Positions 1 to 41,748 of a DNA stretch of 41,748 nt are shown here, in pieces (position 1 is the stretch's first letter; each line of letters starts with the position of its first letter). A program made the translations under genes and the position numbers. The stretch is taken from IMG/VR virus record IMGVR_UViG_3300043411_000559, positions 1 through 41,748 of that record; one strand, 5' to 3'. The stretch comes from a virus. Below the pieces are notes generated by a model. The model was not told the DNA's origin. It did not search any database and was given only the letters and a program-made list of their open reading frames with translations.

Positions 1-219
1 ACGTTCAGCACCGACCTATGCAGCCACGGCGCTCCTGGCGACTTAGACTTCAGAGACGAATTCATGCCAGCGTGGGTAGTGCTGGACGAAAACGCCCGCG
101 AAGTCAGACTCCACTTCATTCTGGTTACCTGCGGAAGATGCGACTACCAGCTAGTCGACACTTTCCTTGTCGGGTTAGCCACATGGGAAAGATATGAGAT
201 AGATCAAGCACGCCTCTAA
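1..219 (+). CDS. C-terminal part of an unrecognised protein (cut by window edge)
   Basis: Frame 1 is open from the first base to a TAA at 217-219, giving the last 72 residues of a protein whose start lies outside the window. The tail contains a CxxC pair (TCGRCDY) and an upstream Cys-Ser-His, so a small metal-binding fold is possible, but I do not recognise the family. The stop codon falls inside the tRNA-Thr gene that starts at 212, an 8-base overlap. Two other coding regions in this arm end inside tRNA genes in the same way, which supports this frame being real. The function is unknown. Confidence 0.55.
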   Translation, partial: TFSTDLCSHGAPGDLDFRDEFMPAWVVLDENAREVRLHFILVTCGRCDYQLVDTFLVGLATWERYEIDQARL

Positions 220-285
220 AGTGTTATGGCCGCACGCCACTTTCGTAATGTGACAGTGGGGGTTCGATTCCCCCTGGAGGCTCCA
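212..285 (+). tRNA. tRNA-Thr (anticodon CGT)
   Basis: The acceptor stem GCCTCTA pairs with TGGAGGC, and the D stem GTGT pairs with GCAC. The T stem GGGGG/CCCCC carries a TTCGATT loop, and CCA is encoded at 283-285. The anticodon loop TTCGTAA gives CGT, which reads ACG. The anticodon stem is poor, with mismatches at its top and bottom pairs, so the gene could be degenerate or rely on modification. Confidence 0.7.
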
Positions 286-467
286 TGAAACCACAAACTA
301 CTAATCCTTGCAGCGAACAAGCAGTAAGCAACCGGTACACGAACGCCTGCACACACGACATGGTGGTCCTGCTGACTGTGTGGTATCCTGAAATTTGGAT
401 CTCTTGCACCGTATGCGCTTTGTCTTACCCGTTACGCAGCACCGCTATAGGAGGCATCTCTAAATGA
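285..467 (+). CDS. Possible small orphan protein (60 aa)
   Basis: The frame opens with an ATG that uses the last A of the tRNA-Thr CCA end and closes with a TGA overlapping the ATG of the NAD+ synthetase gene (ATGA). That start/stop arrangement is typical of real genes here. There is no Shine-Dalgarno sequence before the ATG, and the protein is Cys-rich with no recognisable motif. The stretch may instead be a plain leader for the NAD+ synthetase. The call rests on layout only. Confidence 0.25.
   Translation: MKPQTTNPCSEQAVSNRYTNACTHDMVVLLTVWYPEIWISCTVCALSYPLRSTAIGGISK
381..389 (+). promoter_or_regulatory. Candidate extended -10 promoter for nadE
   Basis: The stretch TGGTATCCT matches the TGn plus TATnnT pattern shared by the better promoters of this window. 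It lies about 75 bases before the nadE start and just after the tRNA. No good -35 box is visible, so this is tentative. Confidence 0.3.
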
Positions 468-2050
468 GAATCGGAATGGCTCAACTCAACCCGACTGTTG
501 GGGATCTAGACGGCAACGTCGAAAAGATCATCGAAGCGATTGACGACCTGCGAGACAGCAGCGACCTGATCGTCTTCAGTGAGCTAGCCGTAACAGGCTA
601 TCCCCCTGAAGACCTGTTGCTGAAACCACAGTTCCTCACCGACCAGCGGGCAGCGTTGATGCGGGTAATCGGTGCGACCAAAGACACGGCCGCTGTCGTC
701 GGGTTCGTTCATCAACAAGACGGCCTGCTGTACAACGCCGCCGCCTTGTGCGTAGACGGACATCTTCGACACGTCTACCGGAAACGGCTACTGCCGAACT
801 ACTCGGTGTTTGACGAAGCCCGGTACTTCACTGCCAGCAAAGACCCGGCAACCTGGGTGGACATCAACGGCACAAAAGTCAGCGTCGCTATCTGCGAAGA
901 CATCTGGCAAGAAGAAGGTCCGGTCGCGGAATACAAACACATCGGAGCGGAAGTCGTTGTCGTTTTGAACGCTTCACCGTACTACTATGGGCGACCGTTG
1001 GAACGCGAACAGCACGTGAGCTATCTGGCTAAGCGTCACGGACTGCCGATCGTGTACGTCAACCAAGTGGGCGGACAAGATGAACTGGTGTTCGACGGAA
1101 GTTCGTTCGCTGTGACCGCTGACGGCCACCTTGTAACAAGGCTCGACTCTTTCAGTGAGGGTCTCACTGTTGCAGACTTGGATCACCCTTGTGAAACGAT
1201 CATGGCGCGCTTCGACCGTTTGCCTGAAGTCTACAACGCTCTCGTGTTGGGAACCCGCGACTATGTCACGAAGAACGGTTTCACCGATGTGGTAGTCGGG
1301 CTTTCAGGTGGGATAGATTCTGCGTTGGTGGCAGCTATCGCCGCTGACGCTTTGGGACCGGAGAATGTGCATGGTGTCCTCATGCCGTCACGGTACTCTA
1401 GTGAACATTCCATCACGGACGCTATCGAACTGGCCGACCAGTTGGGTATCTCGTGGAAGAACATTCCGATTAGAGAGATTCACGACGGCTTCGACATGAC
1501 TTTCAGTTTCTTGTTCGCTCAGTGGGCGGAAGACACCACCGAAGAGAACGCTCAGTCGCGTATCCGAGGCATGATCCTGATGGCGTTGTCCAACAAGTTC
1601 GGATGGATGGTTCTCTCTACCGGCAACAAGTCCGAAATGGCAGTGGGTTACTCCACGCTTTACGGTGACACCGTAGGCGGGTACGCTGTGATCAAAGACG
1701 TGCCGAAACTACTGGTGTACGAGTTGAGCGCCATGCGTGGCTTACCTGAGAGCATCATCCGTAAGGCTCCGTCAGCGGAGCTACGACCGGATCAGACAGA
1801 CGATCAGAGTTTGCCGTCGTATGAGGTTCTGGACCCGATTCTGGAAGCGTACATCGAACAGGACATGACGGCTTCGGAACTGAGAGAAGCGGGGTTCGAC
1901 AACGACGACGGGGTGGTCGACTTCGTAGTCAACCTTGTGGACAGGGCCGAGTACAAGCGTCGCCAGTCTCCACCGGGGCCGCGTGTCACGACGAAAGCTT
2001 TCGGTAAGGATCGTCGGCTGCCGATCACGAACGGTTACGGACTTGCGTGA
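464..2050 (+). CDS. nadE: Glutamine-dependent NAD+ synthetase
   Basis: This enzyme makes NAD+ from nicotinic acid adenine dinucleotide, ATP and glutamine in the cytoplasm. Residues 1-260 form a nitrilase-type glutaminase with the expected Glu40, Lys107 and Cys144 triad (SELAVTGYPPE, YRKRLLPNY, VAICEDIW). Residues 261-528 form the ATP pyrophosphatase-type synthetase with SGGIDS at 281-286. The C-terminal part also has the STGNKSE and YGDTVGGY stretches of the family. The length is close to that of shorter bacterial two-domain enzymes, so it looks intact. A strong AGGAGG sits 8 bases before the ATG. The NADAR gene follows 27 bases downstream, so the pair probably serves NAD+ or ADP-ribose metabolism during infection. 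The family call is firm; the anti-defence role is inference. Confidence 0.95.
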   Translation: MRIGMAQLNPTVGDLDGNVEKIIEAIDDLRDSSDLIVFSELAVTGYPPEDLLLKPQFLTDQRAALMRVIGATKDTAAVVGFVHQQDGLLYNAAALCVDGHLRHVYRKRLLPNYSVFDEARYFTASKDPATWVDINGTKVSVAICEDIWQEEGPVAEYKHIGAEVVVVLNASPYYYGRPLEREQHVSYLAKRHGLPIVYVNQVGGQDELVFDGSSFAVTADGHLVTRLDSFSEGLTVADLDHPCETIMARFDRLPEVYNALVLGTRDYVTKNGFTDVVVGLSGGIDSALVAAIAADALGPENVHGVLMPSRYSSEHSITDAIELADQLGISWKNIPIREIHDGFDMTFSFLFAQWAEDTTEENAQSRIRGMILMALSNKFGWMVLSTGNKSEMAVGYSTLYGDTVGGYAVIKDVPKLLVYELSAMRGLPESIIRKAPSAELRPDQTDDQSLPSYEVLDPILEAYIEQDMTASELREAGFDNDDGVVDFVVNLVDRAEYKRRQSPPGPRVTTKAFGKDRRLPITNGYGLA

Positions 2051-2071
2051 ACCGTTCCGGTGTGGTAGCAT
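2043..2071 (+). promoter_or_regulatory. Promoter of the NADAR gene, apparently giving a leaderless mRNA
   Basis: TTGCGT (2043-2048) and TAGCAT (2066-2071) are separated by exactly 17 bases, and the -10 box is preceded by TGG. The NADAR ATG at 2078 is 7 bases past the -10 box, where transcription should begin, and no Shine-Dalgarno sequence fits in between. A leaderless transcript is therefore likely; such transcripts are common in actinobacteria. Confidence 0.6.
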
Positions 2072-2077
2072 ACTGTC

Positions 2078-2551
2078 ATGCAGATCAACTCTTTCGTAAC
2101 GTCAGACGGCACCCATACCGTACTGTCGAACTTCTACCAGTCCGCGTTCTCAGCGCCGCATTTCTCTCTCAACAGGTTGACTACTGTTGAGTGGAAGTCG
2201 GTTGAGCATTACTACCAGGCCGCTAAGGCCCGTGACGTTGCGAGCGCCGAGTGGGTTCGTTCCGCTGACACTCCCGGCGAAGCAAAGCGACGTGGACGTA
2301 AGGTTTCTCTCCGTGACGATTGGGAAGCCGTAAAGATCCCGGTGATGCGGAACGCTTTGGCGTTGAAGTTCGCTCCGGACACACAGGAAGCGGCGTACCT
2401 TCGCAGCACCGAGGATTTCGTGTTGGTCGAGGGGAACGATTGGGGTGACATCTTTTGGGGTGTTGCTGGTGGTTTCGGTCAGAACTGGTTAGGGTATCTG
2501 TTGATGGCTCAGCGCGGTTACTTGATTGCGTTGTTCAGAGAGACGATCTAA
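2078..2551 (+). CDS. NADAR-family (YbiA-like) N-glycosidase
   Basis: The 157-residue protein matches the NADAR fold across its length: LSNFYQSAF near residue 20, the signature VEWKSVEHYYQAAKA near 40, and NDWGDIFWGVAGG(F)GQNWLG near the C terminus. Family members cleave N-glycosidic bonds of ADP-ribosyl or ribosylamino compounds. Some remove ADP-ribose from guanine in DNA, and others hydrolyse reactive riboflavin intermediates. The gene follows nadE but has its own promoter and no ribosome binding site, so ATG 2078 is probably the first base of its mRNA. Five bases after the stop the tRNA-Leu gene begins. The exact substrate cannot be told from sequence alone. Confidence 0.88.
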   Translation: MQINSFVTSDGTHTVLSNFYQSAFSAPHFSLNRLTTVEWKSVEHYYQAAKARDVASAEWVRSADTPGEAKRRGRKVSLRDDWEAVKIPVMRNALALKFAPDTQEAAYLRSTEDFVLVEGNDWGDIFWGVAGGFGQNWLGYLLMAQRGYLIALFRETI

Positions 2552-2556
2552 GATTT

Positions 2557-2640
2557 GCGAACGTGATGGAACGGCAGACATGCTAGTCTGAGAGGCTAGT
2601 GCCGCAAGGCGTGAGAGTTCGAATCTCTCCGTTCGCACCA
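2557..2640 (+). tRNA. tRNA-Leu (anticodon GAG)
   Basis: GCGAACG pairs with CGTTCGC, and the anticodon stem CTAGT/GCTAG holds the loop CTGAGAG (anticodon GAG, reads CTC). A long variable arm (GCCGCAAGGC) marks it as a class II tRNA. The T arm is GAGAG/CTCTC with TTCGAAT, and ACCA is encoded at the end. Confidence 0.92.
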
Positions 2641-2641
2641 C

Positions 2642-2715
2642 GCCCCCGTAGCTCAGTGGAACAGAGCAGAGCACTTCTAATGCTAAGGTCGCAGGTTCGA
2701 ATCCTGCCGGGGGCG
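2642..2715 (+). tRNA. tRNA-Arg (anticodon TCT)
   Basis: The acceptor GCCCCCG/CGGGGGC and D stem GCTC/GAGC are perfect. The anticodon loop CTTCTAA gives TCT, which reads AGA, and the T arm is GCAGG/CCTGC with TTCGAAT. CCA is not encoded. The gene starts one base after tRNA-Leu ends, so the two are probably cut from one transcript. Confidence 0.92.
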
Positions 2716-2718
2716 CAC

Positions 2719-2979
2719 ATGAGATACGTTAAACCAGCACTGATCTTCACTAGCGGAGCTATCGTCGGGGCCATACTGATGGTGATGTGGCTAGATGAGG
2801 AACTCACCGTGCGGGATCGTCGCATCTCTGGACACGAAAAAGAGTACCGCATAATGAAAGAGCATATCAACAAGTTGATCGTGGAACCGACCCGCGAGGA
2901 ACTTGACGCGGCTATCGCCGGTCTGTATGCTATGATAGGAAATGACTTTCGGAAGTCGTCTAATGGGCAAGACACCTGA
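2719..2979 (+). CDS. Small membrane-anchored protein of unknown function (86 aa)
   Basis: The ATG at 2719 follows the tRNA-Arg by three bases. Residues 6-25 form one hydrophobic segment (ALIFTSGAIVGAILMVMW), followed by a charged helical stretch rich in Glu, Arg and Lys that could be a short coiled coil. The last ten or so codons (FRKSSNGQDT and stop) lie inside the tRNA-Gln(CTG) gene, a 31-base overlap. The promoter of that tRNA lies within this coding region. There is no clear ribosome binding site, because the tRNA occupies the upstream bases. The family is not recognised. Confidence 0.6.
   Translation: MRYVKPALIFTSGAIVGAILMVMWLDEELTVRDRRISGHEKEYRIMKEHINKLIVEPTREELDAAIAGLYAMIGNDFRKSSNGQDT
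2903..2936 (+). promoter_or_regulatory. Promoter for tRNA-Gln(CTG) inside an upstream gene
   Basis: TTGACG at 2903-2908 is 17 bases from TATGCT at 2926-2931, an overlapping -10. A second overlapping reading, TGC plus TATGAT (2931-2936), matches the extended -10 pattern seen elsewhere in the window. Either start falls 5-11 bases before the mature tRNA end at 2949. Confidence 0.6.
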
Positions 2980-3023
2980 CTCTGGATCAGGCAATCGGAG
3001 TTCGAACCTCTGCTTCCGAGCCA
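2949..3023 (+). tRNA. tRNA-Gln (anticodon CTG)
   Basis: TCGGAAG pairs with CTTCCGA, D stem GTCT with AGAC, and anticodon stem CCTGA with TCAGG around the loop CTCTGGA (anticodon CTG, reads CAG). The T arm is CGGAG/CTCTG with TTCGAAC, and GCCA ends the gene. The stop codon of the upstream small membrane protein lies at 2977-2979, inside this tRNA. Confidence 0.93.
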
Positions 3024-3045
3024 ACTAACTTAAACAGGAACAGCC

Positions 3046-3306
3046 ATGTATGAGGCATTGAACGAAAGAAGGCACGCTGCCGGACTCCCTGATTTCCAGG
3101 GTCACGTGGGTCTTCATTCCAAAGAGTTTCAACAGCAACGTTGGCTGCACGGAGCCGTGCGCCTTTCCAACAAGGGGACAGGCAAACAGCTTACGTTTAG
3201 GATCGACCGGTGGGAAGCCGAACCTACAGTCATGTCGTTTACAGATTATGACGACGATCAAAGCATGGAACAGCGGTTCGTGCCGTTGACATGGGAAATC
3301 TGCTAA
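3046..3306 (+). CDS. Unrecognised protein (86 aa)
   Basis: The ATG at 3046 has AGGAA 6 bases upstream and lies 22 bases after tRNA-Gln. The 86-residue product has no hydrophobic segment, no Cys pair and no motif I recognise. Two short basic stretches (ERRHAAG near the N terminus and QQQRWLHGAVRLS in the middle) precede an acidic C-terminal part (SFTDYDDDQSMEQ). A fresh promoter begins 6 bases past its stop codon, so it seems to close the transcript that carries the tRNA genes. The frame is well supported by start spacing; the function is unknown. Confidence 0.6.
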   Translation: MYEALNERRHAAGLPDFQGHVGLHSKEFQQQRWLHGAVRLSNKGTGKQLTFRIDRWEAEPTVMSFTDYDDDQSMEQRFVPLTWEIC

Positions 3307-3312
3307 TCCAAC

Positions 3313-3342
3313 TTGACTACAACCACCAAAATGTGCTATGAT
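3313..3342 (+). promoter_or_regulatory. Sigma-70-like promoter before the HNH genes
   Basis: TTGACT (3313-3318), an 18-base spacer and TATGAT (3337-3342), with TGC directly before the -10. This is the best consensus match on the plus strand. The start point would be near 3349, giving a leader of about 25 bases with AAAGGGGGG before the GTG at 3374. Confidence 0.75.
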
Positions 3343-3373
3343 ATGTCCACGACTCTAGAAAGGGGGGATCATA

Positions 3374-3880
3374 GTGAAGAAAGTATTGCTACTCAACGCG
3401 ACATACGAGCCACTCAGAGTGATCTCCACTCAAAGAGCTATCGTGATGATCGTGGAGCAGAAAGCCGTTACGGAAGTGAAGGGTGAGGGCGTATACCGTT
3501 CCCCGTCCACAAGCATCGACGTTCCGGCAGTCATCCGTTTGACAAGGTACGTGAAAGTTCCGTTCCGTGCGAACAAGCCGCTCACGAACAAGAGCGTACT
3601 GGCACGTGACGGTTACGAGTGCGCTTACTGCGACAAGCGGAAAGCAGACACAATTGACCATGTGATCCCGCGGTCCAGAAACGGTCCGCACGCGTGGGGT
3701 AACGTTGTGGCTGCGTGCAGGAAGTGTAACGCTACGAAGTCGGACAAGTTGCTTTCGGAGCTTGGTTGGTCTCTCAAATGGGAGCCGCATACTCCGAAGG
3801 GAACGTACTGGCTGATCGTTGGTGTTCCAGAAGTTGTTCCTGAATGGGAGCCGTACCTTTCTGCACCTTCGTTTGCATGA
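3374..3880 (+). CDS. HNH endonuclease (genomic actinobacterial type)
   Basis: The 168-residue product starts at GTG 3374 behind AAAGGGGGG. The N-terminal half (VLLLNATYEPLRVISTQRAI) is typical of a common actinobacterial and phage HNH family. The HNH core lies near residues 75-125: two zinc CxxC pairs (CAYCDK and CRKCNATKSD) flank the catalytic TIDHVIPRSRNG and the asparagine of WGNVVAACR. It should cut or nick DNA. Family members act as free-standing homing-type nucleases or in DNA packaging; its position away from the terminase favours the former, but this is not certain. It lies directly downstream of a strong promoter. Confidence 0.85.
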   Translation: MKKVLLLNATYEPLRVISTQRAIVMIVEQKAVTEVKGEGVYRSPSTSIDVPAVIRLTRYVKVPFRANKPLTNKSVLARDGYECAYCDKRKADTIDHVIPRSRNGPHAWGNVVAACRKCNATKSDKLLSELGWSLKWEPHTPKGTYWLIVGVPEVVPEWEPYLSAPSFA

Positions 3881-3891
3881 TCGGATGATAC

Positions 3892-4305
3892 GTGAAGCAA
3901 TGCGTTAAGTGCTTACGCACATTGGACGTTGACCAGTTTCCGGTTCGGAAGGATCGGAAAGGATCTCCAAGCTCGTATTGTTTCACGTGTCGATCCGACT
4001 ATGGAAAAGAGTACCATGCAGCACATAGAGAAGCTATCAACTCTAGAACGGCGGTCAGAAATGCTCAAGTTAGAGCCGAAGTCAGGGACTTGATCAGAGC
4101 TAGAAAATCTGTACCGTGCGCTGACTGCAACACTCGATATCCGTTCTATGTTATGGACTTCGATCACGTCAGAGGCGTAAAGAAGTTCAACATCGGAATA
4201 GGAGCGAGCCGTTACAGTTTGAAAGTGATTGAGAAAGAGATTGACAAGTGTGAAGTGGTGTGTGCAAACTGTCACCGCCAGCGCACTCATTCGGGGATCG
4301 TCTAA
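3892..4305 (+). CDS. HNH endonuclease ending inside a tRNA-Gln gene
   Basis: The GTG at 3892 opens a 137-residue protein with an N-terminal zinc knuckle (CVKCLRTLDVDQF...YCFTCRSDYG), a basic helical middle, and a C-terminal HNH-like core. In the core, CADCN and CANCHRQRT supply the zinc Cys and FDHVRG holds the catalytic His. This is the compact phage HNH type seen as a free-standing homing nuclease. The final codons and stop (4303-4305) are inside tRNA-Gln(TTG), a 15-base overlap. The gene may have settled against the tRNA because the tRNA is, or borders, its cleavage site. That target is inference; the overlap is plain in the sequence. Confidence 0.82.
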   Translation: MKQCVKCLRTLDVDQFPVRKDRKGSPSSYCFTCRSDYGKEYHAAHREAINSRTAVRNAQVRAEVRDLIRARKSVPCADCNTRYPFYVMDFDHVRGVKKFNIGIGASRYSLKVIEKEIDKCEVVCANCHRQRTHSGIV

Positions 4306-4362
4306 TTGGCAAGACGGCGGGCTTTGGCCCCGCAATTCTAGGTTCGAACCCTAGTCCCCGAG
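4291..4362 (+). tRNA. tRNA-Gln (anticodon TTG)
   Basis: TCGGGGA/TCCCCGA acceptor, GTCT/AGAC D stem, GCGGG/CCCGC anticodon stem with loop CTTTGGC (anticodon TTG, reads CAA), and CTAGG/CCTAG T arm with TTCGAAC. CCA is not encoded. It is a second glutamine isoacceptor beside the CTG one, so the phage covers both Gln codons. Confidence 0.93.
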
Positions 4363-4365
4363 CTT

Positions 4366-4572
4366 ATGAGCCGCCACGACCTAATCCATTCGGGTACGTC
4401 CACGATGTATTCCAGGGGTCAAATGCGGCGGCCGTCAGTTCCACATATGGCCCTGAAGTTCTACGCGCTCCGCGAAGACGGAGAAGCTGTGGCGTTTATG
4501 TGGTTCGGTGACAGTTATCTAAGTCCAATCCCTGAAGCGTGGGGAATCGTATACCCTAAAGGAAACTCATGA
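4366..4572 (+). CDS. Small unrecognised protein (68 aa)
   Basis: The frame begins 4 bases after tRNA-Gln(TTG) and ends with a TGA overlapping the next ATG (ATGA at 4569). The C-terminal half (ALKFYALREDGEAVAFMWF) looks like a compact beta-rich unit. The true start is uncertain: ATG 4366 has no ribosome binding site, whereas an internal ATG at 4423 has AGGGG close upstream. The family is not recognised. It opens a chain of four tiny overlapping genes leading into the phosphoesterase. Confidence 0.5.
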   Translation: MSRHDLIHSGTSTMYSRGQMRRPSVPHMALKFYALREDGEAVAFMWFGDSYLSPIPEAWGIVYPKGNS

Positions 4573-4736
4573 CAGACACAGCCACACCCACAGAAGACAA
4601 GCCGGTTGTCGTTGAGATCGACAGGCTCATGCAGATCCTGCCGACAAGTTTGATCGGTGAGTACCTGAAGTTCGATGACGTGTGCGACATGCTGCTGGAT
4701 CTCCGTCAGCTTGCAGACAGAGAGGAATGCCAGTGA
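4569..4736 (+). CDS. Small acidic helical protein (55 aa)
   Basis: The ATG at 4569 overlaps the stop of the previous gene, and the TGA at 4734-4736 overlaps the GTG start of the next. The product is acidic with an amphipathic helical C-terminal half (YLKFDDVCDMLLDLRQLAD). No domain is recognised. The frame is supported by both overlaps, which are the rule in this cluster. Confidence 0.5.
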   Translation: MTDTATPTEDKPVVVEIDRLMQILPTSLIGEYLKFDDVCDMLLDLRQLADREECQ

Positions 4737-4939
4737 GACGCAAGCCGTACGAGCACGTAGAACGCAAACCGCCATGCGCCGACGAAACATGCACACACTC
4801 GGCCACCAAAAGAATCCAAGCAGGAGACTTCGAATCCGGACCCCACTTCTCCGCGTGGACATGCGACGACCACGAAACACAACTCAAACAAGAAGCCACA
4901 GAATTCACCCGAGGGCTACCCATCAAGGAGTTCACATGA
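4733..4939 (+). CDS. Small zinc-finger-like protein (68 aa)
   Basis: The GTG at 4733 overlaps the previous stop and has GAGGA 6 bases upstream; an in-frame ATG at 4727 is the alternative. The product holds a CADETCTH cluster near residue 15 and a WTCDDH cluster near residue 45, together a plausible Cys/His zinc site. Its stop overlaps the ATG of the next gene (ATGA at 4936). The function is unknown. The layout suggests co-translation with its neighbours. Confidence 0.55.
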   Translation: MRRKPYEHVERKPPCADETCTHSATKRIQAGDFESGPHFSAWTCDDHETQLKQEATEFTRGLPIKEFT

Positions 4940-5097
4940 GAATGATAGGCAAACACACACAGGTATGCCGCATGGGGAACTGCCGATGCGGAAACGCTGC
5001 CGACGCCAAAGGTCGAAGACAAGAACGCCGCCTAGCAAAACACAGAGAGAAAGCGGCACTACGAGAGGAAGTCACCGATGAGATGGTTCACATCTGA
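4936..5097 (+). CDS. Small basic protein (53 aa)
   Basis: The ATG at 4936 overlaps the previous stop and has AAGGAG 7 bases upstream. The product is Arg/Lys-rich with two closely spaced Cys in the N-terminal part (QVCRMGNCRCGNAA) and a long basic helix (RRQERRLAKHREKAALREE), so nucleic-acid binding is possible. It overlaps the start of the phosphoesterase gene by 20 bases. No family is recognised. Confidence 0.5.
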   Translation: MRMIGKHTQVCRMGNCRCGNAADAKGRRQERRLAKHREKAALREEVTDEMVHI

Positions 5098-5659
5098 TCT
5101 GCATTTAGGTCACACAAACATCATCAAGTACACAAACCGTCCGTTCTGGACAGCAGACCAGATGAACGAAACGTTAGTGGACCGCTGGAACGCCGTTGTA
5201 GGCACCGAAGACGAAGTTTGGGTGCTCGGAGACGTAGCGTTAGGACCGATCCGAGAGACGCTGAGTCTTGTCGAACGGCTCAACGGCCACAAGGTTCTGC
5301 TGCCAGGCAACCACGACCGCATCTGGAAGGGGTTAGCCCCGAAGCGTCGGTGGGCTGACGAAACTTACCTCGACGCCGGATTCGAACGCATCGAACACGG
5401 TGACGTTGGTGTAGTGAACCTGACGTTAGGTAACCATGAGGTTCTTGCCAGCCATTTCCCGTACACGGTAGGCCAGTACGACAGCAGGTTTTCTGCTTGG
5501 CATCCCGTGGACGAAGGACTGCCGATCCTACACGGTCACACTCACAGTCCGGTTCGGGTGCAGGGCAACATGTTCCATGTGGGTACGGACGCTTGGGAGT
5601 ACACTCCTGTGTCTGAAACCACGATCATCGAACTTATCTCGACACCAACGGCGCTTTAG
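5078..5659 (+). CDS. Calcineurin-like metallophosphoesterase
   Basis: The 193-residue protein carries the metal-binding motifs of the family in order: SDLHLGH at 6-12, GDVALG at 51-56, GNHD at 77-80, a histidine in SHFPYT near 130, and HGHTHS near 155. Such enzymes hydrolyse phosphodiesters or phosphomonoesters; phage members are often of the YfcE/MJ0936-like kind. The start at 5078 has GAGGAAG 7 bases upstream and overlaps the previous gene. It is the last plus-strand gene and runs 26 bases into the 3' end of the convergent dNMP kinase gene. The substrate cannot be assigned. Confidence 0.88.
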   Translation: MRWFTSDLHLGHTNIIKYTNRPFWTADQMNETLVDRWNAVVGTEDEVWVLGDVALGPIRETLSLVERLNGHKVLLPGNHDRIWKGLAPKRRWADETYLDAGFERIEHGDVGVVNLTLGNHEVLASHFPYTVGQYDSRFSAWHPVDEGLPILHGHTHSPVRVQGNMFHVGTDAWEYTPVSETTIIELISTPTAL

Positions 5660-6284
5660 CCACCTGAAAAGTTACGGTGCTGCCATCCGATTGCGGCACC
5701 TTCACATTAACGTACCCTGGCGGCGGCTTCTGTCCACGCTTCTGTAGATCGTTCAACATCGCATCCACAGCATCCTCTAACTGCATAAGCGAACCGTCGT
5801 TGGACAGTGTGTAGTCGAAGCTGTGGTCGTCTAGAGCCGTCTCAGAAGCGTGGAGAGCGGCGGTTCCAGACAAACCAGAACCCTCACGGAAGACACGCAC
5901 CGTGAAGCCGAGAGCATTGTTGACGGCAAAGTGCTCGTTAGGGAACCGCATGTCGGTGATCACATAGTCTTTGCCGGGTTCCATCAAAGCGAATGTGGTG
6001 TCAACCCACAGGTTCTCTCCGAGAATGTTGCGGCCGACTTCTGTGCCGAACCGTTGCAACGTCCGTCGAATCTCAGGGTTCTGAAGCTTCGCTTGTTCCC
6101 ATCCGAGATCGTCAACCACAGTAGAAAGACGCGTGCCGAATAGGTCCACGATAGGGTCTAAAGCGTACGAGACTGCACGCAGAGTGTCAGCGAACGCCAA
6201 CCGTTCAAACCCGTAACGCTTAACCAGAACACCACCAATTGTATCCTTTCCGGCTTGGGCGGCTCCAGAAATACCTATCAGCAT
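5634..6284 (-). CDS. Deoxynucleoside monophosphate kinase
   Basis: The 216-residue protein resembles the dNMP kinase family of T4 gene 1. It has a P-loop-like GAAQAGKDT at 7-15, an Arg-rich middle (RRTLQRFGTEVGRNILG), and VITDMRFPNE near residue 110. It should phosphorylate dNMPs to dNDPs for phage DNA synthesis. GGAGG lies 7 bases before the ATG. The start overlaps the stop of the endonuclease VII-like gene by 7 bases (ATGCTGA), so the two are translationally linked. It is the last gene of the long minus-strand operon and converges with the phosphoesterase. Confidence 0.85.
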   Translation of the reverse strand: MLIGISGAAQAGKDTIGGVLVKRYGFERLAFADTLRAVSYALDPIVDLFGTRLSTVVDDLGWEQAKLQNPEIRRTLQRFGTEVGRNILGENLWVDTTFALMEPGKDYVITDMRFPNEHFAVNNALGFTVRVFREGSGLSGTAALHASETALDDHSFDYTLSNDGSLMQLEDAVDAMLNDLQKRGQKPPPGYVNVKVPQSDGSTVTFQVAKAPLVSR

Positions 6285-6778
6285 GAATGATCCTCCAAAT
6301 AGTCTACTGCCAGCCGAAGCCGACGAATGCTGTCGTTCATTAACCCTAGTGCAGTATTACATTTGCCGCACAACAAACCGCGAACTCGGCCGGTGTCATG
6401 ATCATGGTCAACGGCCAAAGCTTTCGTATCTTTTTCTCCACACACAGCACAACTGTGGTTCTGGCGTGCAGCCATGTCATCATACTCTTGTGGAGTTAAA
6501 CCAAATCGTCGTAACGCTTGCTTCTTGTCACTCGCTTTTACTCTGTCGGGATGCCGACTTCTATACGTCTTGCGGTAATGCGCCCATCTTTCCTTATGTG
6601 TAGGATCATTCTTCTGCACTCTACGATAGGACTCCATCTTGCGCCGTCTGGAGCAAAGCTTACAATAAGAGTAAAGTCCAGTAGCCGTACTTCTCGACTT
6701 TGGAAAGTCTTCGACTGGCACATCTTTAGCACAAGCAGGACAGAACTTGCGTCCGTCCACAATGACGGACGCGATCAC
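6278..6778 (-). CDS. Endonuclease VII-like HNH homing nuclease (copy 1)
   Basis: The N-terminal zinc module (CPACAKDVPVEDFPKS...YCKLC) is followed by a basic helix. The His-Me finger core follows: FGLTPQEYDDM, CAVCGEKD, AVDHDHDTGRVRGLLCGKCN and a short helical tail. The core matches the recombination endonuclease VII family, common as free-standing intron-like nucleases in phages. GTG 6778 overlaps the HAD gene stop (GTGA) and has GAGAGGAAG upstream; a TTG at 6787 is the alternative. It lies between the nucleotidase and dNMP kinase genes with short overlaps on both sides. Three further copies exist in the window. Confidence 0.85.
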   Translation of the reverse strand: MIASVIVDGRKFCPACAKDVPVEDFPKSRSTATGLYSYCKLCSRRRKMESYRRVQKNDPTHKERWAHYRKTYRSRHPDRVKASDKKQALRRFGLTPQEYDDMAARQNHSCAVCGEKDTKALAVDHDHDTGRVRGLLCGKCNTALGLMNDSIRRLRLAVDYLEDHSC

Positions 6779-7347
6779 TTGATCCAACTTCCTCTCGACT
6801 CAACGATATCCAAAAACCCTTGCCAGTCGTCTACACGCAACGCGTTTGGCAAATCAACATTCCACGGACGGCTCAACAACACCGGAACAGCGTTACCGGC
6901 AGCGCTGATCTCAACATAGTTCTTGTCCCGGTCGTCCAACACGTAGTCCACGTTCAAGATGGTCTTGTCCGGAGTGAACGTAATCGAATCGTACTTCAAG
7001 TCGTACTTCTGCAACCAGTCTACCGTGTTGTGAGCAGACTTGGTGCCGAACCTGCGGTCAGTCACAATATGAATTGTGTGACCGGCTTCTCTCATGGCAG
7101 CGAAAGCTTCTCGCGTGCCTTCCAGCGGTTCACCGTGAGAGTAAACAACTCCCTCGTCCACTCCGTCATCACAGAACTGAATGAACTCATCCAACGTTAG
7201 ACCCCACTGATCCTGATGGAAGTTCCAGCCTTCCTGCTCAGGCAGTTCATGGTTCATGTAACCGTGGTGAGTTACGAGATAGTGTCTCAGACTGTCAACG
7301 AACCCGTAGCACACTCCGTCAAGATCCACACCCAACTTCATCCCCAT
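6775..7347 (-). CDS. HAD-family 5'(3')-deoxyribonucleotidase-like protein
   Basis: The 190-residue protein begins with the HAD nucleophile motif VDLDGV (Asp8, Asp10). It has ITVTDRR-type motif II (HIVTDRRFGTK near 100), a conserved Lys in FTPDKTIL, and VDYVLDDRDKNY as motif III/IV. The pattern fits 5'-nucleotidases of the NT5C type, which dephosphorylate deoxynucleotides. The start is ATG 7347 or the second ATG at 7341, which overlaps the stop of the LAGLIDADG gene. Placed with dNMP kinase and dCMP deaminase, it probably adjusts nucleotide pools. The activity is inferred from the family. Confidence 0.75.
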   Translation of the reverse strand: MGMKLGVDLDGVCYGFVDSLRHYLVTHHGYMNHELPEQEGWNFHQDQWGLTLDEFIQFCDDGVDEGVVYSHGEPLEGTREAFAAMREAGHTIHIVTDRRFGTKSAHNTVDWLQKYDLKYDSITFTPDKTILNVDYVLDDRDKNYVEISAAGNAVPVLLSRPWNVDLPNALRVDDWQGFLDIVESRGSWIK

Positions 7348-7808
7348 CTAACCTCCGCTGATCGTTTACCCGCATTGCTTTTGCAGGTTGGACAATGTGA
7401 CTTTCTGCCAATGATCATGCTATGACCATACTGACACTTTGCAGTGGCCGCCCAATCTAAATACTTGCGCGCCGCTTGTACATACTTCTCTTTCTTCTCT
7501 GATCCAAGCCACGGCCAGAGAGAGCAAAACAGATTCTGAACTTTCTCAAATCCTTCAACCCTCATTGCGTAATATGGCTTTGAATTCTCAGTCTTAGGGT
7601 TAAACGGACCTATAATGTTGATGCTCAAATTTGTTCTCGCAATGAAAGCGTGAAGCACTTCCGGGTCTACTTGAGCCACTTGTGCGATGATTCTTGGAGC
7701 GCCGCCCTCAGACCGGTCATAACAGCCTACAGAACCTTCACCATCAAAGAAACCAGCCGACCAAGCCAGAGCTTCGCGATCTATACCTAGTTTCATCATA
7801 CCATCCAT
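7338..7808 (-). CDS. LAGLIDADG-type homing endonuclease with C-terminal zinc ribbon
   Basis: WSAGFFDGEGSV near residue 15 is the single LAGLIDADG motif with its catalytic acid, and the downstream LFCSLWPWLGSEKKEKY stretch is typical of the domain. One motif means it should act as a dimer. The last 40 residues add CQYGHSM...CPTCKSN, a zinc ribbon that may aid DNA binding. It overlaps the preceding 57-aa gene by 13 bases and ends on the HAD gene start. It is the only LAGLIDADG protein among the eight homing-type nucleases here. Confidence 0.8.
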   Translation of the reverse strand: MDGMMKLGIDREALAWSAGFFDGEGSVGCYDRSEGGAPRIIAQVAQVDPEVLHAFIARTNLSINIIGPFNPKTENSKPYYAMRVEGFEKVQNLFCSLWPWLGSEKKEKYVQAARKYLDWAATAKCQYGHSMIIGRKSHCPTCKSNAGKRSAEVRWG

Positions 7809-7969
7809 ATCGTATCGCCAGTACCAGTACGTGCCTCACATCGGGCGCAAGTAGTCGTCCAAGACTTGATGTTCACCCGCCACTTATGCCAACCCATTCT
7901 GCACCGCCAAGACGAAGCTTTAGGGTTGCCATCATGATCGTAGTGACACCACACCGTTTCTTCACTCAT
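7796..7969 (-). CDS. Small Cys/His-rich protein (57 aa)
   Basis: The ATG at 7969 overlaps the stop of the deaminase gene (ATGAGTGA). The product, starting MSEETVWCHYDHDG, has CHYDHDG, RCRMGWHKW and CARCEA clusters that could bind one zinc ion. A longer reading from 8044 would run through the deaminase gene, so the short start is preferred. It is Trp-rich for its size. The function is not recognised. Confidence 0.55.
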   Translation of the reverse strand: MSEETVWCHYDHDGNPKASSWRCRMGWHKWRVNIKSWTTTCARCEARTGTGDTIWMV

Positions 7970-8474
7970 AGTGATGGAACCACTGCTTCCCGTCGCGCCG
8001 CAAACTGATGTCACTCTCAACAGGATCAACTTCGATGATCTCAACGCCAGCTTGCGTCATGATCTCATCCCCAATCGCACAATCATCAAACCAATGACTG
8101 CCCGTATCGACACCACTGTTAGCCCACTTGTGGCGGTACAGTTTCGAAACACCTGCGTCAGCAATATGCTTCGCGCAATTCGAACACGCAGCCCAAGGGC
8201 ACACCAAGATCGAATCCCAAGTAGAGAACCCTCGCTTAGCGGCAGCCAGAAGCGCCCCTGTTTCGGCGTGGACTACTCTCGCGTACTTGTCGGCTTTCTC
8301 GCCGTGCCAATACTGCTCGCTGACACCTGACGGGAAGTGGTTGCTACTCTTTCCGATTTCCCGCCAATTGCTATCTAGAAGTACCGCACCGTTCTGTGTG
8401 GAAGGATCAAGACTTGTAGACGCAACACGGTAAGCGGCGAGCAGCGTTTGGTTGATGACAAGATCATTCCCCAT
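7962..8474 (-). CDS. dCMP/cytidine deaminase-family protein
   Basis: From ATG 8474 the 170-residue product holds the zinc motifs HAE at 69-71 and ACSNC at 96-100 (Cys97 and Cys100, with Ala in place of the usual Pro). TSLDPSTQNGAVLL near residue 20 is the substrate-side loop of dCMP deaminase-type enzymes. It should convert dCMP to dUMP, the dTMP precursor. The start has AAAGGTGG upstream and overlaps the stop of the preceding gene; an earlier start at 8567 would overlap that gene by about 100 bases and is less likely. It belongs with dNMP kinase and the nucleotidase in one operon. Confidence 0.82.
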   Translation of the reverse strand: MGNDLVINQTLLAAYRVASTSLDPSTQNGAVLLDSNWREIGKSSNHFPSGVSEQYWHGEKADKYARVVHAETGALLAAAKRGFSTWDSILVCPWAACSNCAKHIADAGVSKLYRHKWANSGVDTGSHWFDDCAIGDEIMTQAGVEIIEVDPVESDISLRRDGKQWFHHYE

Positions 8475-8700
8475 ACTGCTTGTGCCACCTTTCAAGTGCT
8501 TCTGTGAGATGCAACTCTGGAACGATTTGGTTGGAGTATTCACCGGTCGTTGCTGCCACTCCGACACGGATGGTCGCCCAATACGCCAGCCAATGCGGCA
8601 ACTTCCCCGCTGTCCAAATCTTCCACTCGACAGCTTTGTGCCGATAAAAGTCGTCCCACCAGAAACGCTTCCAAGAAACGATGCGTCGTCTAAGTCTCAT
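8464..8700 (-). CDS. Small basic, Trp-rich protein (78 aa)
   Basis: The preferred start is ATG 8700, which has AAGGAG 6 bases upstream; an earlier ATG at 8721 overlaps the methyltransferase stop. The N terminus is strongly basic (MRLRRRIVSWKRFWWDDF), followed by a Trp-rich middle (KIWTAGKLPHWLAYW) and an acidic helix. No domain is recognised. Its stop lies inside the start of the deaminase gene. Confidence 0.55.
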   Translation of the reverse strand: MRLRRRIVSWKRFWWDDFYRHKAVEWKIWTAGKLPHWLAYWATIRVGVAATTGEYSNQIVPELHLTEALERWHKQYGE

Positions 8701-8717
8701 GCCATTCTCCTTTTGGA

Positions 8718-9458
8718 TCATTCGTAATCACCCGAATACAAGTCTAACCCATACCCGATCCGCCCGTGGTTCTCCGCTGCTTCAATGGTTGTTCCCTTGC
8801 CGATGAACGGATCAAGAATCCTGTCGCCAGGCCGTGTTGAGCAAAGTAAACATCTTGTCGGCAGTTCAATCGGGAACGGCGCAAGATGAGACTTCGCTTT
8901 CTTCTCCGGTGGGAACGACCAAATGTTCCCTCTCTCTATCAGACCGTCCGGATAGAACACATGGTCGCGATGTTTGGCGAACATGAAGATTCTCTCCGTT
9001 TGAACACCCGGTCTACGTGCGTGCGCCAAAGACTCCGGCCGCAACCGCTGCTTGTTCCATGTGATATCGGACCGCAGAAGCCAGCCGCGGTCTTGAAGCA
9101 TGATCGAAACACGCGACGGCACGTTGCACCACGTCATGCCAGGCAAACCTGAGTCGCCCTGCTTCCACTTCGGTCGGCCGTGCTGCTTACCACCGCTGTT
9201 ATAGTCGCCACCAGCGCCGCCAGAACCGGACGCCGTGTCGGCAATGTTCAACCAGAACACCCCGTCCGTTCTCAACACACGCCAGATTTCGTCAGCCACA
9301 GCACAAACATCTTGCAGGTACGTGGTTAACGAACCTCCACCGATTTCTCTTTCGTCGTGACCGTACGTTCGAAGCCCCCAATAGGGCGGGGAAGTTATGA
9401 CAGCGTTGAACGACTCGTCTTGGAACGGAAGGTTCCTGGCGTCACCAAACTGGATCAT
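8718..9458 (-). CDS. DNA adenine-N6/cytosine-N4 methyltransferase (beta type)
   Basis: From ATG 9458 the 246-residue protein has the catalytic TSPPYW at 22-27 near the N terminus and the AdoMet-binding ILDPFIGKGTT near residue 215. This order (motif IV before motif I) defines the beta class. The middle contains the target recognition region (HGRPKWKQGDS...VPSRVSIMLQDRGW). The SPPY form is common in N4-cytosine enzymes, but N6-adenine cannot be excluded. The start overlaps the HNH stop (ATGA) and has AGGGGAA upstream; the longer frame to 9590 is less likely. No cognate restriction gene is seen, so it may protect phage DNA from host restriction. Confidence 0.85.
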   Translation of the reverse strand: MIQFGDARNLPFQDESFNAVITSPPYWGLRTYGHDEREIGGGSLTTYLQDVCAVADEIWRVLRTDGVFWLNIADTASGSGGAGGDYNSGGKQHGRPKWKQGDSGLPGMTWCNVPSRVSIMLQDRGWLLRSDITWNKQRLRPESLAHARRPGVQTERIFMFAKHRDHVFYPDGLIERGNIWSFPPEKKAKSHLAPFPIELPTRCLLCSTRPGDRILDPFIGKGTTIEAAENHGRIGYGLDLYSGDYE

Positions 9459-9910
9459 TGTTCCCCTAACCACCGTTCTAACATCGGCACCGTGTATCTC
9501 TCTCCCATATATGTCTGCCAAACGACACCCAACAGCAGCGGCTTCCACCGTTTCTTGTCGGAATGAACCGTTCCGTGACAATCCAAACAAAGCGTTATCA
9601 GATTTGACTCTTCGTGCTTGCCGCCCTGTGAACGGTATACGATGTGGTGTAGCTGCGTGTTCGCTTCAGTTCCACAGAACCTACAGCGCATCCTGTCGCG
9701 CTTCATGACCGCTTTCCGCACAGACACCGGAATATCCTCTTTGCGTGGCTTAGACGGCTTCCTAGCCGGTCTGGTGGCATCCTGAGAGAAGTTCCGCTGC
9801 TGCTGGTCGCTCACACACTCAGGGGAACACCATCTCTGCAACGAGTTGCTGTGAAACACCCGTTCAACAGGGTAGTAGTTCTTGCAGCCACCACACTTAA
9901 ACTTAGCCAC
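9455..9910 (-). CDS. HNH endonuclease with N-terminal zinc ribbon
   Basis: From GTG 9910 (AGGA 6 bases upstream) the protein has an N-terminal CGGCKNYYP...CSPEC zinc ribbon. A basic linker (ARKPSKPRKED) follows, then a classical HNH core: CRFCG, LHHIVYRSQGGKHEESNLITLC and CHGTVH. It is a free-standing nuclease placed between WhiB and the methyltransferase with overlaps on both sides (8 and 4 bases). A TTG at 9925 is the alternative start but lacks a ribosome binding site. A homing role is likely. Because it touches the methyltransferase gene, a restriction partner is a weaker alternative. Confidence 0.83.
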   Translation of the reverse strand: MAKFKCGGCKNYYPVERVFHSNSLQRWCSPECVSDQQQRNFSQDATRPARKPSKPRKEDIPVSVRKAVMKRDRMRCRFCGTEANTQLHHIVYRSQGGKHEESNLITLCLDCHGTVHSDKKRWKPLLLGVVWQTYMGERYTVPMLERWLGEQ

Positions 9911-10241
9911 AAAGCGTCCTGGCAACAGCCGTCAGATCCGGTCCGAGTTCCGCCAGGAAAGCGTCACGTTCAGCAAGTCTCTGCTTCTTCAACTTCATGC
10001 GGCCGTCAGCTTTCAAACCACCCCAAATAGCGAACTCTTCGTTCTCTCTTATAGCGTAGTCGGCGCACTCTTCCCTCACACTGCAAGAAGAACAGACAGC
10101 CAAAACCTCATCACCATAAGGGTACTGTTTGGTTTCCTCATCAGTGTAAAACCAGTCGGTCGGCACCCCCATCAGACGGCATAGACTGCGTTCCATCCAA
10201 CTGTCGTCAAACTCCAGCTTAAGTAGCGGCTTCGTCGCCAC
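9903..10241 (-). CDS. WhiB-family transcriptional regulator
   Basis: From GTG 10241 (AAAGGA 6 bases upstream) the 112-residue product has the four iron-sulphur Cys of WhiB proteins: Cys21, then the CxxC...C set Cys50, Cys53 and Cys59 (CSSCSVREEC), followed by the turn IWGG at 72-75 and a basic C-terminal tail. WhiB proteins bind the primary sigma factor of actinobacteria and are confined to actinobacteria and their phages. It probably redirects host or phage transcription, as shown for phage WhiB proteins such as that of TM4. It overlaps the upstream orphan by 23 bases. Confidence 0.92.
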   Translation of the reverse strand: MATKPLLKLEFDDSWMERSLCRLMGVPTDWFYTDEETKQYPYGDEVLAVCSSCSVREECADYAIRENEEFAIWGGLKADGRMKLKKQRLAERDAFLAELGPDLTAVARTLCG

Positions 10242-10497
10242 GGAAAATCCTTTCCTTAGCGGAAGCCAACGACTTCGGAGGATTCCGCAACGTAACTCCA
10301 CCGTCTTCGACCATCTCAATGAAAGCGTCTTGGATATCGCTGATCATCTCTTCAAAACCGGTAGTGGACCGTGCCATTGTCTTGAAGATCCCAACAGACT
10401 TACCCTGGTCACGTTTCTCGAAATACTGGATTTCGATACCTTCGTCACCGAACTGAACTGCCGTGATCACCACGTCATCTACCCGAGGATCTGCCAT
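10219..10497 (-). CDS. Unrecognised protein (92 aa)
   Basis: The ATG at 10497 lies one base after the stop of the upstream gene. The N-terminal part looks beta-stranded (VDDVVITAVQFGDEGIEIQY), followed by a Lys-rich strand and a helical middle (FEEMISDIQDAFIEMVED). No motif is recognised. It overlaps the WhiB gene by 23 bases. Its position in the replication operon suggests a small accessory protein, but no function can be given. Confidence 0.65.
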   Translation of the reverse strand: MADPRVDDVVITAVQFGDEGIEIQYFEKRDQGKSVGIFKTMARSTTGFEEMISDIQDAFIEMVEDGGVTLRNPPKSLASAKERIFRGDEAAT

Positions 10498-10498
10498 C

Positions 10499-11002
10499 TC
10501 AGCCCACTTCCGACAAGAACCCGGCTAGCACCGGATCTGTTTTCGGTCCGTCAGTGAAATCCACAGGAGCCGATCTTGGACCGTCATCCTGACCAGGCCA
10601 GTAAGTCGGATCGGCAGGCTCACCGGGAGAGAACACTTCAACGTCTTCTTCTTCCTCGACTGCCGCCAGCAGATACTCGGACTCTAGATCCTCAGTAACC
10701 ACGCCCATGTCGGTGGAGCCACCGTAGTTGATCACATCAAACACTGAGTTCAACTTGCCAGGAGCCACAGGCACAGCCGACGACACCTTCAAAGTGTTCG
10801 TCCGCTTCAAATCACCCAACCGTGTGGCGTCCAACACCGCTTTGCCTACAGTGGCCGTGACCAAAAACGTGATCACTTCGTCATACTCCAAGTCTGCACC
10901 CACGCTCTCAGGCAACTCAAAAGTTCCAGAAAACCTGCCGTCATACAACGTGACAGGGTAACCGTCGAACTGCTCTTGCCCATCAAAAAGCTGCTTGCTC
11001 AT
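10499..11002 (-). CDS. Unrecognised acidic protein (167 aa)
   Basis: The ATG at 11002 overlaps the stop of the zinc-ribbon gene (ATGA). Residues 1-100 look like a compact beta-rich domain (TLYDGRFSGTFELPE, EVITFLVTATVGKAVLDAT). Residues 105-167 form a very acidic tail with EEEEDVEVFSPGEP and DGPRSAPVDF. Acidic tails of this kind occur in single-strand-binding and DNA-mimic proteins, but the resemblance is general. No family is recognised. Confidence 0.65.
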   Translation of the reverse strand: MSKQLFDGQEQFDGYPVTLYDGRFSGTFELPESVGADLEYDEVITFLVTATVGKAVLDATRLGDLKRTNTLKVSSAVPVAPGKLNSVFDVINYGGSTDMGVVTEDLESEYLLAAVEEEEDVEVFSPGEPADPTYWPGQDDGPRSAPVDFTDGPKTDPVLAGFLSEVG

Positions 11003-11193
11003 GTCTCTCTCTTTTCGTGAAGTGGAACCAATTTCATTTTGTGCCCATTCTTACAATGTACCACGGAAGCACGGACAGGGGAAAGATACTCTAACTTGCA
11101 CTTGGCGCACTGCCAACACTGAACATCTTTAGCTACCCTAGCCATCTCCCTAACTTTCCTTTTATCCCTTGCGTCAACCAGTACATCACCCAT
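10999..11193 (-). CDS. Small zinc-ribbon protein (64 aa)
   Basis: The ATG at 11193 overlaps the previous stop by 8 bases. The product has CWQCAKC near residue 26 and VVHCKNGHKM near 46, a clear CxxC/CxxxH-type zinc ribbon, with a basic N-terminal helix (RDKRKVREMARVAKD). It may bind nucleic acid or a replication partner, given its place just behind the primase-helicase genes. The frame is firm; the role is unknown. Confidence 0.65.
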   Translation of the reverse strand: MGDVLVDARDKRKVREMARVAKDVQCWQCAKCKLEYLSPVRASVVHCKNGHKMKLVPLHEKRET

Positions 11194-11644
11194 TGCGCCA
11201 AGCTTCGTACACTTCGCTGCGAGCTTTCACGCCGTGCGCCACCATAAACCGCCTGCGCCACTCCGGATCTTTCTCCACCACCAAAGCCGCTTCGATGAGC
11301 GCCTCAAGATCATCGTTAGTTCTCTCCCTGTTCGGGTCAAGCTCGGGAAGGTAACCGTCCTTGTAAGCATACCGGAAAGCATACACCAAACTGTACGTAT
11401 GTGCAAACCGTTTCTTCTTAGAGATAGCCCACTCGACAAGACGGCACATTGTACCATAGTCTGCTTGCGGATATTGAGCAAAGAATTCCTTCAATGCTTT
11501 GTTCAAAACCGCAATAGACTTCTGAGTCGGATACGGTATACCGAGCTTCTGTTGAGCGAAGTTAGCGAACGACTTCGCGTCAACAACGTCCTGTGGAGAC
11601 ATCATCCCCAAAAACTTCGGCTTAGGTTTAGTTGCCACTGTCAT
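11186..11644 (-). CDS. Unrecognised helical protein next to the helicase (152 aa)
   Basis: The ATG at 11644 overlaps the primase-helicase stop (ATGA), so the two are translated together. The product is predicted to be almost all helical and rich in aromatic and basic residues (KEFFAQYPQADYGTMCRL, KKKRFAHTYSLVYAFRYA), with an acidic helix near the C terminus. Genes in this position in other phages can be helicase loaders or primase partners. I see no motif proving that, so the role stays open. Confidence 0.65.
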   Translation of the reverse strand: MTVATKPKPKFLGMMSPQDVVDAKSFANFAQQKLGIPYPTQKSIAVLNKALKEFFAQYPQADYGTMCRLVEWAISKKKRFAHTYSLVYAFRYAYKDGYLPELDPNRERTNDDLEALIEAALVVEKDPEWRRRFMVAHGVKARSEVYEAWRNG

Positions 11645-13539
11645 CTATTCTCCCATCCAGGGGTGACGTCACGCTCACCCGTTAAGTGTCGTTGAATTGC
11701 CTGATCAAACGTGTCGCCACGCAAAGCCATCTCGCGTTCCTCTTGTGCCCGACCGACCCGCTCATCCTCATAAGGCACCATAGCCAAAGACAACGGAGCG
11801 AACTGCAACTGGATCTTAGTGCCAGTACCACCATGACGGGACTTCAACAACTTGAAGTTCACTTCACCTGTACGTTCCTCGGCGTTACGGCCACGTCGCT
11901 GGTCGGGACTCCAAATAGCTCCAACGAAGTCACCTGTTTCCTCAACCACACCGGAGTCACGAGACGCACCCAAATCCGGTTCGTCACCGAAATCGGCCAT
12001 ACGTGAAACCTGATGGGGCGCGAAGAAAGCTACCTGCTGGTCCTTCGCTATCGCTTTCATAGACATGATGGCTTGCGACGTACGCTCATAGGCGTCACCC
12101 TTGTAGGAACGCGCCCAATAACCCAAGTAGTCAACAGCGATAAGGTCAGGTTTCTTGCCCCGTTCAAACTCGTACTGTTCAATGCAACTGACAAGTTCCT
12201 CTTCCGTAATACGGTTCTTGTCCATCAACATCAAGTTGTTACGGTAGAAGTTCAGGGTGTCACTCTCAGTGGCCGCAAGGTCGTAGAACCGGTGGATTCT
12301 ACGTGCCCGTTCAAACCACTCCGATCTTGTCTGCTCCAACGACACGAACAGGATCTTCAACTCGGGGTTCAGCATCAGCATCCGATGGAACAGGTTCAAC
12401 GTGAGGATCGTCTTACCGGAACCCGTCTTAGCCAAGACCAGCATCACCTGACTAGGAAGCAAACCTGGGGACATAATCTGGTCAAGGCGTTCCAAACCAA
12501 ACTTGATTCCCTCAATGCCCTGCATGTGTTCCCACTCGGTGAAACAATCATCCACCGTGAGAAGGTGACCGCCCTTGGCGCGGATCATCAACAACTCGAA
12601 ATCGCCGCGTGTGTGCCCCTGATTCACCACCCACTCGGTCGGATCGTTCTTAGGGCGGCCAGGCTCGGCTTCCGGCATATGAACAATGCGGGCCTTCGGA
12701 CCGACAATCCTAGCGATCTTCTCGGCACCAGCATGACCGGCCGTGTCGTTATCCATACACACAAACACTTTGCGTGCGTCTTCAGTGTACCCGGTCCAAG
12801 GGTCCTGCCATGTGTTAGCCCCCGGCACGCCGACAGCGTTGAACTCTAACTGTTCCAACACGATCGCATCGAACTCGCCCTCGCAGATAACCAACTCTTC
12901 TGCGTTCCACGTGGCGTCAGTGTTGAACAGCCGTGCCTTCTGATGTGGGGGCGTCAGATACTTGCCGCCCATGTCCTTACCACGAATCATCACCACATTA
13001 CCCTGAACATGGTACGGAATCGTGACATGAGCAAACAGGAAGTCTCTGCCCTTCTCGTCACACAAACCGGTCTTGGCGATGTCCGCGACCGTGAAGCCCT
13101 TCTCGGTTAGGAACTTGACCATCTTGCCGTCAGCCCAACCGATTTCGTGTTTCAAGATCGACTCGACCGTCAACCCTCGTTCAGTTTTCAACCATCGCAG
13201 CACGTCTTCACGTGTACCCAAGTTGGCGTGGTAATACTCAGTGGCCGCCGACAGAATCGCGTTCCGTTGACGGAAGTTGTCTTCCTGTCCGTCTTCTCGT
13301 TTGACGGAATCACCGAAGTGTTTACGCAGCTTGTTGAGGCCGCCACGCTCACCGCACAGGTGGCACATGAACAAGCCGGGGACTTCCTGCGAAGGATCAA
13401 CGTTGATGTACAGTCGACCACGCTTCTGAGGGTCTTCATTGCAGAACACACACGCAATATTGATGTCATTTGCACCGGCTTGCTTATAGGGAATGTTCTT
13501 AGACTGAATATAGCTTAGGGCGTCATCTTGATTTGACAA
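11641..13539 (-). CDS. Bifunctional primase-helicase (zinc/TOPRIM primase plus DnaB-like helicase)
   Basis: The 632-residue protein combines a zinc-binding domain (Cys30, Cys33, Cys59, Cys62), a TOPRIM primase core (CEGEFDA with Glu220; DNDT with Asp263 and Asp265) and a RecA-fold helicase. The helicase has Walker A AKTGSGKT at 370-377, Walker B IAVDY at 467-470 and a DnaB-type APHQVSR motif. The layout equals that of T7 gp4, which unwinds the fork and primes the lagging strand. The only usable start before the first zinc Cys is TTG 13539, which lies 25 bases inside the endonuclease VII-like gene and has just GGAG 2 bases away. The start may therefore have been rebuilt when that gene inserted. 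Confidence 0.93.
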   Translation of the reverse strand: MSNQDDALSYIQSKNIPYKQAGANDINIACVFCNEDPQKRGRLYINVDPSQEVPGLFMCHLCGERGGLNKLRKHFGDSVKREDGQEDNFRQRNAILSAATEYYHANLGTREDVLRWLKTERGLTVESILKHEIGWADGKMVKFLTEKGFTVADIAKTGLCDEKGRDFLFAHVTIPYHVQGNVVMIRGKDMGGKYLTPPHQKARLFNTDATWNAEELVICEGEFDAIVLEQLEFNAVGVPGANTWQDPWTGYTEDARKVFVCMDNDTAGHAGAEKIARIVGPKARIVHMPEAEPGRPKNDPTEWVVNQGHTRGDFELLMIRAKGGHLLTVDDCFTEWEHMQGIEGIKFGLERLDQIMSPGLLPSQVMLVLAKTGSGKTILTLNLFHRMLMLNPELKILFVSLEQTRSEWFERARRIHRFYDLAATESDTLNFYRNNLMLMDKNRITEEELVSCIEQYEFERGKKPDLIAVDYLGYWARSYKGDAYERTSQAIMSMKAIAKDQQVAFFAPHQVSRMADFGDEPDLGASRDSGVVEETGDFVGAIWSPDQRRGRNAEERTGEVNFKLLKSRHGGTGTKIQLQFAPLSLAMVPYEDERVGRAQEEREMALRGDTFDQAIQRHLTGERDVTPGWENR

Positions 13540-13925
13540 TACTCCAAAGTCTTCCTAAGCACATAAGGCTCACTAGTTTCAATGTACCCAACAAACTGGT
13601 TACATCGTGGACACAACAGGGATCTTACCACGCCCGTTTCATGATCGTGGTCTACATGCAACTTACGGTTTGAACCGCAGATTTCACACGCTCCATTCTG
13701 ACTTTCCAGCATGGTTTCGTACTCGGACTCAGAGAGTCCATACCGGTGCTTGCGCGCTCGTGAAGCTACCTTCTGCTTGTACTCTGGATCATCTCGCAGT
13801 CGATGGTGGCGTGAAAGTTGGTATGACTTCACGCACTCTTTGCAAGTGTTCATGATGCCGGAACGCGGATTGACATAGTAGTCAGCATCCGCCTTCTCGG
13901 TCTTACACTTGATACAGAGTCTCAT
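13515..13925 (-). CDS. Endonuclease VII-like HNH homing nuclease (copy 2)
   Basis: The 136-residue protein shares the layout of the other copies. An N-terminal knuckle (CIKCKTEKADADYY...CKECVKSY) leads to a basic helix, then YGLSESEYETMLESQNG, CEICGS, HVDHDHETGVVR, CPRCN and a C-terminal helix. It begins 3 bases after the phosphoribosyltransferase stop and ends 25 bases inside the primase-helicase gene. It is a free-standing nuclease of the phage recombination endonuclease VII family, placed between nucleotide and replication genes, where such elements are often found. Confidence 0.87.
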   Translation of the reverse strand: MRLCIKCKTEKADADYYVNPRSGIMNTCKECVKSYQLSRHHRLRDDPEYKQKVASRARKHRYGLSESEYETMLESQNGACEICGSNRKLHVDHDHETGVVRSLLCPRCNQFVGYIETSEPYVLRKTLEYCQIKMTP

Positions 13926-13928
13926 GTG

Positions 13929-14327
13929 CTATGGCTTCACCGCTGGATGGACCGCCCACACAGCGTGCATGTTGTGAGGCAGCGACTCATCAGACCGGTT
14001 GAACGCAACAATCACTGAGCACAGATTCCGCTGCTCGGCAGTGAACTGCTTAAGGTACTCTCTCACAGATCCACCGGTAGTCCACACGTCATCTGCCAGA
14101 ACCCAATGATCAGTGCCGGGAACGGCGAACTCGCGGAGAGCGTCAGCGAACGGCAAGCCACCTTGGGGAATACCCCACACCGCTGAGAACGGTTCCACTA
14201 TGTCTGCTGCCATCTTCGCCAAACAATGCCAGTCTACAATAGATAGCGCATCGCATTCTACTTTCCAGTGGAGATCGTCCCCACTGTGCCCAACGAACTC
14301 CGTTGGGTCAAACAAGGGTGTAGTCAT
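13929..14327 (-). CDS. Type I phosphoribosyltransferase-like protein
   Basis: The signature VLADDVWTTGGSV at 76-88 matches the PRPP-binding loop of type I phosphoribosyltransferases (two acidic residues then TTGG). A PPi-loop-like WGIPQGGLPF sits at 51-60. At 132 residues it is shorter than orotate or hypoxanthine enzymes (about 180-220), so it is a minimal form or has lost its hood. It may recycle a base into a nucleotide or bind PRPP only. It follows a terminator, so its transcription depends on read-through or a promoter not seen. Confidence 0.75.
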   Translation of the reverse strand: MTTPLFDPTEFVGHSGDDLHWKVECDALSIVDWHCLAKMAADIVEPFSAVWGIPQGGLPFADALREFAVPGTDHWVLADDVWTTGGSVREYLKQFTAEQRNLCSVIVAFNRSDESLPHNMHAVWAVHPAVKP

Positions 14328-14349
14328 ATCATCCTTTTACCTGAGAAGG

Positions 14350-14389
14350 AAAAGGGAAGTGATCAAGCCGTCAGACTCAACCACTCCCC
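14350..14389 (-). terminator. Intrinsic terminator after the ssDNA-binding-like gene
   Basis: On the minus strand a 14-bp stem (GGGGAGTGGTTGAG with CTTGATCACTTCCC, including four G-U pairs) closes an 8-base loop and is followed by TTTTCC. It lies between the SSB-like gene and the phosphoribosyltransferase gene and would limit expression of the distal operon. Confidence 0.7.
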
Positions 14390-14413
14390 TCAACCAAGTG
14401 AACAACCTACGGA

Positions 14414-14869
14414 TTAGAAAGCGTCAGACGCGTCCACAAATCCTGTCACTCGCAGCACGTCCTGAGCGAAATCCTTCGCCACAGTCGTACCGTCAGCAGC
14501 CTGCTTCACGCGGTTACCGACAACCACCTTCACCGGTGCGCCCTCAAGCTGAGAAAGGTCCAGCTTGAAACCGAGCGGCAACGTGTCGGTACCCAGGATC
14601 TCCTGCACCCAAACCCGCAGCTTGCAGTCCGGATGGTTGGAGAACGTGACCGGCGTATTGCCGAACAACACCCTACCGACATACTCTTCCGGTCCGGTCA
14701 CGTTGAACCGGAACGAAACCTGATGCTGCTTGCCCTTGGAGGGATCGTTCTTGTCGATATCGAACGGTGTCTCACGTTCCTCGACAGTCTGAATCTCTGC
14801 TTCGACAATTGTGTCTTCCGGAATTGCCTCGAAAACCTTGGCTTCTTCCAGTTCAAAAGTAGTACCCAT
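14414..14869 (-). CDS. Single-strand DNA-binding-like protein (DUF669-type)
   Basis: The 151-residue acidic protein has the look of phage proteins encoded next to Sak4 or RecA-like ATPases and thought to bind ssDNA. It has a beta-rich body (TIVEAEIQTVEERETPF, QVSFRFNVTGPEEYVGRVLF), a PVKVVVGNRVKQA strand and an acidic C terminus ending in DAF. The resemblance is by pattern and context, so OB-fold identity is inference. The start ATG 14869 has ACAGGA upstream within a leader nearly identical to that of the ATPase gene. The terminator follows 25 bases after the stop. Confidence 0.65.
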   Translation of the reverse strand: MGTTFELEEAKVFEAIPEDTIVEAEIQTVEERETPFDIDKNDPSKGKQHQVSFRFNVTGPEEYVGRVLFGNTPVTFSNHPDCKLRVWVQEILGTDTLPLGFKLDLSQLEGAPVKVVVGNRVKQAADGTTVAKDFAQDVLRVTGFVDASDAF

Positions 14870-14887
14870 GTCTAGTCCTGTCTAGTC
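14867..14887 (-). repeat. Shared translation leader, copy 1 (SSB-like gene)
   Basis: The minus strand reads GACTAGACAGGACTAGACATG, ending in the start codon. A near-identical copy precedes the ATPase gene at 16063-16082. ACAGGA is the likely ribosome binding site. Confidence 0.7.
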
Positions 14888-14958
14888 AATGTCTTGCGGA
14901 CGATTTGCCCGCAATTACCTTACCACAGACTGCCGCCGAAAGCAAACAGCCCGTCACG

Positions 14959-16065
14959 TTACTTCGCAACGCCCTTGAAGCACGGCTTACACATGATGCG
15001 ACGATGGCGGATGCGGGAAAGATCGGCGTCTTCCTCGCTGGCTACCTCGTCACCACATACCGTACAGTAAATGTTGACGCCGTGTCCCAAATCCTTGGGT
15101 TCGACGCCATCCGGAAGCTGGTTCCGTGGACCACTAGCGGACGGTTCGGCGTCGGCTTCAGCGGCCACAACAACCTGCTCTGGCGGATCAGCCTTGAGGA
15201 CAGGATCAGCCACCTTGACAGGCTCAGGAGCAGCAACAGGCTCAGGAACAGCTTCAACAGCAGGGGCAATAGCATCCTCCGGTTCAGCAAGCTCATGCAT
15301 CTCCGAAACGGCACCCTCCTTCAAGTCCACCGAACCGAAGATCAACTCTTCGATGCGCTCAAAGTCGTCAGCGAAGTTCACGTCCAAATCCTGAGGCAAC
15401 TTACCCGAACGGTCCTTGATCCAAGGATGCAAAGGATCGGGGAAAGTCTGCAACTCGCGACTCATCACCCTCTTCGCTTCACCCTCAACCACTTCTGTTC
15501 TCAAACCGTTCTTCAACAGCAACGCCAAGTCGACATAAGCAGCGATCTTGTCTGCCATCGAACCCTGCAAACCTGGCTTCACCCAAGTCTTACCGGTGTC
15601 AGAATCAGAAGTTTCCTTCAAGTGGCAAGTGAACACAACGTGCATGTCCAAATTGCGGAACCCGCGGATCAAAGCACCCATCTGCTCAGACAACCAGTTC
15701 CAGTCAGCCAACCGCATGCCAGCGATACGTTCATCCCGCAAACGTTCCCGGACCATGATCTGCTGAACCTCGTCGATCGTGTCGATCACAACGGTCTCAA
15801 CTTTGAAACCGAAAATCTGCTCACGAACATCTTCAGGCTGATCCAAAGAGTTCTTGATCCTCAACAGATCATCCAAAGAACGGATCTCCACATAGGGAAT
15901 GTTTCTGTCAGCGATGGACATAAGCCCACCCTCGGCGCTGGCGTACAACGGGTTCGGCCAAGTAGACGAAATCAACGTCTTACCAGCACCAGGCTCCCCG
16001 CAAATCAAAGCTTTCGTGTAACGACCGTAATCAGATGCTCCGGTGCGTCGAATCTCAACTGTCAT
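14959..16065 (-). CDS. Sak4-like RecA-fold ATPase (recombination)
   Basis: The 368-residue protein has Walker A GEPGAGKT at 23-30 and Walker B VVIDTIDEV at 92-100, with a RecA-like sensor stretch HVVFTCHLKE near 140. This is the AAA_24/Sak4 type, an ATPase that promotes single-strand annealing or strand exchange with an SSB partner. After about residue 235 comes a long Ala/Pro/Glu/Val-rich linker (about 250-315). A C-terminal zinc ribbon follows (CTVCGD...MCKPCFKG), unusual for Sak4 and perhaps used for partner binding. It sits between the Cas4-like nuclease and the SSB-like gene, forming one recombination module. Confidence 0.83.
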   Translation of the reverse strand: MTVEIRRTGASDYGRYTKALICGEPGAGKTLISSTWPNPLYASAEGGLMSIADRNIPYVEIRSLDDLLRIKNSLDQPEDVREQIFGFKVETVVIDTIDEVQQIMVRERLRDERIAGMRLADWNWLSEQMGALIRGFRNLDMHVVFTCHLKETSDSDTGKTWVKPGLQGSMADKIAAYVDLALLLKNGLRTEVVEGEAKRVMSRELQTFPDPLHPWIKDRSGKLPQDLDVNFADDFERIEELIFGSVDLKEGAVSEMHELAEPEDAIAPAVEAVPEPVAAPEPVKVADPVLKADPPEQVVVAAEADAEPSASGPRNQLPDGVEPKDLGHGVNIYCTVCGDEVASEEDADLSRIRHRRIMCKPCFKGVAK

Positions 16066-16082
16066 GTCTATCCTGTCTAGTC
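16063..16082 (-). repeat. Shared translation leader, copy 2 (Sak4-like gene)
   Basis: The minus strand reads GACTAGACAGGATAGACATG, differing from copy 1 by one base missing between AGGA and TAGACATG. The TAG in it is the stop codon of the Cas4-like gene, so the leader spans a stop/start joint. Confidence 0.7.
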
Positions 16083-16931
16083 TGTATCTTCAATGGGTTC
16101 ATGCAGTTTAGCATGAATAGGTACAACAATGCCACACTCTTCAGTGTAGTCACACCAAGTGCAGCTATCAGCGCCGATACTCGGAATGTAAATCTCGTTC
16201 TTCACTGCCTTTTCGATCTCGTTGCAAACCCTGTACAACCGCATCATATCAGCATCGTCGCGGTCCCCGGCATCAATCTCCTTGTTGCCCCACAGATGAT
16301 ACCAGATCGCTTTACGGGGAAGCTTCTTGTAAGCTTCGTACAGGTTTGCTCCATTAGGCATCGGAGGATACCGGGGATCGTTTTCGAAGCCCAACCAGAA
16401 CTCTGGTTGCTCCGAAGCGTACGAGTAGATCGTGAACTGTATGTCCAAGCGAAGCTGCATCAGTGTGGGTTGCTTGGAGTTGGTCTTGTAGTCCACGATC
16501 CGCAACACGTTCTTGCCGCGACCGGACTTCTTCTTCTCAACAAGGTCAACGATGCCAGACAAAGTGTGTTCACCGAAAGGCACACAGAACTTGTGCTCAG
16601 TAGCGACCACGGTGCGTGTCTCCCAGGCATGATGCGAGTCGTACTCTTGCAAGATTTCGATACCACGTTTACGCAAACCGCCGTAAGTTGTGAACTTCGG
16701 CCAATAGTCGATACCAGCACCAAGGATCTCCGGTTCGTGCCAGGTCTGCTTGAACCGTTTGATGGACTCGTCCACGTTACCGTGCTTGTTGTACCCCTCT
16801 AACGCTTCGTGGATACAAGTACCGAAAGTTGCCTTGGCATTGTTTCGATATGGTAGCTGATCCAATTCCGCAAACCGCGCCTGTAATGGACATAACATCC
16901 ACCGCTTCATAAGGGAAGCGTTAAACTTCAC
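16077..16931 (-). CDS. Cas4/RecB-type PD-(D/E)XK exonuclease
   Basis: The 284-residue protein carries the catalytic set of the family: His41 in TCIHEALEG, GIVD with Asp129, VDYKT with Asp147 and Lys149, and Gln165 in QFTIYSY. Cys14 plus three C-terminal Cys (CTWCDYTEEC near 258-267) form the iron-sulphur site typical of Cas4. It should resect DNA ends for recombination with the Sak4-like ATPase downstream. The start is GTG 16931, overlapping the endonuclease VII-like stop (GTGA). No CRISPR elements accompany it, as usual for phage Cas4-like nucleases. Confidence 0.9.
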   Translation of the reverse strand: MKFNASLMKRWMLCPLQARFAELDQLPYRNNAKATFGTCIHEALEGYNKHGNVDESIKRFKQTWHEPEILGAGIDYWPKFTTYGGLRKRGIEILQEYDSHHAWETRTVVATEHKFCVPFGEHTLSGIVDLVEKKKSGRGKNVLRIVDYKTNSKQPTLMQLRLDIQFTIYSYASEQPEFWLGFENDPRYPPMPNGANLYEAYKKLPRKAIWYHLWGNKEIDAGDRDDADMMRLYRVCNEIEKAVKNEIYIPSIGADSCTWCDYTEECGIVVPIHAKLHEPIEDTD

Positions 16932-17371
16932 GACAAGTACCTCACTGCCTTTTCCAGAACCTCTACCGAGTCTTGAGCAAGACCGATCATACGATTACAT
17001 GTTTGACAGAGCAAACCGCGGACCTCGTTCGTTTCATGGTCATGGTCTACAGCAAAGTGACGCTCGGCTTCACCGCCATACTGGTTCGATGTGGTTCCAC
17101 AAATAGCACACCCGCCCCCTTGCGCTTCCAACATGGCATGATACTGGTTTTCGGTGATCCCGTACTTCTTAGCCCAATTAGACTTACGAATCATGTCGCC
17201 GTAACAGGGCTTGCAATAGGTATGCAAATCAATACTGCCACACGGGCGCTTCTGAGCGTAGAACTCTGACTCCTGTTTGTTCTCACCGCATGAGTTACAA
17301 CGCCAAATATGATCTGGACGCGGCGCAACGCGTGGGCGCTTGGTAGGTCGTGTAGATGTGGATCTACCCAT
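16928..17371 (-). CDS. Endonuclease VII-like HNH homing nuclease (copy 3)
   Basis: The 147-residue protein has a basic N-terminal tail (TRPTKRPRVAPRPDH), a zinc knuckle (CNSCGENKQESEFYA...YCKPCYGD), then YGITENQYHAMLEAQGGG, CAICGT, AVDHDHETNEVRGLLC, CNRMIG and a closing helix. A seven-residue insertion (NQYGGEA region) separates CAICG from the HDH motif compared with the other copies. It sits directly upstream of the Cas4-like gene with a GTGA overlap. It looks complete and active by motif content. Confidence 0.87.
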   Translation of the reverse strand: MGRSTSTRPTKRPRVAPRPDHIWRCNSCGENKQESEFYAQKRPCGSIDLHTYCKPCYGDMIRKSNWAKKYGITENQYHAMLEAQGGGCAICGTTSNQYGGEAERHFAVDHDHETNEVRGLLCQTCNRMIGLAQDSVEVLEKAVRYLS

Positions 17372-17380
17372 GTGACAACT

Positions 17381-17536
17381 TCACTTACGCCACCATCTCT
17401 TCCTCTTTGGTAAAGCCGTCACTTCAAGGGGACCATACCCTGTCCAACGCCGCATGTCGTGCGGCTCTTTATGGTCCGCAGGCAACACACACACCACCAC
17501 GAATCGGCCATTGATGCCCTCACAGCTACAAGTCAC
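17381..17536 (-). CDS. Small basic protein downstream of the XRE gene (51 aa)
   Basis: The frame runs from GTG 17536, overlapping the XRE stop (GTGA), to TGA at 17381. GGTGAG lies 6 bases before the start. The product begins MTCSCEGINGRFVVVCVLP and ends in a strongly basic tail (PKRKRWWRK). CSC and one more Cys could bind metal. It fills the gap between the XRE and endonuclease VII-like genes exactly. No family is recognised. Confidence 0.5.
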   Translation of the reverse strand: MTCSCEGINGRFVVVCVLPADHKEPHDMRRWTGYGPLEVTALPKRKRWWRK

Positions 17537-17772
17537 TTCAATCTCACCAAGAACACAACCTCAGCGTCAGACAACTCCAACACCGCAGCAATGTTACAAA
17601 ACGCTCTAAACGAAGGCTCCATCTCACCAGACTCAATCTTACTCACATACGACGGAGACAAACCGGCAGCAGCAGACAACGCTCTAGCCGACAATTGTTT
17701 CTGACGCCGCTTGAAGTTGATCGCTGTCCCGACGTTCACAGTACCGCTCATACCATCCGATCTCTTTTTCAT
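17533..17772 (-). CDS. XRE-family helix-turn-helix repressor-like protein
   Basis: The 79-residue protein is essentially one Cro/C1-type HTH domain: FKRRQKQLSARALSAAAGLS, then SYVSKIESGEMEPSFRAF and a final helix. It should bind an operator as a dimer. The start is uncertain: ATG 17772 (AGGA 9 bases upstream), ATG 17751, or GTG 17739, which lies 7 bases after a TGGTATGAG extended -10-like box and could be leaderless. Any choice overlaps the 3' end of the upstream gene by 56-89 bases, the longest overlap in the window. It may regulate the early operon. With no integrase in view, lysogeny is not implied. Confidence 0.8.
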   Translation of the reverse strand: MKKRSDGMSGTVNVGTAINFKRRQKQLSARALSAAAGLSPSYVSKIESGEMEPSFRAFCNIAAVLELSDAEVVFLVRLK

Positions 17773-18301
17773 CTAACACGATCCTACCACAGATAAAACA
17801 TTCCCACGCTTCATAGGTGTAATCCCACACTTTTCTCGAATGGTCACAAGCTTCAACAAAGTTGAACTCACCAGGCATCTTGATCATATGCGGCAACTGT
17901 ACTTCGTGACAATAATCGACGCGCTTCTCGTCTTTCTCGAACCAATGAACCTCAGCTTGTTCAACCTGCTCGGCAGGCAACCAACCTAATACGTCCACAG
18001 ATTTCAGGTTCGGTATGTGGACGAAAACATACACATCTACGTCTAGCCACCTAGCATACACCCTGTAAGGTGGGCGCACCCCAGGAACAGTACGAATCGT
18101 GCGTCCCTCGTCGTCGGTAGTGATAAACGCCAACGCACGAGAGTTACCTTTCTTCAAATCGTCTAACGTTGGGGCGCGGTCATACGAGTCCAGAAACGCC
18201 ACGTCAGCAAAGGTGTTGCGAAAATCGTTTCCTGCTTCTTTCGTCAGGATGCGTCGCCGCAAAACTTCTCGTGTTGTTTTCACTAAATGGTCTTGTTCCA
18301 C
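17684..18301 (-). CDS. First gene of the early operon, unrecognised (205 aa)
   Basis: The GTG at 18301 sits 8 bases past a strong -10 box, so it is probably the first codon of a leaderless mRNA; an in-frame TTG at 18337 would lie in the -35 box. The protein has a beta-rich middle (YRVYARWLDVDVYVFVHIP, then VDVLGWLPAEQVEQ) that recalls restriction-endonuclease-like cores, with acidic residues upstream (NDFRNTFADVAFLDS). It also has a CFICGRI pair near the C terminus. Those are hints only and no family is assigned. First-transcribed phage genes often act against the host or its defences. Confidence 0.65.
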   Translation of the reverse strand: MEQDHLVKTTREVLRRRILTKEAGNDFRNTFADVAFLDSYDRAPTLDDLKKGNSRALAFITTDDEGRTIRTVPGVRPPYRVYARWLDVDVYVFVHIPNLKSVDVLGWLPAEQVEQAEVHWFEKDEKRVDYCHEVQLPHMIKMPGEFNFVEACDHSRKVWDYTYEAWECFICGRIVLDEKEIGWYERYCERRDSDQLQAASETIVG

Positions 18302-18337
18302 TAGCGGCACTATACCACTATCAGGTGTCGAAAGCAA
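18302..18337 (-). promoter_or_regulatory. Main promoter of the minus-strand early/replication operon
   Basis: On the minus strand TTGCTT (18337-18332), a 17-base spacer and TATAGT (18314-18309) preceded by TGG form a near-consensus promoter. Seven bases later lies GTG 18301 with no ribosome binding site. It overlaps the 3' end of the last lysis-block gene and marks the boundary between the late and early regions. Confidence 0.75.
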
Positions 18338-18626
18338 GCCGCTTTCTGATCAACCAGTTCCTACCGATATAGAAAGGGTGAACCATCTCGTAAACCACAT
18401 GGATACGATCCGGCGCTACTTGCCGGTCACCGAACATCAAATGCCACGTCAAGCCACCCCACATAACAGCCAGCATCGACCGACCAACAGGATGCTTCTT
18501 AGTGTGCCAAAAAGCGGCAGACAACGTATGGCGTTCAGTTCTTAACGCCCAAACATCATAGCCCACCACAACAGCAAAAATGGCGGCCCAACCAGCGAAA
18601 GCCACCGTCAAACCCGGTTCGTTCAT
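18321..18626 (-). CDS. Small membrane protein of the lysis block (101 aa)
   Basis: The ATG at 18626 overlaps the stop of the PAS-like gene (ATGA). Residues 5-27 form a clear transmembrane helix (LTVAFAGWAAIFAVVVGYDVW), and a second, weaker segment lies at 50-64 (SMLAVMWGGLTWHLMF). Basic residues lie between and after them. Actinophages often carry such a protein after the lysin, sometimes suggested to aid lysis. Holin or accessory activity is inference. The main early promoter begins within its last codons. Confidence 0.65.
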   Translation of the reverse strand: MNEPGLTVAFAGWAAIFAVVVGYDVWALRTERHTLSAAFWHTKKHPVGRSMLAVMWGGLTWHLMFGDRQVAPDRIHVVYEMVHPFYIGRNWLIRKRLAFDT

Positions 18627-19312
18627 GTCTCTACAGGCACCAAAGTTGATAGGAAATAGCTGTGATCGTTCGGACCCTTCAAGCAGTGACCGTGAGCAGA
18701 GTAACGCCCCACAACTTCCTGTGTTTTAGCCTTAACAAGAGTGTACTCGCCGTCATAATCCTCTGCGCGTTGCCCTGCGTGCTCTGCCGCGTGGCGAACA
18801 ATGTCGCGCTCTGATTCTTCGATACTCAACCATTCGCCGCCAGCCAAAACCTCAGCCATTGTTAACCCAATCAAACGTAGGTAAGCACGGTTAGCCCAAA
18901 GCATCTCGTAACCGCCCTCCCACACTTCGTGCAACATCGCCGGTGTATCACCGCTAGCCATAACCGCTTTCATGATGTTGACTTGGTTCGTGCTGATGTG
19001 GTGTTCCAAGTTCTCTAACTGATTCACAAGATCAACGCCCAAAGCTTCTATCCTGGCGTTGGTTTCTTCCTCTGAACTCATATGTGCCCTCAAAGCCGTG
19101 TCCAGACTGGACAACGTTGCAGTCAACTCTTCAACTCGGGTGTCCGTAGCCCGCTCCTTCAACTGCTGAGCGAACTCGGCTCGCACGCCACTCTTAACGC
19201 GGTGAGCCACCCACCAGGCGGCAGGAACGATAACAGCGGCGATACTCACTATGATTCCAACTTGAGATAACGTTTGTGAAGCTGCTGCCAGCAGCACTAA
19301 AGCAAAGATCAC
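18623..19312 (-). CDS. Membrane-anchored coiled-coil protein with a C-terminal PAS-like domain
   Basis: Residues 1-40 hold one long or two short membrane segments (IFALVLLAAASQTLSQVGII, then VSIAAVIVPAAWWVAHRV). Residues 45-110 form a heptad-like coiled coil. Residues 120-229 look like a PAS domain: GGYEMLWANRAYLRLIGLT, then AEVLAGGEWLSIEESERDI, a helical stretch, GEYTLVKAKTQE and the final strands GRYSAHGHCLKG and SYFLSTLVPV. PAS domains sense ligands, redox state or partners. The gene lies just after the lysin, where a holin or holin partner is expected, so it could tie lysis to a cell-state signal. The PAS call is by eye and should be checked by fold search; the lysis role is inference. 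Confidence 0.7.
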   Translation of the reverse strand: MIFALVLLAAASQTLSQVGIIVSIAAVIVPAAWWVAHRVKSGVRAEFAQQLKERATDTRVEELTATLSSLDTALRAHMSSEEETNARIEALGVDLVNQLENLEHHISTNQVNIMKAVMASGDTPAMLHEVWEGGYEMLWANRAYLRLIGLTMAEVLAGGEWLSIEESERDIVRHAAEHAGQRAEDYDGEYTLVKAKTQEVVGRYSAHGHCLKGPNDHSYFLSTLVPVET

Positions 19313-19313
19313 T

Positions 19314-20090
19314 TCACACGCGGCCCTTCGTGTACGTGTGGTAAATCAACCACTGCCACGTCTTCCGGTTCATGTTACCATACTTGCGCTTAGGAACAAG
19401 CTTCAAGAACTTCTGGAACGCTACAACCTTGTTATGAGTGCCAACACCATAAGTGCCTGTCTGCGGCAGCCCGAGCGCCTTCTGAACAATCTTGACTTGC
19501 TCGCCGGTATCACCCATCGTCAAGAAAGGCTTCTTCTTCGCTTGCTCGCCTGCCCACAAGAACCAGTACAGCTTCTCTTGCTGTGTGAGCATCGTCGGGC
19601 CACTAGCTTTGATGCCGGTAGCCAACTCGGCCGGAGACGCCGAGATTTGGAAGTGCATGAAGTCCTTAATGCTCGACCAATCACCGCCCCAGTCAAACAC
19701 CCACGCACCGTTGTTTGTTTGAACTGCACGAATGTCCGCCAGCATAGCTTCAGGAATGTCGCAATGCCCCGCACGAGTAACCGGGTAAGGGAAATACGGG
19801 TTAGACTGCCAGTTGAAATCACCGGCAATACCATAAGCGTGCAGCGAGTAACCGGAACCACCCGTGATAGCACGACAGACGTAAGCGCCGGTATCCGCTG
19901 GACGGAACTTGTAATTGTGCTTCTTCGCTATAGCATCAAACGTGCGCCAAGCCGCCACGGTGCGGCTATCAACCGTGATGCTCGCACCTGAACAGCACCA
20001 CAACGGCAGTCGAACCATTCTGCCTGGACTACAAGCTGGACCCCACAAAGAACGAAGGGCAGTAGTGTTTCTAAGAAGACGACCGGCCAT
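19314..20090 (-). CDS. Endolysin: M15 peptidase with peptidoglycan-binding domain
   Basis: The 258-residue lysin has an M15 (VanY/L-alanyl-D-glutamate or D-Ala-D-Ala peptidase) domain. The zinc ligands are His84 and Asp91 in SLHAYGIAGDFN and His146 in KDFMHFQI. From about 180 to 255 a PG_binding_1-type domain follows (MGDTGEQVKIVQKALGL, GTYGVGTHNKVVAFQKFLKL). It cleaves peptide bonds of the host wall. No signal peptide is evident, so it needs a holin for release; the gene two bases upstream is the candidate. It is a single complete gene, with no separate mycolylarabinogalactan esterase seen. Confidence 0.9.
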   Translation of the reverse strand: MAGRLLRNTTALRSLWGPACSPGRMVRLPLWCCSGASITVDSRTVAAWRTFDAIAKKHNYKFRPADTGAYVCRAITGGSGYSLHAYGIAGDFNWQSNPYFPYPVTRAGHCDIPEAMLADIRAVQTNNGAWVFDWGGDWSSIKDFMHFQISASPAELATGIKASGPTMLTQQEKLYWFLWAGEQAKKKPFLTMGDTGEQVKIVQKALGLPQTGTYGVGTHNKVVAFQKFLKLVPKRKYGNMNRKTWQWLIYHTYTKGRV

Positions 20091-20092
20091 GA

Positions 20093-20428
20093 TCAGTCAC
20101 CGGCCACATCTTCAACCACCGGGAAATCTTCAGGATCAGGCCAAACAGTATCGGCTTCGTCTTTACCGGGTTGTAGATCCTCGTGAGACTCGGCGTCTTC
20201 AACCGCATAGAACTCTGGAGTTACCCGAGGACGAGTACGGTAGAAGCCCTGGTATAGCACCATAGCGGCACCAACAAACGCTACAACGGCACCTGGCACG
20301 GCAGCAGGGATCGCAACGCCGAAAGCGGCGATCAATCCAAGAGTCGCAGTGACAAGAGCAATGACAGAAGCGGTCTGCACGCTGTGCAGCCTCACCGGTT
20401 CAGTTACCGGATTCAATGGACCTGGCAT
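20093..20428 (-). CDS. Holin candidate (two membrane segments, 111 aa)
   Basis: The small protein has two hydrophobic segments at about 20-40 (TASVIALVTATLGLIAAFGV) and 42-60 (PAAVPGAVVAFVGAAMVLY). A basic turn (RTRPR) and a long acidic C-terminal tail follow. Two segments plus a charged tail, directly before the lysin with a two-base gap, fit a class II holin. AGGGAG lies 8 bases before the ATG. The 74-base leader has a weak hairpin (TGTCT/AGACA) that may not be significant. Confidence 0.72.
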   Translation of the reverse strand: MPGPLNPVTEPVRLHSVQTASVIALVTATLGLIAAFGVAIPAAVPGAVVAFVGAAMVLYQGFYRTRPRVTPEFYAVEDAESHEDLQPGKDEADTVWPDPEDFPVVEDVAGD

Positions 20429-20502
20429 AACAAATCTCCCTTTAGCTTCTTACAGTTCTACTGTCTATCTTCGGCAGACAATACCTCTGATTAAAGTTTC
20501 AG

Positions 20503-21240
20503 TCAGCTTGTAGGGATAACCCCTACTTGTTCGCCCCACTCGTCCGCAAAACTCGGCCCTTCAAGCCACATCATACCCTGACTGCCCGAAGGTAGTCCGG
20601 AAAGTTTGAACCAGAATTCCATTGTGAGATTCACCAGTGAACGAAAATCGACCGCGGGGAATCGAATGTACGAAGTGTTCTCTGTCAACTCAACGGAAGT
20701 CCCAGTGTCGACCGGAACGGAACCGTTTGCCAACCCCGCCATGTTTACGTACGTTCCGGAACTGTTTCCCATTGCGTCAACAGCCACCGTGCCAGAACTT
20801 TCATTTAACCTGAAATACATCAAAGGGCTATCTGCTATGACGGTAGCAGCATACCCGCTAACTCTTGCAGCGTAATGGTCGGCAACTTCTCCCGAAGTCA
20901 AAGCCCTGTCATATATGGCTAACTCGTCAGCCAAACATGAAGGTGACACGATTTCAAGCGTATTCGTATTCCTCGCACCGAAGTATTGATTGGTGATTGT
21001 TTGATTGATGTCAGGAAACGGATCAGGCATCCCTATATCAAGCATCTCCACACCATCAAGATAGGCAAATGCCCCAGCAACGTTATCTAACGTCACAACC
21101 ATGTGGTGCCAAGCGCCGTCATTGACGTTCACTGTCGAATACGATGGGAACGCAGGAGCCGTACCCTGGACGATCGCAAGAACGCGAGCGGTGCTGTCAC
21201 CGGCATAATCACCAACCATCACCTGAACGAAGGTGCTCAT
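20503..21240 (-). CDS. LamG-type lectin-like tail protein with domain halves in swapped order
   Basis: The 245-residue protein starts (ATGA overlap with the upstream gene) in what looks like the second half of a LamG/concanavalin-like jelly roll: VNVNDGAWHHMVVTLDN, GAFAYLDGVEM, then ADELAIYDRALTSGEVADHY, the usual end of such domains. It then begins a second domain (SPLMYFRLNESSGTVAVDA, SGTYVN), which stops near NLTMEFWFKLSG and a short tail, only half complete. It may be a permuted single domain, a domain-swapped oligomer, or a truncated repeat protein. Such domains bind sugars, so a host-surface adhesin role is likely. Confidence 0.72.
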   Translation of the reverse strand: MSTFVQVMVGDYAGDSTARVLAIVQGTAPAFPSYSTVNVNDGAWHHMVVTLDNVAGAFAYLDGVEMLDIGMPDPFPDINQTITNQYFGARNTNTLEIVSPSCLADELAIYDRALTSGEVADHYAARVSGYAATVIADSPLMYFRLNESSGTVAVDAMGNSSGTYVNMAGLANGSVPVDTGTSVELTENTSYIRFPAVDFRSLVNLTMEFWFKLSGLPSGSQGMMWLEGPSFADEWGEQVGVIPTS

Positions 21241-22628
21241 TCGTCAGCCCACGCCCACGAAATGTCGGTATCGCTGTGCTGCACCACCATGTACACGCTG
21301 ACCGTCAAACTTGCCGCTGCGCCATCTCCGGCGAAATCGGCTTGGTCAACATCAACAGTTAAAGAGTCACCCTCGTAGAGCATCACAACATCAGGAACAG
21401 TTCGAATCCCTATCAGATCCCCAACTGCAACCTCCGGACGGTTGGCTTGTGTCGTGTAGATAGTTGTAGAAGTAGGAGTCGCGTCAGCTTCCGAATACCT
21501 GTTGACATCAACAATGATCGCGTCCGTATCCGGCGCCACACCCAAAGCGGCTCGACACCCTATGATTTGTGCTCGGTCGAACTCGCAAATCCACCTGTAC
21601 GTGCCTTCAGCCACTTGCGGTGTTTCCTTTGCGAACGTAGCGATATGCGGCACCACGTTGCGGCCTGGTGGAAGATAACCTTGGACTTCTTCAACGTCCG
21701 TCAACAGAATCTTCGAAGGTGAATCTGTAGTTTGGGCAAACGCCGGTGGCGCCCCAGTAGTAGTCCCAGCCCCAACATCTGTGTACTCAGGTGTGATGAT
21801 TCCAGAACCCTCACTGGTTTCCTCAACCACCCAGTCCAAGAAACTGTCTTCGTAGTCTGCCGACACATACGTCCGGTAGATCCGCCACGTGTACCCGGCC
21901 GGAACTGTTGGGGTAGCCCCAGGCAAGCTAACGACCACACTGTTAGAAGAGTTCGTGGTGTTAGCTACCGGTAGCGTACGGTCACAGTCCGCTGTTACCG
22001 TGTTGTTATCAACATAGGTATCTGGCGGGGTAGCAATTTCCATGTCAACAGAAGCCAAGTAGAAATACTTGGTGTTGCCAGGCTTGCGTCGATAGATGTT
22101 GAATCCTGATGCCCCATTGGGAAGCGTCGGAAGCGTCAACGTTATCTTGTTAGTCGAAGTAGTTGTCGGCACGGTCACATAAGCCGGGTTCAACGCTTTC
22201 GTTTCAGAAGTATTGAAATCGACGTAAGCACTCAAAACATAGAAGTAGTTGCCTGGCAGATGCGTTCCACCTGTGGTAGAAACTGTCAGAGTGGACGCTG
22301 CCGGGGTCGTGACAGCTTCCGGAGTATCAACATACGCTTCAGGAGAAGCAGCGGACTCGTTGCCCAAAGAATCGACCAAAGTGTACTTGTACCGCACCCG
22401 TTCAGACGCGTCGATATAACCACCAACGGTGTCTAACGTCAACTCCAACGGAAGAGACGGACTCGTAGCCGCCGACGTTGCACCGTTATGACGATGCGAC
22501 TCCGCACCGATCTCAAGCAGACGATCTATCTGCTCACGATCTGCTTTCGTATACTTGTAACCGTCTTCATCGAAATCGTCACCCGACTCCAATGTCTTCA
22601 ATTTGAAACGATCCGTAGTTCCTGACAT
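21237..22628 (-). CDS. Minor tail protein with FN3-like repeats
   Basis: The 463-residue protein opens with a helical stretch (residues 1-45). Repeated beta domains of the fibronectin III kind follow, each with GNYFYVLSAYV- or RYKYTLVDSLGNES-like strands and GFNIYRRKP or YTWRIYRT motifs, between about residues 65 and 290. A separate C-terminal beta domain follows from about 330. FN3 repeats in phage tails bind or decorate the cell surface. It overlaps the LamG-type gene (ATGA) and probably forms part of the tail tip or side fibres. I do not see a receptor-specific motif. Confidence 0.68.
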   Translation of the reverse strand: MSGTTDRFKLKTLESGDDFDEDGYKYTKADREQIDRLLEIGAESHRHNGATSAATSPSLPLELTLDTVGGYIDASERVRYKYTLVDSLGNESAASPEAYVDTPEAVTTPAASTLTVSTTGGTHLPGNYFYVLSAYVDFNTSETKALNPAYVTVPTTTSTNKITLTLPTLPNGASGFNIYRRKPGNTKYFYLASVDMEIATPPDTYVDNNTVTADCDRTLPVANTTNSSNSVVVSLPGATPTVPAGYTWRIYRTYVSADYEDSFLDWVVEETSEGSGIITPEYTDVGAGTTTGAPPAFAQTTDSPSKILLTDVEEVQGYLPPGRNVVPHIATFAKETPQVAEGTYRWICEFDRAQIIGCRAALGVAPDTDAIIVDVNRYSEADATPTSTTIYTTQANRPEVAVGDLIGIRTVPDVVMLYEGDSLTVDVDQADFAGDGAAASLTVSVYMVVQHSDTDISWAWADE

Positions 22629-22634
22629 ATCTCC

Positions 22635-22844
22635 CTATTCCCTCACCGCTCGACTATCAACTTGCAACGCTTCGATCTCAGTCCTATCCCTACACCACAT
22701 ACCATCGGTAAAATCTGTTGTTGGATTGACGTCATCCATAACAGTGGAACCAAGTCTTGAATCTGGACGAACAGCTTTCGAAGATCCGGCAACAACATCA
22801 ACCGGCCGATACGGTGGACAACACGTGATAAGCCAAACAGCCAT
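22635..22844 (-). CDS. Small minor tail-region protein (69 aa)
   Basis: The ATG at 22844 lies one base after the propeller-like gene stop. The 69-residue product begins MAVWLITCCPPYRPVDVVAG and contains TDGMWCRDRTEIEAL. It has a Cys pair but no recognised motif. A longer start at 22913 would overlap the upstream gene by 68 bases, so the short form is preferred. Its place among tail genes suggests a small structural or assembly protein. Confidence 0.55.
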   Translation of the reverse strand: MAVWLITCCPPYRPVDVVAGSSKAVRPDSRLGSTVMDDVNPTTDFTDGMWCRDRTEIEALQVDSRAVRE

Positions 22845-22845
22845 A

Positions 22846-23661
22846 TCAACCCCCTCCCGATTGTTCAGAGAAAGCCAAATCCGTTCCGTTTGAACCCAGC
22901 CCGTTAGTCCCATAGAAATCCTTGTTAGGGGGACCGCTCTGCAAATCGTCAGGATAAACCGTCCACGTCGGGAACTCTATCACACATTCCTCAAGAGAAG
23001 AAGGAGAAATCCTGATGATAGTTCCCTGAGAGTCAGCAACATACACTGAATCCCCGTTCGGAACCAGATCGTTAATGACTTCAAGAGTAGAAACCAGGGG
23101 GAAAGAATCCACCACTGTTCCGTTACGTTGAAATCTTTGAATCAACGGTGCGGCGTCAGGCCATGACGCCACCCAAACCAAATCATCGGGACCCAAAGTC
23201 ACATTCGGATTGTCGTAAGCCGTCGCCACCGACTCGGCAAGAAGAGTCTCTGTCAACGTGTCAAAATCGTAGCTGTACAAATTCCAGTCCCCAGCGAAAA
23301 TCGGCTGCCGGAACCAGAACGCAGTATTAGTGGCTATGTCCAGCCAAAAGAAAGACACAGCGGTCAAGAAGATCCGCTCAGGGTCGGTCTGGTCATACTC
23401 GTGGTAAGCGCCTTCTTTTGGGATTCTCCACATGCCACCAGTTGCAGCGTACAAATAGGTGGAATCTACCGCTATGTCAGACGGCTGACCGAATCCGTCA
23501 CCAACCACAAACTTGGCGCGTGGAATCAACACGTTGTCCACGATAGATCCAACAGTTTGAGTATCAGGGCTTATGTACCACACCCTATCTGGCCCTTCGG
23601 GTTCAAGGGCAATGCGACCGACATAATCCTCGTTGATCTGAGTAGCCGTGCAGTCACACAT
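22846..23661 (-). CDS. Propeller-like minor tail protein
   Basis: From ATG 23661 (overlapping the previous stop, TGATG) the 271-residue protein shows repeated strand-turn units: GRIALEPEGPDRVWYISPD, GFGQPSDIAVDSTYLYAA, PNVTLGPDDLVWVASW, VINDLVPNGDSVYVADSQ and GLGSNGTDLAFSE. The pattern D(I/L)AxDxxxLYxA repeated about every 45 residues resembles NHL/six-bladed beta propellers. Such propellers in tails may bind glycans. An earlier start at 23832 would lie in the upstream gene and is rejected. The fold call is by eye. Confidence 0.65.
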   Translation of the reverse strand: MCDCTATQINEDYVGRIALEPEGPDRVWYISPDTQTVGSIVDNVLIPRAKFVVGDGFGQPSDIAVDSTYLYAATGGMWRIPKEGAYHEYDQTDPERIFLTAVSFFWLDIATNTAFWFRQPIFAGDWNLYSYDFDTLTETLLAESVATAYDNPNVTLGPDDLVWVASWPDAAPLIQRFQRNGTVVDSFPLVSTLEVINDLVPNGDSVYVADSQGTIIRISPSSLEECVIEFPTWTVYPDDLQSGPPNKDFYGTNGLGSNGTDLAFSEQSGGG

Positions 23662-24098
23662 CAGAGAGTATCTCCAAGATCCGAAGCTCCACTGTTCCCA
23701 GGCGCACGAAAAGCTTTGCCCTGGAACACACAATGAATCAGCACCCTCTGATCGGCTGCACCCAAAGCCACGACCGCCAGCGTACACCCGATGTAATACT
23801 TGCGCTGATCCGACTTCTCTTTCAAGTTCCAACCGACAACTGTAGCAGAAGACACAGGGAACGAACCCGCCACAGGACTATGATTCATTCCCAACTCTGC
23901 ACCAAACGTAAACGTAGGCTTCTCAACAAACTGAACAGGAAAATCGAAATCGACAGTGACTTCTCCCGAACCCTTCACCTTCACTGTGCCGGTCACAACG
24001 GTATGCTTGATAGAAGAATTGTCGACGCGTTCCAACTCCTGACGGCGGCGCTCCAAAGCGTACTGAGGGCTGCGACGGAAACTGGCGTGAGAGACCAT
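23661..24098 (-). CDS. Minor tail protein (about 145 aa)
   Basis: From ATG 24098 (overlapping the previous stop) the protein has a basic helical N terminus (RRSPQYALERRRQELERV) and a beta-rich remainder (TVVTGTVKVKGSGEVTVDFD, FVEKPTFTFGAELG, YYIGCTLAVVALG). This resembles the short beta-sandwich proteins often found in tail-tip clusters. It may attach a fibre or bind host surface. No specific family is recognised. Confidence 0.6.
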   Translation of the reverse strand: MVSHASFRRSPQYALERRRQELERVDNSSIKHTVVTGTVKVKGSGEVTVDFDFPVQFVEKPTFTFGAELGMNHSPVAGSFPVSSATVVGWNLKEKSDQRKYYIGCTLAVVALGAADQRVLIHCVFQGKAFRAPGNSGASDLGDTL

Positions 24099-24241
24099 CA
24101 AGAAGCCTTATCTGTCGGATCTACCGGTCCGTTGAAGTTGCCTGTAACCGCATCACGTGCAGCTTTCGAACTTGTTCCAGACAAGAACGCTTTCAATTCT
24201 TCACTTACAGTGACTACACGATCCGTGTTGTCCGTTGCCAT
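24098..24241 (-). CDS. Small protein (47 aa) after the tail-tip gene
   Basis: ATG 24241 has AGGAGG 6 bases upstream, one of the best ribosome binding sites in the window, and the TGA overlaps the start of the next gene. The product runs from MATDNTDRVVTVSEELKAFL to a soluble tail ending in DPTDKAS. No motif is recognised. The strong ribosome binding site suggests high expression, perhaps as a structural or assembly factor. Confidence 0.6.
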   Translation of the reverse strand: MATDNTDRVVTVSEELKAFLSGTSSKAARDAVTGNFNGPVDPTDKAS

Positions 24242-24251
24242 AACCATCCTC

Positions 24252-27179
24252 CTACAAATCTGTCGTAATGATACGACTGCCTCTACGTTGAGTGCCTGTA
24301 CCCAAGTCCACTATAGCCCAATCGTCGGTGTCGCCCAGCCAATGCGTTGTCAACGTCATGGTGTACTCGCCTGTCTTCAAATCGTGTGACCGAGAAACTC
24401 CACGCACATAATGAATGTAGGTCTCTCCGGTCTGACGTTCCAAAATGCGTACCTGATCATTGATTCCAATAGCAGGGTTAGCGACACAGCTAACAGAACC
24501 AGTACGAGAAGCGAACCAGATGTGCATGGCTATCAACTCGGCCATGACCTTCTGTTCCGCTTTGGACTGGAACACGCCGTTCGTCCACAAAGCTGGCTTA
24601 ACCATGCCCTTCAGAATGTTCCGAGTGTACGGTCTGAACTTTGTAACCAGATTGCCTTTTTGCGAACCTCCAATGGGGTCTTCCTCAGCAATGATGATCA
24701 CAGACCTGGCGTCAGTGTCATTGAAGTTAGTAGAGTAATCCGTTAGATGTACCCGTTCATCAATCTCAGGAATGAAGTTAGTCTGCACTCCTACCTCATC
24801 GAAGTTGCCTGGCGCCCACCAGTTAGGTGACTCGAAATGGGCAGCACCCTGACCATCAATGTAGAAGACATACCCTACGATCTCTTTGATCGTGGTGATG
24901 GCATCCATGACCGGCTTCTTGTCAAAGATTTCATCCGGTAGACACTCCGGCGAGTACGCTCCGGTATCTTCGATGTTGCCGTACACCGGCGCACGTTCCG
25001 TGGAAGAAAACGGTTCAGTAAACAACACCCAACCAGACCATCTCAAAAGACGTCTCACGATTCCGGCGTAATCCTTGTAGTTGCCAGTACGACGCAAAGT
25101 GGAATGGCCTTCTTCGACGGAACCCCAATCCTCAAAGTTGCCGAACGTCTTGAATGACGTGTAGGCAGTAGGCAAAGCGTAACCGCTGTTAGTGCCGTTA
25201 GGAATGATATCCCACACGAGATGTGCAGCCCAGTTCTGCTGATGCTGCTCAGGCAGATCACCTTTGTGTTGACAAGCTCCGAACGCGAACACTTCGCCAG
25301 ATCCGGATACAACCCAATACCCTGTACCGGCAGCGTTTCTCTTGATCGCAGTGTAACGTTCGTCGCCTTCAAGTTCTGAAGCGGGAGGACTGCCGTAACC
25401 CGTCACGGTGCCAATGGCGTCAACCGTACCGGAACGGGAATGCAACAACCAGTAGCCGCCAGGGTCCGTTGGATGGGACTCAATGCCGTGGACCCAATCG
25501 TTCGCAGCAGCAGGGGAACCGTTGCCTGCATGAACAGCGTCACCGAACTCGTAAACACGACCGCCCTTAGTGACGATCCAGTAGCCTTGACCTGAAGGAG
25601 TCAACGCGAAATCCATGCAGTTGTTTGTCGTCACCCCGAGCGTGGACATGTCACCATAGTGGTGTGCGTCTCCATACGCCGTGATGCGACCTTGGCTATC
25701 TAACGTGTAGTAGCCTTCAGCCGTCTTGGTTCCCCTGATGGCAAGAGTGTTGACGCTAGACGAAGACCCACCAAAAGAAGTAGCAGCCGAACCGTGCGGT
25801 GTGGAAACGTTAATGTCGTAGATGTGGGCGTCTCCGAAAGCGTTCACTTGGCCGTTGTTTCGAACTTGCCAATACCCTGAGTTGTTGGCATTCAATGTAC
25901 TTGAAGCAAACGCACCGCCAGTGACAACCGGAGTGATGTTCACCTTCGATTGCATCTTGGCAGCCAGTTCCCTGACACCAGCACGATAATGGTACGGACC
26001 CCACTGAGAGTTCACAAGGTTCGTGAACGTCACACGGATCTTCTCAGCTTTGTAATGCCGCGGCAAAGCGTACCACTGCCCTTGTTCCCAGGGGACACCG
26101 GCCTGCATGACATAAGGAACCTGAGCCGTGTTGGCACCAGTGTAAATTCCGACCCCACCCGTGGCGTAAGGGATCTGGTTAGACCCAACCCATTCGCCTT
26201 CTTCGAATACGGACACATACATCTGATAGTTGCCGCCCCAAGGATGCACATAGATTTGGTTCACGTCGGAACCATCAGTGCACATCTCAATCCACTCCAC
26301 GGCGTATGGGGCCGACTGCTGCGAGTTGCCTACACTCAACCAGAAAGTGTTAGCGTTACCGTCAAAAGCGTCAGAAGGGCGGTGACCGTGCACGGCAGCA
26401 TTAGTTCCATACCAGACGTCCGAACCAGAGTTCCTAGAAGAACCATACGAACAACCGTAATGCGGGTTGACGTCACCGGCAACATACTTGAACTTCTCGG
26501 AGTTGTCGATCTTCTGTTCCACATACCGAAACCGGCACCAATGAGACGGATACCATTTCTTCGGGATCAACGGAGGGTACAACTGCTGATCCAACAGCAG
26601 TTTAGCCATGTCGCGGCACTTCAGATTGATCCTACCACCAGTATCAACAGTTACCTCGTCAACCAGCCAAGTTCCAGAATGAATCAGATTGCCGTCAGCG
26701 ACCGCATCTTCCAACGTCTTGTCGTGTCCACCGAAACCCTCGTACTGTCGGATCAAAGCGTTTGGGGTAAGAACATTTTCCCACTCGTTTGTTTCATGTG
26801 ACCAACGGGCTTGAGAATCAGGGGAAACCCCACGGGTGTGAGTCAAGTATCCTGGCTGCCCCAACTGTCCAGGCACGTTAGCGACATTGTTGGCGTCCAT
26901 CCACTGGTTGTTGATCGTGATGTTGCAAGTAGCAGCATCCGAATCAATACTGGCATCCATGCTCCAAGAAGCAATGTTCGGAATCTCTGTTTCGATCTGG
27001 TTCGTAGTGTCAGCGCGCTGAAACCAACGGTAAGGACCGTACTTAGACTTGCCTACCGTTGCAGCGGTCTTAGTCAGATAGTAGGCTTCTTCCACAGTGA
27101 AACGTGAACAAGGCTTATCCGTACCAACGAAAGGACCGCCACGATCCCATACATCAAAAATCTCTGGTGCCGTTCTCAT
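24252..27179 (-). CDS. Large tail-tip protein with discoidin-like region and GYW/FGD repeats
   Basis: From ATG 27179 the protein has 975 residues. The N- and C-terminal parts carry tail-tip (baseplate hub-like) sequence. At about 240-350 a discoidin/F5-8 type C-like region is seen (AAVHGHRPSDAFDGNANTFW). At about 430-640 there are five units such as GYWQVRNNGQVNAFGDAHIY, GYYTLDSQGRITAYGDAHHY, GYWIVTKGGRVYEFGDAVHA, GYWLLHSRSGTVDAIGTVTG and GYWVVSGSGEVFAFGACQHK. This is a repeat known from secreted actinobacterial proteins. The repeats probably form a propeller-like unit exposed for host binding. The insertion of host-type modules into the tail tip is unusual. Confidence 0.83.
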   Translation of the reverse strand: MRTAPEIFDVWDRGGPFVGTDKPCSRFTVEEAYYLTKTAATVGKSKYGPYRWFQRADTTNQIETEIPNIASWSMDASIDSDAATCNITINNQWMDANNVANVPGQLGQPGYLTHTRGVSPDSQARWSHETNEWENVLTPNALIRQYEGFGGHDKTLEDAVADGNLIHSGTWLVDEVTVDTGGRINLKCRDMAKLLLDQQLYPPLIPKKWYPSHWCRFRYVEQKIDNSEKFKYVAGDVNPHYGCSYGSSRNSGSDVWYGTNAAVHGHRPSDAFDGNANTFWLSVGNSQQSAPYAVEWIEMCTDGSDVNQIYVHPWGGNYQMYVSVFEEGEWVGSNQIPYATGGVGIYTGANTAQVPYVMQAGVPWEQGQWYALPRHYKAEKIRVTFTNLVNSQWGPYHYRAGVRELAAKMQSKVNITPVVTGGAFASSTLNANNSGYWQVRNNGQVNAFGDAHIYDINVSTPHGSAATSFGGSSSSVNTLAIRGTKTAEGYYTLDSQGRITAYGDAHHYGDMSTLGVTTNNCMDFALTPSGQGYWIVTKGGRVYEFGDAVHAGNGSPAAANDWVHGIESHPTDPGGYWLLHSRSGTVDAIGTVTGYGSPPASELEGDERYTAIKRNAAGTGYWVVSGSGEVFAFGACQHKGDLPEQHQQNWAAHLVWDIIPNGTNSGYALPTAYTSFKTFGNFEDWGSVEEGHSTLRRTGNYKDYAGIVRRLLRWSGWVLFTEPFSSTERAPVYGNIEDTGAYSPECLPDEIFDKKPVMDAITTIKEIVGYVFYIDGQGAAHFESPNWWAPGNFDEVGVQTNFIPEIDERVHLTDYSTNFNDTDARSVIIIAEEDPIGGSQKGNLVTKFRPYTRNILKGMVKPALWTNGVFQSKAEQKVMAELIAMHIWFASRTGSVSCVANPAIGINDQVRILERQTGETYIHYVRGVSRSHDLKTGEYTMTLTTHWLGDTDDWAIVDLGTGTQRRGSRIITTDL

Positions 27180-27180
27180 A

Positions 27181-27564
27181 TCAATCCCAATCAAGGATGG
27201 TATAGCGAAGCGTGTACGAATGCTTCCACGGCGAATGAACAGCACGTTCACGTTTAGGCTCGAAAGCCGTAATGTAAACCATGAAAACACGACCCAAATC
27301 ATCAGTAATCTGAATCTGGTGACGCTTAGTATACCACAACAAGAGAGCATCGTGATGCTCTTGCGTCAAGATCGTTCCAGTGATCTCTATTTCCTTCGTT
27401 TCGTCTTGACCTTCGAACATCAAAACCTTACCGTCAGGAGCAGACGTGTTCTGATACGCGATGTTCTTCCGGTAAGAAGGAGAACCACCTTCAGCCGGGT
27501 TGATGTCCAATTCGTAGCTAGTTAACGCTGTTGGGTCATAAAAGGTCCATCTCACAAGAGCCAT
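27181..27564 (-). CDS. Distal tail/minor tail protein (127 aa)
   Basis: The 127-residue beta-rich protein (RWTFYDPTALTSYELDINP, IEITGTILTQEHHDALLLWY, HQIQITDDLGRVFMVYITAF, HSYTLRYTILDWD) lies between the tape measure and tail-tip genes, where the distal tail protein is normally found. The strand pattern fits a Dit-type N-terminal domain, and the short length suggests a minimal form. A TGGTATACT extended -10-like sequence inside it might drive the tail-tip genes. The assignment rests on position and fold impression. Confidence 0.65.
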   Translation of the reverse strand: MALVRWTFYDPTALTSYELDINPAEGGSPSYRKNIAYQNTSAPDGKVLMFEGQDETKEIEITGTILTQEHHDALLLWYTKRHQIQITDDLGRVFMVYITAFEPKRERAVHSPWKHSYTLRYTILDWD

Positions 27565-27567
27565 CTA

Positions 27568-30500
27568 CTAGTATCTCCTTGTTCCCGTACTTACTCTGTT
27601 CGTACCCATAGCTTCCGACAAGAACTGCTCAGCGGCAGCTTGATCCATACCGTTGTTTACATACAACACAATGTTGTAGTTCCTCATGTCCTGATATGAT
27701 CCCCCGCCTCCAGGCGTCTGGTTGGTACGACGAACCTCATACAGTGTTGGCAATCCTAGCGTAGTTGGCAAGTTGAACTGGAAATCTGCACCCAACTCGT
27801 CGCGCAACGACTTGATCTGACGGTCCAAATCACGCAACTGCTGGGTCGTTAGATCAGGGATTTCCTTCAACTGCATCAGGTACGCAATGTACTGCTGCTT
27901 GTTGATCTTATCCATGTCATACAAGAAAGCGTAGTCCTGAAGCTTCCTGTCCAACCTGGCGTCACGCAAACCGCCCTGAGCCGAAATGACATCACCCTTA
28001 GCGCGGTTAATGGCAGCATCACCAGCACCGCTAGCCTGCAAGTACGCCAACCGGTCCTTCGCTGTCTTCAAACCAAGCCGTGCCGCCTGGACCGTGTTAC
28101 CACCGTACTCAAACATGGCGTTCAACAGGTCGGCCTGCGAAGCGAACACGTCCTGAATAGCTTCCTGCAAACCGCGATCCGCCCTAATGCGCTGAGCCTG
28201 AGCACTTAACCTTTCAGCTTCAGACGTGGCGTTACGCAACGCCCTATCAGCTTCGGACTGTTCGAACCGTGCCAAAGCAACCGGATCGTTCTCAATGCCA
28301 GCCTTGAACAAATCTGCTTGGGCATCCTCAATGTCTCTTGCGGCTTGCCGCCACTCTTCAAGCCTATCCTGCTGCTCCTGAGCGTAAGCCGCCGCGTCGT
28401 CCCAAGCCTGTGCCTGCTGATCAGCGATATCGGATGCACTGCCCGTAACCCTGTCAACCGGGTTGACATCAACGTTAGGCATGTCCTTGAGAGCATCCTT
28501 CTGCTCGTACAAGCTGCTCAAAGCATCAAGAATGACCGCTCTGGCATCAGTCGTCAAAGACGAGTAGCTCAACAGGATCAGTTTATCTCGAATGGCCTGA
28601 TCAATGAGAGCAGCGACGGCTTCGTTGTAAGACTGCCCCGTCAACACCATCAACGCCGCTATAGCGTCACTGGACTCTTGCAGGAACCCGACAGTCTTCT
28701 TTGCAGCCCCGTTGAACCCTTCAACGAACTCCAATGCTGACTGGTTACCGCGCAACTGCTCCAAGATCAAAGTGACCCTAGTTTCAGGATCAACAGCGAT
28801 ACCGTTCCTCAAAATTGCCAACGCTTCACCGGCACTATCAGCGGCTTCAACCTGAGAATCCAAAAGCTCCTGATTCAAAGCCACGATATCCAAAGCGGTC
28901 TGCCGTCTGGCAGCAGCATCAGTGAACTTAGGGTTCTGCAAAGCTGCTTGCAGTCCGGCTAGCTGGGCTTCCGGTCCGCCGCCACCAGTAGCTTCACCCA
29001 ACGTTTGTGCCAACTCGTTAGCGCCCAAAATCTGCTCAGAGACAAACTTGTTACGAGCGATAATCGTTTCTTGCAGCAACGCTACCGTCTTAGGATCTGG
29101 AGCTAGTCCAACACCACTAATTGCATCGGTGTAAACGCCAATAGCTTTCTCATATGCCTTCTCAACGTCAACGCTGCTATCGCGACCGGCTTCGAAATCT
29201 GTCAATACTGCTTCAAGATCCTGAGAAGCTTCTTCCAGTCCCAACACGGCAGAAGCGGCGGCCCTGTCAGCTTCCTCCTGGGCGTCACTAACCGCCTGGC
29301 TCTGACCAAGACGACCATTGATAGCGTTCCTGGCTTCACGACTGACCTTAGCGGCAGCAGTCAGGTACTCTACAGCATCAGAATAGAACTGGTCGTTCGT
29401 CGGGTCGGTACTGAAGTTGGTGACAACTTCTTCTAGTAGAGCCTGGTCCTTCTCAAACCCTGGTGTGTCCAGATTCTCGAACGCACGCAAAGCAGCCAAG
29501 ATCCGTGGAGCGTCTCTCTGCTGGCTAGCGTCGACACCCGCAGTCCGAAGGTTGCTGGCACCCGTCAACCAAGGTGTGATTGTTGCGACCAGTCCGTCTT
29601 CACGGACCTGGTCACCGAAGCTGTCACGATCAGCGATGAACCGTTCCACATCAGCGCGACTCTGTTGCGACAACTTCTCAACGATCTGCTGTCTAGCTGC
29701 ATCCAGATCACCCTGAACACGGACACGTGACTCCTGTACTTGTGAAACAGCGTAAGCCGCACCGGCAACCGCCAACAATTGTCCTACACCAGATCCGCCG
29801 ATAGCACCCTGAGAGCCAAGGGCGCGGCCAGGCCCACGAAGACCCTGGCTACGGAGAGACCCCGCTCCTGTTCTAAGTCCGCCTGCCAACCCGCCAAGAG
29901 TAGGTCCGTTCTGTGCGGCTGCACTAATATTCGCTGGGATTCGACCGATCTTCTCACCGAAGCCAGAACCCATCGTTACCTGAATCAGCTTAATGACAGC
30001 CAGGATAGCCAACAGCTTGCCAGGGATACCACCCAACAAACCATTGAAATCAGAGAACAGAGTAACAATGCCGCCCAGCACGTCTAACAAGAACGAGAAC
30101 GAAGACACCAAAGTCTTCAGAGCGTCACCCAAACCGGCCTCATACAAATCAATGCCGAACTGGCGGAACTCTTCAGCCAACTTCGCTACCTGCTGCGACA
30201 ACGTTTCCTGCAACTTGGCGTAACGGGCCGCCAACACGTTGTTGTCGCGAGAAGTAGCGTTGATCTCCTGCATCAACAAATCGCCGTCTTCGAAAGCGGC
30301 TAGAATGGCAGAAGCCTCACGACGACCACCAAGCAAGTTGATAACGAAGTCCTGAGAATCCTTAGACATCGAAGAGAAGGCTTCAGACAGACCCAAGAAC
30401 ACAGGTGCGGCATCACCCGATGCAACAGCTTGCAAGAACTCGGGGTTGTTCAAAGAATCGTTGCTCTGAGCCAACTGGTACAACTCTTCCTTCGCTTCAG

Positions 30501-33500
30501 ACAAAGCGGGAAGCACACGACCATAAGCTTCAGCCAGAGCAGTACCAGAACGACCAGACTTCTGCTGCGTCAAAGCAGCAATGGTGGCAAACTCTTCAAG
30601 AGAGAAACCGGCAGCCTGGGCTACAGGAGCAATGTCACCCAAGAACGGAATGATCTCCTTAGCCAAAACGCCGAAACGGTCCTGCAACTGCAACGTCACG
30701 TCACCAATGTCACGGAACGAAGCATCAAAAGCGAACGAAGCGGCAGTCAGCGAGTCAACGATTTCTTTCTGCGTCAGACCGGTAACTCTAGAAATCTCGG
30801 CAGAAGCTTCCAACTGGTCCTGAACCAAATTGGTTCCGGTGCGACCGCCGATAGCTTCAGAATCCCCGAAAGCACCCTGAAGTTGGAAACCAATCTCGGC
30901 AACAGCTTCAGCAGCCAAACCGGAATCCCTAGCGATTTCCAAAATGCTCTGCTTGAAGCCGGGGAACTCCGCTGCCTTATCAGTGGCTATGAACTGTGCC
31001 TCAATCTGGTTCATAGTCTTCTCAAGCTCAGTTGCAGCCTTCACAGAAGAAGTGATACCAGCAGCAGCACCAAACAGAATGGCAGAAGGAACAGCGTACT
31101 TCAAAGTAGTAGCAGCACCCTGACCGAAGAACCCGCCAAGACCACCGCTCTGACCGCCTGGAGGCTGCCCAATGCCGTACCGACCACCGCCGCCGCGACC
31201 ACCAAAACCGCCACCGCCGAACAAACGAGCCAAAGTGCCCTTCTGCTCCAAACCGGCCGCCTGAGCTTGCGCCCGCACTTCAGCAGCCAAAGCCCTCTGG
31301 TACTGTTCCTCTAGAACAATGTTCTTGGCCTTCAACTTCAAAGTAGCAGAGTCGGCCAGCAACAACTCTCTTTCAACGTTCAAACGGCGTTCCGCCAACG
31401 CTGTCTTCTGAACGTTAATAGCAGCATCCTGCTTAAACGTCTCATTAGCCAACTGGTACTTCAGTTCCGCCGCAACCCCACGCTGCTTAACAGCAGTAGC
31501 TTCGCGCTGAACTGCCAAATACTCTTGGTCAGCTTGCAACATCTTCTCAACCGACAAGTTGACAGCAGCAGCCAATTTCTTCTGCGCCGCTATCAACTGG
31601 GCTTTAGTTTCAATGCCCTCTTTGTCAGCAAACTCTGCTTGAGTAGCAGCCAACTCTGCCATTGACGCCGCTTTGATATCGGCAGCGGTCTTCCTTCCAG
31701 CAGCCCGTATTTGAGCGCGCTGCTCAGCAAGTATCTCCAACCCTTGCTTGAAAGTAACATCAGACAGATCCCTAACAGGGTTCTCCAACAAAGCGTCCTG
31801 AGCTTGGATCTTCGCTCTCTGCTCCGCTTGCTGACGCCTAGCAACCGCCGCAGGATCTTCCGCTTGCCGAGGCTTGCGAAGCCCTATACCAGCTTGCGCT
31901 CCCTCACGGATACGCTTCTGCTGCTCTGCCGTTAACCTGCTGGCGCCCTCGGCTTGACGCTGCGCCTCCCGCTCAACCTTCTTCTTGGCTTTAAGCGTAT
32001 TGCCATCAATAGTCCTGCCCGCTATTAGAGTTCTTTCCGCCACACCAGCAGAGTTAACAATAAAAGTTGCTTCAGAAACAGCACCTTGCGTCTTCTTCTT
32101 CTTCGCTTTGGTAGTCTGGCTTTCGGCTTCCGTCTGCTCACGCATCTCTTTAATGGCTTTGGCGCGTTCCTTCGCTTCAGCGCCAGTGAGTCCTTCGATC
32201 TTGGTGCCAGCGAAAGGATCAGGTTTCTCGGCCTCTCGCGCTTTCCGATCTTCTCTATATTTATCAGTGGAAGCTTGGCGGTCTTGACGATCCTTAATGC
32301 GTCGTTCCCTGGACTGCTTCTCTTCCCGCTCGCGCCGGTCCTTATTGACTTGCGCCAATCTGGCGGATTCCGCCACCGCTTCAGGGTTGGGCTTATCCTT
32401 CGGCAACACACCCTTACCGGAAGATACGACAAGATTCTCTTTAGGTGCAGCGGCAGCTTCAGTAGCAGCGGCTTTCTCTGTGGCAGCAGCAGCTTTCTTC
32501 TGAGCGGCAGTGAGCTTCTTTGTGCTCTCAGTCTTCTTCTTCTTACTCTCAGTTCCCTCTTTGGTAGCCTTTGTCTGCTCCGTAGCAGCCTTTGTGTCTT
32601 CGACTGAAGCTTCACCCATAAGCTTCTGCGCCGAAGCTTCAGCTTCCGCGCGTCGAGCTACCTCATCGACTTCCGTAGCTTCACCCGCACCAGAAACTTC
32701 GAAAGAACGATCCTTCTTTGAACCAGAAAGCGGTGAACCGCCAGGAGGGGTCTTACGTGAACCACCAGAAAGCGGTGACGCTCCAGGGGGAGTGGCTTTT
32801 TCTTCAGCGGCAGCAGATTTCTGCGCTGCTTTCTCTCTCTTCGCCGCCGCCTTAGCAGCAGCTTGGTCAGACTTCGCCTTCTTCGTTGAAGCTTGTGCTG
32901 ACGCCTTGCCACCGGCAGCTTCTTCCCGCAACGCTGCTTGCGCCTCAGCATTGAACTTCAACTGATCAGTCAGATTCTTTTCTTTGGCTTCCGCCGCAGC
33001 CAATTCAGCTTTACCGGCATCGTCTAGCTTGCCAGCGTTATTCCGTTGACGAAGCTGTGCTGCCTGCCGAATCGCTTGTGCTCGCTCTGCTTCAATCTGC
33101 GCCTGCTCGTCCAGAAGACCCGCTTGTTTAACAGCGAACGGATCAGTTGCACCACTTAAAGGATTGATCCCTGGTGGCGATGCCGTGCCAGGAACCTTCC
33201 GCTTAGTTGGCCTACCTGGGGAAGTAGTGGTCGCCGCAGGCTGTGCAGCAGCCGCCTTCTCTGCTTTCTTGGCGCGTCGCCGCTCAGCGCCTTCGATCAG
33301 CTTCTTAGCCTGAGTGATCTTACCGTCTAATAGAAGCTGAAGCTGTGTTTCTGTTGTGGCGCGACGCAACAAATCCAAATGCTGCTCTTGTGCCTTCTCG
33401 ACCGCTTTCCTCTGAGCTACTTCCTGCTTAGGAGTTAACCCAACCCCAGCGGCCTCACGAGCCTTCTTGAACTCGCGGTTCTGAGCCGCATAAACAGCAT

Positions 33501-33759
33501 CACGAGTCTTACGGGCCTGCGCTGAACTAGGATCACCAAAAACACCCTGCTCAAACCCGAACTTCGTTTCGGCTTTCGCCTGACCCTTAGCTTCCGCCAA
33601 AGCAGCGCGACGCTGAGGCAACGACGGCTTCGGTCCCGTTTCAGGAACCGCAAGCGCCTTCGAAGCGGCACTCTTCGCCTTAGAAGTATACTGAGCAAGA
33701 GCACGCTCAGGCTGAGACAGATCGGCTATGACCTTGAAAACAAATTCGTTCTTCGCCAT
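27568..33759 (-). CDS. Tape measure protein
   Basis: At 2063 residues this is the largest gene; its length sets tail length, at about 1.5 angstrom per residue roughly 300 nm. Residues 1-850 are low-complexity, Ala/Lys/Glu/Gln-rich coiled coil with three PPG(x)PLSG proline motifs at about 190-350. A Gly-rich linker (about 860-890) leads to the TP901-type core with hydrophobic segments (TLKYAVPSAILFGAAAGITS) and FASIAALTQQKSG-like stretches. A further membrane-like segment (LLGGIPGKLLAILAVIKLIQ) and more coiled coil follow. It overlaps the upstream stop by one base (TAATG) and follows the chaperone genes as expected. Confidence 0.93.
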   Translation of the reverse strand: MAKNEFVFKVIADLSQPERALAQYTSKAKSAASKALAVPETGPKPSLPQRRAALAEAKGQAKAETKFGFEQGVFGDPSSAQARKTRDAVYAAQNREFKKAREAAGVGLTPKQEVAQRKAVEKAQEQHLDLLRRATTETQLQLLLDGKITQAKKLIEGAERRRAKKAEKAAAAQPAATTTSPGRPTKRKVPGTASPPGINPLSGATDPFAVKQAGLLDEQAQIEAERAQAIRQAAQLRQRNNAGKLDDAGKAELAAAEAKEKNLTDQLKFNAEAQAALREEAAGGKASAQASTKKAKSDQAAAKAAAKREKAAQKSAAAEEKATPPGASPLSGGSRKTPPGGSPLSGSKKDRSFEVSGAGEATEVDEVARRAEAEASAQKLMGEASVEDTKAATEQTKATKEGTESKKKKTESTKKLTAAQKKAAAATEKAAATEAAAAPKENLVVSSGKGVLPKDKPNPEAVAESARLAQVNKDRREREEKQSRERRIKDRQDRQASTDKYREDRKAREAEKPDPFAGTKIEGLTGAEAKERAKAIKEMREQTEAESQTTKAKKKKTQGAVSEATFIVNSAGVAERTLIAGRTIDGNTLKAKKKVEREAQRQAEGASRLTAEQQKRIREGAQAGIGLRKPRQAEDPAAVARRQQAEQRAKIQAQDALLENPVRDLSDVTFKQGLEILAEQRAQIRAAGRKTAADIKAASMAELAATQAEFADKEGIETKAQLIAAQKKLAAAVNLSVEKMLQADQEYLAVQREATAVKQRGVAAELKYQLANETFKQDAAINVQKTALAERRLNVERELLLADSATLKLKAKNIVLEEQYQRALAAEVRAQAQAAGLEQKGTLARLFGGGGFGGRGGGGRYGIGQPPGGQSGGLGGFFGQGAATTLKYAVPSAILFGAAAGITSSVKAATELEKTMNQIEAQFIATDKAAEFPGFKQSILEIARDSGLAAEAVAEIGFQLQGAFGDSEAIGGRTGTNLVQDQLEASAEISRVTGLTQKEIVDSLTAASFAFDASFRDIGDVTLQLQDRFGVLAKEIIPFLGDIAPVAQAAGFSLEEFATIAALTQQKSGRSGTALAEAYGRVLPALSEAKEELYQLAQSNDSLNNPEFLQAVASGDAAPVFLGLSEAFSSMSKDSQDFVINLLGGRREASAILAAFEDGDLLMQEINATSRDNNVLAARYAKLQETLSQQVAKLAEEFRQFGIDLYEAGLGDALKTLVSSFSFLLDVLGGIVTLFSDFNGLLGGIPGKLLAILAVIKLIQVTMGSGFGEKIGRIPANISAAAQNGPTLGGLAGGLRTGAGSLRSQGLRGPGRALGSQGAIGGSGVGQLLAVAGAAYAVSQVQESRVRVQGDLDAARQQIVEKLSQQSRADVERFIADRDSFGDQVREDGLVATITPWLTGASNLRTAGVDASQQRDAPRILAALRAFENLDTPGFEKDQALLEEVVTNFSTDPTNDQFYSDAVEYLTAAAKVSREARNAINGRLGQSQAVSDAQEEADRAAASAVLGLEEASQDLEAVLTDFEAGRDSSVDVEKAYEKAIGVYTDAISGVGLAPDPKTVALLQETIIARNKFVSEQILGANELAQTLGEATGGGGPEAQLAGLQAALQNPKFTDAAARRQTALDIVALNQELLDSQVEAADSAGEALAILRNGIAVDPETRVTLILEQLRGNQSALEFVEGFNGAAKKTVGFLQESSDAIAALMVLTGQSYNEAVAALIDQAIRDKLILLSYSSLTTDARAVILDALSSLYEQKDALKDMPNVDVNPVDRVTGSASDIADQQAQAWDDAAAYAQEQQDRLEEWRQAARDIEDAQADLFKAGIENDPVALARFEQSEADRALRNATSEAERLSAQAQRIRADRGLQEAIQDVFASQADLLNAMFEYGGNTVQAARLGLKTAKDRLAYLQASGAGDAAINRAKGDVISAQGGLRDARLDRKLQDYAFLYDMDKINKQQYIAYLMQLKEIPDLTTQQLRDLDRQIKSLRDELGADFQFNLPTTLGLPTLYEVRRTNQTPGGGGSYQDMRNYNIVLYVNNGMDQAAAEQFLSEAMGTNRVSTGTRRY

Positions 33760-34076
33760 TAGCCCCTAACCTTCTCTGCCAATTCATTTGACATCATCGG
33801 GGTGCCGCCGTCATCCTCGTCCCCCGAGCCACTACCATACTTATCTCTACGTGCTCTATCGACACGTTCGAAGTGGAGTTCAAGTGCTTCCTCAAACGGC
33901 CACATGTAGACAGGAGGCATCTCTTCTTCGGTAAGGTTTTCCTGCCAGTTCAAAACCCGATAAGCATGCTGAATAGCAACAGAAAGCTCCCAAGGGATAT
34001 CCTCAACATTCACACACCCTTTGGGCCAGAGAAGATCACCGTTACCGCTCGCTTTGGCCGCTGAAGCCAAATTCAA
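33759..34076 (-). CDS. Tail assembly chaperone C-terminal part (made by -1 frameshift)
   Basis: This frame has no good start of its own (TTG 34076, no ribosome binding site) and is -1 relative to the preceding chaperone gene. Reading through the GGGAAAA site at 34106-34100 continues directly into it: after the shift the codons encode RLGGDAGFLNLASAA without a stop. The resulting product spans 34843-33759 (about 360 residues), like the gpG-T protein of lambda. The 105-residue extension contains LTEEEMPPVYMWPFEEALEL and a charged tail. It ends on the tape measure start. Confidence 0.85.
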   Translation of the reverse strand: MNLASAAKASGNGDLLWPKGCVNVEDIPWELSVAIQHAYRVLNWQENLTEEEMPPVYMWPFEEALELHFERVDRARRDKYGSGSGDEDDGGTPMMSNELAEKVRG

Positions 34077-34093
34077 AAACCCGGCGTCTCCCC

Positions 34094-34843
34094 CTAGTCT
34101 TTTCCCTCAACAACATTCACTCGCATGTCGTTGTAAGCAGTAGAAATCTCACCAAAGACCTCGGCGCTTAACTCGTCTACCTCTTCACGGTCTTCGAAGT
34201 ACAAGCTCTTATGGTTCTCAGGATCGCGAACCGAGAACCATACCTCGCAACGACGATACTCCTTCAACCACTCCAAATCAGCAGAAGCCTCAATGATGCG
34301 ATCCATGATCAAAGATTCCAGAACCTCATCCGACTTCTCTTCGAAATCCCTTATCACCGCTTTACGTTCACCCTCTACAGCCTTCTCAACGGCGTCAGCA
34401 AACCGCTTCAACTCAAGAAACACTTGCTTGGCTTCAGGATCTTCAGGATCTTCAGCGTAACGCATCTTAAACGTGTCGTTCCAACCATCATTCAAGCCCT
34501 GAAGATAACCGTCCTTCTTCCATTCGTCTTCTTCAGCCAAACGGGCTTCTTCCAACTGGAGAATGTCACCGACCTTCTCGGCTGCAAGATACTCCACCAT
34601 ATCTTCACGAGAATCCTGCAACGATTCGAACTCGTGCTGGAACGCCATTCTTTCTTCAGAGTCCAAAGGGGTCTTCTTCAAAGCGAGCACACCTGCACGC
34701 GCACCGTTGGCGCGCCGCAATGCCTTCTCCTGCTGCAACGGGTTCAACTTCTGCAACCAGACAGAAACAGAATTCTCACCATCACTGATGGTAAGTTCCT
34801 TTCCGGTCACGTAAAGATCAGATAGCTTTAACTTCTTTGGCAT
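34094..34843 (-). CDS. Tail assembly chaperone (249 aa)
   Basis: The 249-residue acidic, helical protein (KLKLSDLYVTGKELTISDGE at the N terminus, then long charged helices with DPEDPEAKQVFLEL and RRCEVWFSVRD) lies between the major tail and tape measure genes. This is the position of the tail assembly chaperone. Its last codons GAG GGA AAA GAC TAG contain the slippery GGGAAAA. AGGAGG lies 8 bases before the ATG. A terminator and a new promoter lie upstream, so it heads its own transcript. It is translated alone or fused to the 3' frame by the frameshift. Confidence 0.88.
   Translation of the reverse strand: MPKKLKLSDLYVTGKELTISDGENSVSVWLQKLNPLQQEKALRRANGARAGVLALKKTPLDSEERMAFQHEFESLQDSREDMVEYLAAEKVGDILQLEEARLAEEDEWKKDGYLQGLNDGWNDTFKMRYAEDPEDPEAKQVFLELKRFADAVEKAVEGERKAVIRDFEEKSDEVLESLIMDRIIEASADLEWLKEYRRCEVWFSVRDPENHKSLYFEDREEVDELSAEVFGEISTAYNDMRVNVVEGKD
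34100..34106 (-). promoter_or_regulatory. Slippery heptamer GGGAAAA for programmed -1 frameshifting
   Basis: In the zero frame the heptamer reads G GGA AAA, so both tRNAs can re-pair after slipping back one base (GGG AAA). The zero-frame stop TAG follows one codon later, and the -1 frame stays open for 105 more codons of a second chaperone part. Confidence 0.82.
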
Positions 34844-34881
34844 CCTTTGCCTCCTAATTGTGTACTACTTGTAAAACCCTA

Positions 34882-34890
34882 AGTATACCA
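34882..34890 (-). promoter_or_regulatory. Extended -10 promoter before the tail chaperone genes
   Basis: The minus strand reads TGGTATACT, a perfect TGn extended -10, immediately after the major tail terminator. Its start point would be near 34875, about 30 bases before the chaperone ATG, with AGGAGG in the leader. Confidence 0.6.
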
Positions 34891-34892
34891 CC

Positions 34893-34918
34893 AAAGGGGG
34901 GTGGGTTTCCCCACCCCC
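34893..34918 (-). terminator. Intrinsic terminator after the major tail gene
   Basis: A 9-bp GC-rich stem (GGGGGTGGG/CCCACCCCC) with a 4-base loop is followed on the minus strand by TTT, 25 bases after the major tail stop codon. It allows high expression of the tail tube gene to be set separately from the chaperone and tape measure genes. Confidence 0.8.
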
Positions 34919-34942
34919 GCAATGGAATTCTTACTGCTCTGT

Positions 34943-36148
34943 TTAACGCTCGCCTGCGTAGAGAAGCAGGTCGCCACCGTCAGAAGTGAAGTTGAAAGTA
35001 GTTTCCAGCTTCTGCTGAACCTGACCCTGAATGCCAGGCACGGTGAACCGTGCGTCCGGCACGTAGAAGGTCTTGACAACAAGTCCGGTATCCGGATCGC
35101 TGATTCGTACTTCCATCGGAATGGTTACCGAAGTGTACGGACCAACAATCTTGTTGGAAGCGATATCCGAAACCTGCTGGATCTTGTCCCACAGGTCTGC
35201 GGCATCCGTGGACTTGACAACGATCGAACCGGTTACATCAGCCGTGTCGTAGTCAGATGCTACGTTGTGGCTGTTGCCCATTTCCTGATCGTTTTCCAAG
35301 TTCACCGAACGAGTTACTTCGAAACTCTGAACGCCAGTCCAACGGTTGAACGTAGGAGTGGAAGCCAGGTCCGATAGGTAAACGTCGATGTCCTTACCAC
35401 GTACGGCGGCAGGCTTGGTGCTAACGTTCTCGTGGACTGTCTGAGGATACGAGTTGGCGGCAGCCGTACCGTATACAACGTGAATCCGGTTGTAAGTCAA
35501 GCTCAAGTCTTCCAAGAGCGTGAAACCGTTAGCGGTGTTCGTGTAGTCCTGGCCGATGAACAAACGCTTGTAGGCGTTAGAGTTGCTATCCTTCAAGCAG
35601 ATCGACAGAGCGTAGATGCTGTCGCCAGCCTCAACGTACTCCAAAGCGGTCTGAGCGAAGTTGTAAGTGATAGCGCCAGAGTTGACGAACTCTTCGTACT
35701 TCGGTGTGCCAGGAATGTAGTAGATGCCGTCACCACGGAGGGTGAAGGACTGTGTAGCGTTCTGGCCTACACCAAATCGGTATGTTGCACTCTCAAGGTT
35801 CAAGTACGGGATGGCGATACCCTTCACAATGGAGAATACGCCTGCGCCAGTCTTGAACGGGGAGATGACGTCAATAGGCTTAACATCAGCGAAGTCGAAC
35901 TCATCACCGTCAACGACAGTTGTTGGGTTCACTCCGGTTAGGATTGCTTCGACTTCTGTGGTTACATCAAACGATTCCATATCGAAGGAAAGATCAGGAA
36001 TGTCTCGAACGGTGGCAACAGTGTTGTAGTTACCAAGCTCGTAAATCTTCTCTTCTGGAATGTTGACGTTTCCTACACCAGCCGACTGGATACGGTCGAT
36101 AACGAAACCGTTTACATCGTGTAGAATCTGTCCGGCCTTGATTGCCAT
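34943..36148 (-). CDS. Major tail (tube) protein
   Basis: The 401-residue protein lies between the connector genes and the chaperone/tape measure genes, and is followed by a strong terminator, as expected for the abundant tail tube subunit. The first 250 residues have tube-fold strands (GNVNIPEEKIYELGNYNTVAT, TYRFGVGQNATQSFTLRGDG). The C-terminal 150 residues look like a repeated beta sandwich (VYLSDLASTPTFNRWTGVQ, SFEVTRSVNLENDQEMGN) and may be a surface domain. GAGGAA lies before the ATG. Upstream is a 140-base gap that probably holds its promoter. Confidence 0.85.
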   Translation of the reverse strand: MAIKAGQILHDVNGFVIDRIQSAGVGNVNIPEEKIYELGNYNTVATVRDIPDLSFDMESFDVTTEVEAILTGVNPTTVVDGDEFDFADVKPIDVISPFKTGAGVFSIVKGIAIPYLNLESATYRFGVGQNATQSFTLRGDGIYYIPGTPKYEEFVNSGAITYNFAQTALEYVEAGDSIYALSICLKDSNSNAYKRLFIGQDYTNTANGFTLLEDLSLTYNRIHVVYGTAAANSYPQTVHENVSTKPAAVRGKDIDVYLSDLASTPTFNRWTGVQSFEVTRSVNLENDQEMGNSHNVASDYDTADVTGSIVVKSTDAADLWDKIQQVSDIASNKIVGPYTSVTIPMEVRISDPDTGLVVKTFYVPDARFTVPGIQGQVQQKLETTFNFTSDGGDLLLYAGER

Positions 36149-36206
36149 ATTACTAGTTCCTCTCTAAAAGGGTTGCTTGCGGACGCATAATCAGTCTAAT
36201 TCCATG

Positions 36207-36227
36207 TTTCGCATAACAAACTATCCA
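36207..36227 (-). promoter_or_regulatory. Conserved 21-nt element, copy upstream of the major tail gene
   Basis: On the minus strand this reads TGGATAGTTTGTTATGCGAAA. It shares 14 of 21 bases with 39093-39113, in the two blocks TGGATAG and TAT..GAAA. It sits in the 140-base gap before the major tail gene. It contains a near dyad (ATAG...TTAT) and a TGTTATGCG extended -10-like stretch. It may be an operator or a phage-type promoter. Confidence 0.45.
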
Positions 36228-36288
36228 TCCCCAACTACCCGAGCGCCTCAATGACTCTATCGGTATACAGCAGTGGTCTTATTTAGCT

Positions 36289-37269
36289 TCATCCACCCAA
36301 ACGCTTAATGAAACCAACGTTTCGCTGCTGTGCCCGCAGCCGATCCATCTCCCGATTCAACGTCCTTGAAATCGCCGCCAACTCGGACTTAGGAACAGCC
36401 ACCTGGGCCACGGGACCGGTGCCAGAAGCCCCCGCCTCGTCCACCCACTCCTGAATCATGCGGGTAATGCCAATAGGCCAAATCTGAGCGATACGCTTCA
36501 TGCCGGAATCAAGGAAATGGAAACCGCCGAAGCCCTGAGTCGGGCCGCCACTCCAAATCTTACCAGCGAAGTCGCTAGGAACCTGAAACCTAGTACGCAA
36601 AGGCAACGCCCTAGGATGGAAAATGTCACCACGGGTGCCGCCCAACTTGCGGGGCACGCCAGTAGTAGGATTCAAGAACATACCCTTCGGCATCATATAT
36701 CCGGCAGCCGTTCCATATCCACGCAATGTAACCGGAGCACCAGTAGCTTCACCGAAGAACCTCAATCGGTACTCGCCCGCACTATACGGACCCGACTTAG
36801 CTCTAGGACCAGCACCGAAGTTCAACCGGAACCACTGCTTAGCCTGCCGATCCATGACGTTCTGGTTGCCGAAGAAGATGCCGTCATACGAAGCTCTAAA
36901 GAACTGTGGGTCAGCGATAGCTTTCCTCATACGGCCACCAGCATAACGCTTCCATTTACCGCTGGCGTTCGCCCGATAAGCTGGAGTCTTCTTGCGGTTG
37001 ACCCTCTTATCGTAAGCATCCAGCGTTCGCTGCTGAGCGTCCAAACCAACTTCCTTGTTGATCCTTGTCATCCGGCCACGACGATTACGGTAGTTGGAAC
37101 GAAGAACCTCGCCGTACAGAGACATGGCTTGAGCCACTTCAAACGAAGATTTTGCTGCTACTTCCGCTACAATGGCGCGAGTCGTAAAGGTCTGCAAATT
37201 CCGCAGACCTTCAACATGAACCTGTCTGATCAGGTAATCATTACTCGCCCTATCGGAAATATCAGCCAT
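36289..37269 (-). CDS. Basic structural protein upstream of the major tail gene (326 aa)
   Basis: The protein is basic, with an Arg/Lys-rich middle (RSNYRNRRGRMTRINKEVGL and DKRVNRKKTPAYRA), Gly-rich stretches (GGPTQGFGGFHFLDSGMKRI) and a helical C terminus. Its position after the tail terminator-type gene and before the major tail gene suggests a neck or tail-completion protein. At 326 residues it is longer than the usual HK97 gp10-type member. No domain is recognised with confidence. The start overlaps the stop of the upstream small gene by 8 bases. Confidence 0.6.
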   Translation of the reverse strand: MADISDRASNDYLIRQVHVEGLRNLQTFTTRAIVAEVAAKSSFEVAQAMSLYGEVLRSNYRNRRGRMTRINKEVGLDAQQRTLDAYDKRVNRKKTPAYRANASGKWKRYAGGRMRKAIADPQFFRASYDGIFFGNQNVMDRQAKQWFRLNFGAGPRAKSGPYSAGEYRLRFFGEATGAPVTLRGYGTAAGYMMPKGMFLNPTTGVPRKLGGTRGDIFHPRALPLRTRFQVPSDFAGKIWSGGPTQGFGGFHFLDSGMKRIAQIWPIGITRMIQEWVDEAGASGTGPVAQVAVPKSELAAISRTLNREMDRLRAQQRNVGFIKRLGG

Positions 37270-37537
37270 TCACCAACCCCTCCGCTTTCTCTAAAGCATC
37301 ATGTAAACGGGCAACGTATTCCTCGTTGATCGTAACGGAACCGCCTTCGACGGACCGCAACAAATCCAAAGAGAAATCGTACAGATCATTCAACTGATCC
37401 AAAATGACCTTACGAAAATTGCGTGCCACTTCTTCAGGAACGAACTGATCGTAGTTCTCTTCCTTAAACGACAAGATGATCGCTATAGTACGATCCTTGC
37501 GTTTACCCAACATTTCCCTAACTGCCCTGTCATCCAT
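37262..37537 (-). CDS. Small helical head-tail region protein (91 aa)
   Basis: From ATG 37537 (AGGGAG 6 bases upstream) the 91-residue product is nearly all helical and charged (VREMLGKRKDRTIAIILSF, RNFRKVILDQLNDLYDF). An upstream TTG at 37555 is less likely. It ends 8 bases inside the next gene. It is a conserved-looking but unrecognised small protein of the connector cluster, perhaps an assembly factor. Confidence 0.6.
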   Translation of the reverse strand: MDDRAVREMLGKRKDRTIAIILSFKEENYDQFVPEEVARNFRKVILDQLNDLYDFSLDLLRSVEGGSVTINEEYVARLHDALEKAEGLVNG

Positions 37538-37560
37538 ATCTTTCTCCCTTTTCAACCTTG

Positions 37561-38082
37561 CTAACCGTCTTCGTCGGTGTAAGAATCAACAACCTCGAAG
37601 TAAAGCGAGTACCAATACCGCTGCCATGCTTTCGGGAAATCGTGAGCACGGTTCAAAGCCACATTCTCGAAATCCACTACAGTGAACTCTGCTGGGGTCG
37701 CCAACGAATAGTCCAACACACTCAAGCTGGGAGCTTCCCTCCCAATGCTAGGATACCTGCCCTGAATGGCGTCCCTCAGATCACGGGCGATATGTAAACC
37801 AACCGCCCCGTTCTCAGCATACACATCAACATAGTAGACTGTGCGGAACTCCGATAGGTTGGAACCCATTTCAAGTTCGGCATCATCCTCATCGTCATCA
37901 GCCAGAGCCACAACATTAGGAACAATCTCTTCTTGGTCATCAACAGGAATAGCCCTCAGGTTCACAGGAGTAAACCAGCTACCCGTGTCATACCAACCCA
38001 AATCGTCCAGAACCTCGTCAAGCATCTGGTAGATAGACTCCCTGATGTACCTGCCGCGCAACCCGCCAATAGGAACCGTCAT
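37561..38082 (-). CDS. Tail terminator-like protein (173 aa)
   Basis: The product has an N-terminal helix (GRYIRESIYQMLDEVLDDLG), then beta strands (FRTVYYVDVYAENGAVGLHI), the stretch ARDLRDAIQGRYPSI and a closing strand pair (RYWYSLYFEVVDS). This helix-plus-sheet arrangement and its order after the head-tail stopper fit the tail terminator family that caps the tail tube. An acidic insert (DDDEDDAELE) lies near residue 65. The assignment is by fold impression and position. Confidence 0.62.
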   Translation of the reverse strand: MTVPIGGLRGRYIRESIYQMLDEVLDDLGWYDTGSWFTPVNLRAIPVDDQEEIVPNVVALADDDEDDAELEMGSNLSEFRTVYYVDVYAENGAVGLHIARDLRDAIQGRYPSIGREAPSLSVLDYSLATPAEFTVVDFENVALNRAHDFPKAWQRYWYSLYFEVVDSYTDEDG

Positions 38083-38091
38083 CGCTCACCC

Positions 38092-38550
38092 CTAAGTCTC
38101 ATCGCGGGCCTCGCAGTCCAACTGGTATACAGTTACAGCAAACAGCCCAACCGGTGGACGCACAAATTTGATGTCGTAAGTGTTCCCACCTAATAGCACC
38201 ATGTTGGCCCCTTCGATCAAAGCGTAATCTTCATCCAATACCGTGATCACCGCACGTGCCGTATTGAACTGGCCCACAGCGTTGGTGACATCAGCGCCCC
38301 GAACGTTCGTGAACTCAACGGCAACGTCAACTTGAACGTCAGCGTGCTCAACTTCAGTTAACGGCGTCAGGCTCTTATCGAAAGGCACTCCACCGGCATC
38401 CGACACAGTGAAAGTGCGCTCAACGTTCCACCGGAAAGTGGCCCGCTCCGATTCTGTTTCCGGCAATCCCATGTTCATAGCGAACTTAATTGCGTCCCTG
38501 AATTCGGCGGCATTGAACCCGGCTGCCCGAGTATCCGTAGAAGAAGCCAT
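38092..38550 (-). CDS. Head-tail stopper-like protein (152 aa)
   Basis: A helical start (FRDAIKFAMNMGLPETESER) is followed by a beta-barrel-like body (RATFRWNVERTFTVSDAGGV, NMVLLGGNTYDIKFVRPPVG, GLFAVTVYQLDCEARDET). Length, order and strand pattern fit the head-tail stopper that closes the connector after DNA packaging. It starts at ATG 38550, two bases past the adaptor stop. No sequence-specific motif proves the call. Confidence 0.58.
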   Translation of the reverse strand: MASSTDTRAAGFNAAEFRDAIKFAMNMGLPETESERATFRWNVERTFTVSDAGGVPFDKSLTPLTEVEHADVQVDVAVEFTNVRGADVTNAVGQFNTARAVITVLDEDYALIEGANMVLLGGNTYDIKFVRPPVGLFAVTVYQLDCEARDET

Positions 38551-38552
38551 AA

Positions 38553-39041
38553 CTACCTAACCCACCAAACGTCTCCATAGTTCATAGAGGACGTCCGCTC
38601 TGCCACGGCATCAAAGTAATGGCTATCGACCACACCCAAATCACTCAACCGAGCCAAAAGGGAATTGCGTCGATCCATAAGATCCTTCATCAGACTGGTC
38701 AGAAGGTTAGCCGACTGTTGAGTTTCGTATTCGACAGGGCCAGCTACAGCACGGAAACCAGTCTTCACGTTAGTCAAGTAGTTCTTCAACATCTTGAAGC
38801 CAGCGTAGATCACGATAAGCTGCTGCAACTCACGGATCAGGTCCGTGTCGCCAGAGACGGGCGTTATTGAACCGTCCGACTCCGTGTACCCTTCGATCAA
38901 GCCGTCGAGTGTTGTTTCCCAAAACGCGTCTTGAAGATAACCCAAATAGTCATCTTCCACAGCATCAGGAAACAAAGTGCTGCCAGGCGGATTTACCTCA
39001 CGCTGAACAGACTCAATGAGATCACCCAAATCTACGGCCAT
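38553..39041 (-). CDS. Head-tail adaptor (connector) protein (162 aa)
   Basis: The mostly helical protein (LGDLIESVQREVNPPGSTLF, DDYLGYLQDAFWETTLDGLI, then LIRELQQLIVIYAGFKMLKN and TQQSANLLTSLMKDLMDRR) matches the all-helical head-tail adaptor type (HK97 gp6-like) that binds the portal ring. It is the first of the connector cluster. GGAGG lies 8 bases before the ATG. A 72-base gap upstream holds one copy of the conserved 21-nt element. Confidence 0.7.
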   Translation of the reverse strand: MAVDLGDLIESVQREVNPPGSTLFPDAVEDDYLGYLQDAFWETTLDGLIEGYTESDGSITPVSGDTDLIRELQQLIVIYAGFKMLKNYLTNVKTGFRAVAGPVEYETQQSANLLTSLMKDLMDRRNSLLARLSDLGVVDSHYFDAVAERTSSMNYGDVWWVR

Positions 39042-39092
39042 AGTCTAACCCTCCAAGATAGGGTATCGACTACCCGTCACGCCAGATTAACA

Positions 39093-39113
39093 TTTCCTAT
39101 AGTTTGCTATCCA
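39093..39113 (-). promoter_or_regulatory. Conserved 21-nt element, copy upstream of the connector genes
   Basis: On the minus strand this reads TGGATAGCAAACTATAGGAAA, with an exact short dyad (ATAG-CAAA-CTAT). It shares 14 of 21 bases with the copy before the major tail gene. It lies just after the stop codon of the small zinc protein, 52 bases before the connector start. Promoter or operator function is inferred. Confidence 0.45.
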
Positions 39114-39275
39114 CTACCAGAAGAGGTCCAAAAACTCCATGACCTCAGAGAAACACTTGCGACACAAATGATACTTGTCGATACGCAACATGTTATCGCG
39201 AGCGGGAGGACTGATCAACAGTCCCCCCAACTCGTTCAACTCGTCACCGCACTTACAACAATCAACACGGATCAT
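39114..39275 (-). CDS. Small zinc-ribbon protein of the head cluster (53 aa)
   Basis: The ATG at 39275 overlaps the stop of the head gene (ATGA), and TAG closes it at 39114. The product (MIRVDCCKCGDELNELGG at the N terminus, then KYHLCRKCFSEVMEFLDLFW at the end) has two CxxC pairs about 30 residues apart, a clear zinc ribbon. Small zinc proteins are unusual in a head-tail cluster. It could be a regulator or assembly factor. The family is not recognised. Confidence 0.68.
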   Translation of the reverse strand: MIRVDCCKCGDELNELGGLLISPPARDNMLRIDKYHLCRKCFSEVMEFLDLFW

Positions 39276-39817
39276 CTAGGTGTCGAAGCGGTGAAGTTAC
39301 CCAACTCTCTAGTCAGATCGTCACGCTTAACCCCAACCCTCGGACCCGTAGTATCTTCCGCCACATCTGAACTCTCAGTCAACGACTCAATCTGCTTACG
39401 GATCGTAGCGACCTGCTTCACAGTAGCGTTCACATCGTCATCCTCAGACAAAGCCAACAAACGGTTCAAAGTGATCGTATTGCTGATCTCCTTAACCTTC
39501 GTATCGAAAGTCTTCCAATGGGCCTTAAACAAGCCGCGCAGATCCGACTCACCCATCAAATTGGGATTCGACGCAATCTCCTGGGTATCTTCAGTACCTT
39601 CAAGAAGTCGCACCGGAGTCAAATGTCCGTTAGAGAAAATGTCGAGATCCGCACTAGCAGCCTTCTCCTGATTGATCTGTCGTTCATCCGGCGTCAAATG
39701 CACCGCCATATCAGGACGAACCAACTCGTTACGAAGCTCGCCACGGCGATCAAACTTCAAAACACCGATCCGGCCCCTTGTACTATTCTTCCACGTCTCT
39801 AGATCTGTTGCAGCCAC
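39272..39817 (-). CDS. Head-region protein (181 aa)
   Basis: The GTG at 39817 opens a hydrophilic protein with an N-terminal stretch RGRIGVLKFDRRGELRNELV and a helical remainder (DTKVKEISNTITLNRLLALS, ATVKQVATIRKQIESLTESS). It begins after the capsid gene, terminator and inserted nuclease, and is driven by its own extended -10 promoter. Genes in this place in actinophages are usually structural orphans. The function is not recognised. Confidence 0.6.
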   Translation of the reverse strand: MAATDLETWKNSTRGRIGVLKFDRRGELRNELVRPDMAVHLTPDERQINQEKAASADLDIFSNGHLTPVRLLEGTEDTQEIASNPNLMGESDLRGLFKAHWKTFDTKVKEISNTITLNRLLALSEDDDVNATVKQVATIRKQIESLTESSDVAEDTTGPRVGVKRDDLTRELGNFTASTPR

Positions 39818-39847
39818 GTTCTATCCCCATCTCCTAGTAACCTCATG

Positions 39848-40312
39848 TTAGTATAGCACAATGTTATCCGTTGATTCCAAATAGTCTGCCGCTGTCCGCA
39901 GCAGGAGCGGACTGTCGGATAACTGACCGATCGCAGAATTGCAAGTTCTACACAGCAAACCCCTGACAATGCCAGTATCGTGACAATGGTCAACCACTAA
40001 ACGATCTGCTGGCACACAACGGCATATTCTACACTTGCCAGACTGAGTTTCTACAATCTGCTCATAGTCCGTTTCGGTTAACCCATACTTGGCAAGAGTA
40101 TAACGCCTAGACTTTTCCCTATCCCAAGCCCGCACCCTCTCCCTGTTCTTGTCTCTGTAAGCCTTTTGACGACGGTTAACATGATCTTTATTGTCCAACC
40201 TGTATTGCTTGAAACAAGATCGACACCAAAAATTTAATCCATCCTTTGAAGCCATACGCTTAGCAAACTCAGACTTATCTCTGTCCGTATTACACCGACT
40301 ACACCGTTTCAC
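39848..40312 (-). CDS. Endonuclease VII-like HNH homing nuclease (copy 4)
   Basis: The 154-residue protein has an N-terminal knuckle (CSRCNTDRDKSEFAKR...CRSCFKQY), a basic helix (NRRQKAYRDKNRERVRAW), then YGLTETDYEQIVETQSG, CRICRC, VVDHCHDTGIVRGLLCRTCN and a final helix. The HDH core reads DHCHD here, so Cys replaces the usual Asp of DHDHE in the other copies. GTG 40312 has AAGGAG 8 bases upstream. It lies among head genes, after the capsid terminator, and its 3' end carries the promoter of the next gene. It is probably an inserted homing gene. Confidence 0.87.
   Translation of the reverse strand: MKRCSRCNTDRDKSEFAKRMASKDGLNFWCRSCFKQYRLDNKDHVNRRQKAYRDKNRERVRAWDREKSRRYTLAKYGLTETDYEQIVETQSGKCRICRCVPADRLVVDHCHDTGIVRGLLCRTCNSAIGQLSDSPLLLRTAADYLESTDNIVLY
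39850..39858 (-). promoter_or_regulatory. Extended -10 promoter inside the end of the inserted nuclease gene
   Basis: The minus strand reads TGCTATACT, a near-perfect extended -10, overlapping the last codons of the endonuclease VII-like gene. The start point would be near 39843, 26 bases before the head gene GTG, with an AGGAG in the leader. It follows the capsid terminator and so restores transcription. Confidence 0.65.
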
Positions 40313-40332
40313 TACGTATACTCCTTAGTCCT

Positions 40333-40360
40333 AAAAGAAGGGGGGATTGCTCCCCCCTTC
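40333..40360 (-). terminator. Strong intrinsic terminator after the major capsid gene
   Basis: A perfect 10-bp stem (GAAGGGGGGA/TCCCCCCTTC) with a 4-base loop is followed on the minus strand by TTTT. It lies 42 bases after the capsid stop codon and should end most capsid transcripts. Confidence 0.9.
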
Positions 40361-40402
40361 CCTTAAGTGTCCAACTGGATGAACAGGGTAACTAGTACCC
40401 TA

Positions 40403-41362
40403 TCAAGCCGGTTGTGATGTATCAACGATGCGCCTCAGCCTCTCGGGCCGATGAACAACGCCACCGAAATCACGCCGTGCCAGATAGTGCCAGTACCAGT
40501 TATCCTGCTCAACGAATTCCTTCGAAAGCAATCCACCCCAAAAGGCGAACTTCGATGCGTCGTTGGAAACGACATACATCTCGTTAGCTGGGAAGAAGGA
40601 AACGTCCTGATCATCCTTGTAGTTCCGAAGAGTGATGATGCGGGCGCCACGGTAAGTACCGAGGACTCCACGCTGAACCATCTGCTCGTTGGTCTCAGGG
40701 ATGAAACCGGAACCGTTGTTGCTGGTTCCTAGAAGCTCGTCCTGAATCTGGTCAGTCATAGTCGAGCGGCCGATGATCGACAACTCGAACGACTTGGACT
40801 CGTCACGAACCTCACGGAGAGCCGTGTTCAAGCTGTCCAGAGATACACCGCTTGCGCTGATGTAGTAATCCGAACCGCTAGGAACAGCAGCCTGGAACAA
40901 ACGGAGAACACGGAGGTTAACCTCTGCGTCCAACCGCTGAATACCGAGATCCACAAGCGTGGTCTGAGTCTCTGCGAAGTTCGTCCGCAGCTTATCCTCA
41001 AACTCGAAAACGTGGAAACCGATCGTGTCACGAGGTAGCTCCATGACCTGAGCCTTGAGGTTGCTCGCTTCGATGTAACCACCGCGTGCGACCCAAAATG
41101 CCCGTAGACCACGAACTTCCTTCACGAAAACTCGACCATCAAACGGAGCGTTCTCCGTGTTGGCAATCAAGCTCAAAAGATTCTCGTGCTGGAACCCCTC
41201 ATAGATTGTCTCAGTCAACTGCTGAGCCATCTCACGCCGCCAAGCCGGGTCATCCCAGTTGTCAGCGGCATCCTTGTTAACCAGTGCGACCTGAGCGCGA
41301 AGTTCTGCTCGTTCTTCGTCTGTCCGGCCATACTGGTCTACCATTGTAGAATTCGTTGTCAC
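40403..41362 (-). CDS. Major capsid protein (HK97-fold type)
   Basis: The 319-residue protein has an N-terminal helical arm (residues 1-60), a strand pair (GRVFVKEVRGLRAFWVARGG) and an E-loop-like region (MELPRDTIGFHVFEFEDKLR). P- and A-domain elements include the spine helix stretch AEVNLRVLRLFQAAVP and a C-terminal part with RGARIITLRNYKDD and EQDNWYWHYLARRDFGGVVH. The pattern matches capsid proteins of actinophages. No protease domain is fused to it. It starts at GTG 41362 behind AAGGGGGGG and is followed by the strongest terminator of the window, fitting the most abundant virion protein. Confidence 0.85.
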   Translation of the reverse strand: MTTNSTMVDQYGRTDEERAELRAQVALVNKDAADNWDDPAWRREMAQQLTETIYEGFQHENLLSLIANTENAPFDGRVFVKEVRGLRAFWVARGGYIEASNLKAQVMELPRDTIGFHVFEFEDKLRTNFAETQTTLVDLGIQRLDAEVNLRVLRLFQAAVPSGSDYYISASGVSLDSLNTALREVRDESKSFELSIIGRSTMTDQIQDELLGTSNNGSGFIPETNEQMVQRGVLGTYRGARIITLRNYKDDQDVSFFPANEMYVVSNDASKFAFWGGLLSKEFVEQDNWYWHYLARRDFGGVVHRPERLRRIVDTSQPA

Positions 41363-41376
41363 TGTTTCACCCCCCC

Positions 41377-41748
41377 TTAGAACGTGAATCTAGCTTCGAC
41401 TTCACCACGGTCGAGATCGACCTTGGTGACTACCAACCAGCCGTTAGCGGCGGTAGATGTTTCGCCCCAATACCCTGCGGTATCGTTGCCTGGACCCGGC
41501 GTAAGGTAATCCCCTACTGCCAGTGTTGATGTTGCACCAAGTCCGCCAACAATCACACGACCTTCATAGTCACGTGTGTTGAGGAAGGTCTCATCATCAG
41601 TGTTGCGGAAAACGACCTTCACCGTTGTACCCGAAACAACCTGAACGTTCTTACCCGCTGGGGCAGTGTCCTTGTCGCTGTAGGTAGTCAACGCTTCGTC
41701 GTCACCAGCAAAAGCCGCTGGACCGTTCTCGTAAACGAGAATTCCACC
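41377..41748 (-). CDS. Head protein, possible decoration protein (cut by window edge)
   Basis: The frame is open to the window edge, so the start lies beyond 41748. At least 123 residues are visible, ending GGWLVVTKVDLDRGEVEARFTF-like strands (NGWLVVTKVDLDRGEVEARF). The visible part is beta-rich (NVQVVSGTTVKVVFRNTDDE, EGRVIVGGLGATSTLAVGDY). It lies directly before the major capsid gene, where the head decoration protein (lambda gpD-like) often lies. The decoration role is inferred from position and fold impression. Confidence 0.6.
   Translation of the reverse strand, partial: GGILVYENGPAAFAGDDEALTTYSDKDTAPAGKNVQVVSGTTVKVVFRNTDDETFLNTRDYEGRVIVGGLGATSTLAVGDYLTPGPGNDTAGYWGETSTAANGWLVVTKVDLDRGEVEARFTF

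Follow-up and report, generated by a model that had tools for sequence, protein, structure and literature searches.

The window analysed here, i.e., the whole stretch of 41,748 nucleotides of viral DNA, contains a compact operon whose genes run in the order holin-like membrane protein, lysin, the gene at 18623-19312 that is the subject of this work, and a small DUF7427-like membrane protein (Table 1). The GTG start codon of 18623-19312 lies one base past the lysin stop codon (TGA-A-GTG), while its own stop codon overlaps the start of the downstream gene (ATGA), and these 1-bp and 4-bp junctions imply that it is co-expressed with the lysis genes. The earlier note had placed this gene directly after the lysin in the lysis block, and both its position, behind a holin-like gene and an M15_4 lysin, and the tight junctions bear this out. 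Scored against the codon usage of the large genes within the same window, its own frame reaches +0.22, comparable to the neighbouring lysis genes, whereas the other five frames fall between -0.13 and -0.34. It is thus a real gene within a compact operon. Elsewhere in the window, a gene for a NAD synthetase (464-2050, plus strand; phrog_36784, E 6e-154) lies in a block of that strand together with five tRNA genes.

Table 1. Features of the lysis operon and its flanks, with coordinates in the window and the evidence for each assignment
Feature	Position	Strand	Evidence and remarks
Holin-like membrane protein, two hydrophobic segments	20093..20428	-	phrog_9752 holin, E 9.5e-5; hydropathy
Endolysin	19314..20090	-	Peptidase_M15_4, E 7.7e-12; C-terminal PG_binding_1, E 2.5e-4, just below cut-off
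PAS-like-domain gene	18623..19312	-	229 aa, GTG start; TM helix, predicted cytosolic helical linker and C-terminal PAS-like domain
Transmembrane helix, residues 18-36 (VGIIVSIAAVIVPAAWWVA)	19205..19261	-	Hydropathy
Helical, possibly coiled-coil linker, residues 37-120	18953..19204	-	Helical in low-confidence AF2 full-length model
PAS-like domain, residues 121-229	18626..18952	-	Sole Pfam match PAS_8; 48/50 top Foldseek PDB matches PAS/LOV
PAS core motif WANRAYLRLIG (B-beta end and C-alpha)	18867..18898	-	Degenerate PAS pattern
Small membrane protein, DUF7427/phrog_1042-like	18321..18626	-	ATGA overlap with the PAS-like gene; relatives have similar genes close to this block
Conserved gene, end marker of the slot in relatives	17684..18337	-	27-29% identity in G002 and G017
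XRE-type HTH protein, downstream synteny marker	17533..17772	-	Conserved in relatives

The N-terminal half of the encoded protein is that of a membrane protein with one clear TM segment at residues ~18-36, where the 19-residue KD maximum reaches 2.28. The earlier note had spoken of membrane segments in the plural, which is doubtful since the separate hydrophobic stretch at residues 1-11 falls short of the length of a normal TM. The 17-residue N-terminus ahead of the TM carries no charge; directly past it comes HRVKSGVR, and the 15 residues after the TM hold three K/R and one H against one acid. With an uncharged N-terminus and basic residues after the TM, the best prediction from the positive-inside rule is an N-out/C-in topology that puts the linker and the C-terminal region on the cytosolic side; the extra hydrophobic stretch at 1-11 keeps this prediction tentative. 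The linker (residues 37-120), 31% of whose residues are charged, had been described as a coiled coil; its helicity stands in the full-length AF2 model but its periodicity is marginal in a simple heptad test (p 0.07-0.48), and hence a coiled coil is plausible and no more. Weak Pfam matches of this linker, such as that to FANCI_S3, were rejected as helix-composition matches.

An N-terminal anchor followed by a coiled coil that reaches outward, in the slot after an endolysin, would also describe an inner-membrane spanin of the Rz type, a reading to which Rz-like PHROGs (E 0.03-0.4) and LysB (E 0.05) add weak matches. However, these matches span only the TM and helix and are at chance level, and by its charge pattern the protein is predicted to be C-in, whereas Rz is N-in/C-out. 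Moreover, no Rz1-like lipoprotein partner is seen among the neighbouring ORFs listed, and a Gram-positive host is suggested by the peptidoglycan-binding C-termini of the relatives' lysins and by distant capsid relatives that infect Bacillus. We find an Rz-like spanin hardly credible here.

The C-terminal region had been read in the earlier note as a PAS fold, a common cellular sensing and pairing module with the element order strands A-B, helices C-F and strands G-H-I. When residues 115-229 were scanned alone against 24,736 Pfam models, the single match was PAS_8 (E 0.12), whose 12.8 bits stay below the curated cut-off of 21.8 and leave the PAS profile threshold unreached; a second, slightly different cut of the region returned PAS_8 again (E 0.11, 12.9 bits), and the Pfam scan of the full-length protein returned no PAS. 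Because PAS had been named before the Pfam search, the chance of the sole match being a PAS model would be far smaller than 0.12, on the order of 1e-4, although both the earlier reader's impression and the profile draw on one and the same motif. A degenerate PAS pattern has one match in the window and none in shuffles; its DNA counterpart has zero matches in viral_contigs, a figure below the chance estimate that is not counted as absence. Residues 120-229 match no non-PAS phage family in profile searches, and when the domain's sequence was searched against solved structures, the matches were at chance level only and none was PAS. A generic PAS consensus of our own writing aligns well to the domain; it was written after the window sequence was seen, and the alignment, being circular, is not counted as evidence. 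Against the phage collection, the same consensus recovered only bacterial aerotaxis-receptor DNA and very weak matches. By inspection, the protein lacks the LOV cysteine motif. A His/Cys cluster, HGHC, sits at residues 207-210 in the predicted H-beta strand and is only a lead toward a possible metal or haem site.

The single-sequence AlphaFold model of residues 110-229 (pLDDT 44.6) has helices at residues 139-147, 152-157 and 167-177, followed by strands at 185-194, 200-212 and 218-226, which follows the PAS order from C-alpha onward, the last three strands included. Thus, of the five-strand sheet expected for a PAS domain, the final three strands are predicted along with the helices, but the first two (A-beta and B-beta) are unformed. 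A full-length AF2 model of equally low confidence (pLDDT ~45) disagrees with the domain-only model in being all-helical. In a Foldseek search of the PDB, 48 of the 50 top matches of the domain-only model were PAS or LOV domains, with a best E of 0.021, TM scores of 0.3-0.46 and probabilities mostly >0.9 and up to 0.99, values that have to be read as those of a low-confidence model. The same model yielded no coherent family in a BFVD fold search, and no PAS among the named viral models.

The missing threshold-level profile match, the low confidence and disagreement of the two AF2 constructs and the BFVD result would all suit a C-terminal region that is some other small alpha/beta domain or an unstructured tail, in which case the protein would be a plain one-TM lysis accessory whose tail is an orphan. 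Set against this are PAS as the sole Pfam match, its dominance among the PDB fold matches and the residue pattern WANRAYLRLIGLT, which corresponds to the PAS core, and we regard a non-PAS tail as quite improbable. A PAS fold is the best-supported assignment for the region, on convergent evidence from profile and model that stays below formal thresholds, and we consider it very likely that residues 121-229 adopt it. Neither of the two findings by which the earlier note would have given up the PAS reading has come up, the structural one only provisionally.

Homologues of the protein were not found in viral contigs, genomes, plasmids or phage records in scans that detect close relatives only, and ~60 records of structurally related phages, many of them fragmentary, held no match at E up to 10. 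Two PAS families had no match in 16 related records in a six-frame search, which also missed the window's own domain and sees clear PAS members only. A PAS-core regular expression run over 19,275 ORFs from the collected loci found the motif in the window alone and in none of the relatives' ORFs. As a weak control, the Pfam scan of 118 stop-to-stop ORF fragments of related phages showed no PAS among the matches listed (25 of 72). By these searches the protein is an orphan.

The structural genes of the window are related to those of Caudovirales GX15bay (capsid-like protein 58% identical) and of many viral contigs. For the same-slot comparison suggested in the earlier note, the slot was bounded by the tail gene homologous to 21237-22628 on one side and the HTH and RecB genes homologous to 17533-17772 and 16077-16931 on the other. 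Relatives carry differing lysis sets between these bounds and the slot is therefore variable: in G002, the homologue of 17684-18337 comes immediately after the lysin; in G019, that place goes to a 142-aa protein that combines TM segments with a helical tail in the cytosol and lacks PAS (L140:7640-8065; weak holin match to phrog_4884, E 0.025); and in G022 and G023 a holin (phrog_8269) adjoins a DUF7427 protein. The PAS-like gene is absent from this slot in the relatives, where its place is empty or, in one, taken by the non-PAS membrane protein. The PAS-bearing form of the slot is so far, as judged by sequence, unique to the present phage. Since the relatives lyse without the PAS-like gene, it is not essential to the phage group.

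In several relatives, proteins similar to the DUF7427/phrog_1042-like product of 18321-18626 are encoded close to the lysis block but in no fixed order, ahead of the lysin in G013 and behind the holin in G022 and G023, which suggests a lysis-linked family. In two more distant relatives, the block from the tail gene to the RecB-like gene codes for a large protein with ~7-8 hydrophobic segments (L147:16774-17856, minus strand; L148:1879-2982, plus strand). In contig IMGVR_UViG_3300042691_015370 (L039:7091-8935, minus strand), the homologue of the RecB-like nuclease at 16077-16931 is interrupted by ~335 residues (CADSETQILTRRGW... to ...GTVYFTGN) that read as a putative intein. In IMGVR_UViG_3300036771_000101 (G005:C1:30176-33253), a tail protein homologous to 24252-27350 of the window has an in-frame TGA inside the match.

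An orphan gene in one phage, missing from the relatives' slot, and a slot of variable content would also be expected if the PAS fold were read correctly but the gene were cargo that acts on the host and not on lysis, e.g., by using its PAS domain and helical linker to pair with the host's membrane sensor kinases or its chemoreceptors. PAS domains with signalling helices are indeed typical of host receptors. The 1-bp and 4-bp junctions with the lysin and the membrane gene speak against such cargo, as does the absence of a close bacterial relative in scans that see close relatives only; we take it to be a serious contender that is nonetheless unlikely.

A role in lysis has a precedent for the membrane half in LysF1b (DUF2746, PF10874), a described lysis component of 124 aa from the cluster F1 mycobacteriophages Girr and NormanBulbieJr (PMC13056207). 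LysF1b has a single N-terminal TM, a predicted N-out/C-in topology, basic residues past the TM and an extended, helical, charged cytosolic tail; it is encoded in a cassette with a -4 bp (ATGA) overlap and a companion 2-TM protein, and its deletion causes lysis defects with small plaques and changed lysis timing (PMC13056207). The present protein parallels it in its one N-terminal TM, predicted N-out/C-in topology, basic residues after the TM and presumably helical and cytosolic tail, and its gene likewise lies in a lysis cassette with an overlapping junction and a 2-TM partner, the holin-like protein being encoded, with the lysin, directly upstream. Here the ATGA overlap joins the gene to its downstream neighbour, whereas in Girr it joins the LysF1b gene to its upstream neighbour. 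Unlike LysF1b, the present protein has 229 aa and a PAS-like C-terminal domain that LysF1b lacks, and its linker is 31% charged as against 54% for the LysF1b tail. The two have no detectable sequence similarity (BLASTP with Girr gp35, E 0.96), and a match of the present protein to DUF2746/PF10874 is lacking even at E up to 10, against 7.9e-13 for Girr gp35. With architecture and context held in common and sequence not, the best reading by analogy is that the protein would work like LysF1b, which does not imply membership in its family. Conservation of the gene order downstream of LysF1b in Girr was considered and failed, as Girr gp36 is not DUF7427-like. Girr gp35 (L157:3803-4174) itself matches phrog_404 (E 3e-44), and the label 'minor tail protein' of that PHROG looks wrong given the published lysis role of LysF1b.

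We favor, at about even chances, a LysF1b-like membrane protein of the lysis operon with an added cytosolic PAS-fold domain, which acts as a partner of the holin-like protein and serves in pairing and possibly gating. In such an architecture, a short N-terminus outside the cell would lead into a single TM helix, followed by basic residues and by a helical tail in the cytosol to which the PAS-fold domain is added C-terminally, and the protein would work with the 2-TM holin-like protein in membrane permeabilisation. Profile searches (Pfam/PHROG) found no kinase, cyclase or DNA-binding output domain and no HTH match in the protein, and this leaves it no output other than the membrane helix or a protein partner. 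Placed where the linker ends on the cytosolic side, the PAS domain probably pairs subunits, pairing being a common property of PAS domains that has been shown for VqmA (PMC8284805). It may further bind a small molecule, a cofactor or a protein partner and thereby alter the packing of the linker and TM helix, with the effect that lysis would be triggered at a different threshold; that this domain gates lysis by ligand or redox state is, to that extent, conceivable. That it is a built-in cytosolic sensor that gates permeabilisation by a ligand, redox or energy cue, such that lysis timing follows the host state at the membrane and not via transcription, is in our estimate rather unlikely. What sets holin-type timers, and whether a phage reads the state of its host at lysis, are long-standing open questions, and a membrane protein of the lysis operon with a PAS module would make such reading directly testable. 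If true, the LysF1b type of lysis protein, recently described from phages of Gram-positive hosts, would gain a sensory extension.

We found no PAS domain in a lysis cassette in the literature or phage records, and the contention of the earlier note that the protein is not a described lysis component holds to this extent; its membrane half, however, has precedents among described lysis components of actinophages, one-TM proteins with a helical tail in the cytosol whose genes overlap those next to them, in both LysF1b (PMC13056207) and the proteins of Gordonia phages (PMC9671378). The latter phages encode, in lysis cassette arrays, many one-TM, N-out/C-in holin-like proteins of 79-145 aa (PMC9671378), which share with the present protein the predicted topology, the short outside N-terminus and the location in the lysis cassette but have no predicted coiled coil and no reported folded C-terminal domain. 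A phage-encoded PAS domain is, in turn, known from VqmA of vibriophage VP882, a soluble DNA-binding receptor for DPO that acts via the antirepressor Qtip in lysogens, and whose PAS domain controls host lysis timing and also dimerises the protein (PMC8284805). Unlike the present protein, VqmA-phage acts by transcription, is not a membrane protein and is not encoded in a lysis operon; further, its layout of a PAS domain followed by a C-terminal DNA-binding domain is not seen here, where the PAS-like domain ends the protein. With the PAS families of bacterial receptors (Pfam PAS_8, PAS_3), the domain shares the core motif and, from C-alpha onward, the predicted element order, but it differs from them in scoring below the curated cut-off, in having no kinase, cyclase or other output domain and in being viral. 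Thus, the one-TM lysis accessory is a known type, and the putative PAS module on it is what would be new.
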